Source: Desulforhopalus sp. | GTDB lineage: Bacteria > Desulfobacterota > Desulfobulbia > Desulfobulbales > Desulfocapsaceae | DNA length: 37,014 nucleotides | Reading direction: 5' to 3' | Assembly (NCBI GenBank): GCA_013139415.1 | Contig: WTAT01000395.1 | Span: 1-37,014 of the forward strand | Made by a program: the position numbers and the translations under genes | Part shown: positions 1 through 37,014 of the stretch, piece by piece | Position numbering within the stretch: the stretch's first letter is position 1 | Layout of the letters: every line of letters starts with the position of its first letter | The notes under the pieces: model-generated | Database searches by the model: none | Told to the model about the DNA's origin: nothing | Seen by the model: only the letters and a program-made list of their open reading frames with translations

Positions 1-77
1 TCATTTTCGGCTCTGATGCCCACAAACCAAGTGATGTGGGCAGATATCTTGACACCGTTAACTCACTTTCCCTTTAA
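1..77 (+). CDS. PHP-domain phosphoesterase, C-terminal fragment (histidinol-phosphatase-like)
   Basis: Only the last 25 codons are in the window, reading from base 3 to a TAA at 75-77. The peptide contains FGSDAHKPSDVGRYLD, which matches the last metal-binding segment of PHP-domain proteins (GSDxHxPxxVG), as in HisJ-type histidinol phosphatases and related nucleases. The Asp and His of SDAH would be metal ligands. The rest of the gene lies to the left, so the exact member cannot be named. Its stop codon falls inside the first unit of a 14-bp tandem repeat, and it converges with the HEAT/receiver gene. Confidence 0.6.
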   Translation, partial: IFGSDAHKPSDVGRYLDTVNSLSL

Positions 78-139
78 CAGTCTCCCTTTAACAGTCTCCC
101 TATAACAGTCTCCCTATAACAGTCTCCCTATAGCAGCAA
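70..139. repeat. 14-bp tandem repeat, about five units, spanning two convergent stop codons
   Basis: Five consecutive 14-base units of the form CCCTWTAACAGTCT begin at 70, 84, 98, 112 and 126; the last is diverged. The TAA of the PHP gene lies in unit one and the TAG of the HEAT/receiver gene in unit four. Because 14 is not a multiple of three, a change in copy number would alter the C-terminus of the receiver protein. Confidence 0.85.
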
Positions 140-1730
140 TAAGACTCTTCGAGTTAAACGGCTTATGGACGATTGCGTTAACACCTGCGGTATATGCTTC
201 TTCATTATCCTGGTGCTCATTTTGTGTCGTCACCATAATAATAGGCAGCAATTTTTCCGTATATTTTTCACGAATTCTCTTTGCCAGCTGTATCCCTGTA
301 ATATGAGGCATATTAAGATCTGTGAGAACCATCAGAGGTTTTTCAGTCTGCAGCCACTCCAGTGCAGATGCCGGGAATTCAAAGAGTACTGGATCATAGC
401 CCAGTTCATGTAGCGTTGCTTTATAAATGTTGAGGATCATTCTTGAGTCGTCAACTGCCACAATCTTTGGACGCACGGTCTGCTCTTCATCTCCTCTGAG
501 TTTGTTTGCAAAAGCATTCCTGCCATCCTGTTGCAGGAGTTTATGGTAATGATTTCGAATATCTTTATGGGCGTGGGGGAGATAGAAAAGAGCAAGTTCC
601 TCGAACAATTCGTCATCTGCAAGGTTTAGAAAAATGCTATCAACCTGGGCATTGACGATGATTTTGACAATATGCCGAGCCTCACTTTCCGGACCTCGTA
701 ACAGGTTTTTTATGCCCGCCCCGAGGATTGTCGAAAAATTCTTATCAATTGCCCTGGCTGCGGCAATGCACACATGATCTTCCGAATCGGACAGACCAGC
801 TGTAAGGGTATATGCACCCTTTTTCAGGGGCAGAAGAGCCAGGGCCTCATATGCTGCGAAACGAACATTGGCGTTTTTCGGTTCATTAGTCAGTAATTTT
901 CGAATGGGCACAACCGCGGACTCGTCACCGATATCTCCCAGCACATTCAAGGTATGAATAAGAAAATCGGAATCGTCATGGAGAAGATTCTCGATCAGCA
1001 CCGGTACCGCTTTCGGACCAATTCTGACCAACTTTGATTTAGCAAAGGTTCGCATATGCGCATAATGCGAGCGGATTGTATCATTCAATTTTTCTAGTGA
1101 AATTTGGTCTTGTACTTCGGAAAATATTGAGAGTATCAGGTAGTCGATCTCATTATCCGTTCCCATCCGTTTTGCAAGGCGATGCATAGCTGTAGGAGTG
1201 CCCACCTGTCCAAGAGACTGCACTGCCGCAATAATAAGCTCCCGGTTGGCGGCATAAAGATAGTCAGTCAAGGTGTTAATCGCCAGGGGATCGCCAATGA
1301 ACCCGAGGGTCTCTATGATCAATAGAATTTTAGCTTCATTTTCCGATGTGGTAATTAAGTCGAGCAGAACAGGAGTCGCTTCCTCAAAACGGAGCTCACC
1401 CACCACTCTTATCAATTCCGTTTTGTCACCGATTGTCGTTGAACCGAGAAATTCAACCAATTTTTCAGGATAGGCCAGGAGAATGGAAAGCAGGGTCTCA
1501 CGAATTATGGGCATCTCATCAGCAACCACCATTTGATCTGTCAGGAGATAGATAAAAAGCGGAACGGAAAAATCTGGTTCCGCTCTAGACAGGGTGTACA
1601 GCAAGTGATTGCGTGTCTTCTGGTCCACTTGCTCTAAATGAGCCAAAACAAGTTGTGCCTTGAGTGTATCACCTGTTTTTATATTATCCCGGAGCTCTTC
1701 GATCATATGTTCTGGATTCAATTCAGCCAT
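114..1730 (-). CDS. HEAT-repeat protein with C-terminal CheY-like receiver domain
   Basis: The product is 538 residues. Roughly residues 1-400 are a run of helical repeats of HEAT type, with recurring motifs such as AVPVLIENLLHDD and a following helix; these normally form a protein-binding solenoid. From about residue 422 to the end there is a complete receiver domain: the acidic pair in VDDSR, the phospho-acceptor Asp near 471 in TDLNMP, the Thr in MVTTQ and the Lys in HKPF. No output domain follows, so signalling is probably by a phosphorylation-dependent change in partner binding. The ATG at 1730 was chosen because AAAGGAG lies 6 bases upstream; a TTG 10 codons further up is less likely. 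The partner is unknown. No kinase is adjacent; the nearest is at 5564-7030. Confidence 0.85.
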   Translation of the reverse strand: MAELNPEHMIEELRDNIKTGDTLKAQLVLAHLEQVDQKTRNHLLYTLSRAEPDFSVPLFIYLLTDQMVVADEMPIIRETLLSILLAYPEKLVEFLGSTTIGDKTELIRVVGELRFEEATPVLLDLITTSENEAKILLIIETLGFIGDPLAINTLTDYLYAANRELIIAAVQSLGQVGTPTAMHRLAKRMGTDNEIDYLILSIFSEVQDQISLEKLNDTIRSHYAHMRTFAKSKLVRIGPKAVPVLIENLLHDDSDFLIHTLNVLGDIGDESAVVPIRKLLTNEPKNANVRFAAYEALALLPLKKGAYTLTAGLSDSEDHVCIAAARAIDKNFSTILGAGIKNLLRGPESEARHIVKIIVNAQVDSIFLNLADDELFEELALFYLPHAHKDIRNHYHKLLQQDGRNAFANKLRGDEEQTVRPKIVAVDDSRMILNIYKATLHELGYDPVLFEFPASALEWLQTEKPLMVLTDLNMPHITGIQLAKRIREKYTEKLLPIIMVTTQNEHQDNEEAYTAGVNAIVHKPFNSKSLIAAIGRLL

Positions 1731-1818
1731 AATTGCTCCTTTAATTCCGTTCCTTGCCAAAATTTTCTATCAAAATAAAAACAAATACATCAGAACTGCT
1801 GAACATATAATACTGTAC

Positions 1819-1864
1819 CCCTCTTTATTTACCCCCCTCAAAAAAGCGGGTTAAATAAAGAGGG
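1819..1864 (-). terminator. Strong hairpin downstream of the reductase gene
   Basis: A 13-bp perfect stem (1819-1831 with 1852-1864) encloses a loop that can add further C-G pairs. It lies between the stop of the flavoprotein gene (1933) and the start of the HEAT/receiver gene (1730), where a terminator for the former is expected. No clear U-run follows on the minus strand, so termination is inferred from position and stem strength. Confidence 0.5.
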
Positions 1865-1932
1865 AATGCCTACTCCCAAACCTTTTTGGATAATCGGGCT
1901 TTTCTATGAATCTCAGGCAAGATGTAATTCAA

Positions 1933-3660
1933 TTAGCTTACCGGCAACCATTCGGCCCCCATGCGCTTGATAACATTGAAGCCACCTGGAAGGACTGTAT
2001 TATTTGTTAGCCCGACAGAGTCCAGGAACACTTGTATTTCAAACGATCTGGAACCAGCGTTACAAAAGACAATAAACTTTTTATCTGTCGGTAATTCCAA
2101 ATACCGGTCACGTACCTGATCATATGGTAAAGAATTCCACAGGGAACTACCGAATTGTTCAACAAAAGGAGCAGCCTGCGTTTCATGGCGTACATCCAGT
2201 ACCTGCCAATCTGGATTGCTGGATGGATTAGCCATCCAACTATAAAAATCTTCCATAGTAATTTGCCGCATGCGCTTATCGCAAAGATTATCCGCAATAT
2301 AGGCAGCAGCATTGATTGGATCAATTGCCGAAGAAAAAGGAGGCGAGTAGGCCATTTCAATATTAGCAAAATCATCAATAGTAGCCCCGACACTAAGTGC
2401 CACAGCCGCAGCATCTATTCGAGCGGACAGTGCATCGTTCAGTGGCCCTGTCCCTTGCAAACCAAGAACTTTTCTGGTGCGTTTATCAAAAATCATTTCC
2501 AGACAGATGATGTCCTGACCAGGATAAAAATGTGCGCGATCGGAGGGCGACGAAAGTGAAAAATCAGCATCAAAACCCTCAGCACGAGCGGTCTCAAGAC
2601 TAAGTCCAACCGACCCCACAGAGAGCTCAAATGCCTTGACAATAAAGCTGGCGACGCCACCTTTAAACACAGAAGGGATACCGGCTATATTATTGGCGGC
2701 CACCCGTCCTTCTCTGTTGGCCATACTGCCAAATGGAGCCACAAAACGTTTCCCGGATACCAGGTGGATAATATCAACACAATCGCCGGCCGAGTATATA
2801 TCGGGATCGGAGGTCTGCATCCGCTCATTGACAACGATCCCGCCGGAGGCTGACACCAAGAGACCAGCATCTTTGGCAAGTTTGGAGCGTGGCCTGACCC
2901 CAACCGCCATTATCACCATATCGGCATCAATTGTCCGTTTTCCTGTTCGAACAGCAACTACCTTGCCGTCCTGTACAACAATTTCTTCAGCTGCTTCTCC
3001 CAGATGCACGTCAATACTGTGATCGCGAAGATGTTTTTCCAGGATTGTCGCCAGCGGCCAGTCAATAATTTTAGGCAACAGCTGGTCCATGTACTCAACG
3101 ATTGAAGTTTCAACGCCCCATAGATCGGTAAGTGCCTCTGCCATTTCAATGCCAATTGCACCACCGCCAATCACCACAGCTTTACCAACCTTCCCCTTGG
3201 CGATCATGTCTTTTATGGCAATTGCCTTATGCAGATCACTGACGGTAAAAACTCCTTCTGCGTCATTTCCCGGGATCGGAGGCACTACCGGCTGACTTCC
3301 TGTGGCGAGCATTAAAGTGTCGTATTCGATCTCAGTTCTCATTCCTGTCTTGAGATCTTCAAGCTGAACCGTCTTATTTTCTCGGTCAATTGACAAAGCA
3401 CGGGTAGAAGTCAAGGTTTTCACTCCCTTTGCCTTGTCGAAAAAGTACTCATCCCGCACCATATGAAAACTTGTTGACCGCAACTCTTTCTCGTCGGCGA
3501 CATCACCTGAAACATAGTAGGGTATACCGCAGCCCCCGTAAGAAATAAGACTGTCCTGGTCGATGACGGTTACCTCAGCATCCGGCATCAGTCGTTTTAA
3601 GCGACACGCTGCTTTGGGACCTGCTGCAACACCCCCTACAATTACTATTCGTTTTCCCAT
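1933..3660 (-). CDS. CoA-disulfide reductase-like FAD/NAD(P)H oxidoreductase fused to a rhodanese domain
   Basis: The product is 575 residues. Residues 1 to about 450 are a pyridine nucleotide-disulfide oxidoreductase: FAD-binding VIVGGVAAG near the start, the single active-site cysteine C44 in SYGGCGIPYY typical of CoA-disulfide reductases, the NAD(P)H-binding VVIGGGAIGIE, and the second FAD motif around IYSAGDCVD. About residues 478-575 form a rhodanese domain with catalytic C533 in CNAGSRS. Characterised relatives with this layout reduce CoA-disulfide, CoA-persulfide or polysulfide, so a role in sulfur or redox metabolism is likely; the substrate is not shown. The ATG at 3660 gives the canonical MGKRIVIVGG start with GGAG upstream; an in-frame GTG four codons earlier is an alternative. 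The gene is monocistronic, followed by a hairpin. Confidence 0.9.
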   Translation of the reverse strand: MGKRIVIVGGVAAGPKAACRLKRLMPDAEVTVIDQDSLISYGGCGIPYYVSGDVADEKELRSTSFHMVRDEYFFDKAKGVKTLTSTRALSIDRENKTVQLEDLKTGMRTEIEYDTLMLATGSQPVVPPIPGNDAEGVFTVSDLHKAIAIKDMIAKGKVGKAVVIGGGAIGIEMAEALTDLWGVETSIVEYMDQLLPKIIDWPLATILEKHLRDHSIDVHLGEAAEEIVVQDGKVVAVRTGKRTIDADMVIMAVGVRPRSKLAKDAGLLVSASGGIVVNERMQTSDPDIYSAGDCVDIIHLVSGKRFVAPFGSMANREGRVAANNIAGIPSVFKGGVASFIVKAFELSVGSVGLSLETARAEGFDADFSLSSPSDRAHFYPGQDIICLEMIFDKRTRKVLGLQGTGPLNDALSARIDAAAVALSVGATIDDFANIEMAYSPPFSSAIDPINAAAYIADNLCDKRMRQITMEDFYSWMANPSSNPDWQVLDVRHETQAAPFVEQFGSSLWNSLPYDQVRDRYLELPTDKKFIVFCNAGSRSFEIQVFLDSVGLTNNTVLPGGFNVIKRMGAEWLPVS

Positions 3661-3833
3661 CCTGTACTCCACTTGTTTATTTTGATATTTTTTCTACAAC
3701 AACGTTTTCAGAAATTAAATTATCACTTATATCGAAAGTACGCTGATGTTTTTGACATATGAACATTATTTATCAAAAAAACTCAAGATGATATAATAAA
3801 GTGCCATACCTTAATCGAGTGTCTTTCCTGAGA

Positions 3834-4631
3834 TTAATCTAATTTAAGGTTATCCAGACGGAGCCTGTGCCGCTCATCAAAAAGAAGCAAGCCAGACATC
3901 CAAATAGCACTCACAACACCAAAACCAGTTCCTGCTGCAATAAGAAACATAATAAGAATTTGATATTTTACCGCTTCAACCGGCGGTGTTCCACCTAATA
4001 TTTGACCGGTCATCATCCCCGGTAAGCTGACCAGGCCTGCTGCCGCCATGGAATTAATTATCGGCATCATGCCAGTCCTCATACAATCACTCCGAATATC
4101 ACGGCTCGCTTCCTGCCAGGTCTGCCCAAGCAGCAGTCGCTGTTCAACCTCACCCCGCCGTCCATGCAATTGATCCGTCATCCTGTCCAAGGCAAGAGAG
4201 ATGCCGGTCATTGTATTGCCAAGAAGCATACCGAGTAGCGGAATGGCGTATTGCGGAGTGTACCAGGGCTCGACACGAATAATGACAAGCAATGCCAGAA
4301 CCGTGACAGAAAAAGAGGAGATGAACATAGCACAGATGCTAATCAAATATCCAGAAAAGCCCAGTATTTTTCGCTTTTGTCTAGCCTGTACTTCCCGGCC
4401 GGCAGCACAGAGCATGACAGTCGACATCAACAACACCAGAAGGAAGCTGCCGCTGGCAAACAAATAGCGGAGTACCAATCCGACAAAAAGGAGCTGGGCA
4501 GTCATCCGGCAGCCCAAAAACAGTATTTTACGCTCAAGTCCAAGGCTGAATATCATGCTGAGAAATGAGAGCAATACTAAAAGGGATGCGGCTATTGCCA
4601 AATCAACACTGCTTAAACTGATGACATCCAT
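3834..4631 (-). CDS. fetB: ABC transporter permease of the FetB/YbbM (UPF0014) family
   Basis: The product is 265 residues with about seven hydrophobic segments and matches the YbbM/FetB family. Family landmarks include IPLLGMLLGNTMTGISLALDR and the GLVSLPGMMTGQILGGTPP stretch. In E. coli FetAB is linked to iron export and oxidative-stress resistance; that role here is inference from family. The ATPase gene lies upstream on the same strand, but about 300 bases separate them, largely a 206-bp palindromic repeat, whereas the pair is usually close or overlapping. The ribosome-binding site is weak. The product should form the inner-membrane channel for the ATPase at 4932-5567. Confidence 0.88.
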   Translation of the reverse strand: MDVISLSSVDLAIAASLLVLLSFLSMIFSLGLERKILFLGCRMTAQLLFVGLVLRYLFASGSFLLVLLMSTVMLCAAGREVQARQKRKILGFSGYLISICAMFISSFSVTVLALLVIIRVEPWYTPQYAIPLLGMLLGNTMTGISLALDRMTDQLHGRRGEVEQRLLLGQTWQEASRDIRSDCMRTGMMPIINSMAAAGLVSLPGMMTGQILGGTPPVEAVKYQILIMFLIAAGTGFGVVSAIWMSGLLLFDERHRLRLDNLKLD

Positions 4632-4650
4632 CGCTTCACCGGAGAGGACG

Positions 4651-4856
4651 TTTAGTGCATTACTCCAGATTTCCTGTCATTCAGTTCAATACCCCCTTGA
4701 GGGGTGCTCTTTTTAGTACCCCCTTGAGGGGTATAAAAAACAAGAAATCTGGAGAGTGCATTGAAATTAGAAACTTAAAGTGACCACCAAGGCACTTATA
4801 CCCCTCAAGGGGGTACTGAACTGAGTCCTGGCTTATTTTCCCGTTTACCGGGTTAG
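4651..4856 (+). repeat. Full-length copy of a 206-bp palindromic intergenic repeat
   Basis: This is the same length as, and over 90 % identical by eye to, 34964-35169. It holds three ACCCC-TTGA-GGGGT type hairpins (near 4691-4705, 4718-4731 and, inverted, 4800-4814). An outer inverted repeat pairs CCAGATTTC (from 4665) with GAAATCTGG (from 4743), and TCAGTTCA (4681) pairs with TGAACTGA further down. It ends in CCCGTTTACCGGGTTAG. It carries no reading frame and sits between fetA and fetB. Confidence 0.9.
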
Positions 4857-4931
4857 AACCTTACAAATTCTCTTTCTGCATTTGAGGGTACTTTGAAAAT
4901 TTTACAGCAGGCACTCAGCAGCGCTCGATAT

Positions 4932-5567
4932 TCAGGGTTTACCACTGATTCGTGTCATTTCGTAGAGACCGTTCTGCTCCATCCGAAATTCTCTGGTCGC
5001 CACTCTTCCAAGTTGCTCTGGATCATGACTCACCCACACTATTGCCGGCCTATTGAGCTGGCGATAATGTTCTATAAATTCTTCCATAAGCCCGGTATGA
5101 TACTTATCAAGACCTGAGCTGGGTTCATCAAGCAACAAGACAGTCGGTCTGTTATGCAGGGCCCGCAACAGGGCTAATCGCTGGCGCTCTCCCGTGGAAA
5201 GACGGCTCACTTGCCAGTTCAACACCTCCACATCAAGACCGAGGAGCGCACAATTCTCGTGAAGAAAAGGCGTCTGAGCTGATACAGGAAAATGATCGCC
5301 CGCCCTGTCATACCACCAACATGAATCGGCCGGCACCATGGTAACTTTTGCTCGCCATTGGGTTGGGGAGAAAGCACTACTTCGGATACCCTCCAACAGT
5401 ATTTCTCCACCGGCTGGAATGAGATCAGTTATCGCCCTAAATAACTGCGTCTTGCCTATCCCCGATCTTCCGGTTAAACCAACACATTCTCCTTTTTCCA
5501 CCGAAAATGAGTAAGGGCCCTTATCAAGAAAAGTAACATTTCTGGCACAGAGGTGCATATCACTCAT
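4932..5567 (-). CDS. fetA: ABC transporter ATP-binding protein, FetA/YbbL-like
   Basis: The product is 211 residues, a single ABC nucleotide-binding domain. It has Walker A GRSGIGKT at 33-40, the ABC signature LSTGE at 123-127, Walker B LLLDEP at 144-149, and the switch histidine in WVSHDPEQ. Length and the downstream UPF0014 permease identify it as the FetA partner. Its ATG overlaps the stop of the histidine kinase gene by four bases (ATGA), implying translational coupling to the kinase. It would energise metal efflux by the permease; the substrate is inferred from the family. Confidence 0.85.
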   Translation of the reverse strand: MSDMHLCARNVTFLDKGPYSFSVEKGECVGLTGRSGIGKTQLFRAITDLIPAGGEILLEGIRSSAFSPTQWRAKVTMVPADSCWWYDRAGDHFPVSAQTPFLHENCALLGLDVEVLNWQVSRLSTGERQRLALLRALHNRPTVLLLDEPSSGLDKYHTGLMEEFIEHYRQLNRPAIVWVSHDPEQLGRVATREFRMEQNGLYEMTRISGKP

Positions 5568-7030
5568 GTTGCCTGGGGTAGGGTTAGAGTGAAAGTAGTC
5601 CCCTTCTCTTCTTCACTCTGCACCGCGATCTCGGCATCGTGACTGTCGATTATAGTCCTTGTTATAGCCAGCCCCAAACCGGTTCCCTTATTTTTGTCAG
5701 TAAAAAAAGGTGTGAATATCTGTCCAATCTTTTCTGGTGACATGCCGACCCCCGTATCCCTGATTGCCAGTTCAATGCCTCCTGACTGGGAACGACATGT
5801 ACTCACCTGCAACTGACCGTTTTCTGTCATTGCCTGCAAACTATTCACTAAAATATTTAACAGGGCACGATAAAAAAGGTCCTGGTCTAGATTGGCTTTA
5901 GGTAGATCGGGAGCAAGATCAGTTATCAATTCTATCTGCTGACGCTTTAGTTCGTGTGACAGAAAGTCGAGCACTTTCCTGACGACCTGGTTCACGCTGG
6001 ACGGTTTTAGATAAGCCTTCTGTGGTCTGGCGAAGTCGAGAAACTCAACCACTATATTGTTTAACCGCACCGTCTCGTCAACCACTATTTTTGCTAGATG
6101 TTCATTGCCAGGTGCTAATTTTGCAATTCGTTTTTCCAATATTTCCGCTGTGCTGCGAACAATTCCCAAGGGACTTTTTATCTCATGGCTCACTGTTGCA
6201 ACCATTTTTCCGAGGTGAACCAGTCTTTCTGCCTGATTAAGCTTTTCTTCGAGTCGCAAGCGTTCGACCGCTCTCTTCTCAATTATTTCGCCTGCCCGCG
6301 ACACAATGGATCGCAACACCAGGAAAAGTATGGACATAACCACACTGGAGACAACTATAATCCTCCCTTGAAACTTAATGATATTTGTATAGTTTCGTGA
6401 CAGATCTTTTTCGATTTCAATGACCCCCATAATTATATCCCCCCCCTCACCATCACGACGTACTTGACGAAAAGGAATAAAGGTCTTCAATATACACTCC
6501 ACCTGGGTGGTGATGTGCATAAGACTCAGAACCGACCCGCTATAGGTCAGTCGTGAATTGGGGATCCCAACCAGGGCTTTAAAATATTCCGCCTCCCCCA
6601 TCTCCTTTTTGCCGACAAGCTCAGGTATGGTCGAATAGGAGATGATATTCATACTTGAATCGAAAATGGTTACTGAATCAATCTTCAAACCTTGGGTAAC
6701 CCCTTTGATAATCCCATCAAGCAGTTCAAACTGTTCGGGTTTTCGCAGAGCGATACCACCATAACGGATAACTGCCGGGAGAACAAAGCGCCTGAAAACC
6801 TGTTGGTTAATGTTTTCAGCAAGCAGGAGAGAGTACTCCTCGTTTTGCTCCAGCATAATTTTTCGGGCGTTGTTTGAGATAATCCAGGAAAGCAGAAGGG
6901 TGAACACCAGGATGGCAGCAAAACTGGAGAAAGAAAAATATTTGACCAGCTTAAAGGACTCAAGCCCGGCTCTTACCTTCTCTTTCCGGATCGAATCAAG
7001 AACCGGATCCGTCTCATCCCCTTTAGTCAT
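5564..7030 (-). CDS. Membrane sensor histidine kinase upstream of the FetAB genes
   Basis: The product is 488 residues. Transmembrane segments lie at about 32-52 and 223-240 and enclose a periplasmic sensor region of roughly 170 residues. A cytoplasmic HisKA domain follows with H282 in the H-box SHEIKSPLG, then a HATPase domain with N396 in LNILVNS, the G1 box DTGVGM (425-430), the F box FTPFFTDK and the G2 box GTGLGLA. It resembles NtrB/ZraS-type kinases. No response regulator is next to it, so it is an orphan kinase in the window. The stop overlaps the fetA start by four bases. The ATG at 7030 has GGGAG upstream. The ligand is unknown; a metal or redox cue is a guess from the linked transporter. 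Confidence 0.9.
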   Translation of the reverse strand: MTKGDETDPVLDSIRKEKVRAGLESFKLVKYFSFSSFAAILVFTLLLSWIISNNARKIMLEQNEEYSLLLAENINQQVFRRFVLPAVIRYGGIALRKPEQFELLDGIIKGVTQGLKIDSVTIFDSSMNIISYSTIPELVGKKEMGEAEYFKALVGIPNSRLTYSGSVLSLMHITTQVECILKTFIPFRQVRRDGEGGDIIMGVIEIEKDLSRNYTNIIKFQGRIIVVSSVVMSILFLVLRSIVSRAGEIIEKRAVERLRLEEKLNQAERLVHLGKMVATVSHEIKSPLGIVRSTAEILEKRIAKLAPGNEHLAKIVVDETVRLNNIVVEFLDFARPQKAYLKPSSVNQVVRKVLDFLSHELKRQQIELITDLAPDLPKANLDQDLFYRALLNILVNSLQAMTENGQLQVSTCRSQSGGIELAIRDTGVGMSPEKIGQIFTPFFTDKNKGTGLGLAITRTIIDSHDAEIAVQSEEEKGTTFTLTLPQAT

Positions 7031-7230
7031 TGTCTGGTCTCCCGGGGAGATAATGATTCAGCTTACTTCTCAGGTACATACACCGACCATCTTGGTTACA
7101 CTGCGGGCAGTCGATTGAGGGTCATCGACAAAACTGTTGGCGGAAAAGTTAAAATCACCTCTTTTCAGGATCTTCCGTAGGAAATAGAGCTTGAAAAACG
7201 GCTTAATGATCCTCTTTCCTATTCAAGCCC

Positions 7231-7342
7231 TTAATGCCTTACACCTGAAAACCTGTCACTCTTTTTAGTACCCCCTTGAGGGGTGTTCAGTTCAATACCC
7301 CCTCGGGGGGGTACTAAAAAGAGTACCCCCTTGTGGGGTGTT
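7231..7342 (+). repeat. Diverged partial copy of the palindromic repeat, downstream of ftsZ
   Basis: The start (TTAATGCCTTACACC) matches the 5' part of the 206-bp copies, followed by three GGGGT-type hairpins. A perfect 15-bp inverted repeat pairs 7261-7275 with 7307-7321 (CTTTTTAGTACCCCC and its complement). It begins just past the ftsZ stop, so it may also act as a terminator of the dcw cluster. The CCCGTTTACCGGGG end is absent. Confidence 0.75.
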
Positions 7343-7373
7343 AATGATCTACTTGTATTCTTAGGCGGGCTTT

Positions 7374-8594
7374 TCAGTTAGCTTTTTTTCGTAAATACGT
7401 TGGGGTCTCAAGATAATCATCATTCCAATTAAGAGCGTTTGCAGCTTTTCCATCAGGTGGACTTGATGAACCAAGATTTTCCAGGGTATCAAAATTAGAA
7501 CCCGGCAACGGTGTTGCTTTTGGCTGCTTATTCGGTGCAGCCGGAGTCCCTTTCATTATTGTCTTCGGCGCTTTTAACGGTGCCGGTCTACTCATGTGAT
7601 CCTCAACCGGGTCAATGGTTTCCTTTTTATCTATCATTCCACCTACCCCGGTGGCTATAACCGTTACATGCAACTCATCTCCAAGAGCATCATCATAAAG
7701 AGCCCCAATCACAACCCTCGCATCATCGTCGACCTTCTCCTGAATGAGAGCAGAAGCCTCCATAAACTCCGCCATGGTGAAACTTTCTTCCGAAGCAGAG
7801 ATGTTAATGAGCAAACCCCGTGCCCCATCAATGCCAAAGTCTTCAAGCAGCTGGTTATCGATTGCTTTCCTGGCCGCTTCGGTAGCTCGATTCTCTCCAG
7901 TCGAAGCGCCGGAGCCCATTACAGCGGGACCAACTTCTTTCATCACCGTTCTCAGGTCGGCAAAGTCAGCATTGATAAGCCCAGGTACATTTATGAGATC
8001 AGTAATGCCCTTTACCGCCTGGAGCAAAACATTATCCGCCATATGCAACATATCGGACAGTTTGCTGTTTTTCTGCATAATGGAGAGAAGTCTGTCATTG
8101 GGCACGGTAATAATTGTGTCTGCATATTTTTGCAGTTCCTGCCACCCTTGCTCGGCATTTCGGGCACGGTATTTACCTTCAAAGCTAAATGGCTTAGTTA
8201 CTACAGCGACGGTCAACGCACCCAACTCCTTGCTGGCCTTGGCAACCACAGGAGCGGCCCCGGTTCCAGTCCCCCCTCCAAGGCCTGCTGTGACAAACAC
8301 CATATCACTGCCTTTAAGAACCTCCCTTAATTCCTCCACAGACTCCATGGCAGCCATGTTCCCTGTTTCCGGATCTGCTCCTGCACCGAGGCCTTTTGTT
8401 ATACTTGGACCAATTTGAAGACAGACATCAGCCTTAGACTGATTCAATGCCTGCTTATCAGTATTGGCAACAATGAACTCTACCCCCTGAAGTCTATTGG
8501 TTACCATAGTGTTGATGGCATTGCCGCCTCCACCACCAACACCAATAACCTTCACGACTGCAACACCCTCTGATTCAGCCATCCTGAACGGCAT
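7374..8594 (-). CDS. ftsZ: Cell division protein FtsZ
   Basis: The product is 406 residues, a tubulin-like GTPase that forms the division ring. It has an N-terminal VIGVGGGGGNA nucleotide-binding loop, the tubulin signature GGGTGTG at 106-112 and the catalytic T7 loop NADFADL at 208-214. A variable linker follows, then a conserved C-terminal tail ETPTYLRKK, the docking site for FtsA and other partners. The start ATG is preceded by GGGGGAG. It is the last gene of the dcw cluster, 116 bases after ftsA, with a repeat element downstream. Nothing suggests loss of function. Confidence 0.98.
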   Translation of the reverse strand: MPFRMAESEGVAVVKVIGVGGGGGNAINTMVTNRLQGVEFIVANTDKQALNQSKADVCLQIGPSITKGLGAGADPETGNMAAMESVEELREVLKGSDMVFVTAGLGGGTGTGAAPVVAKASKELGALTVAVVTKPFSFEGKYRARNAEQGWQELQKYADTIITVPNDRLLSIMQKNSKLSDMLHMADNVLLQAVKGITDLINVPGLINADFADLRTVMKEVGPAVMGSGASTGENRATEAARKAIDNQLLEDFGIDGARGLLINISASEESFTMAEFMEASALIQEKVDDDARVVIGALYDDALGDELHVTVIATGVGGMIDKKETIDPVEDHMSRPAPLKAPKTIMKGTPAAPNKQPKATPLPGSNFDTLENLGSSSPPDGKAANALNWNDDYLETPTYLRKKAN

Positions 8595-8710
8595 GTTCTC
8601 CCCCTCGTTTGTTACTTAAACGTCCACCTCATGCAGAGACAAAGTACGAATATTATCAGTACAATACTATAGCATTCCGTAGTTGACACTTAAAGAAAAA
8701 AATTTAACAA

Positions 8711-9997
8711 TCACATGATTTTTTTAATCCACTCTTTCACCCTGCCGATGAAGGTGAGATCCTGTCTGGCCATTTCATTATGCGTATTTCTGCCAAAAAG
8801 AACAAGCCCCGTCGCCGTTGTACAGCGCGGGCTGTGGAGTTCTTCAACCTTACCCGATATTCCAGTCGGGTACCCTATCCTTACCGGTAAATCAAAGATC
8901 TGTTCGGCAAGCTCCACAAGATTAGACAAAAGAGCAGTCCCGCCTGTCAGAACCAGACCACCGTTGATCTTATTTTTTTGCCCTGAGGCAATCAGCTCAC
9001 TGTTCATCATCTCAAGTATCTCAATTACCCGAGCCTCAAGAATTTCGACCAGCACCTTCTGGGTTACCTTCCGTGGTTCTCGATCACCCACAGTTGGCAC
9101 GTCTACCACAAGATTTGGCTTAATAAATGAAGCAACCGCTCCACCAAAATCTTCTTTCAGGCGTTCTGCTTCCTGGAGCGGTGTGCGCAGGCCCACTGAC
9201 AGGTCATTGGTAAGATTATGCCCTCCCAGACCTATTTCGCAGGTATGACGTATAGTACCGTCACAAAAAACAGCAAGGTCAGTTGTCCCGCCCCCAATGT
9301 CAATCAAGACTACGCCTAATTCCATCTCGTCCTTACTTAAGACAGAGTTAGCCGAGGCAATTGATTCGAGAACCAGGTCAGCAACTTGCAATCCGGCCTT
9401 GTTGCAGCAAGTGACCAGATTATGTACCGCACCGATGTCTGCAGTCACTATGTGCACGTTAGTGACCAGACGAACCCCGGTCATCCCGACAGGGTTTTGG
9501 ATGCCGGTATGATCATCAACCATGTATTCCTGGGGCATGACATGGATAATACGCGTATTTTCAGAAATTTTAACGGTTCTTGCGGCGGCAATCACCTCAT
9601 CAATGTCAGCCTGTTTGATCTCCCGGTTATTTACTGCGAGTATACCGGGGCTGTTAAATCCTTTGATATGGTTACCGGCGATCCCGACATAGACATCCGC
9701 TGAGCTCAAGTCACAACCAGCTGAATCTTCGGCAAGTGCTACAGCCTGTCGAATCGAATTAACCGTGCTCTCGATGTTAACGACGATTCCTTTTTTCAGC
9801 CCCAGGGAAGGTACTGTCCCCACCCCGATAATCTCAACCCGGTCATCAAACACCTCACCGACGACACAGCAAATCTTTGTCGTTCCGATATCAAGACCGA
9901 CTATCAGGTCACCCGATTCCAGATGATCTGCATCGTTTTCCTCGGATCGGACAGCTTCAATGTCCGTAGTCATCACAGTTTTATTATTTTCATTCAT
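8711..9997 (-). CDS. ftsA: Cell division protein FtsA
   Basis: The product is 428 residues, an actin-fold ATPase that tethers FtsZ to the membrane. The phosphate-1 loop GLDIGTTKICCVVGE, the phosphate-2 region LIDIGGGTTDLAVF and the adenosine motif LTGGTALL are present. The last residues FIGRVKEWIKKIM form the expected amphipathic membrane-targeting helix. An acidic N-terminal extension of about 28 residues precedes the fold. No strong ribosome-binding site is seen before the ATG at 9997. The right-hand end of a repeat element (GGGCTTAG) stops about 8 bases upstream, so the leader is formed by the repeat. Confidence 0.97.
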   Translation of the reverse strand: MNENNKTVMTTDIEAVRSEENDADHLESGDLIVGLDIGTTKICCVVGEVFDDRVEIIGVGTVPSLGLKKGIVVNIESTVNSIRQAVALAEDSAGCDLSSADVYVGIAGNHIKGFNSPGILAVNNREIKQADIDEVIAAARTVKISENTRIIHVMPQEYMVDDHTGIQNPVGMTGVRLVTNVHIVTADIGAVHNLVTCCNKAGLQVADLVLESIASANSVLSKDEMELGVVLIDIGGGTTDLAVFCDGTIRHTCEIGLGGHNLTNDLSVGLRTPLQEAERLKEDFGGAVASFIKPNLVVDVPTVGDREPRKVTQKVLVEILEARVIEILEMMNSELIASGQKNKINGGLVLTGGTALLSNLVELAEQIFDLPVRIGYPTGISGKVEELHSPRCTTATGLVLFGRNTHNEMARQDLTFIGRVKEWIKKIM

Positions 9998-10005
9998 TCT
10001 ATTTT

Positions 10006-10080
10006 TCTAAGCCCGATAAACGGGAAATGAGCCTGGACCCTTTTTAGTGTCCCCTTATGGGGTAAAAGTACCTTCACGAA
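10006..10080 (-). repeat. Diverged copy of the palindromic repeat, between ftsQ and ftsA
   Basis: Read on the minus strand it runs from TTCGTGAAGG through a CCCC-N-GGGG hairpin and GTCCAGGCTCATTT to CCCGTTTATCGGGCTTAG. This matches the 3' half of the 206-bp copies. It shares TTCGTGAAGG with 22761-22770. It ends 8 bases before the ftsA start codon. Confidence 0.75.
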
Positions 10081-10110
10081 ACCCTTTGTAAGATAATAAT
10101 TTCTAAGATA

Positions 10111-11127
10111 CTAACCTGATTCGATCTGTGAAACGAGCACCTTGTCGTTCAAATAATCCATCTGGATATATTCAATCTGAGAAATCGCCCCCTTGCCTTT
10201 CTGTTTTTTATATAATGTTTTCAGAACCTGTACCAGACGAGAATATTTCCTGCTCGTGTCACTGCTTCCAAAAAAGATTGGAAATGGGTGTTCAACCAGG
10301 TACACCACCATTTCTCCATCTCGGCTAAGGTGAATCTCTGATACCGATTGTGCCGGAAGATTCGGATTATTGCCATTTATCTTCTTCAGAAAAACCAGAA
10401 CCTCAGCCAGGGCCCTTTCCCTCACTGTTGGCTCATCAATGTCAGTGAGTCCTGTAATGACGGGAAAATCTATATCTGAACCCGGCCTGACCTGCATAAA
10501 CGGCAACCCTTTCCGGTTGATATATTGCAACTCAGTTCCTTTGGATGTATTACTATGTAGAAGGGCCAGCGGGATATTTTCCACAATAGAAATTTCAACG
10601 GTTGACGGCCAGTTCCGTTCCACCACGGCTCGTGCCACCGATAGGACGGATAGCAACTTTTCCTCAACCTGAGAACAGTCCAGACCAATCAGGCTCGTCT
10701 GGTGCAGGATTATTCCAGAAGCCTCACGCAATTTTTCTTCCGAGATGGTATTGGTTCCTGAGAATACAATTTCCGACACCTGGCAGTATGGTAATGATTC
10801 AAGATTATGGAGGATTAACCGCCCCCCGCCAATCAGAAGAAAGAGCAGGAGAGAAAATGCAAGAGTAGCCAATCCTGCCACCTTGAAAATAAATTTTCTG
10901 CTGCCAGCCTCTTGATATCCATTATGACTTGCCCTCTTTTTCGTTGTCAATAACTGCCTGAAGCGGGCAAGTCGTTTTTTCCGCTGTGTATATTGGCTAC
11001 TATCAAGGCTATTTTTCTCTGGGAGGGCATGCAGCTGCATCCCGCTTTTCAGATAACCGCCCCCACGCTTTTTCTTTTTTTCAAAAAGCGATAAGATTTG
11101 TTTTATTCTGAAGAGTAACATTGTCAT
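10111..11127 (-). CDS. ftsQ: Cell division protein FtsQ
   Basis: The product is 338 residues. A long basic cytoplasmic N-terminus of about 78 residues precedes one transmembrane segment (VAGLATLAFSLLLFLLIGGG). A POTRA domain follows, starting at VSEIVFSGTNTISEEKLREASG, then the FtsQ beta domain with VVERNWPSTVEISIVENIPLALL. FtsQ is a bitopic divisome scaffold linking FtsA/FtsZ to periplasmic synthesis. It starts 2 bases after murB stops. A second ATG two codons in is also possible. No ddl gene lies between murB and ftsQ, unlike in E. coli. Confidence 0.93.
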   Translation of the reverse strand: MTMLLFRIKQILSLFEKKKKRGGGYLKSGMQLHALPEKNSLDSSQYTQRKKRLARFRQLLTTKKRASHNGYQEAGSRKFIFKVAGLATLAFSLLLFLLIGGGRLILHNLESLPYCQVSEIVFSGTNTISEEKLREASGIILHQTSLIGLDCSQVEEKLLSVLSVARAVVERNWPSTVEISIVENIPLALLHSNTSKGTELQYINRKGLPFMQVRPGSDIDFPVITGLTDIDEPTVRERALAEVLVFLKKINGNNPNLPAQSVSEIHLSRDGEMVVYLVEHPFPIFFGSSDTSRKYSRLVQVLKTLYKKQKGKGAISQIEYIQMDYLNDKVLVSQIESG

Positions 11128-11129
11128 TC

Positions 11130-12053
11130 TCAGATAAAATGGACTTCTGGCTCAAGGTAAACGCCACTGTCGATTTTCACCTTTGCCTGGACCATTTTCA
11201 TAAGATTCAGAACATCAGTTGCGGTGGCACCGCCCTTATTAACCAAAAAATTACCATGATGTTCAGATATCATGGCTCCTCCAACAGCTAATCCTTTAAA
11301 TCCACTGGCATCTATCAAACGACCAGCACTGTCGTTTGCCGGATTTTTGAAAAATGATCCGGCATTGGGGTATTCGCAGGGCTGAGCATTCTTTCTACGA
11401 TTTTGCAATACGCTGCAATATTGCTTGATATCGTTAGGCTCTCCGTTTCTTAATTCCAGTTCCACCTCTGAGACCACAGCACTTCCAGAATACGCTGCAA
11501 ATCCATTCCAGCATCTATACGAAAAATCTAGCTCCTTACGGGCAATTCGTTCTTCACCTTCAGCAGTCGTCAGCCTGACGCTTTCAATAATCGATGACAT
11601 TTCGCCGCCCCATGCCCCGGCATTCATTATCACCGCCCCTCCCAGGGTTCCGGGAATACCACAACCAAATCCTACCCCAGCCAACCCCCACTCCATGCAG
11701 CTGAGAGCGAACTTTGCAAGAGCATAGCCAGCACCGACTCGAACTATAGTCGTATCGGTATCATTTGTTGATTGTTTAAGAGCAGTTTTGAACTCGCTAC
11801 CCAATATAAGAATTACCCCGGTAACCCCCTCATCTTTTACGAGCAGGTTAGTACCGCGACCAATAACCCTCCAGGGTATATTTTCCTCAGCCAGAAAAGC
11901 GAGCAGGGGTTGCAGTTCCTGTCGTCTATCAACCTTGACAACGGCTTCGGCAGGACCACCAATTGAAAGTGAGGTGTAGCGATCCAAGCGGCATTGCCAA
12001 TTAACTGGTTGTGAAACCAGGGCAGTTAGTTTTTCATGTTGCGCTCGATTCAT
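11130..12053 (-). CDS. murB: UDP-N-acetylenolpyruvoylglucosamine reductase MurB
   Basis: The product is 307 residues from the ATG at 12053. It reduces UDP-GlcNAc-enolpyruvate to UDP-MurNAc using NADPH and FAD. Visible motifs are the FAD-binding SIGGPAEAVVKV, GRGTNLLVKDEG and GIPGTLGGAVIMNAGAWGG, and the C-terminal SFFKNP and LEPEVHFI. The frame extends upstream to a TTG at 12101 inside murC, but the ATG five bases after the murC stop is the better start, although no strong ribosome-binding site is present. It belongs to the murG-murC-murB-ftsQ block. Confidence 0.96.
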   Translation of the reverse strand: MNRAQHEKLTALVSQPVNWQCRLDRYTSLSIGGPAEAVVKVDRRQELQPLLAFLAEENIPWRVIGRGTNLLVKDEGVTGVILILGSEFKTALKQSTNDTDTTIVRVGAGYALAKFALSCMEWGLAGVGFGCGIPGTLGGAVIMNAGAWGGEMSSIIESVRLTTAEGEERIARKELDFSYRCWNGFAAYSGSAVVSEVELELRNGEPNDIKQYCSVLQNRRKNAQPCEYPNAGSFFKNPANDSAGRLIDASGFKGLAVGGAMISEHHGNFLVNKGGATATDVLNLMKMVQAKVKIDSGVYLEPEVHFI

Positions 12054-12057
12054 CCGG

Positions 12058-13446
12058 TCACTGTGTGTCTTTTTGCAATAATTGGAGTAATTCCTCCCCA
12101 ACTCTGACTATGTTTCCTGCCCCAAGAGTAAGGACCAGGTCTCCCGCCTGCAACATTGGCAGCAGTTTTTCCGCCATTTTCTCCAGTTCCCCGATATACC
12201 GGGTGTAACGCTGGCCATGCAATTTAGTAGCCTCAAGCAAACTTTCACCGGTCACACCCGGGATAGGTTCTTCACTGGCTGCATAAATATCAGACATGAC
12301 GAGGTAATCAGCTTTATGAAAGCAGGTTTGAAACTCTTTGAAGAGAGCCTTCGTTCTAGAATATCGATGGGGCTGAAAAAGAACCACCAAACGTTTTTGC
12401 GGCCACGCCAGTTTGATCGCCTCCAAAGTGGCCCGGATTTCCGTCGGATGATGGCCATAATCATCAACTATGGTAATCCCGGCAATTTCCCCTTTCTGCT
12501 GCATCCTTCTCTGAACTCCGGCGTAGCTTTCCAGCCCGGCCTGGATTTTTTCAAAGGAGAGATCATATTCCAGACCGACACAGACCGCAGCCAGTGCATT
12601 GTAGACATTGTGAATCCCTGGTGGTGCAATACCAATTCTGCCACGAATGCCTACAGCATCTTTTACGGTAAAATAGATCTTGCCATCCCGCCATACTATA
12701 TCATCAGCATAAATATCGGCCTGGGGTGTCAAGCCATAGGTTATCGTTCTCTTTTTTATCGACGGCAAAATATCTGCAACATTTGCATCATCCAGACAGA
12801 CGATAGCAGCACCATAGAACGGAATTTTATCGATAAACTCAAGAAACGTTGACTTAATGTGCTCAATATCCCGGTAATAGTCGAGATGTTCAAGGTCAAT
12901 ATTTGTGACAACTTCCACGACCGGTGACAATTTCAAAAAGGAGCCGTCACTCTCGTCTGCCTCAGCCACCAGATACTCACTTTCACCCAATTTGGCGTTT
13001 CCGCCAAGTGCATCGACCTTACCACCAATGACGATAGTCGGGTCAAGACCTGCTGAAGCGAGCATCCAACTGACCATTGACGTTGTCGATGTTTTTCCGT
13101 GACTGCCGGCAATAGCGATCCCATTTTTCTTCAACCGCATCAATTCTGCAAGCATCTCCGCACGCATGATCACCGGTACATTGGTCTCTTTTGCCCTGAC
13201 AAGTTCTGGATTAGTCGGTGAAATAGCCGATGATGTCACTACAACATCTGCTCCCTCCATCCACTGGCTTTGATGTCCTGTGCGGATGACGCCTCCGAGC
13301 CTTGAGAGATTTTCCGTGATGGCAGAACTATTCAAATCCGACCCTGAAACCTTGTAGCCCAGATTAAGCAACAGCTCGGCGATACCGCTCATGCCGATAC
13401 CGCCAATTCCGACAAAATGGATATGTTTGGTTTTTCTGTTCATCAT
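12058..13446 (-). CDS. murC: UDP-N-acetylmuramate-L-alanine ligase MurC
   Basis: The product is 462 residues, a cytoplasmic ATP-dependent ligase adding L-Ala to UDP-MurNAc. It has the N-terminal Rossmann motif [12 protein letters not shown], the ATP loop [12 protein letters not shown], the central [12 protein letters not shown] and the C-terminal [10 protein letters not shown] typical of MurC. Its ATG overlaps the murG stop (ATGA), so translation is probably coupled. Two adjacent ATG codons make the start uncertain by one codon. Confidence 0.97.
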
Positions 13447-14558
13447 GTGTGACGTTTCTCAATTTGCTCCAGACAACAAGAGACAATCCTTTCGGCCGCA
13501 TCAGGGAATGAGAGTCGTTTCATGGCCACCCCCATCCTATCCAATTTTTCTTCATTGTTCATCAGCTGCATAATTGTCTCGCCAAGCTGTTTTCCGGTAA
13601 GTTCCTTTTCGGTAAATTGGACAGCACCGCCGCCGGTCACATAATATTGACCATTTTTTTCCTGATGGTTATCAGCGGCAAAGGGATAGGGAATGAGAAT
13701 CGCCGGTTTACCCAATACTGCAATCTCAGACAAAGTTGTTGCCCCCGCTCTGGAAACCAGTAAATCGGCATGTTCATAAATATCGTGCATCTTCGTGAAG
13801 AAGCCGGCTACCTCGGCATCGACCCCTCGTTTCTGATATGCACTGTGTACCAGCTCTTCATCCCTGGCACCTGTTTGATGGATCACTCTGAGATCCTGCA
13901 GTTCCGCATCTGTCAAAGAACATAATGCCTCGGTGATCAATCCATTAACAGCCTGCGCACCCTGGCTTCCCCCCAGGATCAGCAGGGTTCGTTTCCCGCT
14001 TTTTCGAAACTGGGATTTTCCTGCCAGCTCAAGAATTTTGCTTCGTACCGGATTCCCTGTGTAAAGTATCTTCTCCTCCGGGAATTCTGTCCCACTCCCC
14101 GGGAGCGACAGACACACTCTATCGGCCATTCTTCCGAGTTTCCGGTTTGCCAGCCCAGGCACCGAATTCTGTTCATGGATAACAACGGGAACACCCAGAC
14201 TTTTGCCGGCTGCGACCACCGGCCCAGTAACATATCCCCCTACTCCAAAGATAATATCCGGCTGAAAACGGCGGATGATCATGAGTGCCTGAAGGAAAGA
14301 TAATGGCAGTACGATGAGAGCTTTAAGTAGTTCCAGAGGGTTCTTACCCTTCAACCCATAACACTGGATACTCTCGCTTGCAAAGCCATAGGCTCCGAGA
14401 CTTTTTGTGTCCACCTTCCTTTTTGTGCCGACAAAGAGAATGTCTGAGTTCGGCATCTGCTTCTGAAACTCCTGGGCAGTTGCCACAGCTGGAAACAAAT
14501 GACCTCCTGTTCCCCCACCAGTCAACAGAAGCCGTATTTTAGTATCTTTTCCCCTCAA
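13443..14558 (-). CDS. murG: MurG, lipid II-forming GlcNAc transferase
   Basis: The product is 371 residues, a GT-B glycosyltransferase of the inner face of the membrane that turns lipid I into lipid [13 protein letters not shown] near the start, [12 protein letters not shown] and [10 protein letters not shown] are family motifs, with [12 protein letters not shown] in the UDP-GlcNAc site. The start appears to be TTG at 14558: no in-frame ATG or GTG lies between the murD stop and the conserved [11 protein letters not shown]. The gene follows murD after only 20 bases. In the usual dcw order ftsW would sit in this gap; it is absent. Confidence 0.96.
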
Positions 14559-14578
14559 CCCACATGCCCCATATTGAG

Positions 14579-15955
14579 TTATTCCAAGTTGGTTTGCAAT
14601 GTCAATACTGCCTTTTTGAACTCGTTGCCCCTGTGGCCATAGCTGGTAAACATATCAAAACTTGCACAAGCCGGAGAAAGCAGTACCACATCTCCAGGAA
14701 CAGCGTTTCCTGCTGCTGTTGTGACCGCATCCTCCATGGATTGAACCGGGCTTATGTCCACCACTTCGGCAAGCGCATCTTCAAGGAGTCCAGTGGCTTC
14801 ACCCAACACCACCATTTTTTTCACTTTAGATACCACGCTTTCCTTTAACAAGTGGAAATCATCACCTTTATCACGGCCTCCGGCAAGAAGGATGACATTC
14901 CCCCGAAACTGGGACAATGCACCTATCACTGCACCGGTATTAGTTGCTTTCGAGTCATTATAATAGGAAACCCCGTTTACCTCAGCGACAAACTCAATGC
15001 GGTGCGGCAGGGGACAAAATGAATTCAATCCAGCCTGGGTTTCTAAGTGAGTGCAACCCTGCGAACGTACTGCCAGTATGGCCGCAGCATAATTCATCTT
15101 GGTAATATCATTGATTTGATCAGTGTCTTCCCTTCCTTCGAATATGTACTCTTCCTTCTCACCGTCCACGTCAATGGTTATCCGATTGTCACTTATAACC
15201 GCCGTAGACCCATCTTTTTTACTAAAAGTACGCACAACCGACTGCAAGTTCGGCGGAAGGTTGCTACAGAGCAAATCGTCTCCGTTAATAATTGCTACAG
15301 TACCCGACCGCTGGTGCACAAAAAGGTTCATTTTGGCCTGCACATATTTTGCCATCGAAATATGCCTGTCCAAATGATCCGGACTGATGTTGAGCAACAA
15401 ACCGACATCCGGGAAGAAATCCCCTGCACTCTCCAGTTGAAAGCTGGACACTTCCGCCACAACGATGTCGTAATCCTCTGGCTCAAGAAGATATTCATAC
15501 AGGGGAGTGCCGATATTCCCTCCAATGAACACTCTTTTTCCGGCATCCTCGAAAATTTTTCCGATGAGTGTCGTCACAGTGGTTTTGCCGTTTGTCCCAC
15601 TGACAGCAACCACGGGTACATCTATCTGCCCAGCGGCTACAGCAAATTCACCCGCGATCACTACGCCATCATCTCTTAAAGTCTTTAACAACGGGAGTTG
15701 CAGATTCACTCCGGGGCTGACAAGAAGCAGCTCAGCTTGACCTAAAAACTGGCGACTGTGACCACTCGCTTCCCATTTAATATCTGCCGTAGCTAAAAAC
15801 TCACCCTCCTCGGCAAGAAATAGTTGTTCCGGCCGATTGTCCGAGACAAAGACCTCGGCTCCGCAATGGAGACAATAACGAACTGCAGCTCGACCGGAGA
15901 CTCCCAGTCCCATTATTGCGACTTTTACGCCGGGATATATTAAAGATTCATTCAT
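14579..15955 (-). CDS. murD: UDP-N-acetylmuramoylalanine-D-glutamate ligase MurD
   Basis: The product is 458 residues, the cytoplasmic ligase adding D-Glu to UDP-MurNAc-L-Ala. It has the N-terminal VAIMGLGVSGRAAV, the ATP loop SGTNGKTTVTTL, the central SSFQLE and NISPDHLDRH, and the C-terminal YNDSKATN and LLAGGRDKG motifs. Its start sequence overlaps the mraY stop region (TAGTGATG); the ATG at 15955 is chosen over the GTG one codon earlier. It is followed directly by murG. Confidence 0.97.
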   Translation of the reverse strand: MNESLIYPGVKVAIMGLGVSGRAAVRYCLHCGAEVFVSDNRPEQLFLAEEGEFLATADIKWEASGHSRQFLGQAELLLVSPGVNLQLPLLKTLRDDGVVIAGEFAVAAGQIDVPVVAVSGTNGKTTVTTLIGKIFEDAGKRVFIGGNIGTPLYEYLLEPEDYDIVVAEVSSFQLESAGDFFPDVGLLLNISPDHLDRHISMAKYVQAKMNLFVHQRSGTVAIINGDDLLCSNLPPNLQSVVRTFSKKDGSTAVISDNRITIDVDGEKEEYIFEGREDTDQINDITKMNYAAAILAVRSQGCTHLETQAGLNSFCPLPHRIEFVAEVNGVSYYNDSKATNTGAVIGALSQFRGNVILLAGGRDKGDDFHLLKESVVSKVKKMVVLGEATGLLEDALAEVVDISPVQSMEDAVTTAAGNAVPGDVVLLSPACASFDMFTSYGHRGNEFKKAVLTLQTNLE

Positions 15956-15957
15956 CA

Positions 15958-17037
15958 CTATCGTAGTTTCAACGTGGCAATGGCCACAAGACCGAGAATG
16001 ATCGATACGATCCAGAATCTGACCACAACCTTTGGTTCATGCCATCCTTTTTTTTCGAAATGGTGATGAAAAGGGGCCATTAAAAAAATCCGTTTCCCGT
16101 GTGTCATTTTGAAGTAGCCGACCTGCATTATCACCGATAAAGCTTCCATCACAAAAATCCCGCCGACAATTGCCAGCAAAAATTCCTGTTTAATAATAAT
16201 CGCCGTGGAACCAAGTGCACCACCAATAGCCAGCGAGCCCACGTCACCCATAAACATTTGAGCAGGATAGGCGTTGAACCATAAAAAACCTAAGCATGCT
16301 CCGAAAATCGTGCCGCAGAATATTGCCAGTTCACCACTGCCCGCAACATAAGGAAGCTGCAGATATTCGGCCAGAACCACATGACCGGCCAGATAAGAAA
16401 AAACCAGATAAACCGCGGCTGTGACCACAGTTGGCCCGGCAGCCAGACCATCAAGCCCGTCTGTCAGGTTAACCGCATTCGATGCCCCGACAATTACTAT
16501 AATGGCGAAGATGATATAAAACCAACCGAGATCGGGCCGAAAATTTTTCGTGAACGGCAGACTCAACTGACCGTCAAAACCGGAATTCCAAAATATAACC
16601 ATCGCAACCACGGAGGCTCCAAGGACCTGCAGTATCAGCTTCCACCTGGCGCTTAAGCCCTTGGAGTTGTTTTTTCGTATCTTTCTCAAATCATCTAAAG
16701 AGCCAATGCAGCCATAGAACAAAGTAACAAATAAGCCCAGCCACACCAGGGAATTATCCAGCCGGGCCCAGAGCAAAGTGCCGATGGTGATTGCCGCAAG
16801 AATGAGCAAACCTCCCATGGTCGGCACCCCTTGCTTTGCCAGATGAGTCTCCGGTCCGTCGTCACGCACCACCTGGCCAATCTGAAAATGTCGCATGGTT
16901 CTAATAAAGACCTGCCCGAGTATCAATACAATCAAAAAAGCGGTAACTGCCCCGCCTATGGAACGAAATGTTATATAACGGAATACATTTAAGCCACTTA
17001 AACTGGTATGCAGCGGATAAAGAAGGTGGTACAACAT
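15958..17037 (-). CDS. mraY: MraY, phospho-MurNAc-pentapeptide translocase
   Basis: The product is 359 residues with about ten membrane helices. It transfers phospho-MurNAc-pentapeptide to undecaprenyl phosphate to make lipid I. The N-terminus MLYHLLYPL and FRYITFRSIGGA are standard. Catalytic motifs NLTDGLDGLAAGP, MGDVGSLAIGG and the HHHFEKKGW signature are present. The ATG at 17037 fits the family start; a TTG two codons earlier is less likely. A repeat element lies between murE-murF and this gene, so it may begin a separate transcript. Confidence 0.97.
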   Translation of the reverse strand: MLYHLLYPLHTSLSGLNVFRYITFRSIGGAVTAFLIVLILGQVFIRTMRHFQIGQVVRDDGPETHLAKQGVPTMGGLLILAAITIGTLLWARLDNSLVWLGLFVTLFYGCIGSLDDLRKIRKNNSKGLSARWKLILQVLGASVVAMVIFWNSGFDGQLSLPFTKNFRPDLGWFYIIFAIIVIVGASNAVNLTDGLDGLAAGPTVVTAAVYLVFSYLAGHVVLAEYLQLPYVAGSGELAIFCGTIFGACLGFLWFNAYPAQMFMGDVGSLAIGGALGSTAIIIKQEFLLAIVGGIFVMEALSVIMQVGYFKMTHGKRIFLMAPFHHHFEKKGWHEPKVVVRFWIVSIILGLVAIATLKLR

Positions 17038-17094
17038 AAGCAATCAGACTCGCAGGTAAAGGTTCAACGACAGTCAGAAGGGACCTGCCTTATA

Positions 17095-17170
17095 TCTGTG
17101 AAAGGCACTTACACCCCTCAAGGGGGTACTGAACTGAGTCCCGGATTATTTTCCCGTTTACCGGGGTTAG
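17095..17170 (+). repeat. Partial copy of the palindromic repeat, between murE-murF and mraY
   Basis: It matches the 3' third of the 206-bp copies: a GGCACTTACACCCCTCAAGG hairpin, TACTGAACTGAGTCC, then TTATTTTCCCGTTTACCGGG and GTTAG. It ends 10 bases before the murE-murF stop codon, read on the plus strand. Confidence 0.85.
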
Positions 17171-17180
17171 GTCCTTTCGA

Positions 17181-20100
17181 TCAAAAATCAATAAGTTCGG
17201 CCACAATTGTCTCAAAGCTCAGACCTCGGGAAGCCTTTACCAGGACAACATCATCTTGTCCTAATTTTTCGCAGTCAATCATTTCGCTTATCCACCTGGT
17301 CGCATCCACTTTCTCCTCAAACATATGGATGCGCCCTTTATCAAAACCGTGGTCAAGGGCACCCTGTACCACATTTTCCTTAAATTCTCCAACAACTCCA
17401 ACACAATCAATGGCCAATTCGGCAATTAATTTTCCAATATCATAATGAGCCTGCCTGGAAACAACACCAAGTTCACGCATGTCGCCGATAATCCCGACCG
17501 AAGTTTTTTTAGAAATATTTTTCAATGTTCTCAACCCGGCTGCCATTGAGGCCGGATTGGCATTGTACGTATCGTTTATTATGGTGAAACCGGATTTGGC
17601 CCGGAGCATCTCCATACGTTTATCAGGAGGCCTGAAATCTGCAAGTCCTGCTGCAACGTGCCCTAGTGTTGCTCCTGCTGCAAGACAGATAGCGGCGGCA
17701 CAAAGGGCGTTGGACACATTGTGTTCGCCGGCAATATTGAGGTGAATTCCGACTGTATCCTCTGCATGGTGCAAGGTGAAGGTAATGACGCCACCTTCTT
17801 TCATGTGGATAGCCGAAGCCCAAACATCCGGCCTTTTGTCCGGCTCCTGCTGTCCTCCTTCGCCATGCACTGCAAAAGTGATTTTTCGATTATTATATTT
17901 TCTGGACAGCTCCAGGACCCTGATGTCATCAAGGTTGACCACCAGTATTCCTGAGTCTTTGGTAACGGCAAAAAGCTCTTCTTTAGCCTTGGCTACTCCC
18001 TCAATCGACTGCAGCCCCTCAAGATGTGCCCCATAAATGTTGGTTATACAGCTTATATCCGGGTCGGCTATAGAACCAAGTCGATTGAGCTCACCCGGCT
18101 GGTTCATACCCATTTCCAGCACAGCTGCACGATCCCCAACGTCAAGAGGCAGCAGCGACAGGGGCAAGCCGATGAGATTATTAAAATTTCCTTTAGTTTT
18201 GAGAAAACAGTCAGGGGGAAAATCGGGTCCTTCCGGCCACATCCTGGCAAGTACCGGGGCAATCATCTCTTTAACTGTGGTTTTTCCGCAGCTACCGGTA
18301 AGCCCAATGACCACCTGTTCACATTGCCCGGCCAGTGCTCTTCTGCGAAAGGCCGCCAGATCCCCCAACGCCTGCAGGGTATCTTTAACTTCTACCTGAC
18401 TAACTTCCATCTCTGCAGGCAGAGCAAGCAACTTCTCAACCACCAGACAGGAAGCACCATTTTCCACCGCCTGTCGGGCATAGTCATGGGCATCATGGTT
18501 TTCCCCTTTCAGGGCGACAAAGATCCCATCCCTGCTGGCACCCCTGCTGTCGGTGATAACAGGGCCCAGCAATTTTAAATGGCCCGATCCAGGCCGCAAT
18601 TTGCCATTGACGGCAACCGCGACCAACTCAGCCGTCCAGGAAAACAAAACTCCTTGTGCTTCCTGTCGATCATCAAAAAAACGTTTTCCCTGAGACGTCA
18701 ATTGGTAGGGTTCATGACCTTTTCCGGCAATAACGACAATATCCCCAGATGACGCCGCTCGAATGGCTGCGTCGATTGCCTCCTTTCTGTCACGAATGAC
18801 TACACTTCCACGATCTTTACAGTTTCTTGCCGAAAGCCATTCAGGGTCCTTCACTTCCAGGGGGGTCTTTTTTAGACCGGCAAGAATTTGTCTCACTATC
18901 TGGTCAGGGTCTTCAGTGCGTGGGTTATCATCGGTTACCACGGCAACATCACATACCCTGCCGGCAATCTCGCCCATCAGCGGCCGCTTGCCCTTATCCC
19001 TATCCCCGCCACAGCCAAAAACACAGAAAAGCTCTCCATGGGGTAGAGCAGCCACAGTTGTCAGAACTTTCTCCAAAGCATCCGGGGTGTGGGCATAATC
19101 AACCAACACTACCGGCCCTTTTGAATCCCAACCAGGACCGGCGGTAACTCTTTCAACTCTGCCGGGAGCGCCGGTCGCCGTGGCAAGGGCACTGCAAATA
19201 AGTGCCTCATCAATACCCATGCCCAAACAGAGCCCGTATACAGTCAATATATTATCGACATTATAACGTCCTACGAGAGGAGATGAGAGAGTATGCTCAC
19301 CAGAAGGGGTTAATATAACTGTATCAGTCCTATCGAGTGTTGAGGAAAAATTCTTTAGCTGAATATCCGCCCCTTCACCTTCTCCCCATTGTATCGTTTT
19401 TTTGCAGTTTTTTTCACAAATCCCATGCAACAAAGAAAGCCATTCCCTGTCGTCAGTTCTCCCCAAAGAAACAGGAAGGATTGTTGTCCCAGCTTCCTTC
19501 ATATGCTCGGAAAACAGTCTGATTTTTGCCCGAAAATAATCTTCCATATCCGCGTGGTAATCCAGATGATCCCGGGACAGATTGGTAAACGCAGTGACAT
19601 CGAACATTATGGAGCCTATCCGCGATTGAGCAAGGGCGTGGGAAGATACCTCCATAATCACATAGTCCACGCCATTATCGACCATCTCCCTCAGCAGCTC
19701 CTGAAGCAAAAAAGCTTCCGGGGTAGTAAACCGGGTTTTCAGAATCTTTTTTTCACCACTCCTGCCGGTAAATCTGTTATTGACCGTACCGATAACTCCG
19801 ACAGTTAACCCCGCCTGCAGCAGCACATGTTCAAGAAGGTAGGTAACTGTCGTCTTACCGTTGGTCCCGGTGATACCGATGAATTGCAATTTTTCTGCAG
19901 GCCGCCGAAAATAATTTGCAGCTACAGCTGCATATGCTCTGGCTGTATCTTCCACCTCGATTACAGTTGCCTGTAGATCTCTCGCCTGTGCTGTAGTTAA
20001 TTTTCCAGGCCCACAGACAATCGCCCGACATCCGGCAGCAACAGCTGCCTCTATAAAATCGTGACCATCACGTACAACCCCCGGAAGCGCGACAAAAAGA

Positions 20101-20261
20101 CTATCAGCGGTAACTTCTCGTGAATCAGCAGTGATCGAGGTGATCAATTGGTCATCCAGCGACCTATCAGAAAGGGAACAGACAATATTGAATTTCTGCC
20201 CCTTAAGAAGAGATGCGAATGTATTAGGTATAAATGTATTAGGTACTTTGTATGATAACAT
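17181..20261 (-). CDS. murE-murF: MurE-MurF fusion: meso-DAP-adding and D-Ala-D-Ala-adding ligase in one chain
   Basis: The product is 1026 residues in a single uninterrupted frame. Residues 1 to about 542 are MurE: TADSREV near 44, ATP loop TGTNGKTT at 131-138, the carbamylated-lysine region FRAKIRLF, the DNPR motif at 445-448 that selects meso-diaminopimelate, and GKGHEPYQ. A short joint leads to MurF from about 543: ITDSRGASRDGIFVALKG, ATP loop TGSCGKTT at 655-662, LEMGMNQPGEL, and NDTYNANPASM. Consecutive cytoplasmic steps adding DAP and then D-Ala-D-Ala are thus joined. Both ATP sites look intact. The N-terminus carries an in-frame 15-base duplication giving PNTF twice. No good ribosome-binding site precedes the ATG; a repeat element ends about 11 bases before it. 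Such fusions are known in some other bacteria such as Bordetella. Confidence 0.95.
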   Translation of the reverse strand: MLSYKVPNTFIPNTFASLLKGQKFNIVCSLSDRSLDDQLITSITADSREVTADSLFVALPGVVRDGHDFIEAAVAAGCRAIVCGPGKLTTAQARDLQATVIEVEDTARAYAAVAANYFRRPAEKLQFIGITGTNGKTTVTYLLEHVLLQAGLTVGVIGTVNNRFTGRSGEKKILKTRFTTPEAFLLQELLREMVDNGVDYVIMEVSSHALAQSRIGSIMFDVTAFTNLSRDHLDYHADMEDYFRAKIRLFSEHMKEAGTTILPVSLGRTDDREWLSLLHGICEKNCKKTIQWGEGEGADIQLKNFSSTLDRTDTVILTPSGEHTLSSPLVGRYNVDNILTVYGLCLGMGIDEALICSALATATGAPGRVERVTAGPGWDSKGPVVLVDYAHTPDALEKVLTTVAALPHGELFCVFGCGGDRDKGKRPLMGEIAGRVCDVAVVTDDNPRTEDPDQIVRQILAGLKKTPLEVKDPEWLSARNCKDRGSVVIRDRKEAIDAAIRAASSGDIVVIAGKGHEPYQLTSQGKRFFDDRQEAQGVLFSWTAELVAVAVNGKLRPGSGHLKLLGPVITDSRGASRDGIFVALKGENHDAHDYARQAVENGASCLVVEKLLALPAEMEVSQVEVKDTLQALGDLAAFRRRALAGQCEQVVIGLTGSCGKTTVKEMIAPVLARMWPEGPDFPPDCFLKTKGNFNNLIGLPLSLLPLDVGDRAAVLEMGMNQPGELNRLGSIADPDISCITNIYGAHLEGLQSIEGVAKAKEELFAVTKDSGILVVNLDDIRVLELSRKYNNRKITFAVHGEGGQQEPDKRPDVWASAIHMKEGGVITFTLHHAEDTVGIHLNIAGEHNVSNALCAAAICLAAGATLGHVAAGLADFRPPDKRMEMLRAKSGFTIINDTYNANPASMAAGLRTLKNISKKTSVGIIGDMRELGVVSRQAHYDIGKLIAELAIDCVGVVGEFKENVVQGALDHGFDKGRIHMFEEKVDATRWISEMIDCEKLGQDDVVLVKASRGLSFETIVAELIDF

Positions 20262-20272
20262 TTGATAGTGTT

Positions 20273-20308
20273 CTAACCCCGGTAAACGGGAAAATAAGTC
20301 GGGATTTA
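20273..20308 (-). repeat. 3'-end fragment of the palindromic repeat, upstream of murE-murF
   Basis: On the minus strand it ends ACTTATTTTCCCGTTTACCG then GGGTTAG, as in the long copies. It lies between the ftsI-like stop (20315) and the murE-murF ATG (20261), ending about 11 bases before that ATG. Confidence 0.8.
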
Positions 20309-20314
20309 TCGAGA

Positions 20315-22204
20315 CTAGTCTTTTTCAAGCAATTCCTTCGAAAATTTCCAGGGAACTACACTTTCTTGCGTTTCAAGAAACAACACACATTCGGTTATTC
20401 CTTTTAAGGAACTACCCGGTCGCGGCTTCTGATCGATGACTCTTCCAGTTCCCTGAAGATTAATCTCCAAGCTCATTCCCTGCAACAGACGAAGACTTTT
20501 TCTAAGACTCAACCCCTTAAGGTCCGGCATGACTCTGACTATAGTTTTTTTCCCTTTCGGTATTATCGCAATACCAGAGTACTGAGCGGTGAACCTGTTT
20601 TTCCCCTGATAATTTTCCTCATCACCAACTTCAAGTTCAACCACATCTGCTACAGACTTGGCGATTTGCTGCAGCACAGAGATCCTCTCAACCTTCTCTT
20701 CTACAATCTGCTCAAGACTTTTTTTCTCTTTGACGCCATGCCCTTTCATTCCCACAGGGGCTCGTTGAACGACAACCAACATATTCAAGTCATTGCTTCC
20801 GGCAGGTATAGTTACAAAAACCATATCATTAATGAAGAATTGCCGGTAATCGCCACTATCAACACTGAGTAAAATATCATCTCTGAAAAAATATGAGCCT
20901 GAGGCTCCCTGTCTGGCCTGACTGCGAAAAAGAGACTTGATGAGATGGCCTCCAGTTTCAGTCCAACTGTCCGACTGCCGGCCGGCCTGTTCTTCTGCGG
21001 AGAGTTGGGTTTCCATCCCCGTATCTTTATCAAAAATTTTTTTTACCACAAAGGGACGTATTTTTTTACCCTCATTGAGCAGAACAGAGTAGGTCGTAAG
21101 TAGGCTCAATGGGGTTGCGGACTCCGGCACAAAGCCGAAATACGTCGTAGATGTCATTACAGGTTTCTGCTGGCTCGCTGCCGTTTTTTCAGATGGTATC
21201 GGCACATGAAAATCAGTACCCGACGATTCCTCTAACCCAAGCCATTCCCACAAACGCAATTGGTGACCAAGATTGTTATCATCTGAGGCCAAGCTCCAGG
21301 CAGAAGGTGAAACACCATTCAAACCATACGCATGCAGCATTGTCGCATCCCGCAGGAAAAGACGAAACTTGGGAGGCATACAGAAAGGAACAAGAGCCAT
21401 ATTTTCGGTCTGCTCTTGAGAATATTTGGCAAAAATATTGGGATTAAACCCCGGCAGGTTGGCTCCGCCAATTATTTCCCCGGTTCCGCTTTCCATAAGA
21501 TACGCCATAACCTTTTCGGCCTGTTCATTTAAAGCGATATCTTTAACAAGATTTTCCAGAATGTCCTGTATTTTTAGATCAATGGTCAGTACAAGATCCA
21601 GCGCGGCACTGAGAGACTGCTTCTCTTCCTGTTGTTTTAGTTTTCTGCTGGCCAGAAGTCGATCATAGTAAAATTCCACCCCGGAAAGACCGATACCATT
21701 CTCAACATAGCCGATAAAGTGAGCAGCCTTTAAATCGTTTGGATAAAACCTTTTATCGTCTCTTTGTAAATACACTCCCGGAAGCTGTAGATCCTTAATG
21801 GCAACTTCCTGCTCCTGACTTATATCTTGTGCTATCCAGACTCGCAGCACCCCACTTTCCAGCTGATCCTCTAATTTGGCACTGTCCAGGCCCAACACCT
21901 TGCTGAGGTGTGTCGCCGCTTCCTGGATGGAATCAATCTCCCGGATTCTTGCGTACACCGAAACCCGTTCCAGAGTTACCGCAAGCTGCTTAAGATTTCT
22001 GTCATAAACTGTTCCCCTGACAGGAGGCTGCTGGGAGAAGGTGTTTTTTATGGTGTGCAGAACCTCTCTTACAGAAGTGGTGATTCCATAGTGTTGTTCA
22101 AGCTGATGACCAACGAATCCCAGCACCACCAGAATCAATAAATACAGAATTACCCGCCTCCCCTTTTTTTGCTTCTGCATTCTGAGGCGGGATTTTTTTA
22201 TCAT
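20315..22204 (-). CDS. FtsI/PBP-like protein with PASTA domain, transpeptidase motifs degenerate
   Basis: The product is 629 residues, placed where ftsI belongs. A basic N-terminus and one membrane anchor (about 18-34) precede the PBP dimerisation domain (PVRGTVYDRN, 61-70), the pedestal (GLSGVEFYYDRLL), a transpeptidase-fold region (about 205-485) and one PASTA domain (about 555-612, with MPDLKGLSLRKSLRLL). The active-site motifs are not canonical: where EPGSxxK should be, the protein reads VPFCMPPK (residues 272-279), with Met at the serine position; the KTG position reads DSG (449-451, SVDSGDY); the SxN region reads SLASDDNNLG with no SxN. The segment between the first two motifs is also shortened. 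The frame is intact, so this looks like a retained scaffold rather than a decayed gene. Cys275 is one position off the nucleophile site. Confidence 0.85.
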   Translation of the reverse strand: MIKKSRLRMQKQKKGRRVILYLLILVVLGFVGHQLEQHYGITTSVREVLHTIKNTFSQQPPVRGTVYDRNLKQLAVTLERVSVYARIREIDSIQEAATHLSKVLGLDSAKLEDQLESGVLRVWIAQDISQEQEVAIKDLQLPGVYLQRDDKRFYPNDLKAAHFIGYVENGIGLSGVEFYYDRLLASRKLKQQEEKQSLSAALDLVLTIDLKIQDILENLVKDIALNEQAEKVMAYLMESGTGEIIGGANLPGFNPNIFAKYSQEQTENMALVPFCMPPKFRLFLRDATMLHAYGLNGVSPSAWSLASDDNNLGHQLRLWEWLGLEESSGTDFHVPIPSEKTAASQQKPVMTSTTYFGFVPESATPLSLLTTYSVLLNEGKKIRPFVVKKIFDKDTGMETQLSAEEQAGRQSDSWTETGGHLIKSLFRSQARQGASGSYFFRDDILLSVDSGDYRQFFINDMVFVTIPAGSNDLNMLVVVQRAPVGMKGHGVKEKKSLEQIVEEKVERISVLQQIAKSVADVVELEVGDEENYQGKNRFTAQYSGIAIIPKGKKTIVRVMPDLKGLSLRKSLRLLQGMSLEINLQGTGRVIDQKPRPGSSLKGITECVLFLETQESVVPWKFSKELLEKD

Positions 22205-22297
22205 TTTGTCTCTTAAGTTTTCATACCAAGCTGAAACAGTTCGGAGCCTGAGCCTCCCTCTGAGGATTGGGGCAAAATGAATATTTCAGGATGAAAA

Positions 22298-22696
22298 CTA
22301 TCGAGGATAACTGAAAGATCCGGATCGTCTGTTAAACCTTCCCACCTGATCTCCTGAATCTATCTGTAATGCTAACTTCTCTCCGGCCAGTTTCTGTATA
22401 TTAACGGGTGCCCAAAGCCTTGCTTTGCGGGCAAGCATTTCAATGTTTTTATCCATCAGTTCGTGCCGTTGATTATCGACACTGACAATCGAACGTTCAA
22501 CACTTGTGACCTCAGATGCTATAAACATATTTATAATCAAAACCAAGGGAAAAATCATCAACAGAACCCTACCAACAGGTTTCCACAAAACCAGCCACCC
22601 GGACAGATCTACTAGATCCCCGGGCCGAAAGTACTGCCGCAGTCCAACCTTGGCGACAGACCGCATATACGCTTCTGAAGAATTATTATAGTTCAT
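22298..22696 (-). CDS. ftsL: FtsL-like divisome protein
   Basis: The product is 132 residues with one transmembrane segment (about 43-61, VLLMIFPLVLIINMFIASE) followed by a short heptad-like periplasmic stretch and the LWAPVNIQKLAGEKLAL motif common to FtsL-type proteins (a small hydrophobic motif about 40 residues after the membrane). FtsL sequences are poorly conserved; the call rests on size, topology and position between rsmH and the ftsI-like gene. A strong ribosome-binding site GGGAGGA lies 6 bases before the ATG. In known divisomes FtsL binds FtsQ and FtsB and activates FtsWI. Confidence 0.8.
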   Translation of the reverse strand: MNYNNSSEAYMRSVAKVGLRQYFRPGDLVDLSGWLVLWKPVGRVLLMIFPLVLIINMFIASEVTSVERSIVSVDNQRHELMDKNIEMLARKARLWAPVNIQKLAGEKLALQIDSGDQVGRFNRRSGSFSYPR

Positions 22697-22727
22697 AGTG
22701 TCCTCCCAGGTAGTTAGTGACTTAGAG

Positions 22728-22760
22728 ATGATTTTCTTGTTTTTTTTGCAAGAAAATCAT
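22728..22760. other. Perfect 12-bp hairpin between rsmH and ftsL
   Basis: ATGATTTTCTTG (22728-22739) is repeated inverted at 22749-22760, separated by a 9-base loop that is T8G on the plus strand and C-A8 on the minus strand. It lacks a downstream U-tract on the minus strand, so it may be an RNA-stability or processing hairpin rather than a terminator. Confidence 0.6.
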
Positions 22761-22794
22761 TTCGTGAAGGAACTATCCCGTTTATCGGGGTTAG
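22761..22794 (+). repeat. Minimal copy of the palindromic repeat at the rsmH stop codon
   Basis: TTCGTGAAGG is joined directly to CCCGTTTATCGGGGTTAG, keeping the two ends seen at 10006-10080 with the GGGGT hairpin core deleted. The TTA in its last bases is the complement of the rsmH TAA stop codon. Confidence 0.65.
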
Positions 22795-23693
22795 TTTCTT
22801 TTTCGTGCAACTCTCAACCGCGCACTCCGCGATCTGGGGTTAGCCGCAATTTCTTCCGGTGAAGACATTACGGGTTTACCGGTCAACACTTCCAACAATT
22901 CATTATTTTTAAATTTTCTCTTGACTATCCGATCTTCCAGAGAGTGAAAAGATATCACACAGAAATTTGCCCCTGGCTTTAGAAACCTCACGGCATCATC
23001 GAGTATGCGTGCCAAATTTTCCAACTCCGTATTGACAGCTATCCTAAGAGCCTGAAAGACCTTCGTCGCGACGTGTATCCTTTTGGGATGAAAACGTTTA
23101 GGAACCGCATGGGCAACTATTCGCACCAGCTGCTTTGTGGTCAGAATGTCCTCTTTCTTCCTGTGCTCAACAATTGCCGAGGCAATGGGTCGCGCCTGTC
23201 TCTCTTCTCCGTAGTAAAAAAAGATATCCGCCAACTCCTGCTCCGAACCAGTCGCCAGGATTGATTGGGCGGTTGTTTCTCCACGGCTATCCATGCGCAT
23301 GTCGAGGAATTCGTCACGCTGAAAACTGAACCCCCGCTCTCCCATGTCAAGCTGGAGAGAAGAAACACCGATATCAATCAACAGACCATCTATCTCTCGA
23401 ACACCTACTTCTTCCAGCCCTGCGGCGAGTTCAGCAAAATTTCGCTGCACGATCGTCAATCGATCTTTAAAGCCAGCCAATCTATTCATGGCATGCTGGA
23501 GTGCATGGTCATCCCATTCAAAAGCGATGACTCTTCCATCTGGTTCCGAAGCGGAAAGAATAGCCGCAGTATGTCCTCCTAAGCCCAGGGTACCGTCGAC
23601 ATAAACTTTTCCGGTCTCAGGAGCCAAATAGTGCATACATTCGTGCAACAATACGGATGTGTGAATGCTCTCTGCCTTATGATCGCCAACCAC
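22791..23693 (-). CDS. rsmH: 16S rRNA (cytosine-1402-N4)-methyltransferase RsmH (MraW)
   Basis: The product is 300 residues, an S-adenosylmethionine-dependent enzyme that N4-methylates C1402 of 16S rRNA. It has HTSVLLHECMHYL near the N-terminus, the SAM motif VDGTLGLGGHT, LLIDIGVSSLQLD, GFSFQ, and the C-terminal ISFHSLEDRIVK and NPRSRSARLRVARK. The start is GTG overlapping the mraZ stop (TAGTG), with GGGG upstream, indicating coupled translation with mraZ. Confidence 0.97.
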   Translation of the reverse strand: MVGDHKAESIHTSVLLHECMHYLAPETGKVYVDGTLGLGGHTAAILSASEPDGRVIAFEWDDHALQHAMNRLAGFKDRLTIVQRNFAELAAGLEEVGVREIDGLLIDIGVSSLQLDMGERGFSFQRDEFLDMRMDSRGETTAQSILATGSEQELADIFFYYGEERQARPIASAIVEHRKKEDILTTKQLVRIVAHAVPKRFHPKRIHVATKVFQALRIAVNTELENLARILDDAVRFLKPGANFCVISFHSLEDRIVKRKFKNNELLEVLTGKPVMSSPEEIAANPRSRSARLRVARKRN

Positions 23694-24145
23694 TAGAGAA
23701 TCCCCATCCTGGCAAGACCTGCCTGATGTTCTTTAAAATTCTCACGAGTATTATCAATTTCAGCTTGCGATGAGTCTTTGTCGCAGATTTCAATCCAATC
23801 CATCATTCCTGTCAGGGCAACATCTTTGGTTAGATTGGCATCGGCTCGCAGCTCAGCAGGAAGACGAATACGCCCCTGCTTGTCAACGACGCACTCAACT
23901 ACTCCACCAACAGCATAACGAATGAAATCTGCAAGCCCCTGCTCGCCACCCAAGGTCAACAATTTAGTCTCCAGAGCCTCCCACTCGGCAATCCGATAAG
24001 CACGTAAATGAGTTTTCCAGGGCGCTACCATGAGTATCTCCGAACCGCTTTGACGCAACACCTCACGAAAACGACTGGGAAGATTAAGCCTCCCTTTCGT
24101 GTCCAGCACGTGAAATGTTCTGCTTCGAAATCTACCCTGAGTCAA
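23693..24145 (-). CDS. mraZ: Transcriptional regulator MraZ
   Basis: The product is 150 residues from a TTG at 24145, chosen because GGGAG lies 7 bases upstream and the N-terminus then fits the family. The first AbrB-like half contains FHVLDTKGRLNLPSRFRE and the second VVECVVDKQGRIRLPAELR, the two DNA-binding repeats of MraZ. The open frame extends further to a GTG at 24196, but that would include the operator repeats and produce a Trp-rich extension with no family match. MraZ is the first gene of the dcw cluster and elsewhere represses or modulates its own promoter. Confidence 0.93.
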   Translation of the reverse strand: MTQGRFRSRTFHVLDTKGRLNLPSRFREVLRQSGSEILMVAPWKTHLRAYRIAEWEALETKLLTLGGEQGLADFIRYAVGGVVECVVDKQGRIRLPAELRADANLTKDVALTGMMDWIEICDKDSSQAEIDNTRENFKEHQAGLARMGIL

Positions 24146-24157
24146 AAATACGCTCCC

Positions 24158-24207
24158 AAAAACCACACCCGACCATCTCCACCTACTCCACCCCACTTCA
24201 AACCACT
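24158..24207 (-). promoter_or_regulatory. Probable MraZ operator: five 10-bp-spaced GTGG-type repeats
   Basis: On the minus strand, five decamers in a row begin AGTGG, AGTGG, AGTAG, GATGG and TGTGG. Direct TGGG-like repeats at about 10-bp spacing in front of mraZ are the known MraZ binding pattern. The first overlaps the -10 box at 24205-24210 and the rest cover the early transcribed region, suited to repression. Confidence 0.6.
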
Positions 24208-24232
24208 ATACTCCTTTTTATAATAGTGACAA
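24205..24232 (-). promoter_or_regulatory. Sigma-70-type promoter for mraZ and the dcw cluster
   Basis: On the minus strand TTGTCA (24227-24232) is followed by a 16-base spacer and TATAGT (24205-24210). It lies about 60 bases before the chosen mraZ start. Confidence 0.65.
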
Positions 24233-24513
24233 GGATGGTGTCAAGCAAAAAATAATGTGACTTCAAAAGGATAAACGCAACAGAAAAAGGCTAGCACAAC
24301 CACTACATGTTGGGTATCGCCAGGAATCCCCCCACAGTATCTAGAAAAAAAAGGGATAACACTACGACAGTAACCCAACTTATTGATTACGTCAAACAGC
24401 CAAGTAACCGTGTATTTTCAAGTGGTTTGGTAAAAAGATTATTGAAAGGGAAAATCTTCAATATTTTTCAAGGTGGGGCAAAGTGGTGAATGGATACAGA
24501 CAAATGCAAATAA
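24233..24513. other. Gene-free AT-rich spacer between panB and mraZ
   Basis: No reading frame here has a recognisable product, a sound ribosome-binding site or family motifs. I see no tRNA-like structure or repeat family member. It probably only holds sequence upstream of the mraZ promoter and downstream of the panB terminator. Confidence 0.5.
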
Positions 24514-24548
24514 AATGGGTCGACTGAACTTATGTCAGTCGACCCATT
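24514..24548 (-). terminator. Rho-independent terminator of panB
   Basis: A perfect 14-bp stem (AATGGGTCGACTGA, 24514-24527, with 24535-24548) encloses a 7-base loop. On the minus strand it is followed by TTATTTG, a T-rich tail, 33 bases after the panB stop. Confidence 0.85.
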
Positions 24549-24580
24549 GTATTGGAGGGGAGATCGTTGCTACTCTTAAC

Positions 24581-25411
24581 TTACTCAGTCAACAGCTGAC
24601 GGTAATCAGAACCACTGGAAAAGCTGTGTTCGGAGCCCGGATAAGAACCCGTCTTCACATCACTATTATACTGCTGAATACTCTCTTTGATGATGGGAGA
24701 AAGATCTGCGTATTTCTTGACAAATTTAGGGGTAAACTTATCGAACATTCCGAGCAGATCATGGGTAACGAGCACCTGCCCGTCACAATGAACGCCAGCC
24801 CCGATTCCAACGGTCGGAATTGTGATCGACTCGGAGATCACCTGGGCCAGTCCGTCAGGGATGCATTCAATCAACAGTCCAAAAGCACCAGCACCTTCCA
24901 GCCCCTTTGCTTCAGCAAGAAGTCGCCTGGCATCATCAAGACCTTTCCCCTGCAATTTATAGCCACCGAGTTGGCTGGCCGTCTGGGGAGTCAGACCAAT
25001 GTGGGCCATAACCGGCACTCCGGCATCAACCAAAGCCCGGACGACCCCGCACATCTCCAGGCCACCTTCCAGTTTTACCGCATCACAACCTGCTTCTTTT
25101 AAAAATCGTATGCCGTTTTTCACAGCATCCCGCTCGCCGGTATGATTGGCACCAAAGGGCATATCGCCAATGATAAAAATATCAGGAGCCCCCCGTCGAA
25201 CGGCCCTGGCATGATGCAGCATCTCCTCCATTGTCACCGGAACGGTTGAGTCATAGCCAAGCATCACCATACCGAGCGAATCCCCAACCAGCAGGATATC
25301 GACCTCACAACTACTCAACAATCGGGCCATTGAGCTATCATAGGCCGTCAGCATGGAAATTTTCTTCCCTTCCGCCTTCATTGATCGTATTTCTGCAAGT
25401 GTTTTGCGCAT
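24581..25411 (-). CDS. panB: 3-methyl-2-oxobutanoate hydroxymethyltransferase PanB
   Basis: The product is 276 residues, the first committed enzyme of pantothenate (vitamin B5) synthesis: it makes ketopantoate from 2-ketoisovalerate and methylene-tetrahydrofolate. Family motifs are ISMLTAYDSSMARL, the metal-binding ILLVGDSLGMVMLGYDST, VKLEGG, MAHIGLTPQ and IGIGAGVHCDGQVLVTHDLLG. Length is normal. AGGA lies about 10 bases before the ATG. A MITE-like element separates it from ruvB, and a strong terminator follows, so it may be its own unit. No panC or panD is nearby. Confidence 0.97.
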   Translation of the reverse strand: MRKTLAEIRSMKAEGKKISMLTAYDSSMARLLSSCEVDILLVGDSLGMVMLGYDSTVPVTMEEMLHHARAVRRGAPDIFIIGDMPFGANHTGERDAVKNGIRFLKEAGCDAVKLEGGLEMCGVVRALVDAGVPVMAHIGLTPQTASQLGGYKLQGKGLDDARRLLAEAKGLEGAGAFGLLIECIPDGLAQVISESITIPTVGIGAGVHCDGQVLVTHDLLGMFDKFTPKFVKKYADLSPIIKESIQQYNSDVKTGSYPGSEHSFSSGSDYRQLLTE

Positions 25412-25460
25412 AATAGCATCCTGGTTTTAGAGGGAGCAGGGTTCGCTTCTTGTTATTGTT

Positions 25461-25675
25461 GATAAACTCGTAAAAACCTCAAATGGGAGATGGTTAAGTA
25501 GATAAGCGCAGACTTCGAAAAGCTTCATATTCGAGGCGTGTGAATTTCAGTATTATTTCGGCGTACTAAGGTACGTCGTAATGATACTGAAATTTGTACC
25601 CCAAGGACACTTCCTAAGGGCGCGCAACGAAGCAGATAGCGAAGACTTCGGATGAAGAGTTTTTACTTAACCATC
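25461..25675. mobile_element. MITE-like palindromic element between ruvB and panB
   Basis: GATGGTTAAGTA at 25489-25500 recurs inverted at 25664-25675. Inside, a long near-perfect hairpin is centred on the CGTACTAAGGTACG region, with AATTTCAGTATTA paired to a matching arm. Outside the left repeat, 25464-25480 (AAACTCGTAAAAACCTC) and then 25500-25517 (AGATAAGCGCAGACTTCG) are shared with the element at 28700-28849. No transposase is encoded. The right end overlaps the ruvB stop codon. Confidence 0.65.
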
Positions 25676-26738
25676 ATTCCTCAAAAAGAGACTGTTGAAC
25701 AGCTATCTGTCTGGGAATTTTCCGCTTAAAGTGTTCGTATGCTCTCGCTGTTGCCACCCGACCACGTGGCGTTCTATTCAAAAAACCCGACTGAATAAGA
25801 AAAGGCTCATAGACATCCTCAAGGGTGTTTTTTTCTTCACAGACAACCGTCGCCAGGGTTTCCAGGCCAATCGGGCCACCCTCAAATTTATCAATAATTG
25901 TCAACATAATTCTTCTATCCATGTCATCGAGGCCAAACTGGTCGACCCCGAGGAGATTGAGCGCCTCATTTGCGACAACACTATCTACCACCACATGACC
26001 ACCCACTTCAGCAAAATCCCTCACCCTCCGAAGCAACCTGTTGGCAATTCTTGGTGTTCCCCGGGATCTTTTGCCAAGTTCAAGTGCACCGGAACTGTCA
26101 ACTTTCATGCCCAGAATCCTCGCAGATCTCTGAACAATGCTCACAAGTTCCTCGGGTGAATAGAACTCTAATCGAAGTACAACCCCAAAACGATCCCTGA
26201 GCGGCGGCGTCAGTAAACCAGTACGGGTAGTTGCCCCAACCAGGGTAAACCTTGGCAAATCCATCTTCACCGACCTGGCACCAGGTCCCTGGCCGATAAT
26301 CAGATCAAGCTGAAAATCCTCCATGGCTGGATACAGAACTTCTTCCACCGCATGATTCAATCGGTGAATTTCATCAATAAAAAGGACATCACCTTCCTGC
26401 AAACTTGTCAGAATGGCGGCAAGATCGCCCTGCTTTTCAATAACGGGACCGGAGGTAACTTTTATCCCCGCCCCCATTTCATTGGCGATAATATAGGAGA
26501 GTGTCGTTTTGCCGAGACCGGGAAAACCATGAAAAAGTGCATGATCAAGAGGTTCACCCCGCCCAAGAGCTGCCTTGATAAAGATGGAAAGGCTTTTGCG
26601 TAACTGCTCCTGACCGATATAATCGACAAGCTTTTGAGGCCGCAGTGTGTTGTCATTGGCCGGTTCCCTCACTTGGGACTCCGGTGCTACTAAACGGTTA
26701 CCCGGCTTTTCGGAACTGATGTCTTCCTCAATATTCAT
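25674..26738 (-). CDS. ruvB: Holliday junction branch migration ATPase RuvB
   Basis: The product is 354 residues, the hexameric AAA+ motor that drives Holliday junction migration with RuvA. It has [11 protein letters not shown], Walker A GFPGLGKT at 71-78, Walker B IDEIH at 121-125, sensor 1 in LVGATTR and the arginine finger in PLRDRFG, then a C-terminal winged helix ending [16 protein letters not shown]. Its ATG overlaps the ruvA stop by four bases. The stop overlaps the terminal repeat of a MITE-like element. Confidence 0.98.
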
Positions 26739-27358
26739 GCCAATGCTCTAAGAGCCTCCCGGATAAGAACTTCAACCTTCTGAGTGTTAAATTCCTCTTC
26801 ACCAAGCTGTTTTTTGACTTTGCCAAGTGCTCCCCTGGCAACACCATCCGGATAACCAAGATTCATTAATGCAGAAATGACGTCGGCTGCAACGGAACCT
26901 TCGACTGCAACCACCCCGGAACTGTCACCTTGAGGCGACACAGTTCCGGAAATCAGATGTGCGACTTTGTCTTTTAGATCAACGCAAATACGCTCGGCCG
27001 TTTTTTTACCCACGCCTGGGAGCGTTGTCAGTCTTTTAATATCTCCACTACTGATCGCCTGACAGATATCCCCAACCCGCAAACCTGAAAGCATCGCCAG
27101 GGCGAGCTTCGGACCAATTCCAGAAACGGTTTTCAGGATAAGAAAGAGTTCCTTCTCCTGTTCCTCCAAGAATCCGAAAAGTGTGATAGCGTCCTCGCGA
27201 ACATTGGTGTGAATATAGAAGAAAGCATCCCCACCTTTCTCGGGCATTCGGGCAACACTGTCGGTCGACAAGATGACCTCATAGCCGACACCTGCCACAT
27301 CCACAACTGCCCGGTCAAAACCTTTAGAAAATACCCTTCCTGTTAACGTGGCTATCAT
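26735..27358 (-). CDS. ruvA: Holliday junction DNA helicase subunit RuvA
   Basis: The product is 207 residues. It has an N-terminal OB-fold ([19 protein letters not shown]), two helix-hairpin-helix motifs ([17 protein letters not shown] and [13 protein letters not shown]) and a C-terminal domain that binds RuvB. The tetramer holds the four-way junction. It lies 6 bases after ruvC and overlaps ruvB, forming the ruvCAB operon. Confidence 0.97.
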
Positions 27359-27364
27359 AGTCTT

Positions 27365-27838
27365 TTACAATGAGAATTGGTTCGCATGGCAAATCGCCAC
27401 AGCCAGGGCATCGGCAGCATCCGCGCTCGGTGCACCGGACAACCCGAGTAACACCCGGACCATGTGCTGGACCTGCTTCTTGTCCGCCTGCCCGTAGCCT
27501 ACAACTGCCTGTTTTACAGCCCGAGGACTATAGTCAAATACAGTCAGCCCGTTTTGCGTGGCGGCCACAACGGCAGCACCACGAGCATGTCCAAGCTTTA
27601 AAGCGGAGCGAGGGTTGGTAGCGAGAAAAACATCTTCAACAGCAGCCACAACAGGTCTGTGTACCTGAACCACCTCGTTTATGCCTTCAAAAATTTCATT
27701 GAGTCGATAGGAAAAGGGATAGTTGGTGGTCGTTTTCACTACCCCACAGGCAACAAAATGCAATTGGCCACGATCAGCGTCAATAACTCCGTAACCGGTA
27801 ATCCTGCTTCCCGGATCAACCCCGATAATTCTTTCCAC
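27365..27838 (-). CDS. ruvC: Crossover junction endonuclease RuvC
   Basis: The product is 157 residues, the dimeric resolvase that cuts Holliday junctions. The four acidic catalytic positions are visible: D8 in GVDPGSR, E68 in AVEDVF, and D140 and D143 in SADAADALA. The start is GTG at 27838; TTAGG about 10 bases upstream lies within a 12-bp tandem repeat. It leads ruvA and ruvB. Confidence 0.97.
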   Translation of the reverse strand: MERIIGVDPGSRITGYGVIDADRGQLHFVACGVVKTTTNYPFSYRLNEIFEGINEVVQVHRPVVAAVEDVFLATNPRSALKLGHARGAAVVAATQNGLTVFDYSPRAVKQAVVGYGQADKKQVQHMVRVLLGLSGAPSADAADALAVAICHANQFSL

Positions 27839-27842
27839 AGTG

Positions 27843-27878
27843 GTAGCCTAAGTAGTTGCCTAAGTGGTTGCCTATTCA
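27843..27878. repeat. 12-bp tandem repeat between the YebC-family gene and ruvC
   Basis: Units GTAGCCTAAGTA, GTTGCCTAAGTG and a partial GTTGCCTATTCA follow each other. The stop codon of the upstream gene (27872-27874) is in the third unit, and the ruvC ribosome-binding site (TTAGG on the minus strand) is supplied by the others. Confidence 0.75.
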
Positions 27879-28624
27879 GACACCAACTCCATAAGATCAT
27901 CATCTATATCAAAATTTGCATAGACATTCTGTACATCTTCATGATCTTCAAGGCTTTCTATAAGCTTCATGAGCGAACGAGCAACCTTTTCTTCGACCAC
28001 TTCCACAGTGTTTTGTGGAATCATGGAGACAGAAGCATCGAGGAAACTGACCCCACCTTCTTCCAAAGCGCCACGCACACCATCAAAGTCTTCCGGAGCA
28101 GTTAACACCTGGAATTCACTCTCGTCCTCGACAACATCCTCGGCACCGGCGTCTAGAGCCTTGTCCATCAACTCCTCTTCTGCGATACTACTTTTGTCAA
28201 CGAGAATCATACCTTTTTTGTCAAACATATAAGCCACGCAACCCGACTCACCAAGATTGCCGTTATTTTTAGCAAAATAATGGCGCACATCGGCTACCGT
28301 CCGATTACGATTATCAGTTAAACATTCAACAAGAACGGCAATTCCACCAGGCCCGTAACCTTCATACAAGATCTCATCGTACACCTCACCCGCGATCTCC
28401 CCGGTGCCCTTTTTAATTCCCCGTGTGATATTATCCTTAGGCATATTTTCAGCCTTTGCCGAAGCAATCGCCGACCGCAATCTTGGGTTCCCTTCCGGAT
28501 CACCACCACCCTGCCGCGCAGCAACCGTAATCTCCTTGATCAAACGGGTGAAAATCTTCCCCCGCTTCGCATCATTTGCACCTTTTTTTCTCTTAATTGT
28601 TGACCACTTAGAATGTCCTGACAT
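27872..28624 (-). CDS. YebC/TACO1-family protein
   Basis: The product is 250 residues and starts [20 protein letters not shown], the invariant N-terminus of the family. [29 protein letters not shown] and the acidic C-terminal region are also standard. Members were long called transcriptional regulators of ruvC-linked genes; more recent work on the family points to relief of ribosome stalling on difficult peptides such as polyproline. Which applies here is not shown. Placement just upstream of ruvCAB is the usual neighbourhood. Confidence 0.95.
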
Positions 28625-28699
28625 ATATCACACCCATTTAATATTTAATACATTTTGCTGCTTGTATCTTTTTACTGCTTTTTTAGAAGATCACTTTTG

Positions 28700-28849
28700 A
28701 TGGATTCGTAAAAAACTACATTTTGCCAATTTTTCGTCATTCCCGCGTAGGCGGGAATCTTGTTATTTCAGCACGTTCTGGATCGAAGTCTGCGCTTATC
28801 TCCCGCCTACGCGGGAATGACGGTACAGCGAGGTTTTTACGAGTTTGTC
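28700..28849. mobile_element. MITE-like element with REP-type palindromes between rlmE and the YebC-family gene
   Basis: A perfect 22-bp inverted repeat pairs 28735-28756 with 28801-28822, and each arm is itself palindromic around ATTCCCGC/GCGGGAAT. Outer ends at about 28703-28717 and 28830-28846 are imperfect inverted repeats. It shares 17 bases (28830-28846) and 18 bases (28784-28801) with the element at 25461-25675 in the opposite orientation. It abuts the rlmE stop codon at 28848-28850. Confidence 0.75.
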
Positions 28850-29444
28850 ACTTTTTGTAATCCATCCCCAACACAAACACTTCTCTACTTTCAATTCTCG
28901 AACTTTTCGGTTTGAGCACCTTGACCATCCCAAAACGTTTTCTCAAATCATGAACAAATTCAGGGAAATCTTCCCCCTGAAAAACCTTGCAGATGTAATG
29001 CCCTTTATTGAGCAGTAGTTCTTCGGCAACTGCCATCGTTTTCCGCACCAGGATCAGCGATCTCTGGGCATCTGTCCATTTATTACCGATCGTCGCCGGC
29101 GCCAGATCTGAAACAATCACCTTGAAAGCCGGACGAAATTTCCGAACCATAAGGATCATCTCCGGTTCCATAACGTCCTGACAGAGCCAGTGAATTGGTG
29201 CTCCTCCGGGGCGCACAACCTGATCAGCCTGCTGCAAATCGACCCCGACAACGATCCCTTTAGGTCCAATCACTTCGGAGGCATACAAAGACCAACTGCC
29301 TGGATAACAGCCAAGATCAAGCACACTGTCTCCATAGTGGAGAAATTTGTATTTAAGTTGAATCTCTTCCAGTTTGTAGATCGATCGGGCCGGATATTTA
29401 TCTTTTTTGGCTTTTCTTGAATAGTAATCGTTTATTTTACGCAC
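28848..29444 (-). CDS. rlmE: 23S rRNA (uridine-2552-2'-O)-methyltransferase RlmE (FtsJ/RrmJ)
   Basis: The product is 198 residues. SYSRKAKK-like basic N-terminus is followed by ARSIYKLEEI, the SAM-binding VLDLGCYPGSWSLYA, and the catalytic K-D-K-E set seen in ARSIYKL, VSDLAP, YICKVFQG and SREVFVLG. It methylates U2552 of 23S rRNA in the large subunit. The start is GTG at 29444. The gene follows the nucleotidyltransferase gene after 55 bases. Its stop codon touches a MITE-like element. Confidence 0.93.
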   Translation of the reverse strand: MRKINDYYSRKAKKDKYPARSIYKLEEIQLKYKFLHYGDSVLDLGCYPGSWSLYASEVIGPKGIVVGVDLQQADQVVRPGGAPIHWLCQDVMEPEMILMVRKFRPAFKVIVSDLAPATIGNKWTDAQRSLILVRKTMAVAEELLLNKGHYICKVFQGEDFPEFVHDLRKRFGMVKVLKPKSSRIESREVFVLGMDYKK

Positions 29445-29499
29445 GTTTTAGTCCATTTATTTTTCTTTGACAAGACGAAAACCGGTATCAATTATACCT

Positions 29500-30999
29500 T
29501 TAGCCGGGCTTCCCCTGGCGGTTCCTTTCCTGCAAGAATTCGTTTACCCAATTAAAAGCCGAATTTCGATCAACTACATGCCCCTCTACTCTTGCCGTTT
29601 CGAGCTCGTCCATAATTTCCGAAAAAAGCGGCCCTGGGACAAGGTTACATTCCTGGATAAGATCTTTTCCAGTCAAAAGACGAGGTCCATTAAGAACGGG
29701 AGCAATATTCTCATCATATATCTTCCGGACAGTATCAAAGAGGGTGACCAACTCCTCCTCCATCCCTTCCGGTTTTTTTTCTCCACTGCTGGCAAGACTG
29801 TCTGACATTGCCAGCAAAAACAAGCCGGTCAATGCATTTTCTGCTCGACGACAAAGTTTTAATGCCGCTCTTTTTGAAACGTCGCCCTCTCGCTGCACAT
29901 TGCAAAGGTGAAATGGATGCATATGCATAGCGATTAAGCCACCGACCAGGTCCGTATCCGCCTTACTCCACTTTGAGCGATCAGCAAACTGTTTAAACAG
30001 TTCCCTGCCCACTTCATCATGATTGTAGAAGGTTACCCGACCATCTTTATCAGCCCGTATCTCTTTTGTCTCTGGTTTGCCAATATCATGCATTAGAGCA
30101 GCCCATTTGAGACATCGCGCCACCCGCTCTTCTCCAAGGTAACCGGCTATTTCCTCTCCGTGGCCAGGAAAAAAGCGATCAGGCTGAGCAATAATCGTTT
30201 CAATTTTCCGGAGAGCAAGGAAACAGTGTTCTAAAACATCTAAGTGATGAAATTCCGGCTGTTCCACCCCCTCTCCCCGATACAGTTCCGGGAGAAGCTG
30301 GCGCAGAAGCCCTGTCTCGGCCATATCCTGAAGAGTATAAGCTGTTCGAGGCGAGTCGAAAATCAACTTCAACTCATAACATATTCGCTCGGCAGCAACA
30401 TTCATTACCAGGGGTGCGCGCCGTGTTATGGCCGCTTTCGTTCCTTCCTCCAGATGAAAGCCAAGGGTTGCACATAATCGATAGCCACGCAACATTCGCA
30501 CGGGATCAGCGACAAAAGCACCTGGACAGTGTCTGACCCGCCCCTCCTGCAAATCCGCAAGACCGCCTGTAGGGTCAAGCAATGCAGGGTGCTGTATGTC
30601 TCCAACCAGTGCCAGGAAATCTACAGCCATGGCGTTGATGGTAAAATCCCGCAAACACAAATCTTCTTCAATGGATTGAGTTTCTGCTCGAAAAGCAGAA
30701 AGATCTATCTGTTCCCCCTGCCAGACAACCCGTATCGCTTCATCATCGGGACCGGAGAGATCAACGAGGGTTCCGCCCCCAAGTTCACCTTGCAGGTTCC
30801 TGGCAGTTTTGAAAACATCTCCTGAAACAGCAAGATCCAGGTCGTGAGAGACCAGGCCCAGCAGACAATCGCGAACAGTACCTCCCACGAGATACATTCG
30901 CCTATCATTCTTTTCGGCTGTCCGCACAAGAGCCTGCAGCAATTCAGCAGGATAGCTTTTACTCAATGCCTTTAAATTTTCCAGCGTTATGCGATACAC
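29500..30999 (-). CDS. CCA-adding / poly(A) polymerase-family tRNA nucleotidyltransferase with HD domain
   Basis: The product is 499 residues. The class II nucleotidyltransferase head shows LVGGTVRDCLLG and the metal-binding pair in HDLDLAVSGD, then RDFTINAMAVD and DPVRMLRGYRL for tRNA and nucleotide recognition. A C-terminal HD domain follows with ALMHDIGKPETK. It could add the whole CCA end or only CC or A, since some bacteria split the task between two enzymes; the sequence alone does not settle this. The start is GTG at 30999 behind a purine-rich AAGGAAAGAAAAGG. It is divergent from dus. Confidence 0.88.
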   Translation of the reverse strand: MYRITLENLKALSKSYPAELLQALVRTAEKNDRRMYLVGGTVRDCLLGLVSHDLDLAVSGDVFKTARNLQGELGGGTLVDLSGPDDEAIRVVWQGEQIDLSAFRAETQSIEEDLCLRDFTINAMAVDFLALVGDIQHPALLDPTGGLADLQEGRVRHCPGAFVADPVRMLRGYRLCATLGFHLEEGTKAAITRRAPLVMNVAAERICYELKLIFDSPRTAYTLQDMAETGLLRQLLPELYRGEGVEQPEFHHLDVLEHCFLALRKIETIIAQPDRFFPGHGEEIAGYLGEERVARCLKWAALMHDIGKPETKEIRADKDGRVTFYNHDEVGRELFKQFADRSKWSKADTDLVGGLIAMHMHPFHLCNVQREGDVSKRAALKLCRRAENALTGLFLLAMSDSLASSGEKKPEGMEEELVTLFDTVRKIYDENIAPVLNGPRLLTGKDLIQECNLVPGPLFSEIMDELETARVEGHVVDRNSAFNWVNEFLQERNRQGKPG

Positions 31000-31192
31000 C
31001 CTTTTCTTTCCTTCTGCTCTTTACTATATCCGGTCCATGATTTACCATGACAATCTTCAGAAGAACGGCTCAATCAAGCCAGCAATACCCTGTTCTCATC
31101 CACGGCGACACAGAAAAATCACCAACGAAAAGCCCTAAGAATACCATATTCTACCAAAGAAAAACAATTTCTCTCTACTTTCAACGAGTCTT

Positions 31193-32143
31193 ATGAATCA
31201 GCAGCAACCATTTATTTATCTCGCCCCTCTCCGAGGACTGACGGACGCACTCTTCCGGGAGACCTTCTCAAGCCATTTTGGTGGTTTTGACGCCGCGGTT
31301 GCTCCGTTTATCTCGCCTCAAAAGAAATCGTTGTACGAAGATAAAATGATCCGTGATCTTCTCCCTGAAAACAACACCAAGCTGCCGATTATCCCCCAGC
31401 TACTCCACACCGACCCTGAAGACTTTCTCGTTCTGGCTCATCGTTTGACAGGTCTTGGCTACACACATATCAATTGGAATCTCGGCTGCCCGGCTCCTAT
31501 GGTCACCCGAAAAAAAAGAGGTTCCGGCCTACTCGTCTATCCCGAGGAGATAGTTCGTATATTAACCAAGGTTTTGCCTGAACTTGCAATTGAATTATCG
31601 ATTAAGACAAGGCTGGGCTTTAATGACCATTTAGAAACCAGGGCTCTTCTACCGGAGCTCAACCGCTTCCAGTTAAAAGAGATAATTATCCATGCCAGAC
31701 TTGGCAAACAGCTTTATAAAGGGACAACAGACCCTGAAGGTTTTGACATTTGCAGACAGCTTAGCGACCACATGCTCACCTATAACGGCGATATAAACGA
31801 TCTTGAGACGTTCAGGCTGCTCAACCACCGCTTCCCGACTGTCAACCGCTGGATGCTCGGCAGGGGTGCCCTGGGCAATCCATTTCTTGCCGAAGAGATA
31901 AAAGGTTATCCACAACAGTCGACTGCAAAAAGAAAAATGCGCCTCTACAATTTTCACGACGAACTGTTCAACAGATACACCAAACGGCTTTCCGGGCCCA
32001 GCCATCTGCTCGGCAGGGTAAAACATCTCTGGCTCTACCTCATTTCGTCTTTCCCGGGAAATAAAAAACTGCTCAAGAAAATTCTTAAAAGCAACAGTCC
32101 GGCGGGATACCGTGCAACGGTTGAACAACTATTTGAAAGGTAG
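31193..32143 (+). CDS. dus: tRNA-dihydrouridine synthase (Dus family)
   Basis: The product is 316 residues, an FMN-dependent TIM-barrel enzyme that reduces uridine to dihydrouridine in tRNA. It has the N-terminal IYLAPLRGLTDALFRETF, the catalytic cysteine in NWNLGCPAPMVTRKKRGSG, SIKTRLGF, IIIHARLGKQLYKG and the FMN-phosphate site YNGDIND and GRGALGNPFL. The subfamily (DusA/B/C) is not assigned. It points right, opposite to its neighbours, with a 193-base divergent spacer before it. Confidence 0.92.
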   Translation: MNQQQPFIYLAPLRGLTDALFRETFSSHFGGFDAAVAPFISPQKKSLYEDKMIRDLLPENNTKLPIIPQLLHTDPEDFLVLAHRLTGLGYTHINWNLGCPAPMVTRKKRGSGLLVYPEEIVRILTKVLPELAIELSIKTRLGFNDHLETRALLPELNRFQLKEIIIHARLGKQLYKGTTDPEGFDICRQLSDHMLTYNGDINDLETFRLLNHRFPTVNRWMLGRGALGNPFLAEEIKGYPQQSTAKRKMRLYNFHDELFNRYTKRLSGPSHLLGRVKHLWLYLISSFPGNKKLLKKILKSNSPAGYRATVEQLFER

Positions 32144-32164
32144 CAGAACGGACGTACGACTAAC

Positions 32165-33214
32165 TCAGTTAAGCCCCCATTCCCGGAAGATATCATCGGC
32201 CAAAGGCTCAGCGAGAATCACCCGACGGTTTGTCCTATGAGTGCAGGTCACCTCTCCCGTATTGGTGTTTTCCGGTAGTTTCCTGGCGTAACGAACAACC
32301 AGCGAGGCAGCAAGCTGGATATCTTTCTCAAGTTTTTCCCTGTCTGGATATTGACTGCCGGCCTTTTTCAAAACAGCCAGTGGCCCCGGCCAGTCTTCCA
32401 TCAGAAGCACGGCATCTTCAGCCTGAGCAAGTTTTTCCAACTTTATATTATCTTTCTCATCACGCCCGACAATCAACCATCCGCCGCCTGGCAAAATAAA
32501 TTGCCGACCGACCAACAACACCCGAATATCAGGTACAGCAATCTCCGCCGTTTTCAGCACAGACTCGCTCGAATAAAGTTGCGCAATACGCTTACTGAGA
32601 ATGGGGTCCGCGAGAATGCATCCTCCCGCCGGCGACGGAAAATCAGTGATACCGTACTTGGCAGCCAACGCAATCTGGGGCGATCTGGAACGTCCGCACA
32701 TTCGTAACAGTTTCCTACGATCCACCCAACCTTCTGCCTCCGCCTCCGTTTCATTCATAAGCTGTGCACAGAGAGGACGAAGGAGAATGGATCTGGTACC
32801 GGAATCACGCTCAATAACGTTCATGGTATCACGGCGTTGTGACATCGGCCGCTGCCCGAGAACTTCACCTGAAATAAGAAAGGATGCACCTTTATCTTTA
32901 AGCAGCTGTTTGGCTCTGGAAAACATCATAATCTTACAGTCAATACAAGGATTAAAATTCTTACCAAAACCGTGGACAGGATTGTGCAGCAGCTGCAGAT
33001 AGCCGCTACTTATATCCTCCACTTCAACCTTAATCCCGTATTGAGCCATCATTTTCAGCTTATGGGCCTCGATATCATCAAGAATATCATAGTTAAAAAA
33101 GGGGGTGACAAACTGGATCGCCTCCACCTCGATGCCCTGTTCCATAACTACGCGGGTAGCCAGGATGGAATCGAGTCCACCGGAAAAGAGTGAAAGTGCC
33201 TTAATTTTCTTCAT
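32165..33214 (-). CDS. PP-loop ATP pyrophosphatase, MnmA/ThiI-like tRNA-modification protein
   Basis: The product is 349 residues. An N-terminal PP-loop SGGLDS at 11-16 marks an adenylating enzyme of the 2-thiouridylase/ThiI superfamily. Cysteine pairs NPCIDCK and later RMCGRSRSP and PAGGCILAD could hold the reactive sulfur or a metal. The C-terminal part, from about 230, ends with a segment resembling RNA-binding domains found in NFACT-type proteins. It lacks the PRC-barrel layout of classical MnmA. It may sulfurate tRNA, but the target base is unknown. The ATG overlaps the recN stop (ATGA), so the two are coupled; it converges with dus with a 21-base gap. Confidence 0.75.
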   Translation of the reverse strand: MKKIKALSLFSGGLDSILATRVVMEQGIEVEAIQFVTPFFNYDILDDIEAHKLKMMAQYGIKVEVEDISSGYLQLLHNPVHGFGKNFNPCIDCKIMMFSRAKQLLKDKGASFLISGEVLGQRPMSQRRDTMNVIERDSGTRSILLRPLCAQLMNETEAEAEGWVDRRKLLRMCGRSRSPQIALAAKYGITDFPSPAGGCILADPILSKRIAQLYSSESVLKTAEIAVPDIRVLLVGRQFILPGGGWLIVGRDEKDNIKLEKLAQAEDAVLLMEDWPGPLAVLKKAGSQYPDREKLEKDIQLAASLVVRYARKLPENTNTGEVTCTHRTNRRVILAEPLADDIFREWGLN

Positions 33215-34899
33215 GCGTAAGCACCCCCTTTGACCAGGAGTTCTTCAGCCCAGGCCTGGGTCTGTTCGGTGGCGGAATCCCCGGCCAGCATTCTGACCAG
33301 CTCCTGCACCCTTGATTCGGCTGAGAGCCTGACAACAGCAGACTGGGTCCGGCCATCGCCTACCTTTTTGGATACCTGAAAATGCAGAGTCCCGCGGGCG
33401 GCAATCTGAGGGAGATGAGTAATACAAAAAACCTGATGATGGGCCGACAGTTCCTGAATTTTTCTGGCCACTGCTTCAGCCGCTTCGCCACCTATCCCGG
33501 CATCTACTTCGTCAAAAATGACGGTTTCCACCATATCTTTTCGAGCCAAAAGACATTTTATAGCCAGCATCAACCTCGACAGCTCGCCGCCAGAGGCAAT
33601 CTTTGCAAGAGGCCTTGCAGGCTCGCCCGGATTGGCAGAAAAGAAAAACTCTCCCCTTTCCCAGCCACTGGCCCTCATTGTTTCCGGAAGCTGCACAACA
33701 TCTTTCCATACCATATGAAAACTGGCCTGGTTAAAAGCAAGTGAGGACAACTCGTGGGTCATAGCCGTTTCCAGAGTGGCTGCGGTCATCTTTCGTTTTT
33801 CTGAAAGGAGCCTTGCCTTATCGCACATATCTTGTTCGAGCGCCGCGAGCTCTTTTCCAAGAGCAGCTATTTCTTTATCCATATTGTCGAGCTGCTCCAA
33901 CTCGACCTCTCCCTGCTCGGCAAAATCGAGAATGCTTTCCACCGACACCCCGTATTTTCTTTTTAGCTGCTGGATAAGATCAAGTCGTTCTGCAACCTGC
34001 TCCTGTCGATACGGATCATTTTGCAGAGAATCCCGATATTCTTTTAGCTCGTGAACATAATCTTCAGCCAGAAAGCTATAACCACTTATATCCTCAGAAA
34101 GCTTTACTATTCCAGGGTCGATTGCGGCCAGCTGCACCAGATTCTGCCGCAAGGTGGTGAGGTTATCCATCAGATCGTAAGAAAGAAGTCGGTGGGTCGC
34201 CTGACTCAGACTGATCAGTGTCTCGGCATTCTTCAATTTTTTCTTTTCGGCAAGCAGCAATTCATCTTCGCCGGGTTGCAAAGCAGCCTCTCTTATTTCG
34301 CTGAGCTGGAATCTCAAAAAATCCTGCCTCTGCTCCTTTTCCTGCTCTTGTTGCCTGAGTTCACTCAGTGCAGTCTTTTTTCCCTGCCAACTTTTATGGA
34401 TTGCCCCAAGGACCAATCGATCCGGCCAGAGATCTCCCAAGGTGTCCAGGTAGTCAAGGTGAAGCCCCGGCTGCAACAACTGCTGATGGTCGTGTTGACT
34501 GGCGACACTAAGCAATTCGGTGGTTAACCCCGAGACAATTTTGGCTGTAGCCAGAGAACCATTTACGTAGAACCTGCTGCGTCCGGCGCTGCTCATTATT
34601 CGTTTAATAACCAGCGAAGACTCACGGCCAAAACCGCCTTCATCCAGTTTTTGTAAAAGGAGGTGATGGCGGGGATTAACCTCAAACAACGCCTCAACCT
34701 CACAACTATCGGCACCGCTCCGGATCCAGTCAGAAGATGCCCTCCCCCCTGAGAGAAGATGGATGGCCCGCAACATGATCGATTTGCCCGCTCCGGTCTC
34801 CCCGGTCATAACAACCAGTCCACCGGTTTCCCCCTGATCAAAGCCCAATTCAAGGGATTCGATCAGGGCTAAATTTCTTACTCGTAGTTCACAAAGCAT
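33211..34899 (-). CDS. recN: DNA repair protein RecN
   Basis: The product is 562 residues, an SMC-like ATPase for double-strand break repair. It has LRVRNLALIESLELGF, Walker A MTGETGAGKSIMLRAI, a long coiled-coil middle (about 160-360), the ABC signature KIASGGELSRLMLAIK, Walker B ETVIFDEVDAGIGGEAAE and ITHLPQIAARG. The conserved QHDHQQLL is present. No clear LexA box was identified before it. It is followed, with a four-base overlap, by the PP-loop gene. Confidence 0.97.
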   Translation of the reverse strand: MLCELRVRNLALIESLELGFDQGETGGLVVMTGETGAGKSIMLRAIHLLSGGRASSDWIRSGADSCEVEALFEVNPRHHLLLQKLDEGGFGRESSLVIKRIMSSAGRSRFYVNGSLATAKIVSGLTTELLSVASQHDHQQLLQPGLHLDYLDTLGDLWPDRLVLGAIHKSWQGKKTALSELRQQEQEKEQRQDFLRFQLSEIREAALQPGEDELLLAEKKKLKNAETLISLSQATHRLLSYDLMDNLTTLRQNLVQLAAIDPGIVKLSEDISGYSFLAEDYVHELKEYRDSLQNDPYRQEQVAERLDLIQQLKRKYGVSVESILDFAEQGEVELEQLDNMDKEIAALGKELAALEQDMCDKARLLSEKRKMTAATLETAMTHELSSLAFNQASFHMVWKDVVQLPETMRASGWERGEFFFSANPGEPARPLAKIASGGELSRLMLAIKCLLARKDMVETVIFDEVDAGIGGEAAEAVARKIQELSAHHQVFCITHLPQIAARGTLHFQVSKKVGDGRTQSAVVRLSAESRVQELVRMLAGDSATEQTQAWAEELLVKGGAYA

Positions 34900-34963
34900 C
34901 TGTTCTTGTTAACATTTTCATAAATAGAAGTCCTTGCTTGACTCTCCAGGCAAAGGACAGTAA

Positions 34964-35169
34964 TTTAGTGCCTTACACCAGATTTCCTGTCATTCAGTTC
35001 AATACCCCCTCGAGGGGTGCTCTTTCTAGTACCCCCTTGAGGGGTGTAAAAAACAAGAATCTGGAGAGTGTATTGAAATTGGAAACTTAAAGTGACCACC
35101 AAGGCACTTACACCCCTCAAGGGGGTATTGAAAAGAATCCTGGCTTATTTTCCCGTTTACCGGGGTTAG
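34964..35169 (+). repeat. Second full-length copy of the 206-bp palindromic repeat
   Basis: Same length and over 90 % identity by eye to 4651-4856, with one compensating pair of single-base indels. It has the same three GGGGT hairpins, the CCAGATT outer arm and the TTATTTTCCCGTTTACCGGG end. It lies between recN and the DtxR-type gene. Confidence 0.9.
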
Positions 35170-35257
35170 CTATGATTCAAGTCGGTTGTATCGAGAGCCT
35201 GTTGTCGCTTGCTTGACAGTCACTTTCTCATTACCCATTAATCTACAACAATTGAAT

Positions 35258-35761
35258 ATGAAAGAAAAAACGGACCTCAGTGCAAGCCTCGAAGATTACA
35301 TCGAGGCAATCTATCACATAATCGAAGAAAAACTTGTTGCAAGAAGCAAGGAGATTGCCGCCCGTCTGGGTGTAAGCCGTGCCTCCGTTACGGAAGCATT
35401 ACGTGCCTTGTCCAAAAAAGGCCTTATCAATTACTATCCTTACGAGGCCATCACCCTGACCGATATGGGAAAAGAAGTGGCAGAAGATGTTATCTTCCGC
35501 CACGATGCCCTGAAACAGTTTTTTATCGAAGTACTAACTATAGAAGAATCGATTGCCGAAGAAGGTGCTTGCAAAATCGAACATGCTGCGCCGCCTGAAA
35601 TTATTGCCCGAATGATCAGTTTTACAGAATTTATGCAAGTCTGCCCCAGAGGTGGGGACGAGTTGATCAAAGGTTTTGCCGATTACTGCAAACGGGGTAA
35701 ACAAGACGATAACTGCGAAAACTGCGTTTCTCACTGCCTCGATTCATCTAAACCCAGCTGA
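35258..35761 (+). CDS. DtxR/MntR-family metal-dependent transcriptional regulator
   Basis: The product is 167 residues from the ATG at 35258. A winged helix-turn-helix opens with SASLEDYIEAIYHI, as in DtxR/MntR, followed by KEIAARLGVSRASVTEALR and the wing YYPYEAITLTDMG. The dimerisation region has metal-ligand candidates in FRHDAL, EEGACKIEHA and the C-terminal CPRGG and C-rich tail (YCKRGKQDDNCENCVSHC). It probably senses Fe(II) or Mn(II); the metal is not shown. The reading frame extends to a TTG at 35186, but family alignment supports the ATG. No target site was identified. The 206-bp repeat ends 88 bases upstream. Confidence 0.88.
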   Translation: MKEKTDLSASLEDYIEAIYHIIEEKLVARSKEIAARLGVSRASVTEALRALSKKGLINYYPYEAITLTDMGKEVAEDVIFRHDALKQFFIEVLTIEESIAEEGACKIEHAAPPEIIARMISFTEFMQVCPRGGDELIKGFADYCKRGKQDDNCENCVSHCLDSSKPS

Positions 35762-35775
35762 TCTGCCAAGAATTT

Positions 35776-36003
35776 TCAACGACGAGCAGCCTGCAACAGA
35801 AGAGTTATTTCTCCTTCTTCCGGGAAACGTTGTAAACTTTTTTTAGAAAAAATCAACTCGCTATCCACAACTACCTCGAATACTCCTCCTGAAGAAGATA
35901 TCAAATCCACTTCTGCACCCAATGCTTCTTTTAGTTCTTCCCCCAAACTGGAGGCACGCGGCTGGTAGTTTCAGTTTGAGCAGTACTCTATGGATATCTT
36001 CAT
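35776..36003 (-). CDS. selW: SelW/Rdx-type selenoprotein with in-frame UGA (CxxU)
   Basis: A 75-codon frame begins ATG at 36003 and ends TGA at 35776-35778, with one internal TGA at 35971-35973, codon 11. Read with selenocysteine (U) there, the start is MKISIEYCSNUNYQPRASSL, which is the thioredoxin-like CxxU motif plus the NYxPRA segment of the SelW/Rdx family. The end shows the family hallmarks GGVFEVVVDSELIFSKK and RFPEEGE. Length is normal for the family. An ordinary gene search would stop at the TGA and miss it. AAGG lies about 12 bases upstream. It converges with the DtxR-type gene (14-base gap) and diverges from the dGTPase-like gene. Rdx proteins are thought to be small redox proteins; the partner is unknown. 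Confidence 0.88.
35944..35978 (-). promoter_or_regulatory. Candidate bacterial SECIS stem-loop around the selW UGA
   Basis: CAAACTG on the minus strand (35978-35972) overlaps the UGA codon and pairs perfectly with CAGTTTG (35950-35944), leaving a 21-base loop. Bacterial SECIS hairpins sit directly at or after the UGA and bind SelB. Spacing is plausible; the apical loop has not been folded. Confidence 0.5.
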
Positions 36004-36127
36004 CAATCAATTTTTCCTTAAATGTCTTTTTGTATAATCCATCATCAATTATGTATATAGTAATTGTACTGCTTGAAGTGTAGCCACTTTTTATTTCAAT
36101 ATCAATACGGATAAATTAACTGCCCAG

Positions 36128-37014
36128 ATGACACTCCCCCCTCTTTTAACAGAACTTGCAAGACTGGACCACGAGGAATCACAGCGCCTGTCTCCGATTG
36201 CCACTATGTCCCCCAATGGATTAAGAAGATCCCCTGAACGTACCGCAGCATATCGGCAGCAATTTGCACTCGATGCAGACAGGCTACTCTATTCACGGGC
36301 CTACAGCAGATACATTGACAAAACACAGGTATTCTCCCTTGTTGCCAACGATCATATCACCCACAGGGTTCTGCACGTACAGCTTGTTGCCCGTATCGCC
36401 AGGACAATAGGTCGTTTTCTGCGTCTGAATGAAGACCTCATTGAGGCCATTTCCCTTGGCCACGATGTTGGTCACCCACCATTCGGACATGATGGTGAAA
36501 AATTCCTGTCCGATATATGTCTCGAACATGGACTGCCACCGTTTCAACACAATATACAGTCGGTACGCCTCCTCGACAGACTCGAACGAAAGGGCAAGGG
36601 TTGGAATCTCACCCTCCAGGTATTAAATGGTATCCTCTGTCATGACGGAGAAGTCCATTCACAGTGCTTGCGCCCCGTACCGATGAAAACATTCGAAGAG
36701 TTCAACCATCATCTGGAAGAAAAATCAAAGAATCCAAAACTTGTTAACATGCCATCAACTTTGGAGGGTTGTGTTGTCCGACTGGCCGATACTATAGCCT
36801 ATATCGGCAGAGATTTTGAAGATGCAATTATTCTTGGCCTCATCAGCCGAAGAGATCTCCCCGAGAGCTGCCAGGAAGTACTCGGAAATACCAATGGAAC
36901 CATCGTCTATAATCTGGTTACCGACCTTATCACCCATAGCCATATTAAAGATTCCAGATCTTCCTTTATCGGATTCAGCGAGGAGGTCGCCACAGCGCTG
37001 AAACAATTTAAAAC
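36128..37014 (+). CDS. Deoxyguanosinetriphosphate triphosphohydrolase-like HD protein, truncated by window end
   Basis: The first 295 codons are present; the gene runs off the right edge. The N-terminus SPNGLRRSPERTAAYRQQF and LLYSRAYSRYIDKTQVF match the dGTPase family, as do the metal-binding HRVLHVQLVARIARTIGR and the HD motif in LGHDVGHPPFGHDGE, followed by FQHNIQSVRLL and LNGILCHDGE. Such enzymes hydrolyse dNTPs to nucleoside and triphosphate. A DIAYIGRD-like segment (LADTIAYIGRDFEDAI) is also conserved. The ribosome-binding site is weak. It diverges from the selW gene with a 124-base AT-rich spacer. Confidence 0.9.
   Translation, partial: MTLPPLLTELARLDHEESQRLSPIATMSPNGLRRSPERTAAYRQQFALDADRLLYSRAYSRYIDKTQVFSLVANDHITHRVLHVQLVARIARTIGRFLRLNEDLIEAISLGHDVGHPPFGHDGEKFLSDICLEHGLPPFQHNIQSVRLLDRLERKGKGWNLTLQVLNGILCHDGEVHSQCLRPVPMKTFEEFNHHLEEKSKNPKLVNMPSTLEGCVVRLADTIAYIGRDFEDAIILGLISRRDLPESCQEVLGNTNGTIVYNLVTDLITHSHIKDSRSSFIGFSEEVATALKQFK

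Follow-up and report, generated by a model that had tools for sequence, protein, structure and literature searches.

The protein P0001, encoded at the ftsI position of the dcw cluster in the 37,014 nucleotides of Desulforhopalus DNA that were analysed (here called the window), is almost certainly non-catalytic, to judge from its sequence: it lacks the SxxK, SxN and KTG motifs of a competent FtsI/PBP3. As far as the sequences compared can tell, a motif-less FtsI appears to be the order-wide state in the sampled Desulfobulbales, cable bacteria included, and FtsW appears to have been lost together with the active site of FtsI. In the majority of bacteria with a cell wall, the FtsW-FtsI pair is regarded as the central synthase of the septum; in an order without FtsW and with a dead FtsI, another enzyme must build the dividing wall.

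RESULTS

An FtsI-like protein in the dcw cluster

The window holds a dcw cluster with the order mraZ, rsmH, ORF at the ftsL position, P0001, fused murE-murF, mraY, murD, murG, murC, murB, ftsQ, ftsA and ftsZ, in which MraZ scored under its curated cut-off. P0001 lies at the expected ftsI locus, between murE and an ORF that is named ftsL by position only and gave no match in a Pfam search. The features relevant here are as follows.

20315 to 22204, minus strand: putative FtsI-derived pseudoenzyme P0001, 629 amino acids (ORF, Pfam and joint alignment)
22088 to 22165, minus strand: predicted anchor helix, residues 14-39 (helix in the AlphaFold model)
21620 to 22033, minus strand: pedestal (PBP_dimer), about residues 58-195 (Pfam PF03717, 56.8 bits at 59-188; conservation)
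20765 to 21619, minus strand: degenerate transpeptidase fold, about residues 196-480 (Pfam, AlphaFold model and alignment)
21359 to 21370, minus strand: SxxK place, codons 279-282, with Lys in the Ser column and Leu in the Lys column (joint alignment)
20369 to 20539, minus strand: PASTA domain, about residues 556-612 (Pfam PF03793, 27.7 bits at 558-601; conservation)
22298 to 22696, minus strand: ORF at the ftsL position, 132 amino acids (position only)
17181 to 20261, minus strand: fused murE-murF (NCBIfam murE and murF above cut-off in a single frame)
14579 to 15958, minus strand: murD, upstream flank of the empty ftsW place (NCBIfam TIGR01087 above cut-off)
14559 to 14578, no strand: murD-murG junction, 20 bases, where ftsW is usually expected (ORF positions)
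13443 to 14558, minus strand: murG, downstream flank of the empty ftsW place (NCBIfam TIGR01133 above cut-off)
10111 to 11127, minus strand: ftsQ, proposed partner via FtsQLB (Pfam POTRA_1 and FtsQ_DivIB_C)
8711 to 9997, minus strand: ftsA (NCBIfam TIGR01174 above cut-off)
7374 to 8594, minus strand: ftsZ (NCBIfam TIGR00065 above cut-off)

The frame of P0001 is open over 629 codons, as had been stated in an earlier reading of the DNA made from the letters alone (the sequence-only reading); it runs on the minus strand, from an ATG start at 22204 to 20315. The strings RGTVYDRN, VPFCMPPK and DSG (residues 449-451) quoted there are all present in the translation, and the codon of Met276 is indeed ATG on the complementary strand. 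The PASTA domain that it had seen was recovered by Pfam; the transpeptidase-like fold was recovered as a partial Pfam Transpeptidase match (model positions 130-192 of 299; 22.1 bits, which equals the cut-off) and by structural comparison. In the latter, the AlphaFold model of P0001 (mean pLDDT, 80.8) matched SpoVD best (Z 32.5 over 411 residues, 3.4 Å) and also matched FtsI of the FtsWIQBL complex of Pseudomonas aeruginosa (8bh1_B; Z 30.5 over 402 residues, 4.1 Å). The predicted structure thus indicates that the fold of a class B PBP is retained; a shared fold shows no function. The N-terminal helix presumably acts in the membrane, as its position and hydrophobicity suggest, and with this anchor, the pedestal and the transpeptidase fold P0001 has the architecture of FtsI. 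It is not MrdA (101.3 bits with NCBIfam pbp2_mrdA, cut-off 455; the MrdA of the same genome scored 728.5) and not SpoVD (124.6 bits with NCBIfam spoVD_pbp, cut-off 688).

Loss of the active-site motifs

The motif positions were located in a joint alignment of 19 canonical FtsI proteins with 102 distinct degenerate orthologues, 98 of them counted with the order of the window and 4 belonging to different families of the phylum. In P0001 the SxxK serine column is occupied by K279 and the lysine column by L282, and the SxN columns are occupied by G313 and Q315; the KTG column lies near D443-L445 and is the least certain of the three placements. In the AlphaFold model the helix after the SxxK place begins at residue 278, in agreement with the K279/L282 register. 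The sequence-only reading had put Met276 at the serine position with K279 as the retained lysine, a register that is off by three; K279 is not conserved. It had also equated KTG with DSG at 449-451, which is not where the alignment puts this motif. What it had concluded from these strings, that all three motifs are altered, nevertheless holds in the joint alignment: the Ser-Lys pair of SxxK was found in 19/19 canonical proteins and in 0/102 degenerate proteins. Since the orthologues share this state, a sequencing error is ruled out.

Spread through the Desulfobulbales

Orthologues were searched for in 57 genomes, including that of the window; of the 21 order-level genomes outside its family in this search, 14 had their sequences retrieved. 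A match was found in 56, the exception being G022, in which no FtsI match was found, and the aligned orthologues of 49 genomes, read by eye, are without the motifs in the three regions. Among the best 80 of 325 relatives in a genome scan, 69 were degenerate and 11 canonical (74 of these 80 loci were contained in the structure alignment; L142 and L163 are partial sequences). The 11 canonical relatives are titled Desulfobacterales, Deltaproteobacteria, Aerophobetes, Omnitrophota or "bacterium", and none of them bears a title with Desulfobulb- or Desulfocaps-. Among the degenerate relatives are Desulfopila, Desulforhopalus, Desulfoprunum, Desulfofustis, Desulfosediminicola and Candidatus Electronema. 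The last is a cable bacterium, and going by record titles and general taxonomy, these genera together represent the order Desulfobulbales. In G028, a one-contig genome, the FtsI orthologue is split over two frames (L043, 321-2194); these were kept apart and excluded from the count of distinct proteins and from the selection test.

A survey of cable bacteria reported ftsW, zipA and ftsN absent from two Candidatus Electrothrix and two Desulfobulbus genomes. It lists FtsI with the proteins that are brought to the division plane, and for Escherichia coli it describes a septum synthesised through FtsI activity; its passages concerned make no mention of missing catalytic motifs in FtsI (PMC7873302). 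In the literature searched, which was mostly open access, no account of a naturally occurring, catalytically dead FtsI from these bacteria was found. The absence of ftsW is thus already known in part, whereas the pseudoenzyme state across the order and its coupling to the loss of FtsW appear to be new.

FtsW and the single SEDS protein

The usual place of ftsW is between murD and murG. Measured from stop to stop, the murD-murG distance was at most 610 bases in 50/50 degenerate loci that hold both genes and 808 to 1172 bases in four canonical loci. A scan with a SEDS profile built from 13 of 30 loci gave a SEDS frame in 5 of the 80 loci (best 80 of 325 relatives), all of them canonical; the six other canonical loci lie on contigs of 4 to 8 kb. 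In the same set, a long frame matching the murE-murF fusion was observed in 51/69 degenerate loci versus 0/11 canonical loci, several of the latter being short contigs.

Across 116 genomes of the order, the SEDS family PF01098 was matched in 113, with one row in 110 and two rows in three. In two of these three (G046 and G076) the rows are pieces of one gene, and in the third (G106) they are a full copy and a stub of 26 positions; two complete SEDS genes were found in none of the 116 genomes. The SEDS gene starts within 4.5 kb of mrdA, the gene with a strong PBP_dimer match, in 105/113 genomes. In the remaining eight, the two genes are on different contigs (four genomes), a strong mrdA match is missing (three) or the distance is 5.2 kb (one). 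In G046, a one-contig genome, rodA lies in two frames beside an intact mrdA (L229, 13156-14288), which may be decay or a sequencing error. The SEDS protein of the window's genome is RodA (NCBIfam, 409 bits, cut-off 336.7) and not FtsW (308 bits, cut-off 337.5); as the assembly (637 contigs, 93.85% complete) contains only this one SEDS protein, no FtsW partner of P0001 was found in it. The absence of ftsW from cluster and genome had gone unmentioned in the sequence-only reading, to which the order-wide state was not visible.

Related states in other families of the phylum

Among 113 genomes of the phylum outside the order, 82 had two or more SEDS matches, 27 had one and 4 had none; in one genome, G185, neither a SEDS nor a class B match was found. 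Class B proteins were examined in 16 of the 27 single-SEDS genomes. Four had a dead FtsI (three in family f31, one in f69), seven had MrdA only, two had only an intact FtsI-like protein and three had both types intact; FtsI was canonical in three two-SEDS controls. The seven with MrdA only (G166, G203, G170, G206, G171, G207 and G237) had an FtsQ POTRA match and no FtsI that could be found, and judged by gene content, division in these lineages seems to proceed with no FtsW-FtsI pair. The two with the intact FtsI-like protein, G160 and G164, had one class B protein that scored as FtsI type and has both SxxK and KTG intact; MrdA was not found in them. In the last three (G144, G161 and G210), both class B types have an intact SxxK beside a single SEDS; these are drafts with a short mrdA frame (434 to 495 amino acids), and a second SEDS was possibly missed in the assemblies. 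In G144, a draft of 450 contigs, the single SEDS gene adjoins mrdA while FtsI is intact, so that FtsW is the SEDS not found there; either the draft lacks ftsW, or the loss of FtsW preceded the death of FtsI. A strict rule that one SEDS means a dead or lost FtsI was rejected; G144, G161 and G210 are exceptions to it.

In a tree of MrdA (21 rows) the backbone was without resolution, and G241, which has a dead FtsI, grouped with G207 and G171, in which no FtsI was found, at 100/99. A single origin of all degenerate proteins was not adopted, since this tree cannot give the number of origins. Related states, either a dead FtsI without FtsW or one SEDS with no FtsI found, occur in other families of the phylum.

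Other enzymes of wall synthesis

PBP_dimer matches numbered two in 106 of the 116 order genomes, one in nine, none in one and three in none; a third PBP_dimer protein as a replacement for FtsI was thus found in none of the 116. A search for another class B PBP with intact motifs, suggested by the sequence-only reading, led in the window's genome to MrdA/PBP2 beside rodA and to no second FtsI in the assembly. No SEDS protein other than RodA was found there, and MrdA alone among the class B proteins has its motifs intact; class A enzymes are also present. Of 20 stretches inspected (20 of the 110 genomes with a strong mrdA match), 18 have both mreB and mreC upstream of mrdA, the other two being cut by contig ends.

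GT51, the class A type domain, was matched in 116/116 order genomes and in 14/15 genomes outside the order. The miss was G231 of family f31 (90% complete, 280 contigs), which has a dead FtsI and two congeners with GT51. GT51 was also present in 3/3 two-SEDS controls, and its presence therefore does not single out class A enzymes. FtsQ was found in 22/22 genomes examined, whatever the state of FtsI; eight of these were single-SEDS genomes in which no FtsI was found (G240 was counted among them by analogy with its family). Retention of FtsQ is thus independent of the pseudoenzyme, and neither GT51 counts nor FtsQ served as discriminators. L,D-transpeptidases were rejected as a general replacement crosslinker: they were found in 13/14 genomes, including three canonical controls, and not in G159, which has a dead FtsI. 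Also rejected was G072 as natural proof of septation by a class A enzyme. This genome (99% complete) gave no SEDS and no MrdA match, but matches to MreB, HemH and ApgM were missing as well, and it thus proves nothing on class A septation. An assembly gap over the mre-mrd-hemH region is likely; since apgM is found on separate contigs in G056 and G080, one gap may not account for every missing match.

DISCUSSION

Which enzyme builds the septum?

P0001 shares with FtsI/PBP3 the position in the dcw cluster, the anchor, the pedestal and the fold, and differs from it by the missing motifs and by a genome in which FtsW was not found. In other bacteria the pedestal of FtsI contacts FtsQLB. FtsW is present in Bacillus subtilis. 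In this organism an inactive laboratory mutant of PBP2B (S309A) still supports division structurally, and PBP3 is then essential (PMC5656894). The likeness to P0001 would lie in an inactive septal class B PBP with a structural role, but the mutant is engineered and acts beside FtsW and PBP3, whereas the state in the Desulfobulbales is natural and extends over the order, with no third class B protein detected.

In vegetative cells of Clostridioides difficile, the core synthase of the divisome is a class A PBP (PMC10693644), which acts in septation, and the organism has one SEDS-class B PBP pair for elongation (PMC10693644, PMC12713402). Like C. difficile, the sampled Desulfobulbales have no canonical FtsW-FtsI pair, as the SEDS, PBP_dimer and motif counts indicate. 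C. difficile keeps a dcw-encoded SpoVE-SpoVD pair for sporulation and is without FtsA (PMC10693644, PMC12713402), whereas in the Desulfobulbales the SEDS gene of the dcw cluster is gone, its class B PBP is dead, and the window contains both ftsA and ftsQ. The class A enzyme PBP1b of E. coli is under repression by FtsBLQ, which FtsN relieves (PMC6325244). PBP1 of Staphylococcus aureus, a division PBP, is like P0001 a PASTA-bearing class B PBP; it has a role beyond transpeptidation and PASTA domains that bind peptidoglycan, but its transpeptidase activity is also needed (PMC9426605).

The precedents in C. difficile, E. coli and B. subtilis suggest septal synthesis by a class A enzyme, with RodA-PBP2, encoded in the mre operon, for elongation. 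P0001 would keep its membrane anchor, pedestal and transpeptidase fold as an inert body, and its PASTA domain may bind peptidoglycan; having no class B PBP active site, it should not crosslink. Its place would still be in the FtsZ-FtsA-FtsQ(L) divisome, where it would serve structure and regulation and recruit or switch on a class A PBP, which would polymerise and crosslink the septum, while RodA-PBP2 with MreBCD would elongate the cell. From these comparisons we infer the location in the divisome, the binding to FtsQLB and the class A enzyme as septal synthase. That P0001 is a scaffold or regulator of the divisome is probable; for a class A enzyme instead of RodA-PBP2 as the main septal synthase, the balance tips only slightly in favour, and the complete scheme stands at little better than even chances. 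The widest version, in which the entire order, cable bacteria included, has swapped FtsW-FtsI for a septum made by a class A PBP and governed by an FtsI pseudoenzyme with no enzymatic role, we put forward tentatively, at a little under even.

The main rival is that RodA-PBP2 makes both side wall and septum and that the dead FtsI recruits or tunes it at the septum. The window's genome has no SEDS besides RodA and no intact class B protein besides MrdA, nearly all sampled genomes of the order have both, and it has been suggested that dead class B PBPs may still activate their SEDS partner in other bacteria (PMC12713402). G231 favours RodA-PBP2 at the septum as well, since a dead FtsI without a GT51 match, here in a draft of 90% completeness, counts against the class A model. 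On the other hand, the location of mrdA-rodA in a standard mre operon fits a plain role in elongation rather than both jobs. We consider septation by RodA-PBP2 a real possibility, with perhaps one chance in its favour for every two against.

A conserved body around a dead active site

Could P0001 have left the divisome for another role in the envelope, for example as a peptidoglycan sensor via PASTA? Identity across the order compares with that in canonical FtsI as follows: pedestal, 0.37 versus 0.40; transpeptidase region, 0.25 versus 0.46; active-site strip, 0.24 versus 0.57; PASTA, 0.45 versus 0.31 (the canonical set being unchecked for PASTA). The two sets, 17 and 19 sequences, differ in breadth, and the comparisons are therefore rough. 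Conservation in the degenerate proteins is thus roughly equal to that of canonical FtsI for the pedestal, higher for PASTA and lower for the dead domain. That PASTA is the best-conserved part would fit another role, but the gene has kept its location in the dcw cluster and the pedestal is near canonical conservation, and a departure from the divisome is improbable.

Still less credible is a catalytic site moved to other residues, by which P0001 would still be a transpeptidase. T207, D209, K211, E217, S304 and D331 are each conserved in at least 60% of 98 degenerate proteins, and loose S..K...SxN or K[TS]G strings are present in some. These strings, however, share no position, no conserved Ser/Lys pair was found when one was sought across the transpeptidase region of the degenerate proteins, and relative to canonical FtsI, conservation has dropped most in the former active-site strip. 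An SxxK elsewhere in the domain, common to the relatives, which the sequence-only reading had named as evidence against its view, was not found; the sole PGSxxK-like string of P0001, PRPGSSLK, sits inside PASTA, where the family consensus is PGTxLK.

Selection was analysed in 14 of 47 pairs, with protein L094 used twice. In 12 close degenerate pairs pN/pS was 0.13 to 0.37 in the transpeptidase region, 0.14 to 0.35 in anchor and pedestal and 0.11 to 0.32 in PASTA; two canonical pairs gave 0.19 and 0.23 in the transpeptidase region. Short segments were more variable, with up to 0.66 in the active-site strip and 1.17 in the linker of one pair. Purifying selection still acts on the dead transpeptidase domain. 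A decaying pseudogene, for which the orthologue split between two frames in G028 might speak, is refuted for the order as a whole by this test, in which pN/pS is well below 1 in every domain of the 12 pairs except that one linker, and has next to no probability given the long open frames in the other 55 of the 56 matched genomes (some cut by contig ends).

The sequence-only reading had proposed a non-catalytic scaffold that kept its divisome role. Its first part is borne out by the sequences, and the role in the divisome is still a deduction; the absence of the Ser-Lys pair in 102/102 proteins, the fold, the dcw position, the conserved pedestal and PASTA and the purifying selection together support a protein that is non-catalytic and has kept a role.

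Meaning for division in the Desulfobulbales

A large clade without the septal polymerase would thus carry a dead crosslinker whose body selection has kept. This would be a natural separation of the structural from the catalytic role of FtsI, which so far has been studied in engineered mutants (PMC5656894, PMC12713402). Drugs specific for the division PBP are predicted not to block division in Desulfobulbales, and the question of which enzyme builds the septum in these bacteria, cable bacteria included, becomes directly testable.
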